Positions 1 to 64,000 of a stretch of 64,000 bases of DNA are shown here, one piece after another. Numbering within the stretch: the stretch's first letter is position 1; every line of letters begins with the position of its first letter. Source of the DNA: Terriglobia bacterium (GTDB lineage Bacteria > Acidobacteriota > Terriglobia > JAIQFV01); the NCBI GenBank assembly GCA_020072965.1, contig JAIQFY010000006.1, forward strand, positions 64,001-128,000. The letters are read 5' to 3'. A program made the position numbers and the translations under genes. The notes beneath the pieces are model-generated. The model did not search any database. It had not been told where the DNA came from and was given only the letters and a program-made list of their open reading frames with translations.

Positions 1-2
1 AC

Positions 3-533
3 GCTTTTCAGCTGGTGTTCAATAAACGATTTTTTACTTTCCTGAGCGTGATCCTGGCTTGCTATGCTATTGCCTGGCTATTAAAGAAGATGCCCTTGAC
101 CCCGGACTCGATTTTGCAGCAAAGTTTCCGGGCATTTCTTCTTTTGGCCAGCCTGTTGACGGTGATCCTGATGAGCATGGAAGCCTCAAGCTACTACGAC
201 GCGAAGCAATGGTCCCTGCTGCGGGCCGAAGGAGCGAGGTTTTACGATCCAAGCAGACGATTCCGGGCCCTCGAAAATGGAAAACAGTTGGCCTATTCAG
301 TGTTGTGGGGAATCTATTCCGTGACTCTGATCGTCGTGGGCATCATCAAACGGTTCCGAGACATCCGCTGGTTCGCCATGGCCTTGTTTGCCGTGACCAT
401 CGCCAAGGTGTTTCTGGTTGATCTCAGCTCCCTTGAGAGGGCCTATCGTGTACTCTCCATGATTGTTTTGGGGGCCATCCTGCTCCTGGCCGCGTACCTT
501 TATCAGCGCTATCGCAAGTTGATTTTTGAGTGA
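3..533 (+). CDS. DUF2339 membrane protein, C-terminal part (5' end outside window)
   Basis: The frame is open from the first bases of the window, so this is the C-terminal end of a longer protein; the GTG at 15 is unlikely to be the real start. About 175 residues are visible with roughly five hydrophobic membrane segments. The stretch ENGKQLAYSVLWGIYS, then a segment with KVFLVDLSSLERAYRVLS and a final YLYQRYRKLIF, matches the C-terminus of DUF2339 proteins, large polytopic membrane proteins of unknown function. A DUF3999 gene follows downstream, a pairing commonly seen for these two families, which supports the assignment. The biochemical role is not known. Confidence 0.8.
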   Translation, partial: AFQLVFNKRFFTFLSVILACYAIAWLLKKMPLTPDSILQQSFRAFLLLASLLTVILMSMEASSYYDAKQWSLLRAEGARFYDPSRRFRALENGKQLAYSVLWGIYSVTLIVVGIIKRFRDIRWFAMALFAVTIAKVFLVDLSSLERAYRVLSMIVLGAILLLAAYLYQRYRKLIFE

Positions 534-568
534 CAGGGGGCATCACGCCAGGACGTAAAGGTTATGTC

Positions 569-653
569 GCCCGCCAAGGCGGGCTAACCTGGGGGAGGAG
601 GTGCCTGTCCTGGGGCTCACGCCCCAAGCTACTCCATTTCGCCGCTGCGCGGC
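569..653. repeat. Three consecutive short hairpins in intergenic DNA
   Basis: Between the DUF2339 and DUF3999 genes lie three perfect small inverted repeats in a row: GCCCGCC/GGCGGGC (569-584), TGGGGC/GCCCCA (611-626) and GCCGC/GCGGC (641-653). None is followed by a T-run, so they are not ordinary intrinsic terminators. The reading frame of the downstream gene is open through them, but the peptide looks random, so they are treated as non-coding. They could be a repeat element or a processing/attenuation structure. Confidence 0.5.
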
Positions 654-700
654 TTAAGACAGCCTTCAACTTTGCAATTCAGAATAAAGTGGCCGCAAAC

Positions 701-1963
701 ATGAACGCGAAACAAAAGGTCTTGATTGGAATCATCCTGCTCATACTGTCGTCTGCGCTCCTCGTCGCTGACTTTGAGCTGACCCATTGGAAATACTTCA
801 AGGGTATTCAGTTGCCGGGGGTTTCATCGAAACAAATTGTATCCGTTAGCCTCGACAACGAGCTCATCTCCCATACCGCATCTCTCGAACGCGAGGTGCG
901 CCTCATCGAAGGAGAGGCCACGGAAGTGGCATTCAACCTGGTGGCCGACAATGATGAGATCCTTGAGGAGAACCAGGTCAATGTGGCGATGGTGAACAAG
1001 GCGGTCCTAGGCGAGAAGTACCAGCAGTTTATCTGTGATCTGGGAGCAGGGGGGCGAGTCACCAACCGGCTGGTCCTGGAAACCTCAAGTCACAACTTTG
1101 TTCGGCGGGCCGAAGTGGAGGGCAGTGAGGACGGTCGAAAGTGGCTCTCTCTGGCCAAAGGCCTTCACATCTTTGATTGGTCAGAAGGCCGCCGGCTGAA
1201 GCTTGAATTTCCGGATTCTACTTATCGATTCCTGAAAGTGGTTCTGTGGTTGGAGGGTGGTGTCCCTCTTGACATTCAGGGAGCGGCCGTCTCGCGGCAC
1301 GAGAAGATAAGCGGCGAGCTGGAGCCGGTGCCGGTGGCCTTGCACTCCCATCAGCTTCAAACGCCACAGAAGTTCAGCGAGTGGCTTTTTGATTTCGGGC
1401 ACGATCGGCCTCTTGTCAACCGCTGTACCTTTGACGTGTCGAATCCAAATTTTCGGCGGCGAGTTGATCTGTCGGTCAGTGAGGACATCACCCAATGGCA
1501 GCCGGGACCTGCTCTTGAGATCTTCCGGACCACCTCAGGGGAATTCAAGGATGAATTCACAACGCTGGAAACGAACCCGCTGAACCACCGCTACTTGAGA
1601 ATTCGCGTCATGAATGGAGATGACCGGCCGCTTGGAGTCACCGCCATCTCATTTCGACGGTTCGTGCGCCGCGTCGTGTTCGAGTTCAATCCCGCTCAGA
1701 CGTACCGGCTGTTTTACGGCAATCCCGCTGCTCAGCATCCCAGCTATGATCTGACGGCCATGGAATCCCGGTCCGGCCCCGCCGTGCTGTCCAAGGGCAG
1801 TCTGGCACGCCAGCAGAGCAACCCCTCCTACCTTGAGCCCCGGGAGCGTCTTCCATGGAGTGAGCGGCACCCGCGCCTGCTGTGGGCAGTCCTTCTCATC
1901 GTCGTCCTTTTGTTAGGGACCCTGTTAATCAGGAGTGCAAAGTTGATGGGAAAGAAGTCGTAA
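701..1963 (+). CDS. DUF3999 family membrane-anchored protein
   Basis: 420 residues from the ATG at 701. The frame is open back to 530, but that stretch covers the intergenic hairpins and has no protein-like composition. An N-terminal hydrophobic segment (about residues 6-26) looks like a signal anchor. The middle consists of beta-rich modules with repeated RxVxVxxSxD-like patterns (for example RRAEVEGSEDGRKWLSLA and RRVDLSVSEDITQWQ), reminiscent of discoidin-like folds. A C-terminal membrane helix (LLWAVLLIVVLLLGTLLI) ends in a short basic tail. This architecture and the DUF2339 neighbour fit DUF3999. The function is unknown; an envelope role is inferred from topology only. Confidence 0.7.
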   Translation: MNAKQKVLIGIILLILSSALLVADFELTHWKYFKGIQLPGVSSKQIVSVSLDNELISHTASLEREVRLIEGEATEVAFNLVADNDEILEENQVNVAMVNKAVLGEKYQQFICDLGAGGRVTNRLVLETSSHNFVRRAEVEGSEDGRKWLSLAKGLHIFDWSEGRRLKLEFPDSTYRFLKVVLWLEGGVPLDIQGAAVSRHEKISGELEPVPVALHSHQLQTPQKFSEWLFDFGHDRPLVNRCTFDVSNPNFRRRVDLSVSEDITQWQPGPALEIFRTTSGEFKDEFTTLETNPLNHRYLRIRVMNGDDRPLGVTAISFRRFVRRVVFEFNPAQTYRLFYGNPAAQHPSYDLTAMESRSGPAVLSKGSLARQQSNPSYLEPRERLPWSERHPRLLWAVLLIVVLLLGTLLIRSAKLMGKKS

Positions 1964-2089
1964 AAGATCTGCCTTTGGGAGCTCTCCAAATCCAACAACG
2001 CTAATTGGATTAACCCCTGAATAGGCCATAGGTGTAGATTGGAGTTTTTCGCCGCGGTGTGGTTCTCAACTTACCGACCTGGTTTCGAG

Positions 2090-2157
2090 CATTTGAAATT
2101 TCAAATTTGAGATTTGAGATGCCCTTGCGACAAGTTGAGATGCCCTTGCAAGAAGTT
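2090..2157. repeat. AT-rich palindromic motif plus 21-bp tandem duplication
   Basis: An AT-rich imperfect palindrome built on TTTGAAATTTCAAATTTGAG (around 2093-2112) is followed by two tandem 21-bp units at 2116-2136 and 2137-2157 that differ at two positions (unit start GAGATGCCCTTGC). The same AT-rich palindrome occurs near 42355. The rest of the 1964-2239 gap shows only the mqnA promoter and ribosome-binding signals. Confidence 0.6.
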
Positions 2158-2211
2158 GGATGGAGGGAGGTGGATCTCCTCAAAAAATCCTGTCGTTTTT
2201 TTAAAATGAAG

Positions 2212-2217
2212 TATAAT
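2212..2217 (+). promoter_or_regulatory. Candidate -10 box for mqnA
   Basis: A perfect TATAAT lies 22 bases upstream of the mqnA ATG, which would give a short leader carrying the GAGGAG ribosome-binding site (2228-2233). No convincing -35 box is seen 16-18 bases upstream, so this is only a candidate. Confidence 0.4.
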
Positions 2218-2239
2218 GGCCGATTCTTGAGGAGTGCCG

Positions 2240-3067
2240 ATGACCGATAAACCCAGGCTCGCTGTGATTCACTATCTGAATACGCTGCCGCTCGTGTGGG
2301 GAATGCTGCACGGTCAGGAGCAGGAGGCGTTTGAATTATCCTTCTCCACGCCCTCGGTCTGCGCGGAGTCGTTGAAGCGGGGCACCGTGGACGTCGGGAT
2401 CATTCCCGTCATCGAATACCAGCGTATTCCCGACCTGTTGGTGGTGCCTGAGATTGCCATCGTGAGCCGCCAGCGTGTCCGCAGCCTGCTTTTATTCTCC
2501 AAGCGTGGCATCCGCGAGGCCCGGACCGTCGCTCTGGACACTTCGTCCAGGACTTCGGTGGCCATCACCCGGATCCTCTTTTCGGAGTATTACAAAACGC
2601 AACCCAAATTTGATGATTGCACCCCTGATCTCGACAGTATGCTGCGATATCACGACGCGGCGCTTCTGATCGGGGATGCGGCGATGCGCGCGCCACAAAA
2701 CAACCTGCTGGTGTACGATCTGGCGGAACAATGGCATGAGTTTTCCGGCAAGCCCCTCGTGATGGCGGTATGGGCGCTGCGCCGCGCCGTCGCGGATCGT
2801 GTTTCTTCCCGGACCTTTTTTGATTCCCGGGCGTACGGGATGTCACACCTGGAAGAGATCATCCGCAGTGAATCGAGCCGTTCCGGCTGGACGGAAGAGG
2901 ATATCCGGGAGTATTACACCAAGGATTTGGATTACTCGATGAACGAAGAGAGTCTGGCCGGCCTGAAACTCTTCTTCGAGTTGTCTCAGAAGTTGGGGTT
3001 GATTGACCTGCCCCGCAAGTTCGAATTCCTTCCCGGCGTTTCGAGCATGGCCAGCAGTAAAGCCTGA
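2240..3067 (+). CDS. mqnA: Chorismate dehydratase MqnA (futalosine pathway)
   Basis: 275 residues. MqnA dehydrates chorismate to 3-enolpyruvylbenzoate, the first step of the futalosine route to menaquinone. The N-terminus RLAVIHYLNTLPLVWGM and the following segment with RGTVDVGIIPVIEY are typical of the periplasmic-binding-protein-like MqnA/MqnD fold, as is the later LLIGDAAM. The ATG at 2240 is preferred over the GTG at 2234 because GAGGAG at 2228-2233 sits six bases before it. The length is normal for the family. mqnC follows 168 bases downstream on the same strand, which fixes the pathway. mqnB, mqnD and mqnE are not in the window. Confidence 0.9.
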   Translation: MTDKPRLAVIHYLNTLPLVWGMLHGQEQEAFELSFSTPSVCAESLKRGTVDVGIIPVIEYQRIPDLLVVPEIAIVSRQRVRSLLLFSKRGIREARTVALDTSSRTSVAITRILFSEYYKTQPKFDDCTPDLDSMLRYHDAALLIGDAAMRAPQNNLLVYDLAEQWHEFSGKPLVMAVWALRRAVADRVSSRTFFDSRAYGMSHLEEIIRSESSRSGWTEEDIREYYTKDLDYSMNEESLAGLKLFFELSQKLGLIDLPRKFEFLPGVSSMASSKA

Positions 3068-3235
3068 TCTAGAATGGGTGAGCAGGCACCCGCGGAATTT
3101 GCCTGGGTTCTCGCCTCTCCTCGGGGGTTTCTCCGGGGAATTCGGGTTTTCCAGCGGGGGTAAGGCAACGGCTATGAAGATGTAGGGATGACCCGCCGGG
3201 GGTCTCTACCGGGTGTTTGCCGCCTTTCGAAAATT

Positions 3236-4351
3236 ATGAGCAAGCGAATCACACGACAGGAAGCATTGGATCTTTTCCACGCCGATCTCTTCGAGGTGGG
3301 CCAGCGCGCCGATTCGGTGCGGAGGGAAAAACACCGCGACAACATTGTTACTTACATCATCGACCGAAACATCAACTATACCAATCTCTGCAATGCCTAC
3401 TGCACATTCTGCGCCTTCTACCGCCCGCCGGGAGACAAGGAAGAGGGATACGTTCTCCCCAATGAAGTGATCTTCAAGAAAATTGAGGAGACAATCGCGC
3501 TGGGCGGCACCGGCATCCTGCTGCAGGGCGGCGATAATCCCGATCTCCCGCTGGGGTATTACGAAACACTGCTGCGCGAGATCAAGCGACGCTATAAGGT
3601 TCACACCCATTGTTTTTCGGCGCCCGAACTGGTCAACCTTGCCAATGTTGCGCACCTTTCGATCGAGGACATGTTGAAACGACTGGTCGAGGCGGGCCTG
3701 GATTCCATCCCCGGGGGAGGGGCGGAGATCCTGGATGATGGCGTGCGCAAACGGATTTCCCCGCTGAAATGCACCACCGAGGAGTGGCTTAACGTCCACC
3801 GCACGGCTCACCGGCTAGGCCTTCGCACTACGGCCACCATGATGTTTGGCTGCGGGGAATCGCTGGAACACCGGCTGAACCACTTCGAACGCATCCGCTG
3901 TCTGCAGGATGAGTATGGGGGATTCACTGCGTTCATTTCATGGCCCTTTCAGCCCGACAACACCCCGCTGGGCAAGAAATATTCACATCGGACCACGGCC
4001 ATCGAATACCTCTTGAATCAGGCCATCTCCCGGATCTACCTCGATAACATCGACAATATCCAGTCGTCCTGGGTCACCATGGGGCCGGGCACCGGCCAGC
4101 TCGGCTTGCGCTTCGGTGCAAACGATGTGGGTTCGATCATGATTGAAGAAAATGTGGTATCCGCAGCGGGAACGACTTACCGAACCACCGAGGCGGAACT
4201 CCGTTCGATGATCACGGCAGCGGGCTTCACCCCGATGCAGCGAACCACTCTTTATACGATGAAGTCGGATTCCCTCCATGGCGTGGGGCAAGTGATCATC
4301 CCCGTGGATGAACCCTCTGTGGCTGATGGGCAAGCATTGACCGTCTCCTGA
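3236..4351 (+). CDS. mqnC: Cyclic dehypoxanthinyl futalosine synthase MqnC (radical SAM)
   Basis: 371 residues from the ATG at 3236. MqnC is the radical S-adenosylmethionine enzyme that cyclises dehypoxanthine futalosine in menaquinone synthesis. The cluster-binding motif CNAYCTFCAFYR (CxxxCxxC) is present near residue 45, followed by the GGTGILLQGG glycine-rich motif. The core LDSIPGGGAEIL and the WVTMGPGTGQLGLRFGAND region are characteristic of the MqnC/MqnE/CofH group. The length suits MqnC. The start was chosen at MSKRITRQEAL; the upstream in-frame codons are not protein-like. It is probably co-transcribed with mqnA and ends 57 bases from the convergent selB. Confidence 0.92.
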   Translation: MSKRITRQEALDLFHADLFEVGQRADSVRREKHRDNIVTYIIDRNINYTNLCNAYCTFCAFYRPPGDKEEGYVLPNEVIFKKIEETIALGGTGILLQGGDNPDLPLGYYETLLREIKRRYKVHTHCFSAPELVNLANVAHLSIEDMLKRLVEAGLDSIPGGGAEILDDGVRKRISPLKCTTEEWLNVHRTAHRLGLRTTATMMFGCGESLEHRLNHFERIRCLQDEYGGFTAFISWPFQPDNTPLGKKYSHRTTAIEYLLNQAISRIYLDNIDNIQSSWVTMGPGTGQLGLRFGANDVGSIMIEENVVSAAGTTYRTTEAELRSMITAAGFTPMQRTTLYTMKSDSLHGVGQVIIPVDEPSVADGQALTVS

Positions 4352-4408
4352 CAACCGGTCTGCCAAATCGGGTTCCTCGTGGGGCGCCCCTCGCTGAAAC
4401 CGAGCCTC

Positions 4409-6304
4409 TCACAATATCACTCTTACATCCCCCTCACGCCGCGTCACGCGTTCCCGGTCAAGAAACTCCAAGAGAGGAATGGCATACTTCCGGGTGATCC
4501 CGGTCAATTCCTTGAATTCGCTGACGGTCATTCGAGGGGCTGTGGATTTTCGTCCCGCCAGCCTCTTGCGCAATTCCTGAATTGAGTCGGCATGAAACAT
4601 CAATTCCGAAGTCACGCGTATGAGGCTGCCTTCTCTGACCAGCAACTGAACAATCTGCCCTGCACGGCTGCGGTCGATCTTCACCTTGGCCAGCACCTCA
4701 TTCGCTGACGGCACCGACAGTCCGGCGGCCCGAAAGGCGTCCAAAATGACTTTCTTGCCGGCGTCCTCTTCCGTGGATAGCGACACGCTTCGACCCGCGG
4801 AATGAACCAGATCTTTGGAGAGTTCCAACGATTTCTCTTGTTGGGCTCTCTTCAATAAGAATTCGAAGACCTCATCGGAGACCCTCGGGCCGAGTCGCTC
4901 CTTCAATTCCTGTTTTGAGATGCCAATCGCCAGGGGATTCCGGGAGTGAAACTCGCTCACCATCGTGGCGATATGTTGCCCCAATCGACTGAGGTGCCTT
5001 GTAGAGACGATCCGAGCCGCCAGTTGCTCGGCGCTTCCCTGATGGGACAATTTCTCAAACTGCGCCCGGAGGACCTCCCGCGAGAGTCCTGTCCGGACGG
5101 TCAGTTCTTTGACCGTGACTCCGACGGTCCCGGATTCCTCCATCATCTGGTTGACGATGCTGCCCAGGTCGCGCACGCGAATTGCTTCGAGAAAGCTCAG
5201 GATCCGGGCGTCTCCGCGAACATGCCGGGATGGCAATGGATCCAGAATCATGCCTCCTCCAATGGTCACTACGGGGGAAAGACGGCGGACGACAAATCGG
5301 TCCATGGGTTGGGCAATTGTAGGGGATGATAAAACCACCTGGGCAATCCCTGTATCGCCCGCCTCCAAAACCTGCCGGTCCAATAGGTGCAGGGTGGCCA
5401 CCATTTCAGCAGTGCCGGTGTGGAAATGGACGCGATTTCTTGATTTCAAAGGCGCCGGCGCGGAATCGAGCAAGTGGAGTTCGACATCAAGGCGGGAAGT
5501 GGGCTGGAACGCATTGAATGGAGCCAGGACCATGCCCCGGGCAAGTTCATTGACCTCTACTCCCTGCAAATTGATTGCCGTCCGCTGGCCTGCCGTGGCG
5601 CTCGAGACCGGGCGGCCATGGACTTGAATTCCCCGGACGCGGACTCGTTTTCGTTTTGGGAGAATCTCCACTTCCTCTTCGCGGTTGATCTGCCCGGAAA
5701 TCATAGTGCCCGTGACAACTGTTCCAAATCCTTTCATCGTGAAAGCGCGGTCAATAGGCAGGCGAAAAATGCTCCCCGAGTCCTTGGGAGTGACCTCACT
5801 CGCCAGCTGCCGCAGGTGCTCCTTGAGTACCTCCAATCCCATCCCCGTTTTGGAGCTGACGCAAAGGATCGGCCGGTTTTCCAGGAAGGAGTTTTGGAGA
5901 TAGGATTCCAGCTCGCGAACGACGACCTCCTGAGTTTCTGCGTCGACAAGATCGCATTTGGTTACGACCGTAAGACCGGCCTTCAAATTGAGGAGCTTTG
6001 CAATCTCGAAATGCTCCCGGGTTTGCGGCATCACGGATTCGTCCGCCGCCACCACCAGGATCAGGATATCGATCCCGTGAGCGCCCGCCAGCATGTTCTT
6101 CACGAAACGCTCGTGCCCCGGGACGTCCACAAAGGCGAGGTGAGTGTCGGAATCGAGGTCCAGGGCTGCAAAACCAATGTCAATGGTAATCCCACGGCGT
6201 TTCTCCTCTTCCCATCGATCACAGTCCACTCCGGTCAGCGCTTTGACCAGGGCCGTCTTTCCGTGATCGATATGTCCTGCTGTCCCGACAATGACATGCT
6301 TCAT
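4409..6304 (-). CDS. selB: Selenocysteine-specific elongation factor SelB
   Basis: 631 residues. SelB is the EF-Tu-like GTPase that delivers selenocysteinyl-tRNA to recoded UGA codons at the ribosome. The G1 motif [11 protein letters not shown] starts about residue 7; G3 DVPGHE and G4 TKCD follow, then beta-barrel domains ([13 protein letters not shown]). The C-terminal third is built of winged-helix-like segments (for example [26 protein letters not shown]), the part that binds the SECIS hairpin in mRNA. The frame is open upstream to 6544, but the extension is not protein-like and the family start [11 protein letters not shown] fits 6304. selA, selD, selC and an obvious selenoprotein gene are not in the window. 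Confidence 0.95.
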
Positions 6305-6333
6305 AGGTGAAGGGATATCATACCATTGTTGAG

Positions 6334-6363
6334 GAGTGCGGTCCGCTACATCGGACCGCACTC
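6334..6363. repeat. Perfect 12-bp inverted repeat between selB and ccmE
   Basis: GAGTGCGGTCCG and its exact complement CGGACCGCACTC are separated by a six-base loop. No T-run follows on either strand. It lies 29 bases upstream of the selB start and well upstream of the ccmE promoter candidate. It could be an intergenic palindromic (REP-like) repeat or a leader structure for selB. Confidence 0.6.
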
Positions 6364-6485
6364 CGAAGGAGGTGTGACATAAGTTATAGCGTTCCAGGCT
6401 GCTTTTGAGACAATACATCATGCGACCCGGGGGCCAAATGGGACCAGGGCCCAAGTCGTTGTGCCTAAAGGCGCTGACTAAAAAG

Positions 6486-6516
6486 TTGTCCTCGGATGGC
6501 GGTCGGGTGATATAAT
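6486..6516 (+). promoter_or_regulatory. Candidate promoter of the ccm operon
   Basis: A perfect -10 box TATAAT at 6511-6516 is preceded by TG one base upstream (extended -10, TGATATAAT). A weak -35 candidate TTGTCC sits at 6486-6491 with a 19-base spacer. It is about 80 bases upstream of the ccmE ATG. Confidence 0.5.
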
Positions 6517-6594
6517 CGCTGCTCATTTTAATGAGGTGGAGCACTCTTCACGTTAAGAGCATTTCTGACCCGGGGCAAAGGAGGTTCTGATCTT

Positions 6595-7011
6595 ATGAAA
6601 GGGAAGGGAAAATTTGTGGTTGGCGCCGTTATCATCGTTGCCGCGGTGGCATGGCTTGCTTTCAGCGGATTTAATGAAAGCAAGGCCTACTACAAGACGG
6701 TCGATGAACTGATGGCCATGAAGGACCAGGCGCACAACGTGCGTCTCAAGGTGGCCGGTGACGTGGTCAAGGGCTCCATCGAGCGCCAGGGTCGCATGGT
6801 TCGCTTCAGAATCGAGCAGAAGGGTATCGTTGTCCCGGTCAACTACGTGGGCGATGAGACCCTGCCCGACACCTTTGTCGATGGCGTCCAAGCTGTCGTG
6901 GAAGGGAAGTATGACCGGTCGGGGGTCTTCCAGGCTGATAAGATTCAGGCCAAATGCGCGTCCAAATATCAGGCAAAACAGAAGGGGGCGACGCCTCAGA
7001 GTAAAACCTAA
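6595..7011 (+). CDS. ccmE: Cytochrome c maturation heme chaperone CcmE, CxxxY type
   Basis: 138 residues with a strong AAAGGAGG ribosome-binding site. CcmE is a membrane-tethered periplasmic OB-fold protein that binds heme covalently and passes it to the cytochrome c synthetase CcmF/H. Residues 7-24 form the N-terminal anchor. The OB-fold signature follows (LKVAGDVVKGSI, then FRIEQKGIVVPVNYVGDETLP, abbreviated here to family hallmarks) and the last strand is VVEGKYDRSGVFQADKI. The heme-attachment motif is CASKY (Cys121, Tyr125), not the classical HxxxY. This cysteine variant is known from archaea and Desulfovibrio-type systems. ccmF follows 179 bases downstream. Confidence 0.9.
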   Translation: MKGKGKFVVGAVIIVAAVAWLAFSGFNESKAYYKTVDELMAMKDQAHNVRLKVAGDVVKGSIERQGRMVRFRIEQKGIVVPVNYVGDETLPDTFVDGVQAVVEGKYDRSGVFQADKIQAKCASKYQAKQKGATPQSKT

Positions 7012-7087
7012 TCGAATGCGGGTTTTGGATTTCGGATTGCGGAAGAGATCGTGTGGGACCTTTAGGTTCATAATTCGGCAATTGATG

Positions 7088-7113
7088 TCTGACTTCCGAC
7101 CTCTGACTTCTGA
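7088..7113. repeat. Dispersed repeat of the GAAGTCAGA family
   Basis: This intergenic stretch between ccmE and ccmF consists of repeated TCTGACTTC-like words. The same family, in the opposite orientation, occurs at 13543-13565 and 52991-53033. It has no coding potential. Confidence 0.5.
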
Positions 7114-7190
7114 TTTCACTTCAGGTCTGGTTCTCAAATCCATCTTCCAAGCGTTGTCCGGCTGACGATACTGTTACATTGAGGTAACCC

Positions 7191-9254
7191 ATGCCCGAGA
7201 TCGGCAATTTTGCAGTCATTCTGGTTTTTGTTTTCTCAGCCTATGCGGTTTTGGGTGGAGTCCTCGGGGCGAAACTGGATAACCGCAAGCTGGTCCGGAG
7301 CTCTGAACGCGCGGTCATCGTCAGCTTTGTGATGGTGACCCTGGCAGTCATCGTCCTGTGGACTCTGCTTTTGACCAATAGCTTCAACGTCGCCTATGTG
7401 GCGGCGCACTCCAACCGGGACCTTCCGTTCTTTTACAAGTTTTCCGCGCTGTGGGCAGGGCAGGAAGGATCGCTCCTGTTCTGGGGCTGGCTGCTCTCCA
7501 TTTACTCCTTTGTCTGCGTCCTTCAGAATCGTAACCGCCATCGGGCCATGATGCCTTATGTCATCGCGGTGCTGATGACCACGCAGTTTTTCTTCTCCAT
7601 CCTCAATCTCTTCGTGGCGAACCCCTTCTCCACGCTCGCGGTGGCTGGCGCCAGCGGCGGCATGCAGCCCTATGCACCACCCGATGGCAATGGACTCAAC
7701 CCGCTGCTGCAGTATCCCATGATGGTAATTCATCCCGTGATGCTCTACCTGGGGTACGTGGGATTTATCGTGCCCTTTGCGTTTGCCATCGCGGCGATGG
7801 TCACCAAGCAACTGGGAGATACCTGGATCAAGACGACGCGGCGATGGACCATGGTGGCGTGGTTCTTTCAGGGTTGCGGCATCCTGCTGGGAGCGGCCTG
7901 GGCCTATCACGTCCTGGGGTGGGGCGGGTATTGGGGTTGGGATCCCGTTGAGAATGCTTCCCTCATGCCGTGGCTGATGGGGACGGCCTTCCTCCATTCA
8001 GTGATGATCCAGGAGAAGAAAGGGATGTTGAAGGTCTGGAACATGGTGCTCATCATCCTGACCTTCTTCCTGTGCATTTTCGGGACTTTTCTCACGCGCA
8101 GCGGGGTGGTCTCCTCGGTCCATGCCTTCGCCCAATCGTCCATAGGGACGTATTTTGTGACTTTCCTGGCCTTGATCCTTGCTTTTTCTCTAACCCTGCT
8201 TTTTGACCGGTTAAAGTATTTGAAGAGCGAGAATCAGTTGGACTCCGTGGTCTCCCGCGAGTCGAGTTTCCTGTTTAACAATCTGATCCTGCTGGCGGCT
8301 TGTTTTGCTGTTTTCTGGGGAACGATGTTCCCGGTGATCTCGGAAGCCGTCAAGGGAGTCAAAATCACCGTCGGCGCCCCTTACTTTAACAAGATTAATT
8401 TACCGATCGGCCTCTTCCTCCTGTTCCTCACCGGCGTGGGTCCGCTCTTTGCCTGGCGAAATACTTCCCTGAAGAGTCTGAAGAAGAACTTCATAATTCC
8501 GTCCGTGATGGCACTGGGCCTGGGTGCCGTTTTGTTCGCCCTGGGGGTCCATGATTTCTATGCCCTGATGGCTTTCATATTGTGCCTGTTTGTGACGGTC
8601 ACCATTGTGGCGGAGTTTTACAAGGGCGCCCGGGCGCGCGGAAGAAGCAGCGGCGAGGATTTTGTTACCGCCCTGATTAACCTGACGCATCGGAACACCC
8701 GCCGCTACGGCGGCTACGTCATCCATTTCGGCATCGTGCTCATCTTCATGGGAGTTGCCGGGGCGGCATTCAACAAGCAGGTGAAAGCAGATATGGCGGT
8801 TGGAGAGCGCACGCAGATTGGCTCTTATACCCTCCAGTGTGATGCGATTCGGGACGCCGATAATCCGAACTATGCCTCGCAACACGCGGTCCTCAGCGTT
8901 TTCCACAACGGGGTGAAACAAAAATACACCCTCCGCCCCGAGCAACGCTTTTACAAGGCGAGTGGCCAGCCGACTACCGAGGTCGCGCTTCATTCCACGC
9001 TGGTGGAGGACTTGTACGTGGTGTTCTCGGGAACGGTCAACTCCGATAAAGCCATCATCCAGGCATTCGTGAATCCCCTGGTGCTCTGGATTTGGATTGG
9101 CGGCCTGGTGGTAGTGTTTGGCACCGTGGTGGCCATGGTTCCGAGCAAGGGTGAGATGGAGCGGCGTGCCGCGTGGGAAACGGAATGGGAAAAAATCATT
9201 ACCACACGGGAGGCCGAACTGGTGGAGACGACAAAGGAAAATCCCCGTGCGTAA
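7191..9254 (+). CDS. ccmF: Cytochrome c synthetase/heme lyase subunit CcmF
   Basis: 687 residues, a polytopic inner-membrane protein of the usual CcmF length. It joins heme delivered by CcmE to the reduced CxxCH cysteines of apocytochrome c. The tryptophan-rich heme-handling motif GWGGYWGWDPVENASLMPW is at about residues 243-261. Conserved histidines flank it (H181 in VIHPVMLYLGY, H240 in WAYHVLGW), and FLTRSGVVSSVHAFA is a further family motif. A large periplasmic domain near residues 530-620 precedes the last membrane helix and a cytoplasmic C-tail. The stop overlaps the next start (ccmH, 9247), so the two are likely translationally coupled. Confidence 0.93.
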   Translation: MPEIGNFAVILVFVFSAYAVLGGVLGAKLDNRKLVRSSERAVIVSFVMVTLAVIVLWTLLLTNSFNVAYVAAHSNRDLPFFYKFSALWAGQEGSLLFWGWLLSIYSFVCVLQNRNRHRAMMPYVIAVLMTTQFFFSILNLFVANPFSTLAVAGASGGMQPYAPPDGNGLNPLLQYPMMVIHPVMLYLGYVGFIVPFAFAIAAMVTKQLGDTWIKTTRRWTMVAWFFQGCGILLGAAWAYHVLGWGGYWGWDPVENASLMPWLMGTAFLHSVMIQEKKGMLKVWNMVLIILTFFLCIFGTFLTRSGVVSSVHAFAQSSIGTYFVTFLALILAFSLTLLFDRLKYLKSENQLDSVVSRESSFLFNNLILLAACFAVFWGTMFPVISEAVKGVKITVGAPYFNKINLPIGLFLLFLTGVGPLFAWRNTSLKSLKKNFIIPSVMALGLGAVLFALGVHDFYALMAFILCLFVTVTIVAEFYKGARARGRSSGEDFVTALINLTHRNTRRYGGYVIHFGIVLIFMGVAGAAFNKQVKADMAVGERTQIGSYTLQCDAIRDADNPNYASQHAVLSVFHNGVKQKYTLRPEQRFYKASGQPTTEVALHSTLVEDLYVVFSGTVNSDKAIIQAFVNPLVLWIWIGGLVVVFGTVVAMVPSKGEMERRAAWETEWEKIITTREAELVETTKENPRA

Positions 9255-9804
9255 CGGTCCGATGTTCTCCCTTCGCGGCAAGCGGTTTTTAGTATTTGTA
9301 TTCTTGATGGTATTGCTCGAGGCCCTACTCATGGCACAGAGCAGGGCCGGCCCGGCGACTCCCCCCAAAACCACCCTGGATGAAGTCTCTGAAAAGCTTT
9401 CCTGCCGGTGCGGATGTAATCTCGTGTTGAACCGCTGTAATCACGTCCAATGCGGTTCGGCCATCCCCATGCGGGAGCGCATTACCCGGGAAATTACCGA
9501 AGGGAAGACGCGCGACGAAATCATCGCCGGCTTCGTCCGGGATATGGGAGAGGAGGTGTTGGCTGTCCCTCCCACCTCAGGATTTAACTGGAGTGCCTGG
9601 ATCATGCCCTTCGCCATGCTTGGCGTGGGCACCGTCCTGGTTATCGTCGTTCTGAAGATCATGATGCGAAGGCGGCCGGTGGAACTTCCGGCGGCCTCTC
9701 CGGCCGGGGCGGGCGGACCTTCCTCGACCGCAGGGACTCGGGCGAGTTCAAAGGACCTCGAGGATCGCATCGAGCTGGAATTGAAAGAATTTGGGGACTC
9801 CTAG
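9247..9804 (+). CDS. ccmH: Cytochrome c maturation thiol-reductase subunit CcmH (cysteine-rich variant)
   Basis: 185 residues from a GTG start that overlaps the end of ccmF; AAAGGA lies upstream. Residues 13-31 are a signal/anchor helix. The motif CRCGCNLVLNRCNHVQC (Cys53, 55, 57, 64, 69) replaces the usual LRCxxCQN of CcmH and is followed by the helical segment MRERITREITEGKTRDEIIAGF-like typical of the family, then a second membrane helix (about 120-140) and a basic tail. CcmH keeps the apocytochrome thiols reduced and docks on CcmF. The extra cysteines are unusual compared with proteobacterial CcmH and may bind metal or offer a second redox pair (inference). An ATG at 9262 is a less likely start because no ribosome-binding site precedes it. 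Confidence 0.85.
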   Translation: MRNGPMFSLRGKRFLVFVFLMVLLEALLMAQSRAGPATPPKTTLDEVSEKLSCRCGCNLVLNRCNHVQCGSAIPMRERITREITEGKTRDEIIAGFVRDMGEEVLAVPPTSGFNWSAWIMPFAMLGVGTVLVIVVLKIMMRRRPVELPAASPAGAGGPSSTAGTRASSKDLEDRIELELKEFGDS

Positions 9805-9896
9805 CCCCCATCAGCAAGAGGGTGCAGGGTTGGGATCGCCTTCCGCTTTATTACTATTCTGAAAACCTTCTGATTCTTACAATCGGGACCGGACCT

Positions 9897-10241
9897 ATGA
9901 TCTATGCCTTTTGTGCGCTGCTGGGAATTCTGGTTGTGGCCTATGCCCTGGAACCCCTGTTTCGCCAGAGTGATTCTCTCGTCTATATCGACAACCTCGG
10001 CGAGACGGAGTTGGAGAGCCTCTTGCAGAAGAAGGACTCCATCTATGAGAATATGAAAGACCTCGAGTTTGAGTGGAAAATGGGGAAACTTTCGGAAGAG
10101 GACTTTCACAAGCTGCGAGACGAATACAAGATGGAAGCCGCGCTCGTCCTCGACCGGATCGACTTCATCGAGCACGGCGAAGATTACAACGCCCTGGTCG
10201 AAAAAGAAGTGGACTCAAAACGCCGCGGCAGCAAACGTTGA
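9897..10241 (+). CDS. Small membrane-anchored CcmI-like protein
   Basis: 114 residues: one N-terminal membrane helix (IYAFCALLGILVVAYAL), then a charged helical region (ESLLQKKDSIYENMKDLEFE, then KMGKLSEEDFHKLRDEY) rich in glutamate and lysine. Short proteins of this pattern are common in ccm loci outside proteobacteria and resemble the N-terminal part of CcmI, which presents apocytochrome to the synthetase; function here is inferred from context. A GTG at 9822 in the same frame is possible, but the extra residues do not resemble this family. No catalytic residues are expected. Confidence 0.65.
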   Translation: MIYAFCALLGILVVAYALEPLFRQSDSLVYIDNLGETELESLLQKKDSIYENMKDLEFEWKMGKLSEEDFHKLRDEYKMEAALVLDRIDFIEHGEDYNALVEKEVDSKRRGSKR

Positions 10242-10316
10242 CCCTTGGCCTGCCTTTGGATCCCACCCAACGACATAGACGTATTGGATAAGGATGATTC
10301 TCTGCGGCAGGAAGCG

Positions 10317-10343
10317 TTGACCATATAAATATATTGCTATAAG
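10317..10343 (+). promoter_or_regulatory. Candidate promoter upstream of the CopG-like gene
   Basis: TTGACC at 10317-10322 and TATAAG at 10338-10343 are separated by 15 bases, and TG one base before the -10 makes an extended -10 element (TGCTATAAG). The region is markedly more AT-rich than its surroundings. It lies about 27 bases before the ATG at 10370. Confidence 0.45.
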
Positions 10344-10369
10344 CACATATCCTGTTATATTAACCCACT

Positions 10370-10681
10370 ATGAAGAGAAGAATAAAATACACCAAAGAAC
10401 CCATGGGTGAATTAAAGGTGATTGATGACTTCCTTCCGCCTCCCGAACAACTTGCTTTCAAGGAAGACAAAGTTAAAATCACCATTGCCCTGAGCAAGTC
10501 CAGTGTTGAGTTTTTTAAGACATCAGCAAGAGAGAATAAGACCCAATATCAGAAAATGATCCGAGGACTGCTAGATTACTACGCCGCGAAATTTCACAAG
10601 ATGGCAGACCGTCGAGTACCCTCCGTCAAGGGACCGATGCCTCATCCCACCAGGTCTTGGAAACAAACGGGTGGCAGCTGA
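10370..10681 (+). CDS. CopG-like ribbon-helix-helix protein (orphan antitoxin-like)
   Basis: 103 residues. The segment KVKITIALSKSSVEFFKTSA followed by TQYQKMIRGLLDYY has the strand-helix-helix pattern of CopG/BrnA-type antitoxins and DNA-binding repressors. The N-terminus contains LKVIDDFLPPPEQL, seen in this antitoxin-like group. No toxin gene (RelE, BrnT or other) lies on either side: upstream is the CcmI-like gene and downstream a secreted/anchored protein. It sits inside the ccm cluster behind its own AT-rich promoter region, suggesting later insertion. No clear ribosome-binding site precedes the ATG. Confidence 0.7.
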   Translation: MKRRIKYTKEPMGELKVIDDFLPPPEQLAFKEDKVKITIALSKSSVEFFKTSARENKTQYQKMIRGLLDYYAAKFHKMADRRVPSVKGPMPHPTRSWKQTGGS

Positions 10682-10792
10682 AGGAACGTCTGGGTAAGAA
10701 CTCCATTTTGCCTGTCAATTTCCGGAGCACGCCTTGATAATTTGAGAGTGCCGTATTGGCCCAGTATTTATTGTCATAAATGGAATATTCAA

Positions 10793-12049
10793 ATGAATAA
10801 ACGATTCAAGGGATTTGGGTCTAAGACTCTTTTGATTTTCTTGTGCGGCCTTGTGCTCTTCGGTGGCCGTCTCTTCGCACAACCCTCGGTCGAGATCGAA
10901 GGCGTGATCAAGAACGGGACGACGGGCAAGCCCGTCAAAGGCCAGCGGATCCTCCTGATCTCGCCCTCCAAGGGAATGGAAGAGTTGGCGAGCGTCGAGT
11001 CGGACGGCGAGGGCCGATTCAAATTCGAAAGAACGCAAGGTCCGTTCTTCGTAGTCCAGACACACTTCCAGGGCGCCAACTACAACCAGCCTGTTCAGCC
11101 TCAGGAGAGGGGTTTGACCCGGACGACCCTCACGGTGTATGACGCCACCGCCTCCGATGCCAATGTTTCGGTGACCCGCGCGCAATGGCGCATGGTTCCG
11201 GAATCGGGGAAACTGAATATCGACGAAGTGTTTGAAGTGGTGAATAAAACAGATCCCCCGCGGACGCTGGTGCGAAGCGATGGATCGTTCAAGTTCGGGG
11301 CTCCGGCCGGGGCCACCGTCGAGAACGCGAGCCTGGAAGAGGCGGCAGGGATGCCACTGCCGCAGACGCCGCGGGAGATTACCCCCGGGAAATTATTTGC
11401 CATCGATCACCCCATCCAGCCGGGCACCACACGTATCGGGATCCGGTTTACCGCCGACTACAGTTCACAGAGTTATTCTTTCTCCCAGAAACTTGCCAAC
11501 GCGCCGGGGGAGATTGACTTGTTCCTTCCCAAGGACATGCAGGTCAATTCCATCGCCGGCTTCGAGAAGAGTTCCGCCGACACGCAGGGCTATCAGGTGT
11601 ATGCCGCCCGCGGCAAGCGCGCCGGGGATGACGTGACGGTCAACGTCGCGGGCGGCTCGGCGCCGGCCGCAGGATCGGATTCGGGCATGGGAGAGGAAGC
11701 GGGAACCTCCTCAGTCACCCAGTTGCCGAATGCCATTGGGGCTATTCAAGTGCCGCTGGTGGGCCTGCTGGGACTGTTAATGCTCTGGTCCTTGAGCTTT
11801 GCCATTTTCCAGCGCCGCGAGCCCTCCAAAAAGTCGGAGGGACCTCCACCGGGCAAGAAGAAACAACTCACGGAGCAGAAGGATTACCTGGTCCGGCGGA
11901 TCATTGAACTCGACCAGCGTTTCGCGGCAAAAGAGATTATGGAACGGGATTATCACCTCCAGCGGAGCCGCCTGAAAAGCAAGTGCGCCGGGCTCATGCG
12001 GCTCCTACAGCCGGTCCCTGCCAGGAAGCGAGAAAAGACCGTTGCCTGA
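10793..12049 (+). CDS. Membrane protein with carboxypeptidase regulatory-like domain, ccm-associated
   Basis: 418 residues from the ATG at 10793. A signal peptide (LLIFLCGLVLFGGRLFAQ) is followed by a carboxypeptidase regulatory-like beta domain (about 30-110; KNGTTGKPVKGQRILLISP, then ESDGEGRFKF). Further beta-rich sequence leads to a membrane helix near residues 317-336 (VPLVGLLGLLMLWSLSFAIF). The cytoplasmic tail is a short charged helix pair (YLVRRIIELDQRFAAKEIME) resembling the CcmI-like helical region. Its stop overlaps the ccmA start, so it is in the ccm operon. It may be an accessory factor of heme export or cytochrome assembly; this is inferred only from position. Confidence 0.65.
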   Translation: MNKRFKGFGSKTLLIFLCGLVLFGGRLFAQPSVEIEGVIKNGTTGKPVKGQRILLISPSKGMEELASVESDGEGRFKFERTQGPFFVVQTHFQGANYNQPVQPQERGLTRTTLTVYDATASDANVSVTRAQWRMVPESGKLNIDEVFEVVNKTDPPRTLVRSDGSFKFGAPAGATVENASLEEAAGMPLPQTPREITPGKLFAIDHPIQPGTTRIGIRFTADYSSQSYSFSQKLANAPGEIDLFLPKDMQVNSIAGFEKSSADTQGYQVYAARGKRAGDDVTVNVAGGSAPAAGSDSGMGEEAGTSSVTQLPNAIGAIQVPLVGLLGLLMLWSLSFAIFQRREPSKKSEGPPPGKKKQLTEQKDYLVRRIIELDQRFAAKEIMERDYHLQRSRLKSKCAGLMRLLQPVPARKREKTVA

Positions 12050-12767
12050 GTCCGCGCCCCACGTTGGCCTTACCGACATTCACAAATCCTTCGGCCATTT
12101 CACGGCACTCGACCGGGTCGCTTGTTCGGTAGCGTCCGGCGAGGTGGTGGCGCTCTTTGGCCGCAATGGAGCGGGGAAGACGACTCTTCTCAAGATTCTC
12201 GCCCTCCTGATGCGGCCCACCTCGGGCGATTACCAATTGCAGGGTGAGAGTGCGAGGCGCCGGCCGGACCGAACCCGCGCGCAGATCGGGTTCATCTCCC
12301 ACTCCACTTATCTTTACGCTGACCTGACCGCATTTGAAAACTTGAACTTTTTTGGCACGCTTTATGATTTAAGCGACCGCGAGGATCGAATTCAAAGGGC
12401 GCTTAATGATGTCAAACTGTGGGACCGCCGCAACGAGCGCGTGCGCGGGTTCTCCCGCGGCATGCAGCAGCGACTTTCGCTCGCTCGCACCTTCCTGCAT
12501 AATCCGTCGCTCTTATTGCTCGACGAGCCCTACACCGGGCTGGATCCCATTGCCACAGACATGCTGGACCGCTTGATTGAACGGTGTCAAGGGGAAGGGC
12601 GCACGGTCATCCTGACCACCCATAACCTGGATTTACGACTTCGCGTAGTGAGTCATGTGCTGGTGCTCGAGAAAGGGAACGTGGTGTTTGATGAGCGCGG
12701 GACCGGGTTCTCGCCGAAACAGTTTACGGAGATTTTTCGCGCCCACGTGGACGAGGCGGACGAGTAG
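12042..12767 (+). CDS. ccmA: Heme exporter ATP-binding subunit CcmA
   Basis: 241 residues from a TTG start overlapping the previous stop. CcmA is the ABC ATPase that, with CcmB, drives release of holo-CcmE from CcmC. Walker A is GRNGAGKTT (about residue 39), the signature is FSRGMQQR and Walker B is LLLLDEPYTGLDP; the switch histidine lies in TTHNLDLRL. The length and the neighbouring ccmB, ccmC and ccmD identify it among ABC ATPases. Confidence 0.88.
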   Translation: MPESAPHVGLTDIHKSFGHFTALDRVACSVASGEVVALFGRNGAGKTTLLKILALLMRPTSGDYQLQGESARRRPDRTRAQIGFISHSTYLYADLTAFENLNFFGTLYDLSDREDRIQRALNDVKLWDRRNERVRGFSRGMQQRLSLARTFLHNPSLLLLDEPYTGLDPIATDMLDRLIERCQGEGRTVILTTHNLDLRLRVVSHVLVLEKGNVVFDERGTGFSPKQFTEIFRAHVDEADE

Positions 12768-12832
12768 CGGGGAATAGAAACGGCTTCTCGTGCGGTCCGG
12801 GAAAGAGAAACGAACCAAACCAGCGATACTCT

Positions 12833-13507
12833 ATGTTTAAAAAAATTCTCAGGATCCTCTGGAAAGACATCGTCACTGAATTTCGGACGCGCGAGTTGTT
12901 CAGCGCCATGTTCGTGTTCGCGCTGCTGGTGGTGGTCGTGTTCAACTTTGCTTTTGAGAGCGCCCCGCGGGAGTCCATCCTCCAGGCGGCGCCGGGCTTG
13001 CTGTGGGTAGCCTTCACTTTTTCGGGAGTGCTCGGCTTGAACCGGTCCATCGCCATCGAGCGCGAGAATATGTCGATTCAGGCGCTCATGCTGGCGCCTG
13101 TCGACCGGGGTGGAATCTATCTCGGGAAGATGCTGGGAAACTTTGTGTTCATGATGGTCAGCGAGCTGCTCATCGTCCCCCTCTTTGCAGTACTGTACAA
13201 CTTTTCCTTTAGCGCCCGCTTTGGCCAGTTCCTGTTGATCCTGGTGCTTGGGACCCTCGGCTTTTCGGCGGTGGGGACTATTTTCTCGGCCATTGCCGTC
13301 AATACCAAGATGCGCGATGTGCTGCTGCCGATCCTGTTTCTGCCGGTGGTCGTGCCGGTGCTGATTGGCGCTGTGGAGACGTCGGTGCGCACCCTCGCCG
13401 GAGAGCCGTTGCGTGGTATGATGGATTGGGTCAAGATTCTCATCGTGTTTGACGTCATTTTCATTACGACGTCATTCCTGGTGTTTGAGTTTGTGCTCGA
13501 GGAATGA
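12833..13507 (+). CDS. ccmB: Heme exporter permease CcmB
   Basis: 224 residues with about six membrane helices. The start MFKKILRILWKDIVTEFRTR followed by FSAMFVFALLVVVVFNFAF is characteristic of CcmB, as is the SIAIERENMSIQALMLAPVD segment after the second helix and VLLPILFLPVVVPVLIGAV further on. It forms the membrane half of the CcmAB transporter. It follows ccmA after 65 bases and precedes ccmC. Confidence 0.9.
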   Translation: MFKKILRILWKDIVTEFRTRELFSAMFVFALLVVVVFNFAFESAPRESILQAAPGLLWVAFTFSGVLGLNRSIAIERENMSIQALMLAPVDRGGIYLGKMLGNFVFMMVSELLIVPLFAVLYNFSFSARFGQFLLILVLGTLGFSAVGTIFSAIAVNTKMRDVLLPILFLPVVVPVLIGAVETSVRTLAGEPLRGMMDWVKILIVFDVIFITTSFLVFEFVLEE

Positions 13508-13542
13508 GAGAGAGAGACCAGGCGCTTTCAGAATATTCGAAT

Positions 13543-13565
13543 GAAGTCAGAGGTCAGAAGTCAGA
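13543..13565. repeat. Dispersed repeat of the GAAGTCAGA family
   Basis: Between ccmB and ccmC, tandem words GAAGTCAGA and GGTCAGAAGTCAGA belong to the family also present at 7088-7113 and 52991-53033. Confidence 0.5.
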
Positions 13566-13619
13566 ATTCGTGGAGCGGCCGCTGCTGTGGACCAGGCGAT
13601 CCTCCAGGTGCCTAATCCC

Positions 13620-14297
13620 ATGTTAATTAAAATTACCCGTAACTTTTTTTATCCACTTGTGATCTTATTCCCTGTTTCGCTTTACATGGTCTTTGTGTAC
13701 GCGCCGGAAGAAGAGACGATGGGGATCGTGCAGAAGATTTTTTACTATCATGTCTCGGCCGGATGGGTGTTCCTGCTGGCCTTCGGGCTGGTATTCCTCG
13801 GTTCGGTCGCTTTTCTGATCACGCAGCGGCAGGTGTGGGACACCTTTGCAGCCTCTTCCGCCGAGTTGGGCGTGGTCTTCTGCTCCATCTCCTTGACCAC
13901 GGGCCCCATCTGGGCCAAGCCCGTCTGGGGAATCTGGTGGACCTGGGACGCGCGGCTGACGTCCACGCTAGTCGAGTGGCTGATCTACGTGGCTTACCTG
14001 ATGCTCCGCGCCAATGTCCCGGAACCGACCAAGCGCGCCAATCTCTCGGCGGTCTTCGGCATCCTGGGGGCGCTCGACGTCCCTATTGTCTATTTTTCAA
14101 TCCGGTGGTGGCGGACTCAGCACCCGCAACCGGTTATGGGAGGCGGAGGCTACCTGGATCCGCAGATGCGGCTGGCCTTCTATGTATGCCTCCTGACCTT
14201 CACGCTTTTGTATTTCTTCATGCTCGGCCGGCGGATCGAACTCGCCCAGGCACAGGAAACGTTGACCTCACTGAAAAGACGCTGGGCGAGAAAGTAG
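13620..14297 (+). CDS. ccmC: Heme-handling protein CcmC
   Basis: 225 residues from the ATG at 13620; an in-frame GTG at 13587 would add 11 residues. CcmC places heme on CcmE. It has about six membrane helices, the tryptophan motif WGIWWTWDARLTSTLVEW and conserved histidines (YYHVSAGWV; H in WWRTQHPQPV). The size fits CcmC, not CcmF. It lies between ccmB and the tiny ccmD. Confidence 0.9.
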   Translation: MLIKITRNFFYPLVILFPVSLYMVFVYAPEEETMGIVQKIFYYHVSAGWVFLLAFGLVFLGSVAFLITQRQVWDTFAASSAELGVVFCSISLTTGPIWAKPVWGIWWTWDARLTSTLVEWLIYVAYLMLRANVPEPTKRANLSAVFGILGALDVPIVYFSIRWWRTQHPQPVMGGGGYLDPQMRLAFYVCLLTFTLLYFFMLGRRIELAQAQETLTSLKRRWARK

Positions 14298-14432
14298 GGA
14301 TCCCTTCCGGTCTCACTGGGGCCCGAGGTGCCCCCCGGGATCGATGATTGCCTTCTGTGTGAGTCTCGGGTTGGCGTGAAGAATTGAGAGTTGAAATCAT
14401 CCTCATACCTGACCTTGTCTACGGAGCGTGTG

Positions 14433-14573
14433 ATGAACAATTATCTGGTCGCTGCTTATGCCGTTCTTTGGATCGTCCTGTTGGTCTACACCTTCCTTCT
14501 CGCCCGTAAGTGCAAACGGCTGACGGAGGAACTGGAGCAGTTGAAACAGCAGATCGAACAGGAAAAGCCGTAG
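14433..14573 (+). CDS. ccmD: CcmD-like small membrane protein
   Basis: 46 residues: one membrane helix (YLVAAYAVLWIVLLVYTFLL) followed by a charged tail (RKCKRLTEELEQLKQQIEQE). This is the classic layout of CcmD, which stabilises CcmE on CcmABC. Position directly after ccmC supports it. The ATG at 14433 is chosen; an adjacent GTG at 14430 is equally possible. Confidence 0.8.
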   Translation: MNNYLVAAYAVLWIVLLVYTFLLARKCKRLTEELEQLKQQIEQEKP

Positions 14574-14673
14574 CGGCTGCCTCCACCCCGGCTCCTTGAA
14601 ACCAGTGTTCATCCCTAACGTCCGTTCAGAGGTTCATCGAAACCTTCCTCACCATGAATCGTATCATCCAGAG

Positions 14674-15390
14674 ATGACAGCCATTGTTGAAAGTGTCGAT
14701 TTGAAGCGGCATTATCCCATGGGCCATTCCATGGTGCGCGCCCTGGATGGCGTGTCATTCACCATCCAGGCGGGCGAGTTCGTGGGGTTGCTCGGGACGT
14801 CCGGATCCGGGAAATCCACTTTGCTCAACTTGATTGCAGGCCTCGACCGTCCCACCAGCGGCACCCTGAAGATATTCGACCAGCAGCTGGACCAGATGAG
14901 CCGGGAGGCCCTGAGTCAGCATCGCCGCAAGAACGTGGGCATGATCTTCCAGTCGTTCAATCTCATTCCGACAATGACCGCTTTTGAAAATGTCACCCTG
15001 CCGATGATGTTCTCCGGTGTCCCCCGTCCCGAGCGCGAACGCCGTGGGGTGGAGCTGTTCGAGTCCGTGGGGCTTCGAGACCGGCAACTGCATCGACCCG
15101 CGGAACTCTCGGGCGGAGAGCAGCAGCGCGTTGCCATTGCCCGGGCGCTGGCTAACAGTCCTGCCGTCCTGCTGGCAGACGAACCCACAGGAAATCTGGA
15201 CAGTATGACCGCCCGTGAAATACTGGAGATTTTGAAGCAACTCAACGAACGCGAAGGGAAGACGATACTCTGGGTTACGCATGATACGGAGATGGCTTCA
15301 AAATACATTCAACGCAGCATCCGTTTGAGAGATGGAAAGATCGCGGATAACGGAATTTCATCGTCCTCGCCGTCAGGGGGCATCGCTTGA
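14674..15390 (+). CDS. MacB/LolD-type ABC transporter ATP-binding protein
   Basis: 238 residues from the ATG at 14674; the upstream in-frame extension to 14596 is not conserved-looking. Walker A is GTSGSGKST, the signature LSGGEQQR, Walker B VLLADEPTGNLDS and the H-loop WVTHD. The spacing and the LLNLIAGLDRPTSG segment are typical of the MacB/LolD/FtsE group that works with FtsX-type permeases. The matching permease follows at 15461. The pair probably moves a substrate or transmits a mechanical signal across the envelope; the substrate cannot be read from sequence. It lies just after ccmD but need not be functionally linked. Confidence 0.88.
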   Translation: MTAIVESVDLKRHYPMGHSMVRALDGVSFTIQAGEFVGLLGTSGSGKSTLLNLIAGLDRPTSGTLKIFDQQLDQMSREALSQHRRKNVGMIFQSFNLIPTMTAFENVTLPMMFSGVPRPERERRGVELFESVGLRDRQLHRPAELSGGEQQRVAIARALANSPAVLLADEPTGNLDSMTAREILEILKQLNEREGKTILWVTHDTEMASKYIQRSIRLRDGKIADNGISSSSPSGGIA

Positions 15391-15412
15391 CTCTTTTGAG
15401 ATGTGTTTTTTT

Positions 15413-15443
15413 CAGTAGGGCGACGAGCCTCGTCGCCCTACTG
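15413..15443. repeat. Perfect 15-bp inverted repeat between ATPase and permease genes
   Basis: CAGTAGGGCGACGAG and its exact complement are separated by one base. There is no T-run after it on the plus strand, although TTTTTTT lies just before it (about 15406-15412), so on the minus strand the stem would be preceded, not followed, by the T-run's complement. It is most likely a REP-like palindromic repeat; in the mRNA it would form a strong hairpin between the two cistrons. Confidence 0.65.
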
Positions 15444-15460
15444 GGTCCCGAGTCGCACCA

Positions 15461-16834
15461 ATGATTTTTCCTGACGTTTTTCAACTCTCATTGAGAAATT
15501 TGCGCGAGGCCAAGCTGCGGACCTCTCTGACCACCCTCGGTGTCTCGATCGGTATCGCTTCGCTTGTCGGGATGGTGTCCCTCGGGGTCGGATTGCAGGA
15601 GCTCACCGTCGGGCAATTCAAGAAATCAGGCCTGTTTGACACGATCACGGTGTTCTCCGCGGGTCAGGGCTTTGGTCGCAATGCGCGCGCGCGTGGGGCC
15701 AGACGAAATTCTACGGCCTCCACGAACGATCCTGCCCGGCCGGAAAAGCCTCCGGAGCCACTGGACGACAAGGCCATCGAAAAGATTCAGGCGCTCCCGA
15801 ATGTGAAAGAGGTTTATCCCAACTTGCGAATGCCCGTGGAGGTGAAGTACGAGAATTTCTCTGAATTTGTCACTGCGGTGGGCGTGCCGCTTTCTTCCCG
15901 GGGTGAGGGTGTGTTTCAGAAGATTACGTACGGATCGTTTTTGAAGAACGAGACCGAGGAGGCCTGCATGCTGAGCTTGGATTTCGTGCACAATATGACC
16001 TCCGAAGATCCGAAGAACCTTGTGGGGAAAGAGATCACTTTGAGCTACGCGACGGCGGCGGATCTGGCTGGAGCCGTGATGGGTGGCTCCCTCGGACAGA
16101 TGACCATTCAGCGGACTGAAAAAAAATACTCCATCGTCGGCATCGTGGAGCGCGAACCCGGCCCCAATTTCGGGGGAGGATTTTTTTCATCCATCATGGT
16201 CCCGCTCAAGAAAATTCAGGAGGCCGGGTTCCAGGATTTCACAAACCCCCAGGCCTTCCTTCGTGGTTTGTCCAATAAACCCTCTTACAGTGCGGTGACA
16301 GTCAAGGTAAAGCACCTCCAGGACACCGAAGACGTGGAGAAGAAGGTAAAAGATCTCGGATTCAACGCCTTCTCGATCAACGATGCACTGCAAGGCGCCA
16401 AGAAAGCGTTCATCATCCTGGATATTCTTCTGGGCCTGGTGGGCTCCATCGCCCTGGCCGTGGCATCCTTGGGGATTGTCAACACCATGGTCATGTCGAT
16501 CCTGGAGCGTACCCGCGAAATCGGGGTCATGAAAGCCATTGGCGCAGGCGATGGGGACATTCGGAAAATCTTTTTTGTGGAAGCTTCCCTGATCGGCGTC
16601 TTGGGAGGAGCCATTGGGGTGGTGTTGGGTTGGACAGTGGACAAAATTATTAATTTTGGAGCGAACATCTACATCCAGCGCCAGGGAGGGTTCCCGGCCC
16701 AAATGTTCTTTACCCCCTGGTGGCTGGTTGCAGGGGGCATCGGGTTTTCTATTTTGGTCAGCCTGATTGCCGGAAGCTATCCTGCCAGCAGGGCGGCGCG
16801 AGTGGATCCGATCAAGGCGCTGCGCCACGATTAA
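15461..16834 (+). CDS. MacB-type ABC transporter permease (FtsX family)
   Basis: 457 residues. An N-terminal helix (SLTTLGVSIGIASLVGMVSL) is followed by a large periplasmic MacB_PCD domain (about 50-310) and three C-terminal membrane helices of the FtsX domain. The motif SILERTREIGVMKAIGAGDGDI is the classic coupling region, and the C-terminus PASRAARVDPIKALRHD is typical. It pairs with the ATPase just upstream. The periplasmic insert is basic and proline-rich near residues 70-95, otherwise normal. Confidence 0.9.
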   Translation: MIFPDVFQLSLRNLREAKLRTSLTTLGVSIGIASLVGMVSLGVGLQELTVGQFKKSGLFDTITVFSAGQGFGRNARARGARRNSTASTNDPARPEKPPEPLDDKAIEKIQALPNVKEVYPNLRMPVEVKYENFSEFVTAVGVPLSSRGEGVFQKITYGSFLKNETEEACMLSLDFVHNMTSEDPKNLVGKEITLSYATAADLAGAVMGGSLGQMTIQRTEKKYSIVGIVEREPGPNFGGGFFSSIMVPLKKIQEAGFQDFTNPQAFLRGLSNKPSYSAVTVKVKHLQDTEDVEKKVKDLGFNAFSINDALQGAKKAFIILDILLGLVGSIALAVASLGIVNTMVMSILERTREIGVMKAIGAGDGDIRKIFFVEASLIGVLGGAIGVVLGWTVDKIINFGANIYIQRQGGFPAQMFFTPWWLVAGGIGFSILVSLIAGSYPASRAARVDPIKALRHD

Positions 16835-17003
16835 AGATCTCCACAGCTGAAACTAAAAGCGAACCGCAAAGATCGCAAGAAAGGCGCAAAGATCGCCAAG
16901 GGTAATGTGGTCTTCTCCTTCCCTTGTGACTGGGACCCCCGACCATTTGTTGGAGTCATTGTATCCTCGGGGTCAGTCCAGGACTAATGGCGGACCCGAA
17001 ATA

Positions 17004-17033
17004 AAAAAGCCCCGGCTTCCCGGGGCTTTTTTG
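17004..17033. terminator. Bidirectional intrinsic terminator
   Basis: A-run, GCCCCGG stem, loop CTTC, CCGGGGC, T-run: a 13-bp stem counting the A/T arms, with a perfect GC core. It works on both strands and sits between the convergent permease gene (ends 16834) and the DUF4097 gene (ends 17063). Confidence 0.9.
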
Positions 17034-17062
17034 ATCTCCATTAGGATGAAGGGAGCTTTCTG

Positions 17063-18451
17063 TTAGAGTTGTGCGATCTTCAGGTTTCCGTACGTTGTTT
17101 CGAGCCGCACATGAGGGCCTCCCTTGCCGACCGAACCCGAGATTTCGTTTGTGGGTTGATCCTGGGTGACTTTTAGAGTCGGAGCCTTAAAATCGGTCTG
17201 AATATCCCCCGATCTCGTCTTGCCATCGATTTGAAAGGACGCGCCCCGTGGCAACTCCATATCAATTGATGAAGATTGTGTCCGGATTTCGATGTCCGCC
17301 TTGGGCGGCAACGAAGCGCGATACTGTACATTTCCCCGACTGTTGTCGACCCGGACCGGTCCCACCACTTCCTCGATCCGAATGTCTTTGTCTCTTGTCT
17401 TTACGGTAAAGGGTCCCTTGATGTTACGCACAGTCAGATTGCCTGACTCGAGCCGGATGTCCCCTTCGACCTTGTCAGCCAGAAGGTCGGTTCGACTGGA
17501 AAGGAAACGCGCTTGTTTTTTCACGTCCTGAAAATCGACCGAGAAGAATTCCCCTTTGACCGACCCGTTTCCTCCGACCTTGATTAGAGAAACATCATTC
17601 CCCCGGCCGGAGATGTCGGCATTTCCGGTGACATCGTTAACTTTGAGGTCGCCTCGTCGCATGGCGATCACAACATTTCCAACAATCTGCGCGACCTCAA
17701 CGTCGCCGCGAGTCGAGTCAATGGATTGATCTCCCACCAGTCCTGCGAAGCTCACATCGCCGCGCAGCTGGTTCGTTGTCACCTGGGAGTCCTTGGGGAC
17801 GTTGATTTCGAGTTCCACATTGACCCGGTACCCTTTGCTTGAGGCATCCTGGCGGCTTGTCACGATCTTGTACTTTCCGCCCTCCTCTGAGATGGTCGTC
17901 TTATTCAAATCCGCGCGAGCCTTCGCCTCATCTTCATTGTCGGCATAAACACGCTTCTTCACCTGGACCATAATCTTAGGTTGATCCCATCCTGTGACCT
18001 TGATATTGCCCCTGACATCGGGAATCTCGATCACCGCCTTCGGCTTGGCGGTGGCTTCAACCTGTTCCGTAGAGTCGAAGGGATTACCGAAGAGCCCGTC
18101 AAAGGAAAGAGTTTCATTATCATCTCCAATTTGAATTCCCGGTCCGTGGAAAAACCGGTCGGAGCCCCTCACGCCGCTGGAAATGGCAGTCCCGATGAGG
18201 AGAAGGAAGACCAGCCCCACGATTTCGCCGGCGGTGATGAAGGGTCCCTGAGGAACGCTGGGGTCCTGGCGGAACTTGAAATAAGCATAGAGCTTGCTCA
18301 AACCCCAAAAGATGATCAGGAGCGGCCAGTATTTCCCGATGATGTGCCAGGGACGGACGTCATGATGAAAGTTGGTGTAAAGGAACAAGGCCCCAATCGC
18401 GATCAGCGTCAATGCCCAAAAGATTGAATCCCTTCGATGTCCATTTGCCAT
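17063..18451 (-). CDS. LiaF-type membrane domain plus DUF4097 adhesin-like domain
   Basis: 462 residues from the ATG at 18451, preceded by AGGAGATCCT. Residues 8-100 contain two to three membrane helices of the LiaF/DUF5668 type (IFWALTLIAIGALFLYTNF, then HIIGKYWPLLIIFWGL). Residues about 140-462 are a repetitive beta-helix-like DUF4097 region with recurring VxGxVxIxxxRGDV patterns (RGDVSFAGLVGDQSIDSTRG, RRGDLKVNDVTGNADISGRG). Such proteins are often linked to envelope-stress regulons. It is the last gene of the sigma/anti-sigma operon reading from 20891. The long upstream extension to 18535 is not used because of the ribosome-binding site. Confidence 0.78.
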   Translation of the reverse strand: MANGHRRDSIFWALTLIAIGALFLYTNFHHDVRPWHIIGKYWPLLIIFWGLSKLYAYFKFRQDPSVPQGPFITAGEIVGLVFLLLIGTAISSGVRGSDRFFHGPGIQIGDDNETLSFDGLFGNPFDSTEQVEATAKPKAVIEIPDVRGNIKVTGWDQPKIMVQVKKRVYADNEDEAKARADLNKTTISEEGGKYKIVTSRQDASSKGYRVNVELEINVPKDSQVTTNQLRGDVSFAGLVGDQSIDSTRGDVEVAQIVGNVVIAMRRGDLKVNDVTGNADISGRGNDVSLIKVGGNGSVKGEFFSVDFQDVKKQARFLSSRTDLLADKVEGDIRLESGNLTVRNIKGPFTVKTRDKDIRIEEVVGPVRVDNSRGNVQYRASLPPKADIEIRTQSSSIDMELPRGASFQIDGKTRSGDIQTDFKAPTLKVTQDQPTNEISGSVGKGGPHVRLETTYGNLKIAQL

Positions 18452-18545
18452 ATAGGATCTCCTGCTTCCAGGGAGTGAACTTTCTGTTGTAATTGCCCCG
18501 GTCATCCGTGCACCACCGATGACCTGAAGTTTCAAGGGCGTTCAT

Positions 18546-18875
18546 CTAAGACTTCGGCGGCTCTGAGGTGCCAGCCGATGGATTCTGTGTCCCGCCGGGA
18601 GAGGTGGCCGTTCCCGGTGTCGGCGAAGGTGTCTGCCACGTGGGGTTCCCGGGGGCGAATCCTGGACCGGCCGGGGGCGGCACGAGCGGGGGAGCGGCCG
18701 GCGCGACAAATCGCTCCAGTATTTTTACCGCTCCAATTACCACCAGAATCACCGGCCAGGTGTGGCCGATCCCCCAACCCCGATAAGGAAAGAGCTCATC
18801 CAGAAGAAATAGCGCCCCTACTGTGATCAGGATGATGGGTCCCATTAATCGTCGAGAATAATAGCCGTTTGACAT
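18546..18875 (-). CDS. Small LiaF-type transmembrane protein
   Basis: 109 residues. Two hydrophobic helices (MGPIILITVGALFLLDEL and WPVILVVIGAVKILERF) match the LiaF-type TM domain (DUF5668). A proline/glycine-rich tail from about residue 57 is low in complexity and probably disordered. It lies between two other proteins with the same membrane unit in one operon. Confidence 0.7.
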   Translation of the reverse strand: MSNGYYSRRLMGPIILITVGALFLLDELFPYRGWGIGHTWPVILVVIGAVKILERFVAPAAPPLVPPPAGPGFAPGNPTWQTPSPTPGTATSPGGTQNPSAGTSEPPKS

Positions 18876-18961
18876 GGTCGTCTCACTCCTAAAGGATTAA
18901 GTAAAGCTTCTCCAATTTTGTGTTGAGGCAGGGTGGATCGCCGTGGCCCCCGCCTCACCGA

Positions 18962-19600
18962 TCATCTCGGTCTACTCAGCCGGCTCCGAAGCATAAGGAT
19001 GCCGCCCAGGACCAGCAGCACAGGCCATAACCGCCACAGCCTGCCAAAGTTATAAATGTTCATGTTATCGAGCAGGAAGAGGACTCCAATTACGACCAGG
19101 ATGATCCCGCCGATGGGTGCGTTCAATTTCCAATCGCCCCAGAAATCCTGATAGAACTGCGGCTGTGCCATGGACGGTTGTCCCGCCGTCGGGCTGCCCA
19201 TGGCCGCGAGTTGTTTGCGGCGGGCGGTCTGATACGCTTCGAAAGGCATGTACAAACAAAAGATCCCCAGAAAAATTCCCAGGAAAGCCTCGCCGGCATC
19301 CGGGATATTGCCACTGGCCAGGAGGGCGATTGTGCCGGCGAAGATGGCGACGTGCACGGCTGCCTTGGTATATTCGCCATTCACGACGGCCCCCACGCCC
19401 GGGATCCATCCGAGACCGAAAGCCACCCAGGGGTGAGCGAAGTCGGGCGCCGGACTGGCGGGACCTCCCACGTTCCGGGCGAGACAGGCCTCGCAAAATG
19501 CCTGACCTTGGATGAGGTGAGTGCACGTCTGGCACATGGGCTTGCCGCAATGGCGGCAGAAATAGGAAGAATCGACTTCAGCATGGTTAGCACATTTCAT
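18962..19600 (-). CDS. B-box-type zinc finger membrane protein with LiaF-type C-terminus
   Basis: 212 residues. The N-terminal 45 residues form a B-box-like zinc finger (CANHAEVDSSYFCRHCGKP, then CQTC and CEAC). A middle region has two or three membrane helices (WVAFGLGWIPGVGAVVNGEY, then IFLGIFCLYMPFEAY). The C-terminal IGGIILVVIGVLFLLDNM and LWPVLLVLGGILML repeat the LiaF-type TM unit of the two downstream genes. It overlaps the stop of the anti-sigma gene by four bases (19597-19600), so translation is probably coupled. The finger may be a protein-interaction module; its role is unknown. Confidence 0.75.
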   Translation of the reverse strand: MKCANHAEVDSSYFCRHCGKPMCQTCTHLIQGQAFCEACLARNVGGPASPAPDFAHPWVAFGLGWIPGVGAVVNGEYTKAAVHVAIFAGTIALLASGNIPDAGEAFLGIFLGIFCLYMPFEAYQTARRKQLAAMGSPTAGQPSMAQPQFYQDFWGDWKLNAPIGGIILVVIGVLFLLDNMNIYNFGRLWRLWPVLLVLGGILMLRSRLSRPR

Positions 19601-20271
19601 GAGAGGCCTCCCGGGTTCTCCGAACGATGGAAATTCTGTACAAGAATGACTCCTGCAGCATGTTCCTCACTGACGGTGCGCTGCGATCCCGATTTCGCCG
19701 GAGGAGCGGGTGCGGTTTTCTCCTGGGGCTCGACGGGATTGGGTTGGTCCTGATCGCTGGTTGAAGCGTTCAGACTTTGGACCCGCGACTGGATCTCATA
19801 AACAATTCGCAGGGCATTGTAGTATTTCACCCCCCGGCTGTAAGCGAGGTGCACCTCCCGGTTAGTGTGTTCCCACAGGCGGGAGGGTCTCAGTTCAGCG
19901 GTCGTGATATGCCGAAAATCGAGGCCCATCGCATAAAGGACAACGGCCAACGAGGCGACGGCCATCAGCGATCCCATGGCGAGCTTGGGAAGTTGCTGTG
20001 GCCGGATAAAATCAAAAATGAAATCGTACCAGGCGGGAGCCGCTGCGGTCCCTGTGGTGTCCGCAATGATCTTGTAAATGAGACGCGGCGGGGGCTCGAC
20101 TTCCGGGATGGCGCTGGCAAGAAAGCGGTTGCCGCGCATCTCGGCCGCCAGCGCCGCGCATTTTTCGCAGTGGGAGAGATGCTCCTCCACCTGCCGCCGC
20201 GTGGCGCCGTCCAAAGTTTCGTCGAGATAATCGATCCAGAGATCTTCAAAATGGTTGCAGTTCATAGTCAT
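19597..20271 (-). CDS. Zinc-finger anti-sigma factor
   Basis: 224 residues. The N-terminal zf-HC2 motif is H31-xxx-C35-xx-C38 in EEHLSHCEKCAALAAEM, with Cys5/His7 nearby as further ligand. One membrane helix lies near residues 96-115 (LAMGSLMAVASLAVVLYAMG), and a periplasmic or outer C-terminal region follows, rich in Pro and Gln. It lies 44 bases downstream of the ECF sigma gene and should hold that factor inactive at the membrane. Confidence 0.85.
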   Translation of the reverse strand: MTMNCNHFEDLWIDYLDETLDGATRRQVEEHLSHCEKCAALAAEMRGNRFLASAIPEVEPPPRLIYKIIADTTGTAAAPAWYDFIFDFIRPQQLPKLAMGSLMAVASLAVVLYAMGLDFRHITTAELRPSRLWEHTNREVHLAYSRGVKYYNALRIVYEIQSRVQSLNASTSDQDQPNPVEPQEKTAPAPPAKSGSQRTVSEEHAAGVILVQNFHRSENPGGLS

Positions 20272-20315
20272 TTCACCGCATTCCTTTGTCCAGGGCGGTG
20301 CCCCCGGGGTCGTGC

Positions 20316-20891
20316 TCAGATTTCAACCTGACTTCGTTTCCTCTCCAGGATGCGCGCCAGTTCAATGCGCCCCCGATTAATTCGAGATTTGACGGTTCCC
20401 TCCGGAACGCGCAGCACGGACGCGATTTCGTCGTACCGCATGTCCTCGCAATCCCGCAGTACCACGGCCTCGCGAAGGTCCGGAGATAAACGGCTCAAAC
20501 CCCAGCGGACCATCTCGATCTTGTCATTGGTGGAGATCTGATCCATCGCCGTCTTCGTCCGGGAGGGATTGCTTTCCACGGTCTCAAAGACTTCTTCCAG
20601 GGCCACGTCACCCGCTTCTTTCTTGTGCTTGCGATAATGATCGACCAGGAGGTTGCGTGTCACACTCATCAGCCAGGTGGAAAAGGAACCTTCCTGCGCG
20701 TTGTAGCTCTTGAGGGTTTTGTAAACTCTCATAAAAACTTCCTGGGTCAGATCTTCCGCGTCATCCCAACTGCCTGTGAATCGATAACAGAAGTTATAGA
20801 CGCGCTTGGTGTGCAACTTCACGATTTCCTCCCACGCTGGGTTGTCGCCGTTCAGGCACCGGCTGATCACCTCCGCATCAACGTGAACCAA
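20316..20891 (-). CDS. ECF RNA polymerase sigma factor (RpoE-like)
   Basis: 191 residues. Sigma region 2 has the motif AEDLTQEVFMRVYKTL (about residues 45-60) and FSTWLMSVTRNLLVDHYRKH. Region 4 contains LREAVVLRDCEDMRYDEIA and VPEGTVKSRINRGRIEL. The linker is short and there is no extra domain. It is the first gene of a five-gene operon with an anti-sigma factor and three LiaF-type membrane proteins, suggesting control of an envelope-stress response. The start GTG/ATG near 20891 reads MVHVDAEVISRC. Confidence 0.92.
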   Translation of the reverse strand: MVHVDAEVISRCLNGDNPAWEEIVKLHTKRVYNFCYRFTGSWDDAEDLTQEVFMRVYKTLKSYNAQEGSFSTWLMSVTRNLLVDHYRKHKKEAGDVALEEVFETVESNPSRTKTAMDQISTNDKIEMVRWGLSRLSPDLREAVVLRDCEDMRYDEIASVLRVPEGTVKSRINRGRIELARILERKRSQVEI

Positions 20892-21215
20892 AGCGCCTGC
20901 TCCTTCTCGTTCTCGGTTCCAATATCAGAAACGAAATCGAGGGCCAAAAAGTTCCATTTCCTTCAACAAACAAGGAGGCGGAAAGAGTGCCTCCGTGGGG
21001 GGACCGGGACATCCAAATTGTTACAGTTGAGAGTTCCCATGTGAGGCAGGCCGCGACTACGGCGGTGGGCCAAATATGCTTGACTTAATCACAAGTTGTA
21101 GTATAGCTTGAGGCCGCAGTACGTATTCCTAGAGTGATGGCTGGCCTCCAGTGACCTAATCCCCAGAACGACCCGGGCCCGCTTTCTCATACCGGTCCTC
21201 AGCACTTGATTATCC
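20892..21215. other. 324-base divergent intergenic region with one promoter candidate
   Basis: This separates the minus-strand sigma operon from the plus-strand flippase-like gene, so both promoters must lie here. On the plus strand TTGACT (21078-21083), a 16-base spacer and TATAGC (21100-21105) form a plausible sigma-70-type promoter for 21216. No convincing ECF -35 (GGAAC-like) element was found for autoregulation of the sigma gene. No RNA gene or ORF was recognised. Confidence 0.4.
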
Positions 21216-22313
21216 ATGAGATTGAGATTTCGCACGTTTGTCTGGGTGGTGCTCCTTCTCGGTGTCCTTATTTTAGTGGTTTGGGGGGCGAAAAACAATC
21301 CTGAATGGCATGCCTTCAGCTGGCGCCTGTTCCTGAGTTATCTCGTCCATGTCCATCCCGGGTACCTGCTCGCGGGGCTGGGGCTCACCCTCAGTTGTTA
21401 TTTCATTCGTGCTCTGCGGTGGAGAGAATTTCTATTTCCAGTGAAGAAGGCTTCGCTGGGGAATTTGCTCTCTGCTGTTTTAGTTGGTTTTGCGGCAGTG
21501 ACCCTGCTGGGCCGTGCTGGCGAGTTTTCGCGTCCCTTCATCCTTTCGAAAAAAGAAAACCTGCCGCTATCGCTTTCCTTGACGACCGTAATCGTGGAGC
21601 GGCTTTTTGATTTCAGTGCGATTCTGACCTTGTTTCTGGTGAACCTGGCATTCTTCCATTTGGGCACGGCAGTTTCTCCCCAAAATGCCGCGGTGTTCCA
21701 TTTCTTCTCTCGGGCCTCGGCCCTGGTTCTTGCGATTTTGGTGGCTGTCACCGCCTTCCTTTTTTTGTTTCAGATGAATGCCGTCCGATGGATTGACTTT
21801 CTGATTGAGCGGATGCGTCTCGTTCCGGAACGGTTTGTGGTGAAAATGGAGCAGGCGCTGAAGTCCTTTGTTGAGGGTCTCGCCTTTATTGCTCATGCGC
21901 GCCCGCTCTTCTTTTCGTTTTTTTATTCGATGTTGCTCTGGCTGACGGCGACGGCGGGCATCTACTGCATCGTCCGTGGATTTCGGGTTCCATTTTCGTT
22001 TTCGATGGGCATTGTTCTGCTAACTTTTTCAGCGATCGGGGCCATCGTGCAACTTCCGGGAGTGGGCGGCGGCTATCAGGCCCTGATCCTGTTTTCCCTG
22101 GTCAGTTTTCTCGGCGTGAATCCCACGGTCGCCTCGGGAATCACCCTGGTCGCCTGGGTGATTGCTTTTTTACCCGTCGCCCTGATTGGACTCATCGAAT
22201 TGCTCCGGGGGGGCTGGTCCCTGACCTCTCTCGCCCGGGAAGCAGAGAAGGAAGCCGCATCAGCCCTTGCGCAACCTCTGCCAGCGCTTGGGAAGCACCG
22301 CAGTGAGGCGTAA
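21216..22313 (+). CDS. Lysylphosphatidylglycerol synthetase-type/UPF0104 flippase-like membrane protein
   Basis: 365 residues with about eight to nine membrane helices. The early YFIRALRWREFL, then VGFAAVTLLGRAGEFSRPF and VIVERLFDFSAIL are hallmarks of the UPF0104 family, which is related to the flippase domain of MprF. The later VQLPGVGGGYQALILFSLV is also typical. Members may move lipids or lipid-linked sugars across the inner membrane; the substrate is unknown here. The soluble LPG-synthase domain of MprF is absent. A candidate promoter lies about 110 bases upstream. Confidence 0.82.
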   Translation: MRLRFRTFVWVVLLLGVLILVVWGAKNNPEWHAFSWRLFLSYLVHVHPGYLLAGLGLTLSCYFIRALRWREFLFPVKKASLGNLLSAVLVGFAAVTLLGRAGEFSRPFILSKKENLPLSLSLTTVIVERLFDFSAILTLFLVNLAFFHLGTAVSPQNAAVFHFFSRASALVLAILVAVTAFLFLFQMNAVRWIDFLIERMRLVPERFVVKMEQALKSFVEGLAFIAHARPLFFSFFYSMLLWLTATAGIYCIVRGFRVPFSFSMGIVLLTFSAIGAIVQLPGVGGGYQALILFSLVSFLGVNPTVASGITLVAWVIAFLPVALIGLIELLRGGWSLTSLAREAEKEAASALAQPLPALGKHRSEA

Positions 22314-22452
22314 GGAAGCTTTCAGCCATCAGTGTTCAGCGATAAGCCATCTGCTTTCAGCTGAAAATCTATTTTTAGTATTCATGAATCGAGATCGCGA
22401 TTTCTAAGACCAGTTCAACCTGCCAGGATCAGTCAAAGATCTGGGGCTGTTC

Positions 22453-22478
22453 GCTGATAGCTGACGGCTGATAGCTGA
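22453..22478. repeat. Dispersed GCTGATAGCTGA repeat upstream of nrdR
   Basis: Two near-tandem copies of GCTGATAGCTGA separated by CG, 34 bases before the nrdR start. Related words fill 22320-22370 and 29672-29869. The intergenic region 22314-22511 has no ORF of interest. Confidence 0.5.
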
Positions 22479-22511
22479 AAACTTCTTTAATTCATTCCAG
22501 GAGGTCCACCC

Positions 22512-22994
22512 GTGAAATGCCCTTATTGTACACATATCGAAGACAAGGTTGTGGACTCGCGCGAAAGCAAAGAGGGTGAAGCGATCCGACGGCGTCGCGA
22601 ATGTCTGAGGTGCGGGAAGCGCTTTACGACCTATGAGCGGATCGATGAAATCCCCTACATGGTTGTCAAAAAGGATGGCCGGCGTGAGAAATTCGATCGT
22701 GGCAAGATTTTGGCCGGGATGCTGCATGCTTGTGAGAAACGGCCGGTCCCTATGGCCAAAATGGAGGAGATCGTCGACCAGGTGGAAAGTCATGTCATGG
22801 AGTCGGCCACGCGGGAACGATCCACCAAAGAGATCGGCGAGATCCTGATGAAAAATCTAAAAAAGCTCGATAAGGTAGCTTACGTCCGGTTTGCCAGTGT
22901 TTATCTGGATTTTAAGGACGTGACTGAATTCATGGGGGAGGTGAAGGAACTCCTCGGGGCCCGCGTCAAGAAGGAGTCCCAGAAAACTGGATAA
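22512..22994 (+). CDS. nrdR: Transcriptional repressor NrdR
   Basis: 160 residues from a GTG start with an AGGAGGT ribosome-binding site. NrdR represses ribonucleotide reductase genes in response to (d)ATP. The N-terminal zinc ribbon has MKCPYC and CLRCGKRFTTYE, and the ATP-cone domain follows (VVKKDGRREKFDRGKILAGM). The C-terminal RSTKEIGEILMKNLKKLD and VAYVRFASVYLDFKDV are conserved. The length is normal. A second, truncated copy of its last 60 codons lies at 25829-26008, beyond the ADOP permease. No ribonucleotide reductase gene or NrdR box is in the window. Confidence 0.95.
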   Translation: MKCPYCTHIEDKVVDSRESKEGEAIRRRRECLRCGKRFTTYERIDEIPYMVVKKDGRREKFDRGKILAGMLHACEKRPVPMAKMEEIVDQVESHVMESATRERSTKEIGEILMKNLKKLDKVAYVRFASVYLDFKDVTEFMGEVKELLGARVKKESQKTG

Positions 22995-23179
22995 ATAGAC
23001 CTCGAAAACAGGAGTCTCAGATCGGAAACCGGAGGCCGGAAAATCCCCCTGCGCTTGTATCTGATACCCGAAACCCGACACCTCGGGCATTATCCCATAG
23101 CTGCCGGGAAACCAAATTCCCGCGGGCTCACTCATGGTCTCTGGAGTGCTTAATCCTACCTTAGCAAGGTGATTGCTTC

Positions 23180-25597
23180 ATGGGCAAAGGATTTCTCCAA
23201 GACTTCGGTTACGCCTTTAGGCGGTTGGTCGCTTATCGACTTTCCACCCTTAGTGTAGTACTGGTGCTCGGTCTAGGCATCGGTGCGGCCACTGCAATCT
23301 TCAGCCTGGTCTCCGGAGTATTACTGCACCCCCTGCCAATTGAACAGATTGATCGCGTGGTTGTGCTGACAGGTGCAGCCACACCACCGGGGCAGGATCG
23401 GATGCAGTGGTGGAGTCGGGTACCTAGTTTTGATGCTTTCGCTCAGTACATTTCGGGAGACGGTGTCCTGACGCGAAAGGATGACCTGCGATCTGTTTCA
23501 ATAGCAGCAGTTTCATCGCGCTTTTTTGATGTTTTCAGGGTGCGCTGTTCTCTGGGGCGTCAGTTCACTCCAGACGATGAGGCATCGGGACGGGGCATGG
23601 TCGCAGTTCTTAGCCACAGTCTGTGGTTGAGCGATTTTGGGCGCGACAACGGCATTATTGGCCAGAATATACTCGTAAATGGAAACTTATATGCCGTTGT
23701 TGGTGTCATGTCCCCGTCTTTCGTATATCCGGGGCGCACTGATATTTGGATTCCCCGGCTAAGTCGTGAGAGTCAAATGCTGATCGGTGTGGACTCTCAG
23801 AGCGCTGTTCCCCTGGAGCTGCGAGGTCAAGTATTGGTTGGCCGTCTCCGGCGGGATGGGATGCTCGACCAAGCACGGTCTGAAACGCAAGCCTTGTTTG
23901 ATCAGTTAAAGCACGATTTCGGCTCGACTGGCGTCTTTTTTGGTTCGGGCGTGAGAGTAACGCCGCTGAGGGAGATGCTTGTCCGCAATTTTCGTCCGGC
24001 GGTTTGGACACTCTTCGTTAGTGCGGCCTTCCTGTTACTGATCGCGTCGGTGAACTCTGCCATCATTTTACTGGCTCAAACCGCCGGGCGGCAGAGAGAG
24101 GTTGCTATTCGTCGTTCCTTAGGGGCATCTCGCCAACAGATAATGCGACTCATCTTCACTGAGGCTTTCTCTCTGACGATTTTAGGCGGAGGGCTGGGGG
24201 TGCTCATTTCCTATTGGGGTATTGCGGTCGTACGCAAAGCTGCCCCCTTTGAGATTCCAGGGTTGCTGAATGCTCATATCGACCGGACTGTGCTCCTGTT
24301 TGCTCTTGGAGTCTCGGTATTTACCGCTCTAATGGTAGGGGCAGCCGCGGCGATTCACGCTGCCAGCTTTGATCCCACCCATTCCCTTGGGAAGGAGATC
24401 TCCCGGTCACGAGGCGTGATTAGCCGAGGGTTGCAGAGAGTGTTCGTAGCTCTTCAAGTCAGTTTAACCATGACTCTATTGACTGGTGCGGCCCTGGTTG
24501 CTCAAAGCTTTTTGAAGTTGACCGCGGTCAATCCCGGCTTTGATCCCAGGGACGTCCTTACGGCAAAAATGACATTGTCAAACAGGATTCTTAATGGACC
24601 CGAAAAGGTGGCCCTGCTACACGAAGAATTGCTCGAAAGAGTTCACAAGTTGCCGGGAGTCAGTGCAGTTGGCAGCGTCGACGATGTTCCCATGGGTGGC
24701 GCAACTGGCGGTAACCAATGGTTCGAAACGATTGAAAAGGCACCAACGGGAATGGCTCGCACGATCACGGTTGGCGGTGATTATTTTCAGGCTATGGGGA
24801 TTCCAGTGTTGAAAGGACGCTCATTCAGAACCGGGGATACCGGTTACAGTTCTGCGGTGGCCATCATTGGTGAGAGCCTTGCCCGGAGGTTTGGGGGAGA
24901 AAGGTATCCAATTGGAGAATCACTGCGCGTTGGGGGCGAGCGGGGATTCCGCGAAATTGTCGGCGTTGTTGGAGATGTGAAGTTTTTTGCTCTCGGAGAA
25001 GATCCGGAGGCGCAAATCTATCTTCCCATAACACAGGCCTACCATGGCCAGCCTCCCCGAAATTTCACTTTGGTTGTGCGTGGGCCTCTTGATATGCGAA
25101 GTCTCATGAGGGTGATTCAGGGAGGAGTTGGAACGCGGGATCGGGATGTAGTCCTTCTGAGCGTCTCCAAATTGGAAGCTCTGGTATCAGGATCGATCGG
25201 ATCGGTTCGGTTTCGCGGTTTTTTCTTCGCGCTCTTTGCCGCCATAGCCCTTTTGCTCGCCTTGCTCGGAGTATATGGCGTCGTTGCGTACTCAGTCGCC
25301 TGTCGAACTCATGAGTTTGGTGTCCGAATTTCATTGGGCGCGCAGAGGCACCAGATCTTGATGATGGTCTTGGGTGAAGGAGGGAAATTAGTCGTCTGGG
25401 GTGTGATGGCGGGGACTTTGATCTCCATTGGGCTAAGCCGATTTATGGCCAGTCTGCTGTTTGGAGTGGGTGCTACGGATGGCATGACCTTTTTGGGAGC
25501 TGCCTTGTTCATTGTAATAGCCACATTGGTCGCTTGCATGATCCCTGCCGAAAGAGCCTGTCGAGTGGAACCCATCGAGGTGCTTCGGTATGAATAA
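23180..25597 (+). CDS. Orphan duplicated MacB/FtsX-type permease (ADOP type)
   Basis: 805 residues with two MacB_PCD/FtsX units in tandem: residues about 1-400 and 410-805. The second periplasmic segment starts near LPGVSAVGSVDDVPMGG, and the last FtsX part has VACRTHEFGVRISLGAQRHQ, followed by the C-terminus ERACRVEPIEVLRYE. The first coupling motif is GRQREVAIRRSLGASRQQIM. This matches acidobacterial duplicated orphan permeases, which lack a partner ATPase nearby; none is seen here. Base composition looks lower in GC than adjacent genes, and it sits exactly between nrdR and a truncated nrdR copy, suggesting acquisition by recombination. Confidence 0.85.
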   Translation: MGKGFLQDFGYAFRRLVAYRLSTLSVVLVLGLGIGAATAIFSLVSGVLLHPLPIEQIDRVVVLTGAATPPGQDRMQWWSRVPSFDAFAQYISGDGVLTRKDDLRSVSIAAVSSRFFDVFRVRCSLGRQFTPDDEASGRGMVAVLSHSLWLSDFGRDNGIIGQNILVNGNLYAVVGVMSPSFVYPGRTDIWIPRLSRESQMLIGVDSQSAVPLELRGQVLVGRLRRDGMLDQARSETQALFDQLKHDFGSTGVFFGSGVRVTPLREMLVRNFRPAVWTLFVSAAFLLLIASVNSAIILLAQTAGRQREVAIRRSLGASRQQIMRLIFTEAFSLTILGGGLGVLISYWGIAVVRKAAPFEIPGLLNAHIDRTVLLFALGVSVFTALMVGAAAAIHAASFDPTHSLGKEISRSRGVISRGLQRVFVALQVSLTMTLLTGAALVAQSFLKLTAVNPGFDPRDVLTAKMTLSNRILNGPEKVALLHEELLERVHKLPGVSAVGSVDDVPMGGATGGNQWFETIEKAPTGMARTITVGGDYFQAMGIPVLKGRSFRTGDTGYSSAVAIIGESLARRFGGERYPIGESLRVGGERGFREIVGVVGDVKFFALGEDPEAQIYLPITQAYHGQPPRNFTLVVRGPLDMRSLMRVIQGGVGTRDRDVVLLSVSKLEALVSGSIGSVRFRGFFFALFAAIALLLALLGVYGVVAYSVACRTHEFGVRISLGAQRHQILMMVLGEGGKLVVWGVMAGTLISIGLSRFMASLLFGVGATDGMTFLGAALFIVIATLVACMIPAERACRVEPIEVLRYE

Positions 25598-25828
25598 AAG
25601 CGTTCAGTCTTCACCCCAGCAAGTCATAATCCTGAATTATCATTGAGGATGAGACATTATAGTGACGCATGAAAGTATCTCGCGAAGTGGTACGCTTAGG
25701 TAGCCGTGATCCGCTTCCGCTGCGAGATCACGGGCACTTGCGACCGGCAGGGAAAAACCCGGGATCCCCGAAAACGGGATCCCGGCTACCAACGCGAGGA
25801 AAACGAGTGGCTGTTCTTATTTAATTTC

Positions 25829-26109
25829 CGGGAACGATCCACCGAAGAGATCGGCGAAATCCTGATGAAGAATTTGAAGAAGCTCGATAAAGTGGCCTAT
25901 GTTCGATCTGCCTACGTTTATCTCGATTTCAGTGATGTGACGGAATTTATGGGAGAAGTGAAAGAACTCCTGGGAGCCAGCGTCAAGAAGGAATTCCAGA
26001 AGAACTGATGGAGAAACCCGTAAAACAGGCCCCCAAGATCAGTAAACAGAGGCTGGAAAATGCTCTTCCTTTTTGTCTGACACCCGAAACCCGACACCCG
26101 GCACCTCGG
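25829..26109 (+). pseudogene. Truncated second copy of the nrdR 3' end and flank
   Basis: Codons at 25829-26008 translate to RERSTEEIGEILMKNLKKLD and continue to a normal stop, matching NrdR residues from about 101 to the end. The zinc ribbon and most of the ATP cone are missing. Differences from the intact gene are largely at third codon positions, so both copies evolved under protein constraint before one was cut. Homology continues about 100 bases past the stop (CCCGAAACCCGACACC in both; compare 22813-23096). Upstream of 25829 the sequence is unrelated, including an in-frame 5' extension from 25706 that has no NrdR similarity. It is a remnant rather than a gene. Confidence 0.8.
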
Positions 26110-26160
26110 CCATCGTCTTCCGGCCAGCGGCCTCCCGATAAGAGCTGTTCTCCCTTCGCA

Positions 26161-26190
26161 TTGACAATTTACCGAACTCGCCCCTATAAT
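26161..26190 (+). promoter_or_regulatory. Consensus promoter of rplU-rpmA
   Basis: TTGACA at 26161-26166 and TATAAT at 26185-26190 are both perfect consensus boxes with an 18-base spacer. The start of rplU is 34 bases beyond the -10, with GAAGGAG as the ribosome-binding site. It begins just after the nrdR remnant. Confidence 0.85.
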
Positions 26191-26224
26191 CAGCGTTTTC
26201 GATTTGCACTGAAGGAGTGCCTAC

Positions 26225-26536
26225 ATGTACGCAGTCATCAGTTCCGGAGGAAAGCAATACCGGGTCCAACCCGGCGAGACCATTCATGTGGAAAGGCTGG
26301 ATGCCGAAGTAGGTCAAAATGTGAAGTTTGATGAGGTCCTGGCCGTCAAAACCGATACTGATTTCAGGGTGGGAACACCGCTGGTGGCTGGCGCCAGTGT
26401 GAATGGGAAAGTGGTGGATCACGGGCGGGGAGATAAGATCATTGTCTTCAGGTTTAAGCGCAAGAAGCAGTACAAGAAGACGACCGGACACCGACAGGGT
26501 TTCACCGCCGTTAAGATTGCAGAGATTGTTGCCTAG
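26225..26536 (+). CDS. rplU: 50S ribosomal protein L21
   Basis: 103 residues, the normal length. The N-terminus MYAVISSGGKQYRVQPGETI and the C-terminal KRKKQYKKTTGHRQGFTAVK are characteristic of bacterial L21, which binds 23S rRNA in the large subunit. rpmA follows after 121 bases, the standard gene order. Confidence 0.97.
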   Translation: MYAVISSGGKQYRVQPGETIHVERLDAEVGQNVKFDEVLAVKTDTDFRVGTPLVAGASVNGKVVDHGRGDKIIVFRFKRKKQYKKTTGHRQGFTAVKIAEIVA

Positions 26537-26657
26537 ATAACGCTCGGCCGGGCTTTCCGAGATGCCTTCTGGAAATCCACGAACCGTCGATGACAAAGGT
26601 ATCGATAAAGTCATTGTGCCGATCGAAAACGACATTTGAATTTGCAGATGGGAGCTT

Positions 26658-26921
26658 ATGGCACACAAAAAGGGTGTGGGTAGTTCACGGAATGGCCGCG
26701 ATTCCAATGCGCAGCGACTCGGTGTGAAGCGCTTCGCAGGACAGTTTGTAACCGGGGGATCCATCCTGGTGCGGCAGCGCGGCGCGAAGTTTAAGCCGGG
26801 CCCCAACGTGGGCCGGGGGAAAGATGACACCCTGTTTGCCAAGGTGAGCGGGATAGTGCAATTCCACGACAAAGGCAACATGGGGCGCTTCATCAGTATT
26901 TCGCCGCAGGCTCAGGCATAG
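26658..26921 (+). CDS. rpmA: 50S ribosomal protein L27
   Basis: 87 residues. [20 protein letters not shown] and [19 protein letters not shown] are family hallmarks. The N-terminal tail that reaches the peptidyl-transferase centre begins right after Met-Ala, without the cleavable extension known from Firmicutes. Confidence 0.97.
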
Positions 26922-26974
26922 GAGTCCTTTCGGGAATTCTGTCTGGTCTCCTACAGGACGGCGGATGGCTCTAA

Positions 26975-28072
<1,098 letters not shown>

Positions 28073-28153
28073 CTCGGTGCGACCGTTCGACACAGATTGC
28101 GGGCTTTAGGAGGGCACGGAGTCTCTGCTTTGTGCCAACAGAGGGGGGTTCTC

Positions 28154-28831
28154 TTGCGGATCGCTGTTTTTGGGGGCACCTTTGATCCCATTCATCGTGG
28201 ACACATGCTCATTGCACGGCATGTGGCGCGCCAACTGAAACTGGATCGCATTCTCTTCGTCACGGCCGCGCGCCCTCCCCACAAAGCAGCTATTCAACTG
28301 ACGCACCCGTGCGATCGCCATGCCATGGTGGCCCTGGCGCTGCGAAATGAAAGACGGTTTGTGGCCTCGAACCTTGAGCTGCTATCTCCCCTTGAGAAGA
28401 ACTACTCCATCGACACCCTGGCCCGGGTCCGGACTCAACTGCGCCCCTCAGACGAACTCTTTTTCATACTCGGGGCGGATCAGTTTGCAGAATTCCGGAC
28501 ATGGCGAAACTCAGACCGCCTGCTCGAGTCCGTGGCCCTGGTGGTCGTGTCCCGGCCCGGCCTTGCTATCGAGGAACTGGTCGCGAGATGTGATCAAAGG
28601 ACTCAGCGCGCCGTCAAACGCCTCCCGGGTATTGCCGGGAAGCGCACAAGGCTTGCGCGACGGTTCTCCGCCGTTCCTCCCGTGATCTACCTTGTTCCGG
28701 ATCTTAAAATCGACATTTCATCCACTTCCATCCGTGATAGAATATCCGCGGGTAGAAGGGTTCGTGGAGTACTCGATCCGGCAGTCGCCGATTACATTCG
28801 GAAAAACCGTTTGTACCGAAAAAGAACCTGA
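28154..28831 (+). CDS. nadD: Nicotinate-nucleotide adenylyltransferase NadD
   Basis: 225 residues from a TTG start at 28154 with GAGGGGGG just upstream; the frame is open back to 28097 but the extra residues are not conserved-looking. NadD adenylates nicotinate mononucleotide in NAD synthesis. [17 protein letters not shown] contains the GxFxPxHxGH nucleotidyltransferase motif, and the C-terminus has [24 protein letters not shown] is another family motif. Followed by rsfS and rlmH, as in many bacteria. Confidence 0.93.
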
Positions 28832-28860
28832 AGACTCAATCGAGCGTCCCCACAGGGGTA

Positions 28861-29232
28861 ATGAAAAAATCCCTTACTCAAGCTGTAAGAGCCGCCGAAG
28901 ACAAGAAGGCGGAAGATATTGTCATTCTCAACCTTTCCTCCATCTGCTCTTTCACCGACCACTTCCTGATTTGCACCGGTCATTCGTCGCGCCAGGTTCA
29001 GGCCATTGTGGACGGGATTGACGAAAAATTGCGCACGCAGTCCCTCCGGCCCGCGCATATTGAAGGGTACTCACAGGGAGAGTGGGTGCTGATGGATTAC
29101 ACCGATTTTGTAGTGCACGTGTTTTCGCCGAAGGCGCGCGAATTCTATGATCTGGAGCGATTGTGGCGCGGGGCCCGGCGTGTCGATGTCCCCGCTGCTC
29201 ATCATCGCGGCACCTCGCGGAAGCAGGGTTGA
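28861..29232 (+). CDS. rsfS: Ribosomal silencing factor RsfS
   Basis: 123 residues. RsfS binds L14 and blocks subunit joining when nutrients are short. Typical motifs are [36 protein letters not shown] and [10 protein letters not shown]. The stop directly abuts the rlmH GTG. Confidence 0.93.
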
Positions 29233-29664
29233 GTGAAGATCAGAGCTTTCTGGGTGGGGAAAATCAAGCAGCCGCAGTGCCGTGAGCTGTTCGAACTGTA
29301 CTGGTCGCGCCTCGGCCAAATGGTTCCGTGCGAGGTCGTGGAGGTGCGGGATAACGCCGCCCTGCTCAAAGGGGCCGAAAAGGAGGCCGCCAATTCCTTT
29401 TCGATCGTGTTTGACGAAGGGGGACGGCAGTTCAAATCCAGCGAATTTTCGGAGGTCATCAGGCGTCTCCAGGATCGATCGGTCCAGGAAATGCGGATTT
29501 TCATGGGAGACCACGACGGCCTCCCTGAGGACCTAAAGGCCGGCGCCAACCTGCTGGTTTCACTTTCGGCGATGACGTTCCCGCATGATCTGGCGCGGGT
29601 CATGGTCGCCGAGCAGTTATACCGGGCCATGACCCTCATTAAAGGACACCCGTATTCGCGGTGA
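29233..29664 (+). CDS. rlmH: 23S rRNA (pseudouridine-1915-N3)-methyltransferase RlmH
   Basis: 143 residues, starting with GTG right after the rsfS stop. RlmH is a small SPOUT methyltransferase acting on helix 69 of 23S rRNA. The knot region is present (LLVSLSAMTFPHDLARVM, then EQLYRAMTLIKGHPYSR). The GG loop usual around FxIGGxxG reads IFMGDHDGLP here, and the final conserved YH is YS. Both are departures from the common consensus, although the overall fit is clear. Confidence 0.88.
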   Translation: MKIRAFWVGKIKQPQCRELFELYWSRLGQMVPCEVVEVRDNAALLKGAEKEAANSFSIVFDEGGRQFKSSEFSEVIRRLQDRSVQEMRIFMGDHDGLPEDLKAGANLLVSLSAMTFPHDLARVMVAEQLYRAMTLIKGHPYSR

Positions 29665-29671
29665 GGCAGCA

Positions 29672-29869
29672 GTCAGCTATCAGCCATCAGCGGTCAGCTA
29701 TCAGCAAGCCGCTGCGAGCCGCCCGATATCCGCTCTGTGGGATGGTTCAATGCAATTAATCCGCTCAGACTTATTTCATAGGGTGTATAAATTCAAATTG
29801 TCTTATATCTAAGCGCGGTCAGCTAATAGCTGAAAGCTGATGGCTGACCGCTGATGGCTGATAGCTGAT
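29672..29869. repeat. 34-bp inverted repeat pair enclosing 130 bases (GCTGATAGCTGA family)
   Basis: The left arm 29672-29705 and right arm 29836-29869 are inverted copies matching at 32 of 34 positions. Both consist of GCTGATAGCTGA/GCTGATGGCTGA words. The 130 bases between carry no ORF. The pair could be a small non-autonomous mobile element or a large hairpin in the rlmH-accD gap. Related words occur at 22320-22478. Confidence 0.6.
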
Positions 29870-29896
29870 CACTAACTCCAACAAGGATCGAAACCC

Positions 29897-30745
29897 ATGG
29901 CGGCTTGGTTCAAAAAAGAAAAGACACCCATCGCTTCCGTCGAACAGAAGCGGGTTAAGACCGAAGGTCTGTGGACAAAATGTGAGTCCTGCAAGCAGAT
30001 TATATGGAAGAAGGATCTTGCGGCAAATTTCAATGTCTGCCCGAAGTGCAATTTTCATTTCAAGATGGATGCCCGCGAGCGCTTGAAGATGTTGTTCGAC
30101 GACGGAATCTTTTTCGAGCTCGACAGCGACCTGGCGACCAGCGATCCGCTTCATTTCAAAGATATCAAGGCGTATCGCGACCGCTTGAGAGATGCCACCA
30201 AAGCCACCGGGCTCAAGGATGCCATCATTTCGGGCGATGGAGCCTTGGGAGGCCGCCCCGCTCTCATCCAGGCGATGGAGTATCGATTCATCGGCGGCAG
30301 TATGGGTGCGGTCGTGGGAGAGAAAATTGTCCGGGCCATCGAAATAAGTCTTCAGCGCCGATGTCCCCTCATTATTATCTCCGTCTCAGGAGGCGCCCGT
30401 ATGATGGAGGGGGCCATCAGCCTAATGCAACTGGCAAGGATCAGCGCCGGACTGGCCCGGCTGGACGATGCCAGGGTTCCCTTTATTTCGGTTCTGACCG
30501 ATCCCACCACCGGTGGAGTCACTGCCAGCTTTGCGATGTTGGGAGATTTGAATGTCGCGGAACCCGGTGCACTGATTGGCTTTGCGGGTCCGCGCGTCAT
30601 TGACCAGACGATTCGTCAGAAACTGCCCGAAGGGTTCCAGCGGAGCGAATTTCTGCTCGAACACGGTATGCTCGACGGCATCGTTTCACGAAAGGAAATG
30701 CGCCAATTCCTGATTCGGTCGCTGGATTTCATGATGGCGGCGTAG
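29897..30745 (+). CDS. accD: Acetyl-CoA carboxylase carboxyltransferase subunit beta
   Basis: 282 residues. AccD with AccA transfers carboxyl from biotin to acetyl-CoA, giving malonyl-CoA. The N-terminal C4 zinc ribbon (CESCKQIIWKKDLAANFNVC, then PKC) and the crotonase-like core are present (MEYRFIGGSMGAVVGEKIVR, ISVSGGARMMEGAISLMQLA, TDPTTGGVTASFAMLGD). The length is normal; accA is not in the window. AAGGA lies ahead of the ATG. folC downstream is a frequent neighbour of accD. Confidence 0.95.
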   Translation: MAAWFKKEKTPIASVEQKRVKTEGLWTKCESCKQIIWKKDLAANFNVCPKCNFHFKMDARERLKMLFDDGIFFELDSDLATSDPLHFKDIKAYRDRLRDATKATGLKDAIISGDGALGGRPALIQAMEYRFIGGSMGAVVGEKIVRAIEISLQRRCPLIIISVSGGARMMEGAISLMQLARISAGLARLDDARVPFISVLTDPTTGGVTASFAMLGDLNVAEPGALIGFAGPRVIDQTIRQKLPEGFQRSEFLLEHGMLDGIVSRKEMRQFLIRSLDFMMAA

Positions 30746-30875
30746 AACAACTTCAAGGGCATCATCGGATCTGGCTCGGAGATGAATTCCCCGGCAGATC
30801 CTCCCGGGTGTAGATTCAGAACGGCGAAGAAACCCTGGATTTTATCCGGCCTCCCTCGATACCTTACCTTTCGCG

Positions 30876-30898
30876 ACGGCCCTCGCGGCCGTTTTTTT
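30876..30898 (+). terminator. Intrinsic terminator upstream of folC
   Basis: ACGGCC, loop CTCGC, GGCCGT, then a run of seven T. It ends only six bases before the folC ATG, so it would end accD transcription within the folC leader unless read through. It also shows the longer in-frame folC extension is not coding. Confidence 0.7.
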
Positions 30899-30904
30899 AT
30901 TGTG

Positions 30905-32251
30905 ATGGCTCGAATCAGCGCAGAGAAGCAGTTGCTGGCCCTGGGGGACGAAGTCCTGACCATGAAGTTTGGACTCCGCAACATGCGGACGCTGCTTCAG
31001 GCCCTGGGCGCCCCACATCATGCATATCCCTCGATCCACGTGGCCGGGACAAACGGCAAGGGCAGCGTGTGCGCCATGCTGGACAGCATCCTGCGCGCCA
31101 GCGGCCGACGGGTGGGGCTATTCACCTCTCCCCATCTGACCTCGATTCGCGAGCGCATGAAAATTAACGGGAGAGACATTTCCCCCGCGGAATTCACGAA
31201 ATCCTACAAGCGTGTGGCGCGCGTGATTCGTCGACTGCGGGCAACGCGCCATCTGGCGTCTCACCCCACCTACTTTGAGACTATCACCGCGATGGCTTTT
31301 GAGTACTTTGCGCGCGCCAAGGTCGAGGTTGCCGTTGTGGAAGTGGGAATGGGAGGGCGTCTCGATTCGACCAACCTTATCACTCCCGTCGTGTCCCTGA
31401 TTACCAGTATTGATTTCGACCACGAGCGCTTCCTGGGAAATACCGTTCGGGCCATTGCTCGCGAAAAAGCGGGAATCATCAAAACAGGTGTACCCGTGGT
31501 GACAGCCGCGCGTCGTGCGGACGCCCTGGGGGTGATTCGTAAAGTGGCGCGCTACAGGAAGTCTCCTTTTCACCACGCCGGCAGCCGAGCCCGGATTTCC
31601 AACGTGAAACTGGAACTGGACGGCTCCCGCTTTTCTTTGACTACCCCAGGCGGCAGGTATGAGGAAGTGGAACTCCATCTGGCGGGCCGTCATCAGATTG
31701 ACAATGCCGTCCTCGCCATCCGCGGTCTGGAGGAATGTTGCCGACGCGGTTTGAGCGTTTCACGCCAAGACATTGTCACAGGTCTCCGAACGGTTCGATG
31801 GCCAGGACGATTCGAACGGGTCAGCGCGCGTCCCGAGATCTTTATCGACGGCGCGCACAATCCCGCCGGGGCCATCGCTCTTCGACGCGCCGTTGAAAGC
31901 CTTCTGGGCGGTCGCAAGATCATTCTGATTTATGGCGCCATGCGCGACAAGGCCATACGAAAAGTGTTTCACGAGTTGGAACCGATCGCCAGCCAAGTCA
32001 TCTTCACTCGCCCGGCGATTCATCGGGCGGCGACACCGGAGGAGATTTTCTGCCAGGTCGGCGAAACGGGAGGCCCGTCATTTCTTGCCCGGAATTTGCC
32101 GCTTGCCCTCAAACTTGCACAACACCTGGCAAAACCAACCTCGACGATCCTCGTCACGGGCTCTCTCTACCTTGTCGGTGAGGCAAGACGAATGCTTATT
32201 GAATTATCAACAGAATTTGTCCCGACAAGGTCAAAAGAAATTCGTCATTAG
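30905..32251 (+). CDS. folC: Folylpolyglutamate synthase/dihydrofolate synthase
   Basis: 448 residues from the ATG at 30905 (GTG at 30902 also possible). FolC adds glutamate to dihydropteroate and to folates. The ATP-binding loop is HVAGTNGKGSVCAML, followed by GLFTSPHLTSIRERM, VEVGMGGRLDSTN and DFDHERFLGNT. The C-terminal domain has GRFERVSARPEIFIDGAHNP. The open frame back to 30782 runs through the terminator and is rejected. No ribosome-binding site is visible close to the start. Confidence 0.93.
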   Translation: MARISAEKQLLALGDEVLTMKFGLRNMRTLLQALGAPHHAYPSIHVAGTNGKGSVCAMLDSILRASGRRVGLFTSPHLTSIRERMKINGRDISPAEFTKSYKRVARVIRRLRATRHLASHPTYFETITAMAFEYFARAKVEVAVVEVGMGGRLDSTNLITPVVSLITSIDFDHERFLGNTVRAIAREKAGIIKTGVPVVTAARRADALGVIRKVARYRKSPFHHAGSRARISNVKLELDGSRFSLTTPGGRYEEVELHLAGRHQIDNAVLAIRGLEECCRRGLSVSRQDIVTGLRTVRWPGRFERVSARPEIFIDGAHNPAGAIALRRAVESLLGGRKIILIYGAMRDKAIRKVFHELEPIASQVIFTRPAIHRAATPEEIFCQVGETGGPSFLARNLPLALKLAQHLAKPTSTILVTGSLYLVGEARRMLIELSTEFVPTRSKEIRH

Positions 32252-32493
32252 GAGGCCAGGAATACAGGCAGGTAAAGACCTTCGATCTCGAGAGAATCTG
32301 ATGATTCTGACGCGGCGGGCTTTTCATCCACGACCTATCCCCCGGCTTTCCTGGGTTCCCAATAAAATTTGGTTTAGGTTGAGGCTCGTCCGGATTAGAA
32401 GAGGTGACATCAAGAAGCGGTATATTTCTGAAGTCCTCACTTCAGAGGGCGTGCTCCCTCGCACCGTTGTGATATACTTTCTTGCCGCGACTT

Positions 32494-34899
32494 ATGCGAT
32501 TAAGAATCCGCCTTCCTTCCAAGCTCTCCACCTTCATCTGGACTCGTACTAAAATTCTCTTAGCTGCACTCCTTCTGCTGGTCCTCGCGACGGCTGTGCC
32601 GCTGGTGTACTTCTACGTGAAGTACTCCAACATGATCGACCAGCGGTTCAGCGGCGAGGTTTTTGCGAAGACGTCCCAGATCTTTGCCTCGCCGACCGTC
32701 CTGGGGGTCGGCTGGCCGGGGCGCCCCTCCGAGATCACTTCCGACCTCCGCCGCGCCGGTTATGTGGAGCAGGGGAAAGCGAGTTCGCGTCGAGGCGAGT
32801 TTCGATATGTTCGCACGGGGCTGGACATTATACCCGGACCCGAGTCGGCCCTGGATCCGAAGCGGGATCACGTCCGGGCCGAATTTCAGGGGGGGAAAGT
32901 TTCACACCTCACCCGGGTCGACGATGGAACCGAACTTTCGACCGCGCAGCTCGAACCCGAATTGATCACAAACCTCTTTGACCAGCGACGGGAAAAGCGG
33001 CGCCTGCTCAAGTATGAAGACCTTCCTCCCAACCTGATTGCCGCCGTCATTTCGGCCGAAGACAAACGCTTTTTCAGTCACAGCGGTTTTGATGTCCTCA
33101 GAACCTTGCGGTCCGCTTTTCGTGATGTCTCGAAAATGGAGATGGCCCAGGGTGGTTCCACCATTACCCAGCAGGTGGCCAAGGGATTCTTTCTTACCCC
33201 GGTCAAGTCCTGGCGACGCAAGCTGGCAGAACTCTATATTGCTATCCTGCTGGAACGGAAGCTGTCGAAGCAGGAGATCTTCGAACTCTATGCCAACAAC
33301 ACCTATGAGGGTCAACGCGGGAGTTTCTCCATCAATGGCTTCGGTGAAGCCGCCGCTGCTTATTTCAACAAGGATATCAAGAACCTCACGCTTCCCGAAG
33401 CCGCGCTGCTCGCAGGCATTATTCCCTCGCCCAACCGGTATTCACCGTGGCGTCATCCGGACAAGGCGCACGTTCGCCGCGACTGGGTGCTGGGCCAGAT
33501 GAAGGAGAACGGATATATCAGCGATAGCCAGAAGGAAGCGGCGTTGAAGACGTCCGTCGCCGTCATGCCTCCCAATTACGATTACGGCGACGCCCCGTAC
33601 TTTGTCGACCTCGTCAAGGACCAACTGCTCGAGAAGTACAGCGAAACCGACCTGATCACCCAGCAATTTCAAATCTACACCGCCCTGGACCTGGTGCTTC
33701 AAAGGGCTGCATTTGAGGCGGTGCGGGACGGGATGAAGCAGGTCGATGACCTGGTGGCGCAGCGGACTCGCCGTCGTTTGAAGAAGGGTGAAACCGCGCC
33801 CCCATTGGAGTTTTCTAAGCTTCCCCAGGCCGCCCTGATTGCCCTGGATCCTCACTCCGGGGAGATCAAGGCCCTTGTGGGAGGGACCGATTACGGACTC
33901 AGCCAGTTGAATCACGTTCTGGCGAAACGCCAGCCGGGATCTTCGTTCAAGCCGTTTGTTTACGCCACGGCCCTGAATTCGGGTGTCGTTGGATCCCAAC
34001 CGCTCATTACACCGGTGACGACCGTGGTGGATGAACCGACGGAATTTACTTTCGACGATAAGACCTACGAGCCGGACAATTTTGGACAGGAGTTCTACGG
34101 GACCGTCTCCGTGCGGTTCGCGCTGGCACACTCCCTGAACGTCGCGACGATCAAGATTGCGGCGATGGTGGGGTTTCCCAAAGTGGCCGCCTTCGCGATC
34201 GAGACAGGGCTGAATAACAAGATCAAGGCAACTCCTTCGATGGCCATCGGCGCCTATGAAGTCACACCCCTGGAACTGGCCGGCGCTTACACGGTGTTCG
34301 CGAACCGCGGAGTGCGGGTGGATCCCATCATGATCGAAAGGATTCGCAACCAGAGCGGCCAGGACCTGGAACGCACCCAAATGAAAACACGTCCCGTCCT
34401 GGATCCGAGGACCACTTACCTTTTAACCTACTTGTTGGAGGGAGTGGTCAATAACGGGACGGCCGCGGGTGTCCGGGGCCGGGGGTTCTCCCTGCCCGCG
34501 GCAGGGAAGACCGGGAGTTCCCACGACGCCTGGTTCGCGGGATACACTTCCGGACTGCTGTGTATCGTGTGGGTCGGTTACGACGATAATCACGATATCA
34601 AGATTGAAGGCGCCAAGGCAGCATTACCTATCTGGACGGAGTTCATGAAGAAAGCGGCCGCCCTGCGTCCGAGGATCGTGGGAGGGCAGTCCTTTACACC
34701 GCCCGATGGAATTGAGTTTGTGAAAATCGATCCTGAGAGCGGAGAATTGGCCAACGACAAATGCCCCACGACCCGGGATGAAGCCTTCATTGCGGGGACA
34801 GCCCCGTTGCAGCACTGCCATCTCCATGGCGGAGGCTTTATGCAAAGGCTATTCGGGATTTTTGGCCACAAGGAAGTTCAACCCCCGCCCAAGCCGTAG
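32494..34899 (+). CDS. mrcB: Bifunctional penicillin-binding protein 1B-type
   Basis: 801 residues from the ATG at 32494. After a membrane anchor (LLAALLLLVLATAVPLVYFY) comes a UB2H-like segment (about 55-115), typical of PBP1B. The GT51 glycosyltransferase domain has AVISAEDKRFFSHSGFD and QGGSTITQQVAKGFFLTP. The transpeptidase domain has the active-site PGSSFKPFVYA (SxxK), SLN (SxN) and AGKTGSS (KTG). All catalytic motifs look intact, so it should polymerise and cross-link peptidoglycan in the periplasm. A TTG at 32482 is an alternative start. The 242-base gap before it shows nothing definite. Confidence 0.93.
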   Translation: MRLRIRLPSKLSTFIWTRTKILLAALLLLVLATAVPLVYFYVKYSNMIDQRFSGEVFAKTSQIFASPTVLGVGWPGRPSEITSDLRRAGYVEQGKASSRRGEFRYVRTGLDIIPGPESALDPKRDHVRAEFQGGKVSHLTRVDDGTELSTAQLEPELITNLFDQRREKRRLLKYEDLPPNLIAAVISAEDKRFFSHSGFDVLRTLRSAFRDVSKMEMAQGGSTITQQVAKGFFLTPVKSWRRKLAELYIAILLERKLSKQEIFELYANNTYEGQRGSFSINGFGEAAAAYFNKDIKNLTLPEAALLAGIIPSPNRYSPWRHPDKAHVRRDWVLGQMKENGYISDSQKEAALKTSVAVMPPNYDYGDAPYFVDLVKDQLLEKYSETDLITQQFQIYTALDLVLQRAAFEAVRDGMKQVDDLVAQRTRRRLKKGETAPPLEFSKLPQAALIALDPHSGEIKALVGGTDYGLSQLNHVLAKRQPGSSFKPFVYATALNSGVVGSQPLITPVTTVVDEPTEFTFDDKTYEPDNFGQEFYGTVSVRFALAHSLNVATIKIAAMVGFPKVAAFAIETGLNNKIKATPSMAIGAYEVTPLELAGAYTVFANRGVRVDPIMIERIRNQSGQDLERTQMKTRPVLDPRTTYLLTYLLEGVVNNGTAAGVRGRGFSLPAAGKTGSSHDAWFAGYTSGLLCIVWVGYDDNHDIKIEGAKAALPIWTEFMKKAAALRPRIVGGQSFTPPDGIEFVKIDPESGELANDKCPTTRDEAFIAGTAPLQHCHLHGGGFMQRLFGIFGHKEVQPPPKP

Positions 34900-35572
34900 C
34901 CCCGCCGTTATCCCTGGTTCTGAAGTGGATACCTCGTTTCTAATAACAAACCTCGAACCGCGGTTTGGAATCCTTCAAGCGGGCTGGTCGTAGTCGGGAA
35001 GAACTTCAAGATTACGTCTCCATTTCCCGGAGGGGGGTTACCGCCTCGAGTTCAAGGCCCGGAGCCGTCTTGAAAGCTCTCCCTGTCTTGGTTCAGCCTG
35101 AAATGGAGAAGCGACGTTCTCCATTAGTGAGTATTCCGCCCTTCGGGCGGGGATTTTCAAGGCATGGGGTCTTTCGATCCGATGGAGGTTGGGCGGCGCA
35201 AGAACGAGCTCTCACGCCCCCGTTCATCGTCTCGATGAGCCCACCGGGATATCCCTCGGCATGGTTGCGTCCCCGCAGTGCCCGCTTCCGTTTCGCCCGG
35301 CAAAATCATTGTAACTCCGCAACGAGCTGCCGTTTCTCAACATCCGGTTTGCCCATGACTCCGCCGGAACCCAGACCGGCCAGACCCGAATCGTGAGTTG
35401 TGATCGCCTGGTTTCGACAACTATCTATGCTATTTGGGGTCTGCCAATAAACGAGTTGTACACGTCAGGCCCTTGCCGCCCATTGATCCGATATCCGTCC
35501 GAGGCAAATCTTAGCGTGATTTTTCGGTCAAAAGTTGAGTAATCCGCCGGGGTTTGATCGTATACAGGATAT
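34900..35572. other. 673-base region without a supported gene
   Basis: Between the PBP1B gene and the second ECF sigma gene. A 143-codon frame (34965-35396) has Arg/Pro/Ser-rich random-looking composition, no ribosome-binding site and no recognisable domain. Two small hairpins are visible: ATGGAGAA/TTCTCCAT (35103-35124) and CGCCC/GGGCG near 35148. The minus strand also shows nothing recognisable. It may hold decayed sequence. Confidence 0.4.
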
Positions 35573-36175
35573 ATGTTGGCTCTTCCCATGACATTGAATA
35601 CGACAGCCGAAACCGAAACGGCAAAGATTGCGCGAGGCTTACGTGAGAGGGATATGGAGCTTCTTGCAGACCTGGTGGAGCGCCGTCAGCATCGACTGGT
35701 GCGCTACCTGCTATACCTCACCGGGAGGCGAGAGTATGCGGAGGACCTTGCGCAGGAGACCTGGATCCGCGTGCTGCAACGGGGCAGCCAGTACAACGGG
35801 CGGCAGCGGTTTGATCCATGGCTATTCGCGATCGCCCGCAATTTGGCAATAGATTACCTCCGGAAAAAACGAAAAGCGGTGGCAACAGTATCCTTGCCAA
35901 ATGATCGCGATGCAATGCTGCTGTTACCCTCTTCCGATCCTTCCCCATTCGAAGCCGCGGCCCGAAGCGAAGACGCAATGCGTCTGGCCGGCCGGCTGCA
36001 GATTCTGCCACCGCTGTATCGCGAGGCTATGCTGCTGAGGTTTCAAGAAGACCTGTCTCTTGCGGAGATGGCTCAGGTCTTGGGCGCCCCTACTACAACG
36101 GTGACGTCCAGAATCTATCGCGGTCTTGCAGCACTGAGATCCGCATTTGAGGAGGGTGATTCGCATGGAGGGTGA
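35573..36175 (+). CDS. ECF RNA polymerase sigma factor, second module
   Basis: 200 residues. Region 2 contains REYAEDLAQETWIRVLQ and FDPWLFAIARNLAIDYLRKK, and region 4 PPLYREAMLLRFQEDLSLAE with TTTVTSRIYRGLAAL. It begins a four-gene unit with a zinc-finger anti-sigma factor. It is only distantly similar to the sigma factor at 20316-20891. The ATG at 35573 has AGGA three bases upstream; 35588 is an alternative. Confidence 0.9.
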   Translation: MLALPMTLNTTAETETAKIARGLRERDMELLADLVERRQHRLVRYLLYLTGRREYAEDLAQETWIRVLQRGSQYNGRQRFDPWLFAIARNLAIDYLRKKRKAVATVSLPNDRDAMLLLPSSDPSPFEAAARSEDAMRLAGRLQILPPLYREAMLLRFQEDLSLAEMAQVLGAPTTTVTSRIYRGLAALRSAFEEGDSHGG

Positions 36176-36623
36176 CAAGAGATTTCGCGAGCTTATCGAC
36201 AGGTCTTTCGTAGAAGAGGTTTCAGAGGACGAAAGACAGCTCATCCATGACCACATCCGCGACTGTGATGGCTGCAAGCGCTACCTCGAGCTAACTGCGC
36301 GTACGATTCGGGGGTTGCGGGAATTCACCTTTACGAGTGAACCAGATTCGAATGCCCAGGTCCGTGAGATTCTTGCGCATCATACCGAGACAATGCGCCA
36401 GCACAACGTGCAATTCAAGGTCTGGGCTGCATTTGCTGTAGCGCTCTCGATGTCAATTGTGGGATCGGCACTTGTCTACCAGGTGGCCAAGCTCCTGACG
36501 GTCCCAATGCATTTCGACACTGCTCAAGTCCAGGCAGGCGTGCTCGTCTTTTGGCTGCTGCCATCTTTTTGCTCGGCCTTACGTCTGCTCGCGGCGCCTG
36601 GAGAGAATAGAGGTATTGCATGA
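36165..36623 (+). CDS. Zinc-finger anti-sigma factor, second module
   Basis: 152 residues. The zf-HC2 motif is H30-xxx-C34-xx-C37 in HDHIRDCDGCKRYLEL. Two membrane helices follow (about 88-110 and 125-140). The ATG at 36165 has GAGGAGG in front and overlaps the sigma gene end by 11 bases, indicating coupled expression. It presumably binds and silences that sigma factor. Confidence 0.82.
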   Translation: MEGDKRFRELIDRSFVEEVSEDERQLIHDHIRDCDGCKRYLELTARTIRGLREFTFTSEPDSNAQVREILAHHTETMRQHNVQFKVWAAFAVALSMSIVGSALVYQVAKLLTVPMHFDTAQVQAGVLVFWLLPSFCSALRLLAAPGENRGIA

Positions 36624-37126
36624 CACAGCAATCGGCGGTGCTTTTGATAGCGTTCTTGGCCGGGCTTGTAGTTGCGGCTGTCTTGTTGGGAACCGCAAGA
36701 CGGAATGTTCTACCCAGGTCTGCAATGGTCATCGCAGCACTGGCGATCCCGATTTGGGTAGTCTATTTTGCTTCCAGCCAGGGCCGTTCCTTACTTGCTT
36801 CCAAAGGATTTCTCAGTACCATGCCAGAAGCGCTTTGGTTTGGCTTGACGTTTGGCGTCTTCACCGCGGCTTTTTTCCTTGCCCTCGGATATATTTATGG
36901 GGACGCAAAAAGGCGTCAAATGCCTGCTTGGGCCTGGGTGATTGCCGCTTTCCTCATACCCAATTTGATTGGATTCATCCTTTATTTTGTGTTCCGAGGG
37001 CCTCTCCTTGGGCCTTGCAGTTCCTGTGGCAAGCCTATTCGAGGGGGAGAAGCATTCTGCTCACACTGCGGATGCTCGCAGGGTTCCAGTATCGGACGCA
37101 TCACAGCTGACAATCGCACAATCTGA
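36620..37126 (+). CDS. Membrane protein with C-terminal zinc ribbon
   Basis: 168 residues. Four hydrophobic helices (about 7-24, 35-52, 70-92, 105-127) precede a zinc-ribbon tail CSSCGKPIRGGEAFCSHCG. It overlaps the anti-sigma stop by four bases (ATGA), so it is part of that operon. The layout resembles PLD-nuclease-N-like and zinc-ribbon membrane sensors. The function is unknown; involvement in the signal pathway is inferred from coupling. Confidence 0.65.
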   Translation: MTQQSAVLLIAFLAGLVVAAVLLGTARRNVLPRSAMVIAALAIPIWVVYFASSQGRSLLASKGFLSTMPEALWFGLTFGVFTAAFFLALGYIYGDAKRRQMPAWAWVIAAFLIPNLIGFILYFVFRGPLLGPCSSCGKPIRGGEAFCSHCGCSQGSSIGRITADNRTI

Positions 37127-37174
37127 AGTAAAAAAGGTGGTAATAACCTTGCATCGCACAAAACGGGGGACGGT

Positions 37175-37594
37175 ATGAAACGTGAGCGCGCCTTACAGGT
37201 AGTGTTGGTGTTGGTGGGCTTGTTTTATTGCTTTTGGGGCTATCTCCTGTTCGACGATCTGTGGCACTCTAGGTGGCTTAGCGGGCATAGTGACGTCATG
37301 CCGATGTTCCTGAGCCTTAACACGGCGCTTGGGGTCTGTCTGTTGGTGGCCGTTAATCAGCCGGCCAAGCATCGCTTGATGATCGCCTATGGGGCGTGGT
37401 CAAGCCTTGCCCATGGGTTCACGATGACAATCATGTCGGCGCAGGCCGTGGCGCACGGGATGCACAGGAAGGATAGCCCCCAGGACATTGTGATCTTTGG
37501 CGTGATTGGAGTCACGCTGCTTGCACTCCTCCCGGCAAAACAACCATCGCCGGCCGGCGCGCCTATCAGTGAGCCGCGCGTTGCCGAACGCTAG
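37175..37594 (+). CDS. Four-helix membrane protein, DUF6632-like
   Basis: 139 residues with four membrane helices (about 9-27, 43-61, 68-90, 105-118) and a short Pro-rich tail. The beginning MKRERALQVVLVLVGLFY and the middle MIAYGAWSSLAHGFTMTIMS recall a small family of unknown function (DUF6632-like; modest certainty). It is 48 bases after the zinc-ribbon gene and probably the last member of the second ECF unit. Confidence 0.6.
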   Translation: MKRERALQVVLVLVGLFYCFWGYLLFDDLWHSRWLSGHSDVMPMFLSLNTALGVCLLVAVNQPAKHRLMIAYGAWSSLAHGFTMTIMSAQAVAHGMHRKDSPQDIVIFGVIGVTLLALLPAKQPSPAGAPISEPRVAER

Positions 37595-37738
37595 AGGACC
37601 TGGTCCACCGCCGCGCGCATACCGAGATGCAGGGACTCCTCACGGAAGCGCGGCGATTCGCTTCGTTGACTATATGCTTGGCCTTGCCGCTGTGTTAATT
37701 CTGCATTGTCGGCTAACGGGAGCAATCCGTTTCATCCA

Positions 37739-38683
37739 TCACGCCGCCCCCTGGCGGCGATTCTTCCGCTGTTCCTTCGCCGCGTCCAACTTCCGATCCC
37801 GCTCGGCTTGAATCTCCTGCTGGTGCCCGGCGAGCATGTCCTTTGGAGTGATGTAGCCGATGGCACTGTTCAGGCGAACGTTGTTGTAATGCTCCACATA
37901 ACCCTCTACCAGGCGCCGTGCATCTTCCAGCGACAGCGGCGTTCCCGGCCGAATGCACTCCCCTTTCAACGACTTGTGCCAGCGCTCAATCTTGCCGTTC
38001 GACTGTGGATAATAAGGGGAGGTTCGGACGTGCGTCATGCCCGAGATGCGAATGAACTCCTTGAAGTCGCGAGCGATGAACTACGGGCCCTTGTCGGAGA
38101 TGATTCGCGGCTTGGCTTCCAGGTACTTCTCCTTGGCTCGCTGCAGGATCACTTCGACATCGGTTTCTCGCATAGACTCACGCAGATCCCAATGCACGAG
38201 GAAACGACTGAATCCATCCAGAATGCTGCACAAGTAATAGAAGGTGCCGCTCAGGTTGATGTAGGAAATGTCGATATGCCAGTGCTGATGGGGCTGCAGC
38301 GGCTGCTCGAAACCGGTTCCCTTGCGCGATGGCTTGCTCTTCCACCGGGATAATAATCCAGCTTGCTTCAACACCCGCCAAACACTCGCCGGACTGACGG
38401 CCACAACGTCAGCGTCGAGCATCATGAACGTCAGCCGCCGATAACCTTCCAGCGGGTTCTTCAGATGGAACTCGATGATTGCTTCTTTCTCCCACGGTTC
38501 CAACCAGAAATCACGGGGAACCCAACCGTTGTGCTCGTTGACGCACCCGTACCGCTGCCGCCAGTCATAGAACTTGCTGGCGGTCACGCCCAGCCACGGG
38601 ATGAACCGTCCGACGCCGATCTCGGCCTTCTCCGACCAGCGCCGGACGAAATCCACGACTAGATCCCGTACATCATGCGGCAC
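37739..38683 (-). pseudogene. IS3-type transposase OrfB, broken by an in-frame TAG
   Basis: The frame reads a DDE integrase core: HWHIDISYINLSGTFYYL (first Asp), RIISDKGP (second Asp) and SNGKIERWHKSLKG (Glu). At 38081-38083 a TAG interrupts it directly after RIISDKGP, where the family has Gln (usually DNGPQF), so a single CAG-to-TAG change explains it. Downstream the same frame continues with FIARDFKEFIRISGMTHVRT. The frame stays open upstream of the GTG at 38683 to about 38734, covering the slippery A-run used for -1 frameshifting from orfA. The resulting protein would lack the last catalytic residue. Confidence 0.85.
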
Positions 38684-38694
38684 CCAGATCCCGG

Positions 38695-39009
38695 TTAGAG
38701 TTCCCCAAGACTTTTTTTTAGCGCGATGTGCTCAGCCATCAGCTCAGCCAGGACCTCGTCCTTGGTCTGCACCTTCTTCTCCAAGAACTCGATCCGTTTC
38801 GGCTTCTCCTCCACTTGGCGGTGGGGACGCGCTTGAGACTGAAAAGCGGCGGCTCCGTTCTCGAACAGTTCTTTCTGCCAGCGGTAGAACATTGTTGGCC
38901 GCAGGCCTAATTCTTCACACAGCTCCGAGACGGGTACTTTGTCCACAAGATGCCGCCTCAAGATGGCTACTTTTTCTTCTGGTGTGAAATGCTTCCGTTC
39001 CTTCCTCAT
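38695..39009 (-). CDS. IS3-type transposase OrfA
   Basis: 104 residues. The helix-turn-helix region FTPEEKVAILRRHLVDKVPV and GLRPTMFYRWQKELFENG binds the element ends, and a C-terminal leucine-zipper-like helix (IEFLEKKVQTKDEVLAELM) mediates multimerisation. Near the 3' end the minus strand has eight A followed by G (plus coordinates about 38711-38719), a classical slippery site. Shifting -1 there leads into the orfB frame. Confidence 0.8.
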   Translation of the reverse strand: MRKERKHFTPEEKVAILRRHLVDKVPVSELCEELGLRPTMFYRWQKELFENGAAAFQSQARPHRQVEEKPKRIEFLEKKVQTKDEVLAELMAEHIALKKSLGEL

Positions 39010-39114
39010 ACGTTCGCTCCGTTATCTTAACGGAGGAACGCTTTCTCCAGTTCCAACTGAGGCGGGACATCCCCACCACTGTTCCTAATTCCCGTAGCAA
39101 GGCAATCTGAGATC

Positions 39115-39147
39115 TCAAATTTGGGCAATAAAGTACTTGACTCATCC
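39115..39147. repeat. Left target repeat and terminal inverted repeat of the cargo transposon
   Basis: 39115-39122 is CAAATTTG (target duplication) and 39123-39147 the left terminal inverted repeat (GGCAATAAAGTACTTGACTC and onward to CATCCA). It also carries TTGACT, a possible outward or inward -35-like sequence. Confidence 0.85.
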
Positions 39148-39224
39148 AAGCGGAAGCGAGAGGATGAGCGGGGCGGGGGTGCGTTTTGAACCCCGTTCAA
39201 GATGGGACCCTAGCTTTATTCAGA

Positions 39225-40046
39225 ATGTTGAGTCTTAACGCCGACGCGCTTCGTCGTCGGAATAGGCGGGGGCGCAGTGTGCTGACTGGAAACCTAGCGT
39301 ATCTATTTTTCGACGAGAGCGGAAAATGGCAGGATCGAGATTTCATATGTTTATGCGCTTACTTGTCTGATGACCCTCATTGGGAATGGTTCTTGCGCGA
39401 ATGGAGCAGCACATTCGAGCGGCACCATCTTAACAGCCTCCACATGACAACTTTTTACCATACAGCCAAAAAGAAAGGATGGAGCGACGAGAAGCAAAAC
39501 CAAGTTCTCGGCGAATTCGCTTCCGTCATTCGGGACTCAATTCTCATGGGCTTTTCCGTTGGATTAGATGCACGACACTATCGTTCATTGCCAAAGAGCG
39601 CCAGAGGAGCCTTGGGAGACCCTGCCGCCGCATGTCTTCAGCGCATCCTGAGAATGATCCGGAAGCGCCTAGTTTCCGAGGGCTATGACGGAAGAATCTC
39701 CATCACGATGGACGAGGAAGAGGGCGCAGTGGTGAACCTATACAACTCACTGGTGCGCTTGAGGAAAATAGACCCCCTTTTGGGCAAGTATGTCGGGGCG
39801 GTTTGTTTTGCTGACGATGAATACATTCTTCCGCTGCAAGCCGCCGACATGCTAGCCAATCTCACGAGCAGGTGGTTCTCCGATATAAAAAACGGAAAGG
39901 CTACCAGAGAAGAAATGCCGAAGATATTAGGCAGTCTCGTTACCCGACCAGGAACACAATATGGACTAGACTACACATCGGAGATGTGGGCCGCAGAGGA
40001 TCTCAATCGTGCGTTGAACCACTTCTTGGGAAGGAAAAAAAGATGA
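39225..40046 (+). CDS. DUF3800 protein (transposon cargo)
   Basis: 273 residues from the ATG at 39225; other possible starts are TTG 39186 and GTG 39279, the latter nearest the usual family start. The motif AYLFFDESGKW is the DUF3800 hallmark, with further conserved SITMDEEEG and FADDEYILPLQAADMLAN. These acidic patches resemble an RNase H-like fold, so a nuclease activity is suspected but unproven. DUF3800 genes are often found in mobile and defence-rich regions. The stop overlaps the next ATG (ATGA at 40043). Confidence 0.8.
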   Translation: MLSLNADALRRRNRRGRSVLTGNLAYLFFDESGKWQDRDFICLCAYLSDDPHWEWFLREWSSTFERHHLNSLHMTTFYHTAKKKGWSDEKQNQVLGEFASVIRDSILMGFSVGLDARHYRSLPKSARGALGDPAAACLQRILRMIRKRLVSEGYDGRISITMDEEEGAVVNLYNSLVRLRKIDPLLGKYVGAVCFADDEYILPLQAADMLANLTSRWFSDIKNGKATREEMPKILGSLVTRPGTQYGLDYTSEMWAAEDLNRALNHFLGRKKR

Positions 40047-40189
40047 GGACAAGGACATCCAAAGAGTTCAGCAATTTCGACTCAGCGGTCGGAAAGATTC
40101 TCTCTGTCTCCCATGAGGAACTACAACGCAGGGAGGCCAAGTGGAAGAAGCAACGCCAACGAAAAAAGCGTAACGCACTAAAAGCATAA
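40043..40189 (+). CDS. 48-residue basic protein coupled to DUF3800
   Basis: MRTRTSKEFSNFDSAVGKIL is followed by a strongly basic helical tail (EAKWKKQRQRKKRNALKA). The ATG overlaps the DUF3800 stop as ATGA, with AAGGAAAAA upstream, arguing that it is a real translated gene. Small partners of this kind often follow DUF3800 genes. The function is unknown. Confidence 0.6.
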   Translation: MRTRTSKEFSNFDSAVGKILSVSHEELQRREAKWKKQRQRKKRNALKA

Positions 40190-40272
40190 ATATCGTGCAC
40201 AATTTCAAATCACAAACAGAACTTTATTGCACGGAACAAATGCCGGATTCGTATCCACACGGAGGGTATTTC

Positions 40273-40596
40273 ATGACAAAAGGTGAGGAAGATGCAGCAA
40301 TCGGTCGCATGGTATCTGAGTACGGAGACGCCAAAAAAAAGCTGCTAGTCTTAACAGAAGAAGCTCACAGGCTGGGAGTCATGTTATCGGAGCTGGGCCT
40401 GTGTCTCGCGACGAATCCGCAAAACCTCAGCATTGATGGTGAACCAATGAATCCTAGCTTCTCCAAATTCCGACACGAATTAAAATCCCGTTCACTCGAT
40501 GCTGAAAAACTCAAGAGCCTGGTGAACGACATCCGAAAGACAATTCTGGATATCGAGCGACTTGAACCCAAGGTGAAGGATCTTGGGCTTGTATGA
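40273..40596 (+). CDS. Hypothetical helical protein (transposon cargo)
   Basis: 107 residues from the ATG at 40273, which has GGAGGG upstream; an in-frame ATG-less extension to 40195 is not favoured. The predicted structure is almost wholly alpha-helical with heptad-like leucines (KKKLLVLTEEAHRLGVMLSE; AEKLKSLVNDIRKTILDIER), suggesting a coiled coil. No family is recognised. It overlaps the next gene by four bases (ATGA), so both are translated together. Confidence 0.6.
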   Translation: MTKGEEDAAIGRMVSEYGDAKKKLLVLTEEAHRLGVMLSELGLCLATNPQNLSIDGEPMNPSFSKFRHELKSRSLDAEKLKSLVNDIRKTILDIERLEPKVKDLGLV

Positions 40597-41198
40597 AGCA
40601 CACACTTTCCAGGAGGAGGATGCTCATGGGGAATCTACTTCCCACCGCCGTGATGCTTTTTCTGACATATCTGACCCCCCAGGTTTTTGCGGCACAGCCG
40701 CAGGCAGTGAAAGATTCCTTATTCCTTTCGGTAAACCTCCACCTTGGGATGCCAGAAGGACCGACAATTAACGCACTGGCCGATCATTACAAGGTTGAAA
40801 AAATTAAGGGCACATCAGAGAATGCAACCTCGTCTAGCTGGATTTTGGTTTCGAAAAACGAAACTGCGCACGGAATCGACGGTGGAGTAAGTTTTAGAAA
40901 TGGGAAACTAACACAGGCTTACAAATCTTGGACTCCGGGCAATGCGGATTCGACCCTAGAATTAACAGACGCATTGCTTGGAGTGGTAGAACATTTTGAG
41001 GGCGAACATAGAAATGTCTGTGTGATTTACCATCAATACATCAATACGCCTGGAGACCGAGGGTACGTAATAACGGTGAGATGCGGTAACAAGTACATCC
41101 TAATTTCTGCTAATCGTGGAACTCACGGAAACACTGCGGACGTTACAGAATTTCTTGAATCTCCCGACTTTTTTGATTCAACTCAGAGGAGAAAATGA
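40593..41198 (+). CDS. Hypothetical exported protein (transposon cargo)
   Basis: 201 residues. A long basic N-region and hydrophobic core ending in VFAAQ form a signal peptide (cleavage near residue 34). The mature part is mixed alpha/beta with SWILVSKN, GGVSFRNGKLTQAYKSW and two cysteines (CVIYHQY and VRCGNKYILIS) that could form a disulfide. No family is recognised. It is the last cargo gene and is followed by a hairpin at 41263. Confidence 0.6.
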   Translation: MKHTLSRRRMLMGNLLPTAVMLFLTYLTPQVFAAQPQAVKDSLFLSVNLHLGMPEGPTINALADHYKVEKIKGTSENATSSSWILVSKNETAHGIDGGVSFRNGKLTQAYKSWTPGNADSTLELTDALLGVVEHFEGEHRNVCVIYHQYINTPGDRGYVITVRCGNKYILISANRGTHGNTADVTEFLESPDFFDSTQRRK

Positions 41199-41262
41199 TC
41201 AGCAGGTGTGATCTCATAGGAAGGAAAAGAAGACACAGAAGAAGATGGTGAAAAATAATAAA

Positions 41263-41281
41263 CGGGCTAGGATTTAGCCCG
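41263..41281. terminator. Weak terminator-like hairpin between cargo and transposase
   Basis: CGGGCTA, loop GGATT, TAGCCCG: a perfect 7-bp stem lying between the convergent cargo genes and the transposase gene. It lacks a good T-run after the plus-strand stem (CTTCCC), but on the minus strand the stem is followed by TTTATTATTTTTCACC, a reasonable U-tract. It thus probably ends the transposase transcript. Confidence 0.5.
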
Positions 41282-41312
41282 CTTCCCGCGACCTTGGCGC
41301 TTTAGTTCTTTT

Positions 41313-42263
41313 TCAGTTCGGTCGCGTTTCTTCGGATTGGGTTTTTCCAGTGAGTCTATTCCAGGTGAGGCGCTTGCCCTCAACCTGAGAAACCGCCAAA
41401 TCGAATCGCCCGCTGTCATTCAGGTCTTGGCGGTTATTGAAACGATAGGCTTGCTCATCAAGGTAACGGAACAAATGAAAAGGTTCGACACTCACGTAGG
41501 TTCCCTTGATGCCTCTCTTCAAGAGGCTCCAGTAATTTTCCAATCCGTTGGTGTGAACCGCTCCATCAACATAGGCAACCGCATGGTCAACTACCTGATG
41601 CACATATTCTCCCGCGAGTCCGGTGTAGGATCGAAGTGCATCGCTATAGAGAGCGGACCCCGCTTTAACGTGTTTGCGAACCCGAGACTGGAGTGCCTTC
41701 TTTCCTCGATTCGGAATGACGAGGGTTCGGATTTTTTCGCCGCGCTTCAGGATGCCCATGACCGGGGTTTTATCCTTTGCTCCTGTTCCCGTGATTCGCA
41801 TTTTCCGTTTGTCAAGATGCATGTTTCTAGAAAGTCCGCCGATGAAGGTTTCGTCCACTTCGACCTCTCCACCGACCTTTCCGCCATCGTTGTCCTGCAA
41901 GGCCAGACGAATTCGATGCATCATAAACCATGCGGTCTTTTGGGTGACTCCAAGACCTCGTGCAATTTCATAACTGCTAATTCCGTTCTTGCAATTGGTC
42001 AACATCCAGACGGCCACGAGCCACTTGTCAAGTCCGATAGGAGAATCTTCAAAGATCGTCCCGACCTTTACCGAGAATTGGCGTTTGGGATGATGGCTTC
42101 CACATTGCCAGACGCGATGCGATTGATTGAAAGTAACTTTTTCGGAGCCGCAGGTTGGGCAGGTCACGCCATCGGGCCAGCGCTTTGTCACAAGATAGTT
42201 GATGCAATTCTCAGGCTTCGAAAAGTATTTGATTGCCTGCTGGAGTGTTTTAGGTTCGATCAT
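41313..42263 (-). CDS. IS1595 family (ISXO2-like) transposase
   Basis: 316 residues. An N-terminal zinc ribbon (CPTCGSEKVTFNQSHRVWQC) recognises DNA. The catalytic core has EVEVDETFIGG (first Asp), ALYSDALRSY (second Asp) and AVHTNGLENYWSLLKRGIKG (final acidic or Asn position). GISSYEIARGLGVTQKTAWF is the typical helix-turn-helix before the core. It looks intact. Its element ends are described at 39123-42328. It is transcribed toward the cargo genes. Confidence 0.92.
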   Translation of the reverse strand: MIEPKTLQQAIKYFSKPENCINYLVTKRWPDGVTCPTCGSEKVTFNQSHRVWQCGSHHPKRQFSVKVGTIFEDSPIGLDKWLVAVWMLTNCKNGISSYEIARGLGVTQKTAWFMMHRIRLALQDNDGGKVGGEVEVDETFIGGLSRNMHLDKRKMRITGTGAKDKTPVMGILKRGEKIRTLVIPNRGKKALQSRVRKHVKAGSALYSDALRSYTGLAGEYVHQVVDHAVAYVDGAVHTNGLENYWSLLKRGIKGTYVSVEPFHLFRYLDEQAYRFNNRQDLNDSGRFDLAVSQVEGKRLTWNRLTGKTQSEETRPN

Positions 42264-42303
42264 TTTTTTATCTCCTTACAGGCAAAAATATAGCATGAGT
42301 AAG

Positions 42304-42336
42304 TGGATGAGTCAAGTAATTTATTGCCCAAATTTG
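42304..42336. repeat. Right terminal inverted repeat and target duplication of the cargo transposon
   Basis: 42304-42328 is the right terminal inverted repeat (inverted copy of 39123-39147, one mismatch) and 42329-42336 is CAAATTTG, matching the left duplication. Confidence 0.85.
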
Positions 42337-42580
42337 ATATTTCAGACGCGAACTAATCTGAGATCTCAAATTTGAAATTTCAGATTCTACCGGTCGGTCA
42401 CTAGAGATTTGCGGGCGCTGCGATCGGCCCGTGCCTTGGCCAACGCATCCGCGACGGGATGGGTTAGAAACACTTCCCTCGACCGGTGATCGCACGATTT
42501 TCGTTTCTTTCCGCAAAGATCTCTGCGAAGACTCCCCGAATTGCCGCCTCTCCAAGCGCGTTGCACATCCATAATGCAAT
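42337..42580. repeat. AT-rich palindromic repeat and flank right of the transposon
   Basis: 42355-42386 is an imperfect 32-bp palindrome (AATCTGAGATCTC to AAATTTCAGATT). Removing the transposon rebuilds a second copy directly upstream (39103-39122 joined to 42337-42345), so the element landed in one of two tandem copies. The rest up to the GT39 gene contains only short frames without features, including a 65-codon minus frame (42387-42584) not considered real. Confidence 0.55.
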
Positions 42581-44005
42581 TCAAAATTGCAATTTGCGTG
42601 GGGCGAATGCAAACCCACCGAGGGCAATAATCTCCGGGAAAACCTCAACGACATAACGAGGTTCGGGAAAGGCGAAATAGGAGAGGAAGGCGGTGCGCAG
42701 GAAAATGAGAGAGAGCAGCAAACAGGCCCCCACGACCTCCGGGTTGTCAAGTGAGCGGCGGTGGTGGAAGATTCTCCACACACCCACCAGCGCAAACGCA
42801 AGGTAGAGCAGGTTTATTAAGAAGAGAAGAAGCGAAAAGAGAAAATCCCGGGGATCATTCTCCCAGGCTTCACTCATGGGGAGCAGTCTTCCTTCGAGCG
42901 GGAGGATTTCGATGCGGGGAGTGAACCAGAGGGCCAGCGCGCGAAGGAAGGGAGTGGTCACGAAAACGCGGAAGGGATGTTGATGACTGCGCTCGCGAGC
43001 CATGGCCTGGAATTCCGAGTCCGTGGCGGAGTCGAGGGAGTCCGATTCGTTGTGGCTGCTGAGGAGAGCCAGGATTTTTTCGCGCTGGGCTGGAGTATCG
43101 CTTGCGTTGCCGGGCAAGGCCTCCAGGGGGATGTCTGAATCCTGAACGGTCCAGATGAAGTTATTGACATCCCGGAATCTCCAGAGCCATGTTCGGCACC
43201 AGTTATAATATCCGCGAGGAACAAATTCGTCAGGATCCTGGGCATAAGCAGGGGCGAGGGGTTGAAACGTCTTCAGGGTGACCAGGTTTCGAACTGTCCA
43301 GGGAAAAAGCGCCAGGGCCAATCCAAGGGTTACCAGTAAGCCATCAGCCAGGACCGATCGCCAGCGGTGATGGGGGGCCTCTCGAAGGACGAGGATCAGC
43401 CCGATGGAAACCAGCCAGAGTCCGCTCTCGACCCGAAACAGGGTGGCCAATCCAACGGACAGGCCGCAGAAAAACCAGTTCCTTTTCGGCAGGGAGGGCC
43501 GGACCGCATGGACTGCAAACAGGGTTGCGGCAGTCAGGAGAAACGTGGTGGGAACCTCGGCGAGAATCGATGCCGCGTAGTTCGCCACGAAGGGACACAG
43601 CGCGGCCAACAAAAGCGCCCACAGCGCCCGCCGTCTCCGCTCGGCCAGCTCGCCTTGGGAAAGGTCGAACACAATCACAGCGATCAGGACACAAGTGAGC
43701 GTATCGAGCAGGGCCTGAACCAGTCGAACCGCCGCTTCGTTTCCCTGGCCGGCCAGGGCAAACAGGGCAGCAAGAAAGAGGGGATAGCCCGGCGGGCGGG
43801 TCAGGGTCGGTGCAGGGGGCTGCTGGTCCTGGGGCTCAAGGTGAGAGTACACGCCATATCGAAGCAGGTTCCGGGCGTACGCCTCGTAGATGGGCGAATC
43901 CCCTCCCACGTGAGGAAAGGCGAGCGCCAAAAAAATTCGAAGGGTCAAGGCAAACAAAACCAACGCGGTCGTTTGCTTTCGATGCCCCGAAAAGGCCTCT
44001 TTCAT
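42581..44005 (-). CDS. GT39-like membrane glycosyltransferase
   Basis: 474 residues with about ten membrane helices. HVGGDSPIYEAYARNLL near residue 35 carries the acidic GDxxxY motif of PMT/ArnT-type transferases that use polyprenyl-phosphate sugars, followed by LTRPPGYPLFLAAL. The C-terminus FPEPRYVVEVFPEIIALGGF is typical. The acceptor and sugar cannot be told from sequence. It is divergent to the GH18/deacetylase/GT2 gene, with a shared 91-base region holding TATAAT at 44027-44032 on the plus strand. Confidence 0.8.
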   Translation of the reverse strand: MKEAFSGHRKQTTALVLFALTLRIFLALAFPHVGGDSPIYEAYARNLLRYGVYSHLEPQDQQPPAPTLTRPPGYPLFLAALFALAGQGNEAAVRLVQALLDTLTCVLIAVIVFDLSQGELAERRRRALWALLLAALCPFVANYAASILAEVPTTFLLTAATLFAVHAVRPSLPKRNWFFCGLSVGLATLFRVESGLWLVSIGLILVLREAPHHRWRSVLADGLLVTLGLALALFPWTVRNLVTLKTFQPLAPAYAQDPDEFVPRGYYNWCRTWLWRFRDVNNFIWTVQDSDIPLEALPGNASDTPAQREKILALLSSHNESDSLDSATDSEFQAMARERSHQHPFRVFVTTPFLRALALWFTPRIEILPLEGRLLPMSEAWENDPRDFLFSLLLFLINLLYLAFALVGVWRIFHHRRSLDNPEVVGACLLLSLIFLRTAFLSYFAFPEPRYVVEVFPEIIALGGFAFAPRKLQF

Positions 44006-44026
44006 GTTTCTGAACCTGGTTTGGGA

Positions 44027-44032
44027 TATAAT
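44027..44032 (+). promoter_or_regulatory. Candidate -10 box for the tri-domain polysaccharide enzyme
   Basis: TATAAT in GGGATATAATCTT, 65 bases before the ATG at 44097. No clear -35 box is seen, so the support is limited. Confidence 0.35.
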
Positions 44033-44096
44033 CTTGTGGCAGTGATTGATGGTCGCAGTGCATGCTGCGGGCCGGTTTGGGCACCGTCCCTATCCT

Positions 44097-47000
44097 ATGG
44101 CAGATCTTAACTCACATCGACCTGTTTTCTTTGATCCTCATCAACGTCGCTGGTGGCGATGGCGACAGGGTTTCTTCACCCTGGCCGCGCTCCTGGCCGT
44201 CGTCATGGTGGTCTTTGTTGCGAATGTTCTGAGTCAGCCTCGCCTGACTTCGTTAGGTCTTCCGGATCTGACGCGGGCCTATCGCCCGGTCCCGGGTGAA
44301 CTCTCAAAACCGGGGTTGTCGCCCAAGGAACGTCGCAAGCGCCGACTCAGCCGGATGATAACCCGACTGGAAAACCTGAACAAGGGTCAAGGGGCCAAAC
44401 AGTCCCAGGTCGACACCTCGATCAAGGAATTCTCCGCTCTCATGATCGCCTTCTTTGTCAACTGGGATGCAACCAGCTTGACCTCCTTCCTCGCCCACTA
44501 CGATAAGATCGACGTTCTCGCACCCGAATGGCTGCAACTGGGAGACGCCAACGGAACCCTCATTAAGAGGCATGAGGAAGAGAAAGCCAGGATTGTCCGT
44601 GACTTCATCAAGCATGGCCAGGTCGACGTCAAGATCATGCCGCTCCTGAACAACTTCAATGGCCAGGTTTGGGAAAGCGAATTACTCGCCAAATTCCTGG
44701 CGAATCCTAACGCCCGCAAGCGGTTGATTGACGATCTCGTTCCCTTCCTGAAGGAGAATGATTTCATCGGCGTGAACGTCGATTTCGAAAATATACCGCG
44801 CAAATCCCAGGGAGATCTTCACGCCTTCATGCAGGAACTCTACCATGCGCTGCACACGGAAAACCTCCTGGTTTCGCAGGACCTCCCCGCCTCCGACAGT
44901 GAATTCGATTATGGATTTTATGCCGCCGTAAACGATTTCATCGTCCTGATGAATTATGATCAACACTGGGAAAACTCGGATCCCGGCCCGGTGGCATCAC
45001 AGGATTGGTTTCTCAGCAATGTTCAGGACCGTCTCGAGAAAATTCCGCACGACAAGCTGGTCATTGCACTCGCAAATTATGGGTATGATTGGGGTGCTCT
45101 GGGGAAAAAGCGTTATTCCGGGAAGTCCATCACCTTTCAGGATGCCATGCGCACAGCCAAGGAGTCTGACGCCAGTCCCCAACTGGATCCGGACTCCCTG
45201 AACCCAAGCTTCGAATACTACGACGAGAACAATCGAGTCCACCAGGTGTGGTTCCTCGATGGGGTGACCATTTTCAACCAGATTGCTCAGACAAAGGCCC
45301 TGTCCCCGCACGGCTATGCCCTCTGGCGCCTCGGGTCGGAAGATCCCTCCGTCTGGCACGTCTTTGCAGAGTTCCAGACAGACTCCAAAGTCGCCGATCA
45401 GATGCGGCCGCTGAAGTACGGATATGATGTGGACTACAACGGGGAAGGCGAGTTGCTGACGATCCAGAATGTGCCCCAGGCGGGAGAGCGTGATCTCACC
45501 CTCGATCCCCAAATCAATCTGGTAACGGACGAATCATTCCCGAAGCTTCCTTTGGGCTATCTCATTGACCGGCGGGGCCGACAAAAAAACAAGATGGCGC
45601 TCACCTTCGATGACGGCCCGGATCCCCGCTACACGCCGCAGGTCCTCGATATCCTCAAAGAGTACAAGGCCCCGGGCACCTTTTTCCTCGTGGGCCTGGA
45701 AGCCGAGAGCAACATTGGAATTGTGCGGAGGATGGTGGACGAGGGGCATGAGATCGGGAACCACACTTTCACACATCCCAATATCGGTGATGTTTCCGGG
45801 CGACAGCTTGGAATTGAATTGAACCTGACACAGCGGCTATTCGAGAGCAAGCTCGGAAGGGTATCGCTGTTCTTCCGGCCCCCTTATGGCGTCGATTCGG
45901 AGCCGGAGGTCCCTGCGGAGGTCCAGCCCCTCGAAGTCGTGCAGAAGATGGGATACCTGCTGGTCGGGGAGCGGCCGGATTCTAATGATTGGTATGTCCG
46001 TGACCCGGATGAAATTGTCAAGACGGTGATTGAACAGGCATCCCGCGGAAACGTGCTGCTCTTGCACGACGCCGGCGGAAATCGTGATGCCACGGTGCTG
46101 GCGCTCCCCCGGATCATTACGGAGCTCCGCAAGAACGGTTACGAACTGGTGTCGCTGTCTGCGCTGTTGGGCCGGTCCCGCGATGCCGTCATGCCTCCGG
46201 TGCCCGGCAATGAGCAATGGCGGGCCCGTCTCGATAATGTCGCCTTCACCTTCTTCAGCGCTCTGGATCATGCCTTTCACTGGCTGTTTCTGATTGGAAT
46301 CGTTTTTGGAATCGGCCGGTTCATTTTCATTGGGACACTGGCCGTCATCCAGGCGATCCTGCGTCACCGTGAGAAATTTAATGAGAATTTTACTCCCTTC
46401 GTGAGCGTCATTGTGCCGGCGCATAATGAGGAAAAGGTGATCGTGCGGACGATCGCCGCCCTACTCCGGTCGGACTATCCCCGCTTCGATGTCATCGTCG
46501 TGGATGATGGCTCCACCGATGCCACGGCAGCCCGCGTCTCGGAGGTTTTCGGCAAGGATCCGCGGGTGCGTCTCTTTGTTCAGGAAAACACCGGAAAGGC
46601 GGGTGCCCTGAATTATGGCCTGGAGCAGTCTGTCTCCGAACTCATTATCGCTCTGGACGCCGACACCCTCTTCGATCGGGATACAATGCGCAAGCTGGTG
46701 CGTCATTTCGAGAAGGAGGAAGTGGGGGCGGTGGCCGGCAATACCAAGGTGGGGAACCGTGTCAACCTGCTCACCCGGTGGCAGGCCCTGGAATACATCA
46801 CTTCGCAGAACCTGGACCGCCGGGCCTTTGATGCGCTGAACTGCATTACGGTCGTTCCGGGCGCCGTGGGGGCCTGGCGTCGCGATCTCATCCAGAAAGT
46901 GGGTGGCTTCACCAACGACACTCTGGCGGAAGACACGGATTTGACCATCTCCATTCGCCGTCTCGGCTACGACATTGTATTTGAAGACGAAGCACTGGCG

Positions 47001-47510
47001 TACACGGAAGCGCCGGACACCATTCGGAACTTCATCAAACAGCGCTTCCGCTGGACGTTTGGAACGATGCAATCGGTGTGGAAACATCGAGACACCCTGT
47101 TTCGCCGCCGCTACGGCTCGCTCGGCTGGATCGCGCTGCCGAACATCGTGACCTTTCAGATTCTCTTCCCGCTGATCTCTCCGCTCATGGATTTTCTCAT
47201 GATCGTGGCGGTCGCGCTGGCCGGACTCCAGCATCATTATCATGGGACTTCCTATTCCGCCACCAACCTGCTGCGCATCGCTTTGTTTTATGCCATCTTT
47301 CTCGCCGTCGACTACTTCACCTGTGTGCTCGCATTCGTTCTGGAGTGGAAGGAAGATTGGAAACTGCTGTTATGGCTCTTCTGGCAGCGGCTGTTGTACC
47401 GCCAGGTGATGTATTACATCGCGGCGAAATCGGTGGTGGCCGCGCTGCGGGGCCGCTCCGTCGCCTGGGCCAAGGTGGAACGCAAAGCCACCGTGCCGAT
47501 GGGGCGATGA
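44097..47510 (+). CDS. GH18-like + polysaccharide deacetylase + GT2 fusion
   Basis: 1137 residues from the ATG at 44097. A membrane helix (about 22-45) leads to a GH18/YaaH-like barrel (about 110-430) with FIGVNVDFENIP around residue 224, keeping the catalytic DxE. A NodB-type deacetylase domain (about 490-690) has MALTFDDGPDPR near 502 and GNHTFTHPNI near 555, both metal-binding motifs. After helices near 725-755, a processive GT2 domain (about 765-1010) has VSVIVPAHNEEKV, VVDDGSTDAT, LAEDTDL and QRFRW. Four more helices end the protein. It looks like a single-chain machine that makes, deacetylates and trims a beta-linked N-acetylhexosamine polymer (inference). Confidence 0.85.
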   Translation: MADLNSHRPVFFDPHQRRWWRWRQGFFTLAALLAVVMVVFVANVLSQPRLTSLGLPDLTRAYRPVPGELSKPGLSPKERRKRRLSRMITRLENLNKGQGAKQSQVDTSIKEFSALMIAFFVNWDATSLTSFLAHYDKIDVLAPEWLQLGDANGTLIKRHEEEKARIVRDFIKHGQVDVKIMPLLNNFNGQVWESELLAKFLANPNARKRLIDDLVPFLKENDFIGVNVDFENIPRKSQGDLHAFMQELYHALHTENLLVSQDLPASDSEFDYGFYAAVNDFIVLMNYDQHWENSDPGPVASQDWFLSNVQDRLEKIPHDKLVIALANYGYDWGALGKKRYSGKSITFQDAMRTAKESDASPQLDPDSLNPSFEYYDENNRVHQVWFLDGVTIFNQIAQTKALSPHGYALWRLGSEDPSVWHVFAEFQTDSKVADQMRPLKYGYDVDYNGEGELLTIQNVPQAGERDLTLDPQINLVTDESFPKLPLGYLIDRRGRQKNKMALTFDDGPDPRYTPQVLDILKEYKAPGTFFLVGLEAESNIGIVRRMVDEGHEIGNHTFTHPNIGDVSGRQLGIELNLTQRLFESKLGRVSLFFRPPYGVDSEPEVPAEVQPLEVVQKMGYLLVGERPDSNDWYVRDPDEIVKTVIEQASRGNVLLLHDAGGNRDATVLALPRIITELRKNGYELVSLSALLGRSRDAVMPPVPGNEQWRARLDNVAFTFFSALDHAFHWLFLIGIVFGIGRFIFIGTLAVIQAILRHREKFNENFTPFVSVIVPAHNEEKVIVRTIAALLRSDYPRFDVIVVDDGSTDATAARVSEVFGKDPRVRLFVQENTGKAGALNYGLEQSVSELIIALDADTLFDRDTMRKLVRHFEKEEVGAVAGNTKVGNRVNLLTRWQALEYITSQNLDRRAFDALNCITVVPGAVGAWRRDLIQKVGGFTNDTLAEDTDLTISIRRLGYDIVFEDEALAYTEAPDTIRNFIKQRFRWTFGTMQSVWKHRDTLFRRRYGSLGWIALPNIVTFQILFPLISPLMDFLMIVAVALAGLQHHYHGTSYSATNLLRIALFYAIFLAVDYFTCVLAFVLEWKEDWKLLLWLFWQRLLYRQVMYYIAAKSVVAALRGRSVAWAKVERKATVPMGR

Positions 47511-47652
47511 GGCCTTGGGAAGATTTATGAGAGGAATTGCGGCCTTCGCCTCCTTTCATCTACCTGCCGTTATTCCTGAGTAACGTCAGACCACACTGAC
47601 GTGGTCCCCTCAATTGTCTCGTATGCATTACCCGCTCAACCCCATTAATACC

Positions 47653-47681
47653 TTGCATACCCTCCCCCAGGCTGCTATATT
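47653..47681 (+). promoter_or_regulatory. Promoter of the abiE locus
   Basis: TTGCAT at 47653-47658, a 17-base spacer and TATATT at 47676-47681, with TG one base before the -10 (extended -10, TGCTATATT). The operator-like inverted repeat begins four bases downstream. Confidence 0.7.
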
Positions 47682-47684
47682 TGG

Positions 47685-47721
47685 TATGTAGTAATGTCTC
47701 ATAACGTGTAATTACTACATA
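47685..47721. promoter_or_regulatory. Operator-like inverted repeat before the AbiEi gene
   Basis: TATGTAGTAAT (47685-47695) and its exact complement ATTACTACATA (47711-47721) are separated by 15 bases. AbiEi antitoxins are known to repress their own operon by binding inverted repeats upstream, and this pair overlaps the expected transcription start. Confidence 0.7.
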
Positions 47722-47772
47722 CAAACATGACCATAGGGCAAGTGATGAACAAATTGAAAGGAAAGTGATAAG

Positions 47773-48579
47773 TTGTTTATTCCCGACAGGCTTGCCGCAG
47801 CAAAGCTCGCACGAGCCGGGCATCGCGGTCTCATTGATGTTTCAGATGCTGCGAAAGCTCTGGAATTGAGATCCAGACAGGCTGCAGTGAAGCTCGGATC
47901 CCTGGCGCGGCGCGGATGGTTGTTACGTGTCCGCCGAGGTCTCTATTTTATGCTTCCGCTTGAGGCCGAGCCGGGCCAGCCGATGATGATTGATGATCCC
48001 TGGGTGCTCGCCCGCGAGGTCTTCTCGCCTTGTTACATTGGGGGATGGAGCGCTGCAGAGTATTGGGGACTTACTGAGCAAATCTTCCGGTCGACTCTTG
48101 TGATCACCGCAGCACAAATCCGCGCCCGCTCCGTGTCTTTGCTGGGTCAAGAGTTTCGCCTCTTTTGGGTCCAAAAGAAAAGTATAGCGGGAGCGACTCT
48201 CATCTGGAGAGGCTCCGAACGGATCCCTGTCTCCGACCGCGAACGGACCATTGTGGACTGTCTGCGCCATCCGGAACTTTGTGGGGGAATCCGTCATCTG
48301 GCCCATGTGATGCGTGAATACGGATCGAGCAAGGAACACGATTTTCGTAAATTGGCTGCGGTTGCAAAGGAGACAGCGACCGGAGCAGCGTGGAAACGTC
48401 TGGGGTACCTCGCGGAACTTCTTTGGCCAGGGGAAAAATCACTCATTGATGATTGTTTGAATCGTCGCACGACCGGCTATGCGAAATTCGATCCCGCCGT
48501 CCGCAAAGCAGGGAAAATGCTTCGTCGTTGGCGGTTGCGCATTAACGTCTCGCTCGCTAATGAAGCGACTCAATCATGA
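47773..48579 (+). CDS. AbiEi-type antitoxin
   Basis: 268 residues from a TTG start with AAAGGAAAG upstream. The N-terminal winged helix-turn-helix (LIDVSDAAKALELRSRQAAV and LARRGWLLRVRRGLYFML) is characteristic of AbiEi antitoxins of type IV toxin-antitoxin systems. The following SPCYIGGWSAAEYWGLTEQI is the core antitoxin motif. It should autoregulate the operon and protect against the AbiEii nucleotidyltransferase. The stop overlaps the toxin start (48576-48579, ATGA). The gene is intact, while the toxin is broken. Confidence 0.9.
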   Translation: MFIPDRLAAAKLARAGHRGLIDVSDAAKALELRSRQAAVKLGSLARRGWLLRVRRGLYFMLPLEAEPGQPMMIDDPWVLAREVFSPCYIGGWSAAEYWGLTEQIFRSTLVITAAQIRARSVSLLGQEFRLFWVQKKSIAGATLIWRGSERIPVSDRERTIVDCLRHPELCGGIRHLAHVMREYGSSKEHDFRKLAAVAKETATGAAWKRLGYLAELLWPGEKSLIDDCLNRRTTGYAKFDPAVRKAGKMLRRWRLRINVSLANEATQS

Positions 48580-49988
48580 TTCTCAAGCAAGACATTCTTG
48601 ACCGCGCCACGGAGTGGCGACTGCGTCCAGACATAGTCGAAAAAGATTATGTCTTGGGGTGGCTCCTCGCGGCGCTCTCGATGCAGCAGGAGATCCGTGA
48701 TCTTTGGGTATTCAAAGGTGGGACGTGTATCAAGAAGTGTTTCTTTGAGACGTATCGTTTCTCAGAGGATTTGGATTTTTCTCTCCTCCCGGAGGCCCCC
48801 TACACCGATCCCGCGCTGCGAGGCAATCTTCTTGCCCTGACGCGGACCGCCCATGAACTCAGTGGCATTGAGTTTCCGGAAGACTTGGTGGAGGTAAGAA
48901 GCACAAAGAATAAACAGAACCAAGTGACTTTTCAGGGGCGGATTGCCTACCGGGGCCCATTAGAATTTCCTGGGACCCCGAAGATTCTCTTTGATATCAC
49001 CTAACATGAGCCAGTGTTCATTGACCCTGCCGCCCAGAAGGTCTTTCATCCATTTCCAGATAGTCTACCAGAAGAGGCCAGTGTTACCACATATTCACTG
49101 CATGAGCTGGTTGCTGAGAAAACGCGGGCGCTCTTCGAACGCACGAGGCCACGCGATCTTTATGATGTCGTGTACCTCCTGGAGAACCAATCCTCGGCAT
49201 TCGATCTCACACAACTCAGGGATCTCTTTCGGAAGAAGTGTGAAGTAAAAGGAATCGCACCGCCTTCGACGAATCAGCTCTTGGAGGTCGTTGGGGCTAA
49301 TGAAGAGTTACGCTCGGAATGAGAGAACATGCTCGCCCATCAGTTACCGGCGCTCCCTTCGCTCGATGATCTGTTGTTGCGTTTGCCAAACCTGATTCGT
49401 TGGATTGACGAACCAAGCGTTGCCTTGCCGGCCAGCATGCTTGTGGCGCCTCCAGTGAAAAGAGACGGAGCCCTGTATGCCCCGGCAGGAATTCAGTATT
49501 CAGGAAGCGGCCAGCCGCTTGAGGTCATTCGGTTTGCAGGGATGAACCGGCTTCTTGTGGAGTTCGATTATCACGGGCGACGCCGTTTGGCGGAACCTTA
49601 TTCTCTTAGTACGGCGAGTACAGGAAATCTTCTCTTTTACGGATGGGAGCTCGGAGGCACCCACATCAAAGCATTCAAGGTCGTAAATATGGGAAATGTC
49701 CGGGCAACGAACACAGGTTTCCAGCCTCGGTATCAAATTGAATTTACGCCACATGGCTTTCTCAGTGCACCATCATCAACACGACGGGCGCGAACGCAGC
49801 ACTTTTCCTCGCGTTCGTCTGGGCGAAGACGAGCGACCTCCGATCCTGTCTATATCTTTGAATGTTCGCACTGCGGCAAGAAGTTTGGCCACAGAAAAAA
49901 TGATCCCGAGCTTCGAAAACATAAGGCAAAGGGCGCTGACTATGACTGCGCGGGGCGACATGGATACTTAGTTGATACGAGGTATTAA
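48576..49988 (+). pseudogene. AbiEii-type nucleotidyltransferase toxin with two in-frame stops
   Basis: One frame of 470 codons. The toxin core has IVEKDYVLGWLL, FKGGTCIKKCFF and FSEDLDFSLL, with later RDLYDVVYLLEN. A TAA at 49002-49004 (where DIT-x-HEPVF suggests a former Gln, CAA) and a TGA at 49320-49322 (where LRSE-x-ENMLAHQLPALP suggests a former Trp, TGG) interrupt it. The third part contains a WYL-like beta region (VEFDYHGRRRLAEPYSLSTA, then IKAFKVVNMGNVRA) and a zinc-finger-like CSHCGKKF tail with a downstream Cys/His pair. Only fragments of 142, about 103 and about 220 residues could be made. It starts inside the antitoxin stop. Confidence 0.85.
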
Positions 49989-50277
49989 TCAATTGATGCA
50001 ATGAGATCATTGGGAATCAGGAATTCGGGGAATCAGATTATTTCATTTTGCTCTGTAAACGGTCAGTCATCCAGTCTCACATTGACATCTAACTCGAATT
50101 GAAAACCGAGTCTTTTATCTTTCAAAAGACCATTCCTTTTTTCCTTCCACTTCCCATCCTCCTGCCGTTCGCTTACAATGATGTTGGTTTCTTATTGCAA
50201 TCACAAATTATCCTCAGTCCTTTAAAGGGGGCACGGGATTCCGCGCCCTGAAGGCAAGCCCATTGATTGTGAGGCCC
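49989..50277. other. 289-base gap before polA, nothing definite
   Basis: Moderately AT-rich, with no ORF, RNA gene or strong hairpin seen. A TACAAT (50174-50179) could be a -10 box for polA, but no -35 supports it. Confidence 0.3.
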
Positions 50278-52935
50278 ATGAATACCACTTCGGGATCGGA
50301 CCATCGCAAGACGCTCTACCTCATCGACGGCATGTCACAGATCTTCCGGGCCTTTTTTGCCCTGCCGTCCCTGGCCACCTCCAAGGGGCTGCCCACCAAT
50401 GCCATTCGCGGCTTTACAGCCATGCTCCGAAAGATCATTCAAACGCATCGGCCGGACTACCTCGGTGTCGCCTTCGACACGGCCGAGCCCACCTTCCGAC
50501 ATGACTCCTTCGCGGATTACAAGAAAGACCGCCCAGAGATGCCGGAGGATCTCTCCGTTCAGTTGCCTTACATTCGGAGAGTGTGTGCGGCCCTGCGGGT
50601 CCCTATCATTCAATTCGAAAAATTTGAGGCCGACGATGTTATTGGGACCTTGGCGCGCAAGGGTGAAGGACAGGATCTTGACATTGTCATCGTCACCCAG
50701 GACAAAGATATGTTTCAACTGGTGAACGATCACGTGCGCGTCATGCGGGCTTCGCGTCAGGGCGACGAGACCCTTTATGACTCTTCCGGGGTCGAGGAAC
50801 TCATGGGGCTGCCCCCGGAGAAAATCGTCGATTATCTCGGCCTTTGTGGCGATGCGGTCGACAACATTCCCGGGGCTCCGGGGATCGGAGAAAAAGGCGC
50901 CAGGAAATTACTTGTTGAATTTGGCTCCGTCGAGGCCTTGTTGGAACGATGGAATGAGGTAGCCAATAAACGTTACAGCGAGTCACTGCGGGACAATCGT
51001 GACCTCATCATGAAGTCGAAAGACCTTGCCACCATCCGGCTCGATGTTCCCGTGGAACTAAACCTCGAAGAGCTTCATCTGGATCCACCCGATCGCGAGG
51101 CCGTGATGGAGCTGTTCCGGGAGCTGGAATTCAGTACCCTGCTTAAAGAATTTGATGGGGAGTCGAAATCGTCGGCGGCAAACACGGAGGTGCCGGCATC
51201 CGTCGACGCACCGCCCCCAAAGAAAACCGCTTTCCCGTCCCTCAGAAAGCTCGATGAAGTAAAAGAATGTGTCGCAAGCCTCAAGAATGAAAAATCGATC
51301 GCGGTCTCCGTGAGGCAAGTTCCACGCAGCCAGACGCTTGATACCGCCGCTGAAATCGGCCTGGCCGGCGGGAAGCTGGGTGCTGTGAGTGTAGAGGTGG
51401 GAAGCGGGGATTTCTGGAAAAAGAGCGGACTGGCGGAACTCCTCAGCGGTAGGGAAGTTTCCAAGCAAGTCCATGACAGCAAGGCGGTTGCGCTGAACTT
51501 GGAACGCGCCGCCGGGGTGGCCCTGAAAGGCGTCGGCGAAGATACCATGCTGATGTCTTACCTGTTGAATGCAAACGAAAGCAACCATTCGCTCGAACGC
51601 GTGGTTCGCGCCCATCTTCAAGAGGAGTTGTCCCCCGGTCCAGCCGCCGCCGCCAATTATACGCAGCGCCTCGTTCCGGTGTTGAGGAAGGAGATTGATA
51701 CACTCGGTTTGAAGCAGGTCTATGAAACGGTTGAACTCCCCCTGGCTGACGTGCTCGTTCGCGTCGAGCAGAATGGGATGCGCGTGGACGAGAAGGTCCT
51801 GGCCGGTCTCTCCGCGGAATTTGAGGCGAAGCTCACTGAGCTCACCCGGAACATCTATCAACTCGCCGGCACGGAATTCAATATCAACTCCCCGAAACAA
51901 CTGGGCGAAATCCTGTTTGAGAAGCTCAACCTCCCCTCCGGCAAGAAATCGAAGAAATCGGGTCAATACTCCACGGCGATCGACGTGCTGGAAGAGCTGG
52001 CGACAAGCTACGAGCTGCCTCGGGTGATCCTGGAGTACCGGCAGATCGCGAAACTCAAGTCCACTTATGTGGATGCGCTCCCCAAGCTGATCGATCCGAA
52101 CACGCACCGCCTTCACACCTCATTCAACCAGACCGTGGCAGCGACGGGACGGCTTTCCTCCACCGAACCCAACCTCCAAAACATTCCCGTGCGCACGGAA
52201 GCGGGGAGGAAAATCCGCTCCGCCTTTGTCGCCGAGCAGGATTTTGTGCTCTTATCGGCAGACTACTCGCAGATTGAATTGCGCCTCCTGGCTCACTTCA
52301 GCGAAGATGCGGTGCTGGTGGACGCGTTTCAACGCGGCGAAGACATTCACGCCCGAACGGCGGAAGAGATTTTCGGCGTGCCCCGGTTGATGCAAACCCC
52401 CGATCATCGCCGCCAGGCCAAGGCCATCAATTTCGGAATTGTCTACGGGTTGAGCCCGTTCGGTCTGGCGCAACAGCTGGGCATTTCGAATGCCGACGCG
52501 AAGAATTACATTGAGGCTTACTTCACACGTTACAAAGGAGTCAAACGATTCATCGAACGCGTGCTCGCGGAAACGAGAAAGTCGGGAGAGGTTCGCACGC
52601 TCCTGGGAAGGCTCCGGCGCATCCCGGATATCAATTCCAGGAATCCCAGCCTGCGGGGATTCGCGGAACGCACCGCCATCAATACTCCGCTCCAGGGAAC
52701 GGCCGCGGATTTGATCAAGCTGGCGATGATTCAAATCGACCGCCAGCTCCTGTCACAAGACTTGAAGGCGAAAATGATGCTCCAGGTTCACGACGAACTC
52801 ATTTTTGAAGTTCATGAGAGCGAGGTGGCTCACTTGCGCAAGCTCGTCAAACAGGGGATGGAACATGTATACAAGCTGCGTGTCCCATTGATCGTGGATA
52901 TTTCGGTGGGGAAGAACTGGCGGGATGTGGAGTAG
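50278..52935 (+). CDS. polA: DNA polymerase I
   Basis: 885 residues from the ATG at 50278 (TTG 50263 and GTG 50269 are alternatives). The 5'-3' exonuclease domain (about 1-290) has YLIDGMSQIFRAFFAL, GVAFDTAEPTFRHD, FEADDVIGTL and GDAVDNIPGAPGIGEKGA. The 3'-5' exonuclease region (about 320-500) is present in length but its first motif reads KSIAVSVRQVP, so the DxE metal ligands are missing. The polymerase domain is intact: LLSADYSQIELRLLAH (motif A), RRQAKAINFGIVYGLSPFGL (motif B), QVHDELIFEV (motif C). It fills gaps and removes RNA primers, probably without proofreading. Confidence 0.95.
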   Translation: MNTTSGSDHRKTLYLIDGMSQIFRAFFALPSLATSKGLPTNAIRGFTAMLRKIIQTHRPDYLGVAFDTAEPTFRHDSFADYKKDRPEMPEDLSVQLPYIRRVCAALRVPIIQFEKFEADDVIGTLARKGEGQDLDIVIVTQDKDMFQLVNDHVRVMRASRQGDETLYDSSGVEELMGLPPEKIVDYLGLCGDAVDNIPGAPGIGEKGARKLLVEFGSVEALLERWNEVANKRYSESLRDNRDLIMKSKDLATIRLDVPVELNLEELHLDPPDREAVMELFRELEFSTLLKEFDGESKSSAANTEVPASVDAPPPKKTAFPSLRKLDEVKECVASLKNEKSIAVSVRQVPRSQTLDTAAEIGLAGGKLGAVSVEVGSGDFWKKSGLAELLSGREVSKQVHDSKAVALNLERAAGVALKGVGEDTMLMSYLLNANESNHSLERVVRAHLQEELSPGPAAAANYTQRLVPVLRKEIDTLGLKQVYETVELPLADVLVRVEQNGMRVDEKVLAGLSAEFEAKLTELTRNIYQLAGTEFNINSPKQLGEILFEKLNLPSGKKSKKSGQYSTAIDVLEELATSYELPRVILEYRQIAKLKSTYVDALPKLIDPNTHRLHTSFNQTVAATGRLSSTEPNLQNIPVRTEAGRKIRSAFVAEQDFVLLSADYSQIELRLLAHFSEDAVLVDAFQRGEDIHARTAEEIFGVPRLMQTPDHRRQAKAINFGIVYGLSPFGLAQQLGISNADAKNYIEAYFTRYKGVKRFIERVLAETRKSGEVRTLLGRLRRIPDINSRNPSLRGFAERTAINTPLQGTAADLIKLAMIQIDRQLLSQDLKAKMMLQVHDELIFEVHESEVAHLRKLVKQGMEHVYKLRVPLIVDISVGKNWRDVE

Positions 52936-52952
52936 AGGCCGGGGAGTAGTGG

Positions 52953-53033
52953 GCAGTGGGCGGTGTGCAGTGGGCGGTATGCAGTGGGCAGAAGTCGGAC
53001 GTCAGAAGTCAGGGGTCATATGTCGGAAGTCAG
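52953..53033. repeat. 14-bp tandem repeat and GAAGTCAGA repeats after polA
   Basis: 52953-52991 holds three units of GCAGTGGGCGGT plus two bases (period 14). 52991-53033 holds GAAGTC-type words of the family also found at 7088 and 13543. They lie within the 331-base gap between polA and the convergent VWFA gene. Confidence 0.6.
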
Positions 53034-53192
53034 ATAACCTTAGTTGACGTGTCTACGGTGGCGGCTCTGCGCCCGTCGTGACTAGGAGACCAGGATGCGG
53101 ACTTATGAGATCGATTATTGAATAGCGTGGTGTGTTGCCCCCCCTGTCGCAAGAAGCTCCTAATCTGACTAGAAAGCTGATCGACCTAACTT

Positions 53193-53223
53193 CGCATACA
53201 TCGCAGAGAACGCGATGTATGCG
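53193..53223. repeat. Perfect 12-bp hairpin between polA and VWFA gene
   Basis: CGCATACATCGC and its exact complement GCGATGTATGCG around a seven-base loop. No T-run follows directly. It lies between convergent genes, so it may help end transcription or be a repeat. Confidence 0.5.
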
Positions 53224-53266
53224 CCACCCGCCGAAAAAACCGGGGCTCGGGCTCATGAGATTGATC

Positions 53267-54259
53267 TTATGGCGAATTTGGAGGGGACTCTGCCGCGGTG
53301 TTCGGGAGGACGTAGCCTTGACGTGCACGGACCTTGAGCCCCTTGGATCGGAGCGTCACCTTGATCCGGCGGTAGCGGTTGTCGGGCACGGGGTTGGAGG
53401 GATAGTAGCCTAATGTATACTGGGTACTCAGGTCCCTTGAAATCCGCTCGGCGGCGGCTTGGAGTGCTTTGTCAGAACTGGGGAAGAAGACGGCCGCCCC
53501 GGACTGCTGGGCGAGGCGTTCAAACACCACGCGGGGATTATCGATGAACCTGCCCGGGAGCAACACCAGTTGGTCGCCTCCCCGCGAGATAACCTCCTCT
53601 TCTCTCTTGCTGAAATATCCGATCGCGTAGACTTGCACGAGCGATTCCTGCACGGCGTGGATTACTTCCTGAAGGGTATGCTCGCTGTGCTCGTCGGCGC
53701 CGTCGCTGATGATGACAAGCGCCTGCCTTCCATGCCTCGCGTGCTTCGCGTGCTCCAGCGCAATCAGAATAGCGTCGTAGAGACTTGTCCCGCCCACCGC
53801 AGTGGTCAGAGCCATCTGACGTTTCACGGACTCCCGGTCCGGGGTGAATTCGAGGGAGACCTCAACGCGGTCGTCAAAGGGGATGTACATAAATTCGGTT
53901 CCACTGTGCGCGGAATCGACCATCAACTGTGCGGCGGCTTTTGCCCGCTCCAGCTTTCCTCCCTCCACCATGCTGGAACTCCGGTCGAGCAGGATGCCCA
54001 GACTGACCGGCTGCTCTTCATTCGAGAAGAAATTAACATTCTGGGCGATGCCATCCTCAAAGAGCGTGAAATCCTTTGCGGTCAGGTTTGGTACTTCTCG
54101 TCCGTGGGAATCGGTCACCCGGACACCCACGGTCACCAGGGAGACATCAACACGCAGTGTAGGCATCTGCTGGGCTGAGGCGAGGAAAGACAACAATCCA
54201 ACGAGCAATAGGCCTACGAACAATGGCCCTATGGAAGCCGCTTTCACCTCGAAGCTCAT
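53267..54259 (-). CDS. Secreted VWFA domain protein of acidobacterial type
   Basis: 330 residues from the ATG at 54259; the frame upstream to 54328 is not used. A signal peptide (VGLLLVGLLSFLASAQQ) is followed by a beta segment (LRVDVSLVTVGVRVTDSHGR, NLTAKDFTLFEDG) and a von Willebrand A domain with the metal site LLDRSSSM (DxSxS), GGTSLYDA and IISDGAD. The ending STQYTLGYYPSNPV and IKVTLRSKGLKVRARQGY is the classic tail of the VWFA-related family found in many copies in acidobacteria. It is exported; the role is unknown. Confidence 0.9.
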   Translation of the reverse strand: MSFEVKAASIGPLFVGLLLVGLLSFLASAQQMPTLRVDVSLVTVGVRVTDSHGREVPNLTAKDFTLFEDGIAQNVNFFSNEEQPVSLGILLDRSSSMVEGGKLERAKAAAQLMVDSAHSGTEFMYIPFDDRVEVSLEFTPDRESVKRQMALTTAVGGTSLYDAILIALEHAKHARHGRQALVIISDGADEHSEHTLQEVIHAVQESLVQVYAIGYFSKREEEVISRGGDQLVLLPGRFIDNPRVVFERLAQQSGAAVFFPSSDKALQAAAERISRDLSTQYTLGYYPSNPVPDNRYRRIKVTLRSKGLKVRARQGYVLPNTAAESPPNSP

Positions 54260-54588
54260 TTTTCTCAATTTCTCCTCGTCCTTTGCGCAAGAACAAACGC
54301 CATCCCGCCACGGGGGGCTAGGGTTCATTCAGATTGCCGGGCCTTCATTGAGTGCCATTCAGGGCTGTCCCAATACTGTTCAGTTAAGAAAACCCAGGCC
54401 GAAGCTCCCCCTTCGATTTTGGACTCTATAAGACGAAACTCTGCTTAAGTAGATCGTATTGAGGGCTGTCCTTGTTTTTCACGTTTTCCCCTACATGCAT
54501 ATAGGTGAGATCGCCCTTCTTTCATCAATTGTCAGTCGCAATGATCCGACCCCCTTAGGCATGATCCTCTTGGCCAACCGAAGTCCCT
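54260..54588. other. 329-base intergenic region
   Basis: Between two minus-strand genes. It contains the word GGGCTGTCC twice (about 54361 and 54463) and no ORF, RNA or clear promoter. Confidence 0.3.
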
Positions 54589-56424
54589 TCACTTTGATTG
54601 CCGCTCTATCAATTGATTCAGAATCGCGCGGGCATTGGGGAAATTCGGATTGATTCCTAGCACCGTCTGATATTCCACGATGGCTTCAGGAATTCTTTGC
54701 ATCACCTGCAGGGCGTATCCCCTGTTGAAACGGGCTTCGGTGTCCGAAGGATCGTTCTGAATCAGCCTATCGAACTCGGAAATCGCGGCGTCGGGCTGGT
54801 TGAGTTTGAGGTAAGCGAGACCAAGGCCGCCCCGCGCCAGCCGGTTTCGAGGATCGAGTTTCAGCGCCTTCTGAAAATTCTGAACACCGTCCCTGGCACG
54901 GTCAATCTTAAGATACAGATTGCCGAGATTTACGAATAGCTGGGCTGATTCGGCATGATCCGATGACAGCTGAAGGGATTCAGCTGTCCGGTAATGCTCG
55001 AGGGCAAGATCGTATTGTTTACGGTAGTAATATTGATTTCCCAGCTCGAGGTGCGCCTTTGTGCTCCGGGGAGACGACTGTACCGTCTGGTAATAGAGGG
55101 TGAATTCATCCTTCCAATCCCCGTTTCGCGCAAGGGTGCGACCCATCAATACCAGAATCAACATGACCAGGAAGACCTGGAAGACGCGTCGCCAGATCGA
55201 TTCTCTTGCGAGAGACTGCAATCGGGTCATGACAAATCCCACGATGACGCACAAGCCCAGGCAGGGCAGGTAAAGCAGGCGATCGGCTCGGATCGTCCCG
55301 ATGGGGATAAACAAGTTACTGACAATGGAGTAAGTAATCAGAAAAAAGGCAAGGCCGAAGAATAGCTCACGGGAACGTCTGTAACTCCACAATAGAAAAA
55401 CGACGAGCAGTCCCATCCCCGCGAGAATCAACAGGGATGGGGGAGAACTCCACTGCGTGACGAGCGGAACCTGATTGTAGGAGTAATCCGCCGAGAACAA
55501 ACGAGGATAGAAGAAAAGGGCCAGATTCTGAAACAGGATCTTCAAACCGGTCACAGTTCGCGAGAAGATGGATGCATGGGCCAGCGGATTGAGGTAGAAA
55601 TCCACTTGCATGGGCGCCAAACTCTTCAAAACCGCCACACGGATTGCAAGGAAAAGGCCAGTTACCCCTGCAAATCCCGCATAGGCCTTCCAGAATCCTT
55701 CCTTGAAAATGCTCAAATATAACTTTCCGTTTCGTCGACATTCGTAAAGCCAGTCCGTCAGGAAGACCACGCCCAGAAAGGTGACGGCATTCTCCTTTGA
55801 AAGCAGGCCGAGACAATAATAGATCATCGATAGCCATAGGTATTTTCCCGCGGGTTGCCCGCTGGAGCGCAACCGCAGAAAATAGAACCAGGCGGCAGCA
55901 AAGAACACCATGGCCAGGGCGTCTGGCCTGCCGCTGACGTATGTGACGGCTTCGGTTTGGATTGGATGGACCGCAAAAATCAAGGCGGAGAAGAGGGCGA
56001 CCTCCTGGGGTTTCTCTATTAAGAGCCGGATGCACCAGAACACCATCAACGTAATCAAGACATGGAGGAGCCGGTTCACCAGATGAAATCCATCATAATG
56101 CAAGCCGGTGACCCATGAATTGATCGCGTAGCTGAGCACGGTGATGGGCCGGTAAAGACCGGTGGTCACCTCCGAAGCAGGATCGCTGGAGTGGGAGAAG
56201 ATGGAAAAGAGACGGGTGGCGTCAGTCACCAGCGGATTCGAGAGAATGCGGGCATGATCGTCAACCACGAACTGGTGGCCCCAGCTATTGAGGTCGCACA
56301 AGAGCGCCGCAAGGACCAGGAGCCATTCCGGTTTGTAGAGACGTTCAAGGAGGGCGGGCCGAGAAGAATTCTTGTCAGATTTTCTAACCCTGGATCTCTT
56401 TGCCATGAAGCCCGAAGGGCTCAT
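54589..56424 (-). CDS. TMTC-like O-mannosyltransferase with TPR repeats
   Basis: 611 residues from the ATG at 56424 (56406 also possible). Ten or so membrane helices fill residues 30-430. The first loop has HQFVVDDHARILSNP, an acidic DD motif of TMTC/PMT-like transferases, and RPITVLSYAIN and GRPDALAMVFFA follow. Residues about 440-611 are five TPR units (for example AHLELGNQYYYRKQYDLALE, FVNLGNLYLKIDRARDGVQ). It probably transfers sugars from a lipid carrier to exported proteins; this is family-based. Confidence 0.82.
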   Translation of the reverse strand: MSPSGFMAKRSRVRKSDKNSSRPALLERLYKPEWLLVLAALLCDLNSWGHQFVVDDHARILSNPLVTDATRLFSIFSHSSDPASEVTTGLYRPITVLSYAINSWVTGLHYDGFHLVNRLLHVLITLMVFWCIRLLIEKPQEVALFSALIFAVHPIQTEAVTYVSGRPDALAMVFFAAAWFYFLRLRSSGQPAGKYLWLSMIYYCLGLLSKENAVTFLGVVFLTDWLYECRRNGKLYLSIFKEGFWKAYAGFAGVTGLFLAIRVAVLKSLAPMQVDFYLNPLAHASIFSRTVTGLKILFQNLALFFYPRLFSADYSYNQVPLVTQWSSPPSLLILAGMGLLVVFLLWSYRRSRELFFGLAFFLITYSIVSNLFIPIGTIRADRLLYLPCLGLCVIVGFVMTRLQSLARESIWRRVFQVFLVMLILVLMGRTLARNGDWKDEFTLYYQTVQSSPRSTKAHLELGNQYYYRKQYDLALEHYRTAESLQLSSDHAESAQLFVNLGNLYLKIDRARDGVQNFQKALKLDPRNRLARGGLGLAYLKLNQPDAAISEFDRLIQNDPSDTEARFNRGYALQVMQRIPEAIVEYQTVLGINPNFPNARAILNQLIERQSK

Positions 56425-56543
56425 CCTTTGGCCAGTGCCAATGCGCGTCGTTCGTATCGGGTCCGGGAGACTCAATCAACTCGATTGCGCCCCCCCTGCC
56501 CCTCGGGAGATTCAGGGCTGCCCTTCCATCGGATTCTTCGGGA

Positions 56544-57413
56544 TCACAGATCCACAAGGTCGTGGTAAAGCTCGGGGCGGCGGTCACGGAAGAACTGCCA
56601 GGTGGACCGGACTTCCTGGATCTTGTCGAGATTCAGATCGGCGACGAGCAATTCGTCCTTGTCGCGGGACGCTTCGGCAATGATCTGTCCGCGTGGATCA
56701 CAGAAGTAGGAAGTTCCGTAGAATTCGCCGATGCGCCAGGGATCTTCATACCCGACGCGGTTGATGGCGCCGACGAAGTAACCGTTGGCCACCGCGTGAG
56801 CAGGCTGTTCAAGCTTCCAAAGGTATTCACTCAATCCGGCAACAGTGGCAGAGGGGTTGAACACGATCTCCGCGCCATGGAGCCCGAGGGCGCGCGCTCC
56901 CTCAGGAAAATGACGGTCATAACAGATGTAAACTCCGATCCTGGCGAAGCCCAGATCAAAAACTGGATACCCCAGGTTGCCCGGCCGGAAATAGAACTTT
57001 TCCCAAAATCCGGGCGCCACGTGCGGGATATGGGTCTTCCGGTATTTCCCCAGGTACTTCCCCGTTCCGTCCAGGACGGCGGCGGTATTGTAATAAAGCC
57101 CATCCATCTCCAGTTCGTAAATGGGCACGATAATCGCCATCCCGTATTTGCGGGCCTGTTCCTGCATCAATTGGACGGTCGGGCCGTCGGGAATCTTCTC
57201 AGCCGACTTATACCAATGTTCCTTCTGTTCCGCACAGAAATAAGGGCCGCTGAAGATTTCCTGGAGGCAAAGGATCTGCACGTTCTTCTTTCCCGCCTCC
57301 TCGATCATCTTCAAATGTTTGGCGATCATCCCATCTTTAATCTCCTGGAGGGGGCGCTCGGGAGGGACGGCGTTGGAGGCTTGAATCAAACCACAGCGCA
57401 CATTACGAGGCAT
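56544..57413 (-). CDS. Nitrilase-superfamily amidohydrolase, beta-ureidopropionase-like
   Basis: 289 residues from the ATG at 57413 with GGAG upstream. The catalytic triad is visible: Glu in ILCLQEIFSGPYF, Lys in YLGKYRKTHIPHV and Cys in VYICYDRHFPEGARAL. The rest, including IVFNPSATVAGLSEYLW and the C-terminal WQFFRDRRPELYHDL, fits the N-carbamoyl-beta-alanine amidase/beta-ureidopropionase branch. It would hydrolyse carbamoyl-amide bonds in pyrimidine breakdown or related metabolism. No other pyrimidine-catabolic gene is nearby, so the substrate is uncertain. Confidence 0.85.
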   Translation of the reverse strand: MPRNVRCGLIQASNAVPPERPLQEIKDGMIAKHLKMIEEAGKKNVQILCLQEIFSGPYFCAEQKEHWYKSAEKIPDGPTVQLMQEQARKYGMAIIVPIYELEMDGLYYNTAAVLDGTGKYLGKYRKTHIPHVAPGFWEKFYFRPGNLGYPVFDLGFARIGVYICYDRHFPEGARALGLHGAEIVFNPSATVAGLSEYLWKLEQPAHAVANGYFVGAINRVGYEDPWRIGEFYGTSYFCDPRGQIIAEASRDKDELLVADLNLDKIQEVRSTWQFFRDRRPELYHDLVDL

Positions 57414-57764
57414 GGAGAAACTCCTTGATGGGTTCGGCTGGTGGCACCGCACCCCCTGAACGGTCTTTAAACAGCGGACGATCCTGGGCGCGGCCGCGTA
57501 AACCGTCAGGCGGCGCACTCAGAGCATGTTTCGTTTAGCTCGATTTTATAGTATAATCCGGCTGGGTGTGCAATCAAGCTAAAAGAACCACAAGCCTTCT
57601 GCGACGCTTGAGTTTTTCAGCACCCCGTGTCATTGAAGCCCCTGCAAATCGGGTTAGTTTTCAACCCGTCCAGCCTGGGAGGCGGGAGGCTCGGATTGGC
57701 CTCATCCACAGGCTCTTCACCTGATTCATGATTTCAAACCTTTATCTCAAAACTGGAAAAACCC
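57414..57764. other. 351-base divergent region upstream of purM
   Basis: It must hold promoters for the nitrilase gene (minus) and purM (plus). A TATAAT at 57552-57557 in TATAGTATAATCC is the best -10 box on the plus strand, about 210 bases before purM. No -35 box is convincing and no purine riboswitch-like or PurR-like structure was recognised. Confidence 0.35.
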
Positions 57765-58805
57765 GTGGAGACTGTACTGAATTATAAATCAGCCGGTGTA
57801 GATCTCGAGGCGGCCCGTGAAGCCAAGAATCACATCAAACGGTTGGCCCAGAAGACCTTCACCAAGGGGGTTCTCAGCGAGATCGGCAGCTTTGGCGGAC
57901 TATTTTCTCTGGCCGGCGAAATCAAGAAGATCGAGGATCCGGTCCTCGTGTCTTCGGCGGACGGGGTGGGGACCAAGCTCAAGGTTGCTTTTGCCATGGG
58001 GATTCATAATACCGTGGGGCAGGACCTGGTCAACCACTGCGTCAATGACATCCTGGTGCATGGCGCACAACCGCTTTTCTTCCTGGATTATATCGCCTCC
58101 GGAAGGTTGAGGCCGGCCGTCGTGGCTCAGGTCGTGGATGGCATTGCGGTGGCTTGCAAGGCCAATGCGTGTGCCCTGATCGGAGGAGAGACGGCTGAAA
58201 TGCCCGATTTCTACCCCCCCGATGAGTACGATCTGGCCGGGTTTATTGTAGGTATTGTCAGTCGAAAAAAGCTGATTGATGGAAGCAACATCAAGGCCGG
58301 CGATGTGCTTTTGGGTCTGCCTTCATCCGGATTACATACCAACGGCTATTCTCTCGCCCGCAAAATCTTCTTTGACCATGCCAAGCTGAAAGCGAGCTCG
58401 TCGATCCGGGGCTTGGATGACACCATTGGTGAAACGCTTCTGTCGCCGCACCGGAGCTACCTGAAGGTACTGCGAGGATTGAATGACCGGGGAGTGGTCA
58501 GCGGTTTGGCGCACATCACGGGGGGCGGATTGACCCATAACATCCCACGAATCCTGCCCCGCAACTGCCAGGCCCAAATCAACGTGGCTACCTGGCCGGT
58601 TCCGCCGGTGTTCGATGTCCTCAAACGGCTGGGAAACCTGGAGTTCAACGAGATGTATCGCACTTTCAACATGGGGATCGGAATGGTCATTGTTATCGAT
58701 GAGTCGAAGGTGGCGACCGCAGTCAGCCACTTCAAAAAAGTCAGGGAAAAATTTTATGTAATCGGAAAGATCATTCGTGGCGATAAGAAGGTAGTGTATG
58801 TCTAG
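57765..58805 (+). CDS. purM: Phosphoribosylformylglycinamidine cyclo-ligase PurM
   Basis: 346 residues from a GTG start. PurM makes aminoimidazole ribotide, step five of purine synthesis. Typical motifs are NYKSAGVDLEAAREAKNHIK, VSSADGVGTKLKVAF, DLVNHCVNDILVHGAQPLFF, CALIGGETAEMPDFY, LPSSGLHTNGYSLAR, and HITGGGLTHNIPRILP. The length is normal. purN follows 35 bases later, the usual pairing. Confidence 0.96.
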   Translation: METVLNYKSAGVDLEAAREAKNHIKRLAQKTFTKGVLSEIGSFGGLFSLAGEIKKIEDPVLVSSADGVGTKLKVAFAMGIHNTVGQDLVNHCVNDILVHGAQPLFFLDYIASGRLRPAVVAQVVDGIAVACKANACALIGGETAEMPDFYPPDEYDLAGFIVGIVSRKKLIDGSNIKAGDVLLGLPSSGLHTNGYSLARKIFFDHAKLKASSSIRGLDDTIGETLLSPHRSYLKVLRGLNDRGVVSGLAHITGGGLTHNIPRILPRNCQAQINVATWPVPPVFDVLKRLGNLEFNEMYRTFNMGIGMVIVIDESKVATAVSHFKKVREKFYVIGKIIRGDKKVVYV

Positions 58806-58840
58806 ATCCGGTTTTTGGGGAGCCGGATGGAATCTGATTC

Positions 58841-59467
58841 ATGCCGAAAAAAAAGCTCGGAATTCTGTTATCGGGGCGCGGATCGAATTTTGAGGCCATT
58901 GCGGACAACGCAGAAAAGGAGGTGCTGGACGCCGAGATTGCCATTGTCATTTCGAATGTTGCCGACGCGCGCGGGCTGGAAGTGGCGCGACGGAGGAATC
59001 TGAACGCGTGTTTTGTGGATCCCCGCGGGAAGTCCCGTGAAGAATATGACCGCGAAGTCGTTGCCCTTCTGACGAAAAGCAAGGTTGACCTCATCTGCCT
59101 TGCCGGTTACATGCGGATCTTGAGTCCGTACTTCATTCAACAGTTTCCGTCCCGCATTTTGAACATCCATCCCGCCCTGCTGCCGGCCTTCAAAGGACTT
59201 GACGCCCAGAAGCAAGCGCTGGAGTATGGCGTCAAGGTCACCGGATGCACGGTCCATTTCGTGGATGAAGGGGTTGACTCGGGACCGATCGTCCTGCAGG
59301 CGACCGTGCCAGTGGAGGAGGGTGATACTGAAGAACTTCTGGCTCGGCGCATCCTTCGTGAGGAACATCGCCTTTATTCCAAGGCCATAGCGCTGGTTTT
59401 AGAGGGACTGTGTGAGGTCGAAGGTCGAAGCGTCCACATCCATTCATCCTCCGTCAATGCAGATTGA
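58841..59467 (+). CDS. purN: Phosphoribosylglycinamide formyltransferase PurN
   Basis: 208 residues. PurN transfers formyl from 10-formyltetrahydrofolate to glycinamide ribotide. The start LGILLSGRGSNFEAI, then ICLAGYMRILSPYF, ILNIHPALLPAFKG (catalytic Asn and His) and HFVDEGVDSGPIV (catalytic Asp) are all present. In operon with purM. Confidence 0.96.
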   Translation: MPKKKLGILLSGRGSNFEAIADNAEKEVLDAEIAIVISNVADARGLEVARRRNLNACFVDPRGKSREEYDREVVALLTKSKVDLICLAGYMRILSPYFIQQFPSRILNIHPALLPAFKGLDAQKQALEYGVKVTGCTVHFVDEGVDSGPIVLQATVPVEEGDTEELLARRILREEHRLYSKAIALVLEGLCEVEGRSVHIHSSSVNAD

Positions 59468-59560
59468 GGATTCCCTTATGAATTCAACGAATTGGCGTGA
59501 AATTTGTGGGATAAATTGGGATTTTTTTCCGTCTAATACGATGAGGGTTGTAGTGTCTTT

Positions 59561-62500
59561 ATGCGAGCGGCTCTAAAAATATATGTGATTCATATTCTGT
59601 CACTTCTCCTGCTGGTGGCAGTGTGCACCCGTGTGCAGGGGCAGTCTGCCTTGAACCTGCCTCGTCTTTTTGATCAGGGGGGTCGATTTACCGGGATCGC
59701 GATTTCCAATCCCAGCAATCGATCTGCTGCGATCCGGCTCCAGCTATACGATGAATCAGGCAATGCGATAGGACTTCCTGCCAAGGGAGCGGTTTTGAAG
59801 TTGGGCCCGGGCGCCCAAATGGCCCAATTCGATAATCAACTGTTTTCCCTTCCAGCCAACTTCCGCGGTTGGGCGCAGATTGTTTCGGATGACAATTCCA
59901 ATTTGCGCGGTTTCTACCTCGTAGGAGACGAGGCGGTGACGGTTCTCGATGGGACGAACGGTGCCCAGGCTTATCGAGAACAAATCCTGCCCTTCCTGGC
60001 GAACGACGCCAACACCGATACCGAAATCAACATCGTCAATCCTAGCGATCAGTCGGCTTCAATCAGTCTCCTGACTATTACCTCGGATGGGACCGTATCT
60101 CCCTTCGGAACGACCGGGCTCACTCTGCAGCCGCATGCCGTTTTCCGGAGGAGCACCAAGGAAATCTTCAGTTCCCGGAATTATACAGAGGGATCTTATT
60201 TTTCCATTACGTCAAACGTCGCCCTGCTGGCGATGGAACTGGTGGAGAACCACGCCGAACCCGCCCTGGCTTGTTTAAATGGGGTGAACGTGAATGCGGC
60301 GGGGCGTGTAATCAACTTTCCGCACGCCGTGTTGGGCGGGGATTATTTTTCCATCCTGGGCGTCATCAATTTGCTGGACATCGCGCAAACGGTCAGCATG
60401 TCGTTGTACCAGCAGGATGGCGTATTGTTGAACACCGGCTCGATTCCCAACCCTGTTTCGGTTACGCTCAATCCGAAGGCCTCCCTCCGGAAGTCGCTGG
60501 TTGATCTGTTTGGGTTAGGTTCGGCGCTGACCTCCGTGACTGGCGTCTGGGTCAAAGTGGAGGCGAACTTCGGTCCCATCAGCGGGTTTATCGCTTACGG
60601 AAATTTTTCAAATCCCACGCTGGCGGCCGTGGCCCCGCAAGTGCGGCCGCTGAACGAGATGGTATTTTCGCATCTCGCACCGCAGGCACTCGGCTACTTC
60701 ACGGGAGTCGCCTTGCTGAATGTGAACGCAGACGCGGCCTCGGTCCGGTTGACGGCGATTGACCGGAACGGCGTGACGGTGAGTATGCGCGACCTCCGTT
60801 TGGATCCCAATCAGAAGATCGCTCAAACGGTCGCTGACCTCCTCCCCGCAGCTAAAGACCAGGTAGGGGGATCGCTGGTGGTTGTTTCGGACCAGCCCCT
60901 CTTTGCGGTGGAGCTTTTTGGATCTACGAATTTCAGTGTGTTGGCCAACGTCCCTCCCGACGACATTACCGCCTCATACGTCCCGCTGGACCTGGGCAAA
61001 TTCGTGTTGAGCGGAAAGCTCGCGCAAGAGAATGGCGCTCCCCTGGCAAGGGCGGCAGTCCGCTTAAGTGGCTCCGTTCAGGGGTCGACGGTCACCACCG
61101 ATGAAAATGGGGAGTATGTTTTTCTCAATATTCCTGCGGGAAACTACGCGGTGGAACCCACCCTCAAAAACTTTGAATTTACTCCAACGGCCCTCTCGGT
61201 ATCGGTCAACAATTCGAACGTAGGCGATGCCGATTTTCAAGGCAAACGCCTTCCCATCCTTGCGGTCACCTCCATTTCCCCGCCCAACGGGCCGGTCGGT
61301 TCTCCCGTCACGTTGCGCGGAACCGGATTCAGCTTGATCGCGGGGGAGAATGTCGTTCACTTCTTTGGGACGTTCGGCTCGGCCGCAGTCCTGAATAGTC
61401 CTCCCCCCACCGACGATGCCATTACCGTTCTGGTGCCGGGTTCCGCGAGGACAGGTGGAGTGGTGGTCAGCGTCGGAAGCAATGTAAGCAATCAGATTCA
61501 ATTCAGCGTGACGCAGGGCAATTCCACTTCGGTGCAAATCCCCAGTGCGACCCCCTCGTCTGTGGCCATCAGTGGCCTGGGGAACCTGGCGTTGGTCGGA
61601 CACAGCGAGCGAGGGACCATCAGCCTGGTTTCGTTAACACCAAATCCCGGCCTGGTTCAGGATCTTACCTTCTCGACGGCAGCCAATGCGGAGATTCTGT
61701 CCGTCGCCACCGATGATGACGGAAGAGGGGGCGGCACGTCTCGCGATGATGATATCGGCTTTTTCAATATCGAAGAGGTTGCCTTCAAGGCTCTCCGGGC
61801 AAAAGTGGCGAAATTGGGAGCCAAGATTGATCGTCCGGAATTGAGTCAGAGGGACGCGGTGCCTCTGACGACTTCGGATGTGCAATTTGTGCAATTGCCC
61901 AGAGGAAGCAATCCGGTCTCCCTGGCGTTTGAGCCTTTTGGTCGATTTGCAATGACAGCGAACCGGGGAACGGACAGTGTTTCCTTCGTGGAGTTCATCG
62001 GCAAGCTCAATCCGACGATTCGGGGCACGCTGAGTCTGCCGGCGGGAAGTCAGCCCGTATCGGTCTCCGTGGCCGCCAATGGCACCCGCGCTCTGGTTGC
62101 CAACGGAGGCACCAATTCCGTTTCGGTCATCGAATTTGCGCCGGCCCCCGGGGGATTTCTGTCGGGCAATTTACAGCCGGTCATTACCCGTAATTTTCTT
62201 CTGAATTCGCGCCCCAACAGCGTGGCCATCAATCTGGATGCGGCCCGCGGGGTGACCGCGAATGCGGATAATACCGCGTCCATCCTTGATCTGAATGGAC
62301 CTGCCGACGATTCCGCGGTGACCACCTTCACGCTTCCGAAGTTCTCACCCGGTCCGCCCACGGCCGTCAGTGTGGCCCTGGCACCGAATGGCAGTTATGC
62401 CATCGTGACCAGTCGCGACCCCGATGGAAATGCGTATTTGAGCATCCTTTCTCTGGAGGGCATTCCGGAGGTGGCTTTCGTCCAGGTGCTTCCTTCAGGG

Positions 62501-63220
62501 GCGGGCACTTCGGCGGTGACAATCGGGCCCAATAGCTCCTCGATCCTGGTGGCGAACCCGCGCCTCGGCAACGTGTCGGTCTTTAATCCCGTACCGGGTA
62601 ACGTGTCCCTCGATACCCTCTCGCTGTCGAGATCCCAGGTTAAGCAGACCGTGACGCTCTTCGGAACCGGGTTCAGCCCGGATTCAAAGAATAATGTGGT
62701 GCGGTTTCGCGGCAAGTCGCAGACCACTATCCCGGCTCCCGTTTTGTCGATGTCTTCGAGCCATGAGATTACCGTGGAGGTCCCGGTGGACGCGATTTCA
62801 GGCCCCGTCACCGTCAACGTGGGGCGTGCCTCCAGCAACGAGCAGTTCTTTGTTATCTTGCCGGAGGGCCAACAAAGTCTTGCGCCGTCGATTGACTCCG
62901 TCACCCCACGGACGCTTTCACGGGGGTCGGATAGCCGACTCCTGATTTCGGGAAATGGTTTCAACGCTCAGTCCATTGTGGAGGTCGATCTCGGGGATGG
63001 CGCAGGGCCACAGCGGCTGACCTCGCTGTTTGGATCTGCAACGGTGACCATTCTGTCGCCGCATGGGATCCAGGTTTTGATTCCTGGCTCGGATCTGAGA
63101 GGAACTCCCTCCCGGATAACTCTCGATGTGTTTAATCCTCCGCCCGGAGGAGGAAGGTCCAACAGCTTCCCCATCTCCATCGTGGGGACGCCCGACATTG
63201 GTCCCATCAGAACCCCATAG
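59561..63220 (+). CDS. Giant secreted protein with regulatory-like, IPT/TIG and YVTN-type modules
   Basis: 1219 residues. A signal peptide (LSLLLLVAVCTRVQG) is followed by an N-terminal beta-rich part (about 30-475) with repeated motifs such as FTGIAISNPSNRSAAIRL and FTGVALLNVNADAASVRL. Next comes a carboxypeptidase regulatory-like domain (about 480-565), an IPT/TIG domain (about 567-650; SISPPNGPVGSPVTLRGTGF), a beta-propeller-like stretch with PVSVSVAANGTRALVAN repeats (about 650-1020), and two more TIG-like domains (about 1025-1215). No membrane anchor or sorting motif is seen at the C-terminus, so it is probably released or bound at the outer surface. Function unknown; adhesion is a guess from modules. 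Confidence 0.75.
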   Translation: MRAALKIYVIHILSLLLLVAVCTRVQGQSALNLPRLFDQGGRFTGIAISNPSNRSAAIRLQLYDESGNAIGLPAKGAVLKLGPGAQMAQFDNQLFSLPANFRGWAQIVSDDNSNLRGFYLVGDEAVTVLDGTNGAQAYREQILPFLANDANTDTEINIVNPSDQSASISLLTITSDGTVSPFGTTGLTLQPHAVFRRSTKEIFSSRNYTEGSYFSITSNVALLAMELVENHAEPALACLNGVNVNAAGRVINFPHAVLGGDYFSILGVINLLDIAQTVSMSLYQQDGVLLNTGSIPNPVSVTLNPKASLRKSLVDLFGLGSALTSVTGVWVKVEANFGPISGFIAYGNFSNPTLAAVAPQVRPLNEMVFSHLAPQALGYFTGVALLNVNADAASVRLTAIDRNGVTVSMRDLRLDPNQKIAQTVADLLPAAKDQVGGSLVVVSDQPLFAVELFGSTNFSVLANVPPDDITASYVPLDLGKFVLSGKLAQENGAPLARAAVRLSGSVQGSTVTTDENGEYVFLNIPAGNYAVEPTLKNFEFTPTALSVSVNNSNVGDADFQGKRLPILAVTSISPPNGPVGSPVTLRGTGFSLIAGENVVHFFGTFGSAAVLNSPPPTDDAITVLVPGSARTGGVVVSVGSNVSNQIQFSVTQGNSTSVQIPSATPSSVAISGLGNLALVGHSERGTISLVSLTPNPGLVQDLTFSTAANAEILSVATDDDGRGGGTSRDDDIGFFNIEEVAFKALRAKVAKLGAKIDRPELSQRDAVPLTTSDVQFVQLPRGSNPVSLAFEPFGRFAMTANRGTDSVSFVEFIGKLNPTIRGTLSLPAGSQPVSVSVAANGTRALVANGGTNSVSVIEFAPAPGGFLSGNLQPVITRNFLLNSRPNSVAINLDAARGVTANADNTASILDLNGPADDSAVTTFTLPKFSPGPPTAVSVALAPNGSYAIVTSRDPDGNAYLSILSLEGIPEVAFVQVLPSGAGTSAVTIGPNSSSILVANPRLGNVSVFNPVPGNVSLDTLSLSRSQVKQTVTLFGTGFSPDSKNNVVRFRGKSQTTIPAPVLSMSSSHEITVEVPVDAISGPVTVNVGRASSNEQFFVILPEGQQSLAPSIDSVTPRTLSRGSDSRLLISGNGFNAQSIVEVDLGDGAGPQRLTSLFGSATVTILSPHGIQVLIPGSDLRGTPSRITLDVFNPPPGGGRSNSFPISIVGTPDIGPIRTP

Positions 63221-63313
63221 TTCATGAATCCTTCCGGGGGGGTCTGAGGGGCGAGGTATGGCGGCTCAGGGGGCCTGAATAGACAAAGCGCTTCTCGAAA
63301 CGAAACTTTCTCA

Positions 63314-64000
63314 ATGCGAAGAATATTCTCCGGTTGCCTTCTGAGTTTCCTTCTTGTGGTGTCTGCCGCTCTTTGGGCGCAGCCTCCGGCGGGGAGCCCC
63401 GGCGTTGAGGGGCGCTTGAAACAGGCTGCTGCGCAGGTGGACAAGGGCGATTGGAAAGCAGCCGAAGAGATCCTTCTTCCTCTCCTGGCTGAACTCCGCG
63501 GACAAAACGACGAGCAAAATTCCGCAGCGGCCTCCTTCCTGCTATCCCGCGCCAGAACAGCTCAGGGTGACTACCAGGGCGCCATCACCCTGGATGAATC
63601 CCTCTTGAAGTTTTACCAGGAGAACAAGAAGCCCGCTTCCATCGTTGAAGTCAGCAATCATCTCGGCTCGATTTATTCCGCCCTTGGAAAATCGGAGCAG
63701 GCAGAGGTCAATTTTTCCCGTGCCTTGCAGGTGGCCGAAGAGATCAAGAATCCCAACGGGATTCTGGTGGCCGTCAACGGACTGGCGGGTGTTTTCGCGG
63801 ATCGGCGCGATTTTGACAAGTCGCTGCAATATTACAAGCGGGCCCTCGACCTGAGCGTGTCCGCGGGAAACAAACGGCGACAAGCAGCGGTTCTGCAGAA
63901 TACGGGCCTGCTTTATTCGAGCATGGGAGATTACACTTCCTCCCTCCAGTACTTCGACAAGGCACTCCCCTTATACAAAGAGCTGAACAATCCATCCCTA
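63314..64000 (+). CDS. Secreted TPR protein, N-terminal part (3' end outside window)
   Basis: 229 codons are visible with no stop before the window ends. The signal peptide is RIFSGCLLSFLLVVSAALWA followed by QPP. From about residue 35, tetratricopeptide repeats follow (WKAAEEILLPLLAEL; VEVSNHLGSIYSALGKSEQA; AVLQNTGLLYSSMGDYTSSL). Such exported TPR chains in acidobacteria often end in a CHAT protease-like domain, but that part is not in view. It lies 93 bases downstream of the giant surface protein and may be co-transcribed. Confidence 0.8.
   Translation, partial: MRRIFSGCLLSFLLVVSAALWAQPPAGSPGVEGRLKQAAAQVDKGDWKAAEEILLPLLAELRGQNDEQNSAAASFLLSRARTAQGDYQGAITLDESLLKFYQENKKPASIVEVSNHLGSIYSALGKSEQAEVNFSRALQVAEEIKNPNGILVAVNGLAGVFADRRDFDKSLQYYKRALDLSVSAGNKRRQAAVLQNTGLLYSSMGDYTSSLQYFDKALPLYKELNNPSL

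Follow-up and report, generated by a model that had tools for sequence, protein, structure and literature searches.

Single insertion sequences are usually regarded as selfish, with at most occasional passengers, and Tn7-like transposons carry exchangeable sets of defence genes. The founding paper of the IS1595 family is said to be that of Siguier, Gagnevin and Chandler in 2009. Passenger-carrying members of this family (tIS) are already known, for example tISCpe8 and MTnSag1 (PMC5704250; also PMC7986276); tISCpe8 carries lincomycin resistance, and both are single elements described as mobilizable (PMC5704250). The element found in the window, which is the whole 64,000-nucleotide stretch of an acidobacterial contig that was analysed, is like these two in its IS1595 DDE transposase, 25-bp inverted repeats, direct repeats and carried genes but differs in belonging to a whole clade with a near-constant small gene and an exchanged cargo rich in defence-type genes. 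The transposase domains, the zinc ribbon and the layout of terminal inverted repeats (TIRs) and target-site duplications (TSDs) are those of ordinary IS1595 or ISXO2-like insertion sequences, whereas the minimum length among clade elements delimited with matching TSDs is 1.7 kb, none of these being a bare transposase element, and more distant transposases (about 37% identity) occur without the small gene. An exchangeable defence-gene set on a transposon is a feature shared with the Tn7-like elements; however, the clade has one DDE transposase of another family, a length of 2–6 kb and a loose AT-rich palindromic target rather than a fixed attachment site, and the window element lacks TnsABCDE and CRISPR genes. 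We consider it probable, at roughly 75%, that the window contains a full-length member of a distinct clade of IS1595 transposons, with a constant backbone that would include a small helper or regulator and with a refillable cargo slot that often contains defence-type genes. The literature searched yielded no paper that links IS1595 with phage-defence cargo or with a constant small partner, although an earlier mention of the small gene is possible, for instance in the 2009 IS1595 paper; passenger-carrying IS1595 elements are known, but a constant small partner with a modular defence-like cargo appears not to have been described before in the literature searched.

Reading of the sequence and a repeat search place the transposon at positions 39124–42328 (3205 bp). 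The left, cargo-side TIR (39124–39148, forward strand, 25 bp, GGCAATAAAGTACTTGACTCATCCA) is the same kind of end as that seen in related elements, and the right, transposase-side TIR (42304–42328, reverse strand, 25 bp) is the complement of GGCAATAAATTACTTGACTCATCCA; the two differ at 1 position in 25. Directly outside them lie identical copies of CAAATTTG (39116–39123 and 42329–42336), a duplication of the 8-bp IS1595 type. The initial annotation had described 25-bp inverted repeats with one mismatch and 8-bp direct repeats, as is borne out here; its coordinates were exact on the right side, but on the left its starts for the TSD (39115) and the TIR (39123) were one base too low. The insertion point is a palindromic intergenic repeat, and the repeat search and empty-site comparison identify an intact copy of it, a paralogous empty site, at 42355–42386. 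A comparison with an empty site, the check that had been suggested with the annotation, was provided by a same-genus genome that lacks the element: its site reads GCAAGGCAATCGGAGATTT-CAAATTTG-AGATTTCAGAGG, with CAAATTTG present once, and its right flank (from 42561) is 87% identical to that of the window. On the right this comparison draws on a long flank; on the left it draws on about 20 bp common to both genomes, beyond which the flanks differ. The direct repeats of the relatives and the same-genus empty site confirm that the window element is genuine and more than a chance arrangement. It is present as a single copy, no second copy having been found in its own genome.

The transposase gene (41313–42263, reverse strand) encodes an intact protein of 316 residues that comprises a zinc ribbon and a DDE domain and matches Pfam DDE_Tnp_IS1595 (E 3e-38), Pfam Zn_ribbon_IS1595 (E 1.5e-9) and the NCBIfam IS1595 model (E 1e-54; 185 bits against a cut-off of 75), in agreement with the intact ISXO2-like transposase recognized at the outset. 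These domains, the ends, the TSD and the empty site together uphold the assignment as a genuine cargo-carrying IS1595-type transposon. Four ORFs inside the element are oriented opposite to the transposase, and with these contents beyond the transposition genes the element is a tIS and not a bare autonomous insertion sequence. All four had been taken as cargo; their shared orientation stands, but the ORF at 40043–40189 accompanies the transposase almost constantly and is not exchangeable cargo. This small backbone gene (forward strand, 48 residues, helical, with a basic C-terminal tail) overlaps the stop codon of the preceding gene by ATGA. That gene, cargo gene 1 (39228–40046, forward strand; ATG at 39228, longest ORF from TTG 39186), encodes a protein that matches Pfam DUF3800 (E 3e-10; 41.4 bits, gathering score 21) and carries the acidic motifs DES and LQAADMLA. 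The 24 top PDB fold matches of its AlphaFold model (pLDDT 76) are RNase HII/HIII/H2 entries, the best being RNase HII/HIII (E 2e-4), and the protein is predicted to have an RNase HII/HIII-like fold; a sequence search of the PDB gave no convincing relative. Two Asp residues are invariant in an alignment of the DUF3800 proteins from 19 elements. Cargo gene 2 (40273–40596, forward strand; about 107 residues from ATG 40273 behind GGAGG, longest ORF from 40195) has one relative in another element (L067) and no family match in Pfam, NCBIfam or PADLOC. Cargo gene 3 (orf4; 40593–41198, forward strand; 201 residues, with the probable start ATG 40626 behind GGAGGAGG) encodes a protein that looks exported, judging by a signal-peptide-like stretch at its N terminus; it was rejected as a clade gene because its relatives occur outside such elements. 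PADLOC gave no defence match for the window cargo, so that the case for a defence role here would be built on the DUF3800 fold and the rest of the clade.

Bacterial and archaeal genomes were scanned with an alignment of close transposases, which yielded 80 loci. Acidobacteriota account for most of them and other groups for a few; the loci are those most closely related to a single query set, and the sample is patterned accordingly. Pairing of inverted repeats delimited 71 elements, 57 of which have an exact 8-bp direct repeat. All elements with matching target repeats are 1.7–5.9 kb in length and carry cargo, and no bare transposase element is found among them; cargo had been thought exceptional for IS1595, and this does not hold for the clade. 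The targets tend to be AT-rich palindromes near CWAATTWG, and TSD palindromy averages 4.35 of 8 positions as compared with 2.06 for random 8-mers from the flanks, a preference that accounts for the palindromic TSD of the window element. Elements of the clade are also present on viral contigs, where 38 independent elements were delimited; plasmid records contained only distant IS1595 transposases, with less than 60% identity. The clade is a distinct branch of IS1595 that is widespread and barely described.

Among the cargo genes of the clade, DUF3800 is present in 19–20 of the 71 elements (the HMM gave one match in the flanks), and all 12 members of a family of about 300 residues have an RX4H motif, which is suggestive of HEPN ribonucleases. 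PADLOC and Pfam matches include GmrSD, RelA/SpoT (PDC-S33, CapRel-like), AIPR/AbiU, MmeI, C5 and N6 methylases, Vsr, Mrr and SocA/Panacea, as well as PD-Lambda-5, which is matched over its full length; most cargo ORFs have no family match. The Pfam families of flanking genes are mostly housekeeping, with a few defence-like matches there too. PADLOC models matched numbered 202 in the cargo and 53, mostly weaker, in 103 length-capped flanking genes, and since a single protein is often covered by many PADLOC models, the defence enrichment is clear in kind and rough in number. Judged by these family assignments, the results show that the clade cargo is enriched in anti-phage-type families over the flanking genes.

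The small gene encodes a family of predicted proteins of 44–87 residues whose core is helical (F..f......lsVphsei..r) and whose tail is basic. The model of the 48-residue protein from the window has two helices (residues 5–20 and 24–47) and no fold match in the PDB; the protein belongs to no family in Pfam or NCBIfam, and tblastn of one member against plasmids gave no match. An HMM built from blast-linked members only detects the gene in 67 of the 71 elements (E<1e-3) and an iterated HMM detects it in all 71, with 2 matches in 538 kb of flanking sequence and none in reversed elements. It also occurs in one of 14 loci that were initially counted as distant IS1595, and that locus is a truncated clade member. 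Genome-wide, the small gene is found at most 5 kb from a clade transposase in 44 of 65 cases but near more distant IS1595 transposases in only 2 of 77; one of these exceptions is truncated and situated where a contig ends, and the other has a clade transposase adjoining. Around transposases with no small gene listed, 20 regions were fetched, of which 12 could be delimited and six of these have the gene by direct search. In the held-out set from viral contigs it is present in 35 of 38 elements, including 20 of 20 whose transposase shares 55% identity or more with the query; at several loci with a transposase identity of about 45–55% it often goes undetected. Differences between copies of the gene fall on codon positions 1, 2 and 3 in proportions of 26, 20 and 54%, and this excess at the third position indicates that the ORF is a protein gene. 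The flank, reversed-sequence, codon-position and held-out controls lead us to reject the ORF as a product of chance or artefact.

At the DNA level, related elements are 71–90% identical at the transposase end and through the greater part of the small gene, and most pairs are also alike over the far 25–40 bp, with nothing alike in between; in some pairs additional cargo separates the transposase from the small gene as well. Elements L082 and L077, for example, correspond at 90% over positions 1–1249 and at 95% over their last 40 bp, and 1.4–3 kb of unrelated genes lies between these parts. The nearest relative of the window element, L043, has a transposase that is 75% identical and the same order of DUF3800, small gene, two more genes and transposase, but the two DUF3800 proteins share only 20% identity and the other pair of genes is different. 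As read from these alignments, the comparisons show that cargo has been swapped between elements of the clade around a backbone of transposase and small gene.

The small gene could be viewed instead as part of the cargo, encoding an antitoxin or partner of the DUF3800 and RX4H proteins, so that each cargo would act as an addiction module and stabilise the element. It often closes the cargo operon on the 3' side, where it abuts or overlaps the final cargo gene, as in the ATGA overlap with DUF3800 in the window, and the RX4H proteins and SocA/Panacea are toxin–antitoxin-like. We nevertheless find this explanation unlikely, since the small gene occurs with many unrelated cargo families, is separated from the transposase gene by 24–72 bp in 28 of 44 cases and varies with the transposase, not with DUF3800: Mantel tests gave r=0.45 (p=0.0005) for transposase versus small protein, with r 0.44 when restricted to the 19 elements that carry DUF3800, and r=-0.06 (p=0.69) for transposase versus DUF3800. 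Its presence with other cargo and these tests exclude it as a private partner of DUF3800. DUF3800 itself might act in retention of the element within an RNA-guided or RNA-linked system of the kind represented by TnpB/omega RNA or the Rfam DUF3800 motifs. The RNase H-like fold, predicted here and earlier by others for DUF3800 (PMC10910872), would suit such a function, DUF3800 has been tied to putative ncRNAs and Cas12a2 loci (PMC10910872), and Rfam holds DUF3800 RNA motif families. The window protein resembles these associated proteins in its Pfam DUF3800 domain and RNase H-like fold, but the element has no CRISPR, TPR or known RNA motif and the gene accompanies a transposase. A structured or known RNA beside DUF3800 is rejected, since an Rfam search of the window element gave nothing even at E 5, that of 13 related loci gave nothing relevant and the leader folds no better than shuffled sequences (z -0.64); with DUF3800 also confined to the minority of elements given above, a role of this kind is highly improbable.

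A simpler explanation would be an ordinary tIS with randomly hitch-hiking genes, the small ORF being one more passenger that recurs by common descent and has no role. Passenger-carrying elements are established in the IS1595 family (PMC5704250; PMC7986276; Siguier 2009 as cited there), and the captured orf4 has relatives outside the elements. Neutral passengers would be lost, however, whereas the small gene is kept nearly everywhere with a coding signature while its neighbours are exchanged, and random capture does not fit a cargo skewed towards defence-type families relative to the flanking genes; we therefore hold this explanation to be improbable.

In the preferred reading, that of a refillable transposon, the backbone consists of the two 25-bp ends, the ISXO2-like DDE transposase and the helical, basic small protein of about 45–75 residues. 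The transposase would be expressed from a promoter with its -35 box in the right end; insertion is of the DDE type with an 8-bp duplication, preferentially at AT-rich palindromes near CWAATTWG, and the small protein may assist or regulate transposition. The space between the backbone and the far 25-bp end is the cargo slot, refilled with unrelated genes that are often anti-phage-type nucleases, methylases and RX4H proteins and that in the window are the RNase-H-fold DUF3800 gene and two others. Fresh cargo could be acquired if the backbone becomes paired with a different far end or if elements recombine with one another, and the cargo may benefit the host through protection from other mobile DNA. 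A more specific version is possible but rather doubtful: that these are very small cassette-exchange transposons, in which the transposase and a dedicated helper pair the far end with new DNA and which act as shuttles that carry defence genes, anti-phage ones among them, from one bacterium to another and onto the genomes of viruses. In a clade that spans Acidobacteriota, some other phyla and viral contigs, cargo is the rule, one unnamed tiny protein recurs and defence-type genes appear to be traded. The cargo slot offers a bounded place in which to look for new defence genes, the small protein is a new family to examine in transposition and the clade would represent a concrete case of a minimal transposon turned gene shuttle.

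No cargo promoter is evident in the window. A terminator-like hairpin (41260–41284, reverse strand; AAGCGGGCTAAATCCTAGCCCGTTT followed by a T-rich stretch) is located between the convergent cargo operon and transposase gene, although the count of one such hairpin, against 3.7 in shuffles, is by itself not significant. The putative transposase promoter (TTGACT-17-TATATT, 42287–42315, reverse strand) has its -35 box inside the right inverted repeat, and given this promoter, the intact transposase and the intact ends, present mobility of the element is plausible. A -10 box matching at least 4 of 6 positions is found at the transposase end in 52 of 59 elements; the cargo end has such a box in 28 of 59, and shuffled sequences have one in 13 of 59.

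The insertion site of the element, a cargo transposon of the IS1595 type at 39124-42328, lies in a palindromic repeat, AATCTGAGATCTCAAATTTGAAATTTCAGATT, which is found at 39104-39123 and 42329-42386. Two more near-copies are present elsewhere in the same genome, and one copy is located at the orthologous empty site of a same-genus genome, which lacks the element; the palindrome is therefore a small dispersed repeat. Directly to the left of the element are ORFs that appear, from a reading of their sequence, to be IS3-like (37739-39009, minus strand), comprising pieces of a helix-turn-helix OrfA and an integrase-type OrfB. The entire left stretch that includes these ORFs (35079-39096) is missing at the corresponding site of that same-genus genome. 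Elsewhere in the window, an ORF of 1154 residues (44046-47510, plus strand) looks, judging by its sequence, like a fusion of glycoside-hydrolase-like, polysaccharide-deacetylase-like, and membrane glycosyltransferase parts.

In contigs classified as viral by IMG/VR (loci L189-L268), 126 relatives of the transposase were confirmed, many of them inside complete elements with target duplications. At locus L183 (G094:C2:1095911-1097970), a transposase of the same clade is 162 bp from a distant IS1595 transposase on the opposite strand, and the small gene, the family of the 48-residue ORF at 40043-40189, was not found in the element delimited there. Locus L098 has a second pair of DUF3800 and small genes (L098:3212-4267) ∼2 kb away from the delimited element, probably a neighboring or decayed copy. 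The large cargo proteins of L078 (613 residues; L078:1227-3065) and L081 (339 residues; L081:7171-8187) had no match in Pfam or PADLOC and are candidates for previously unrecognized defense genes.
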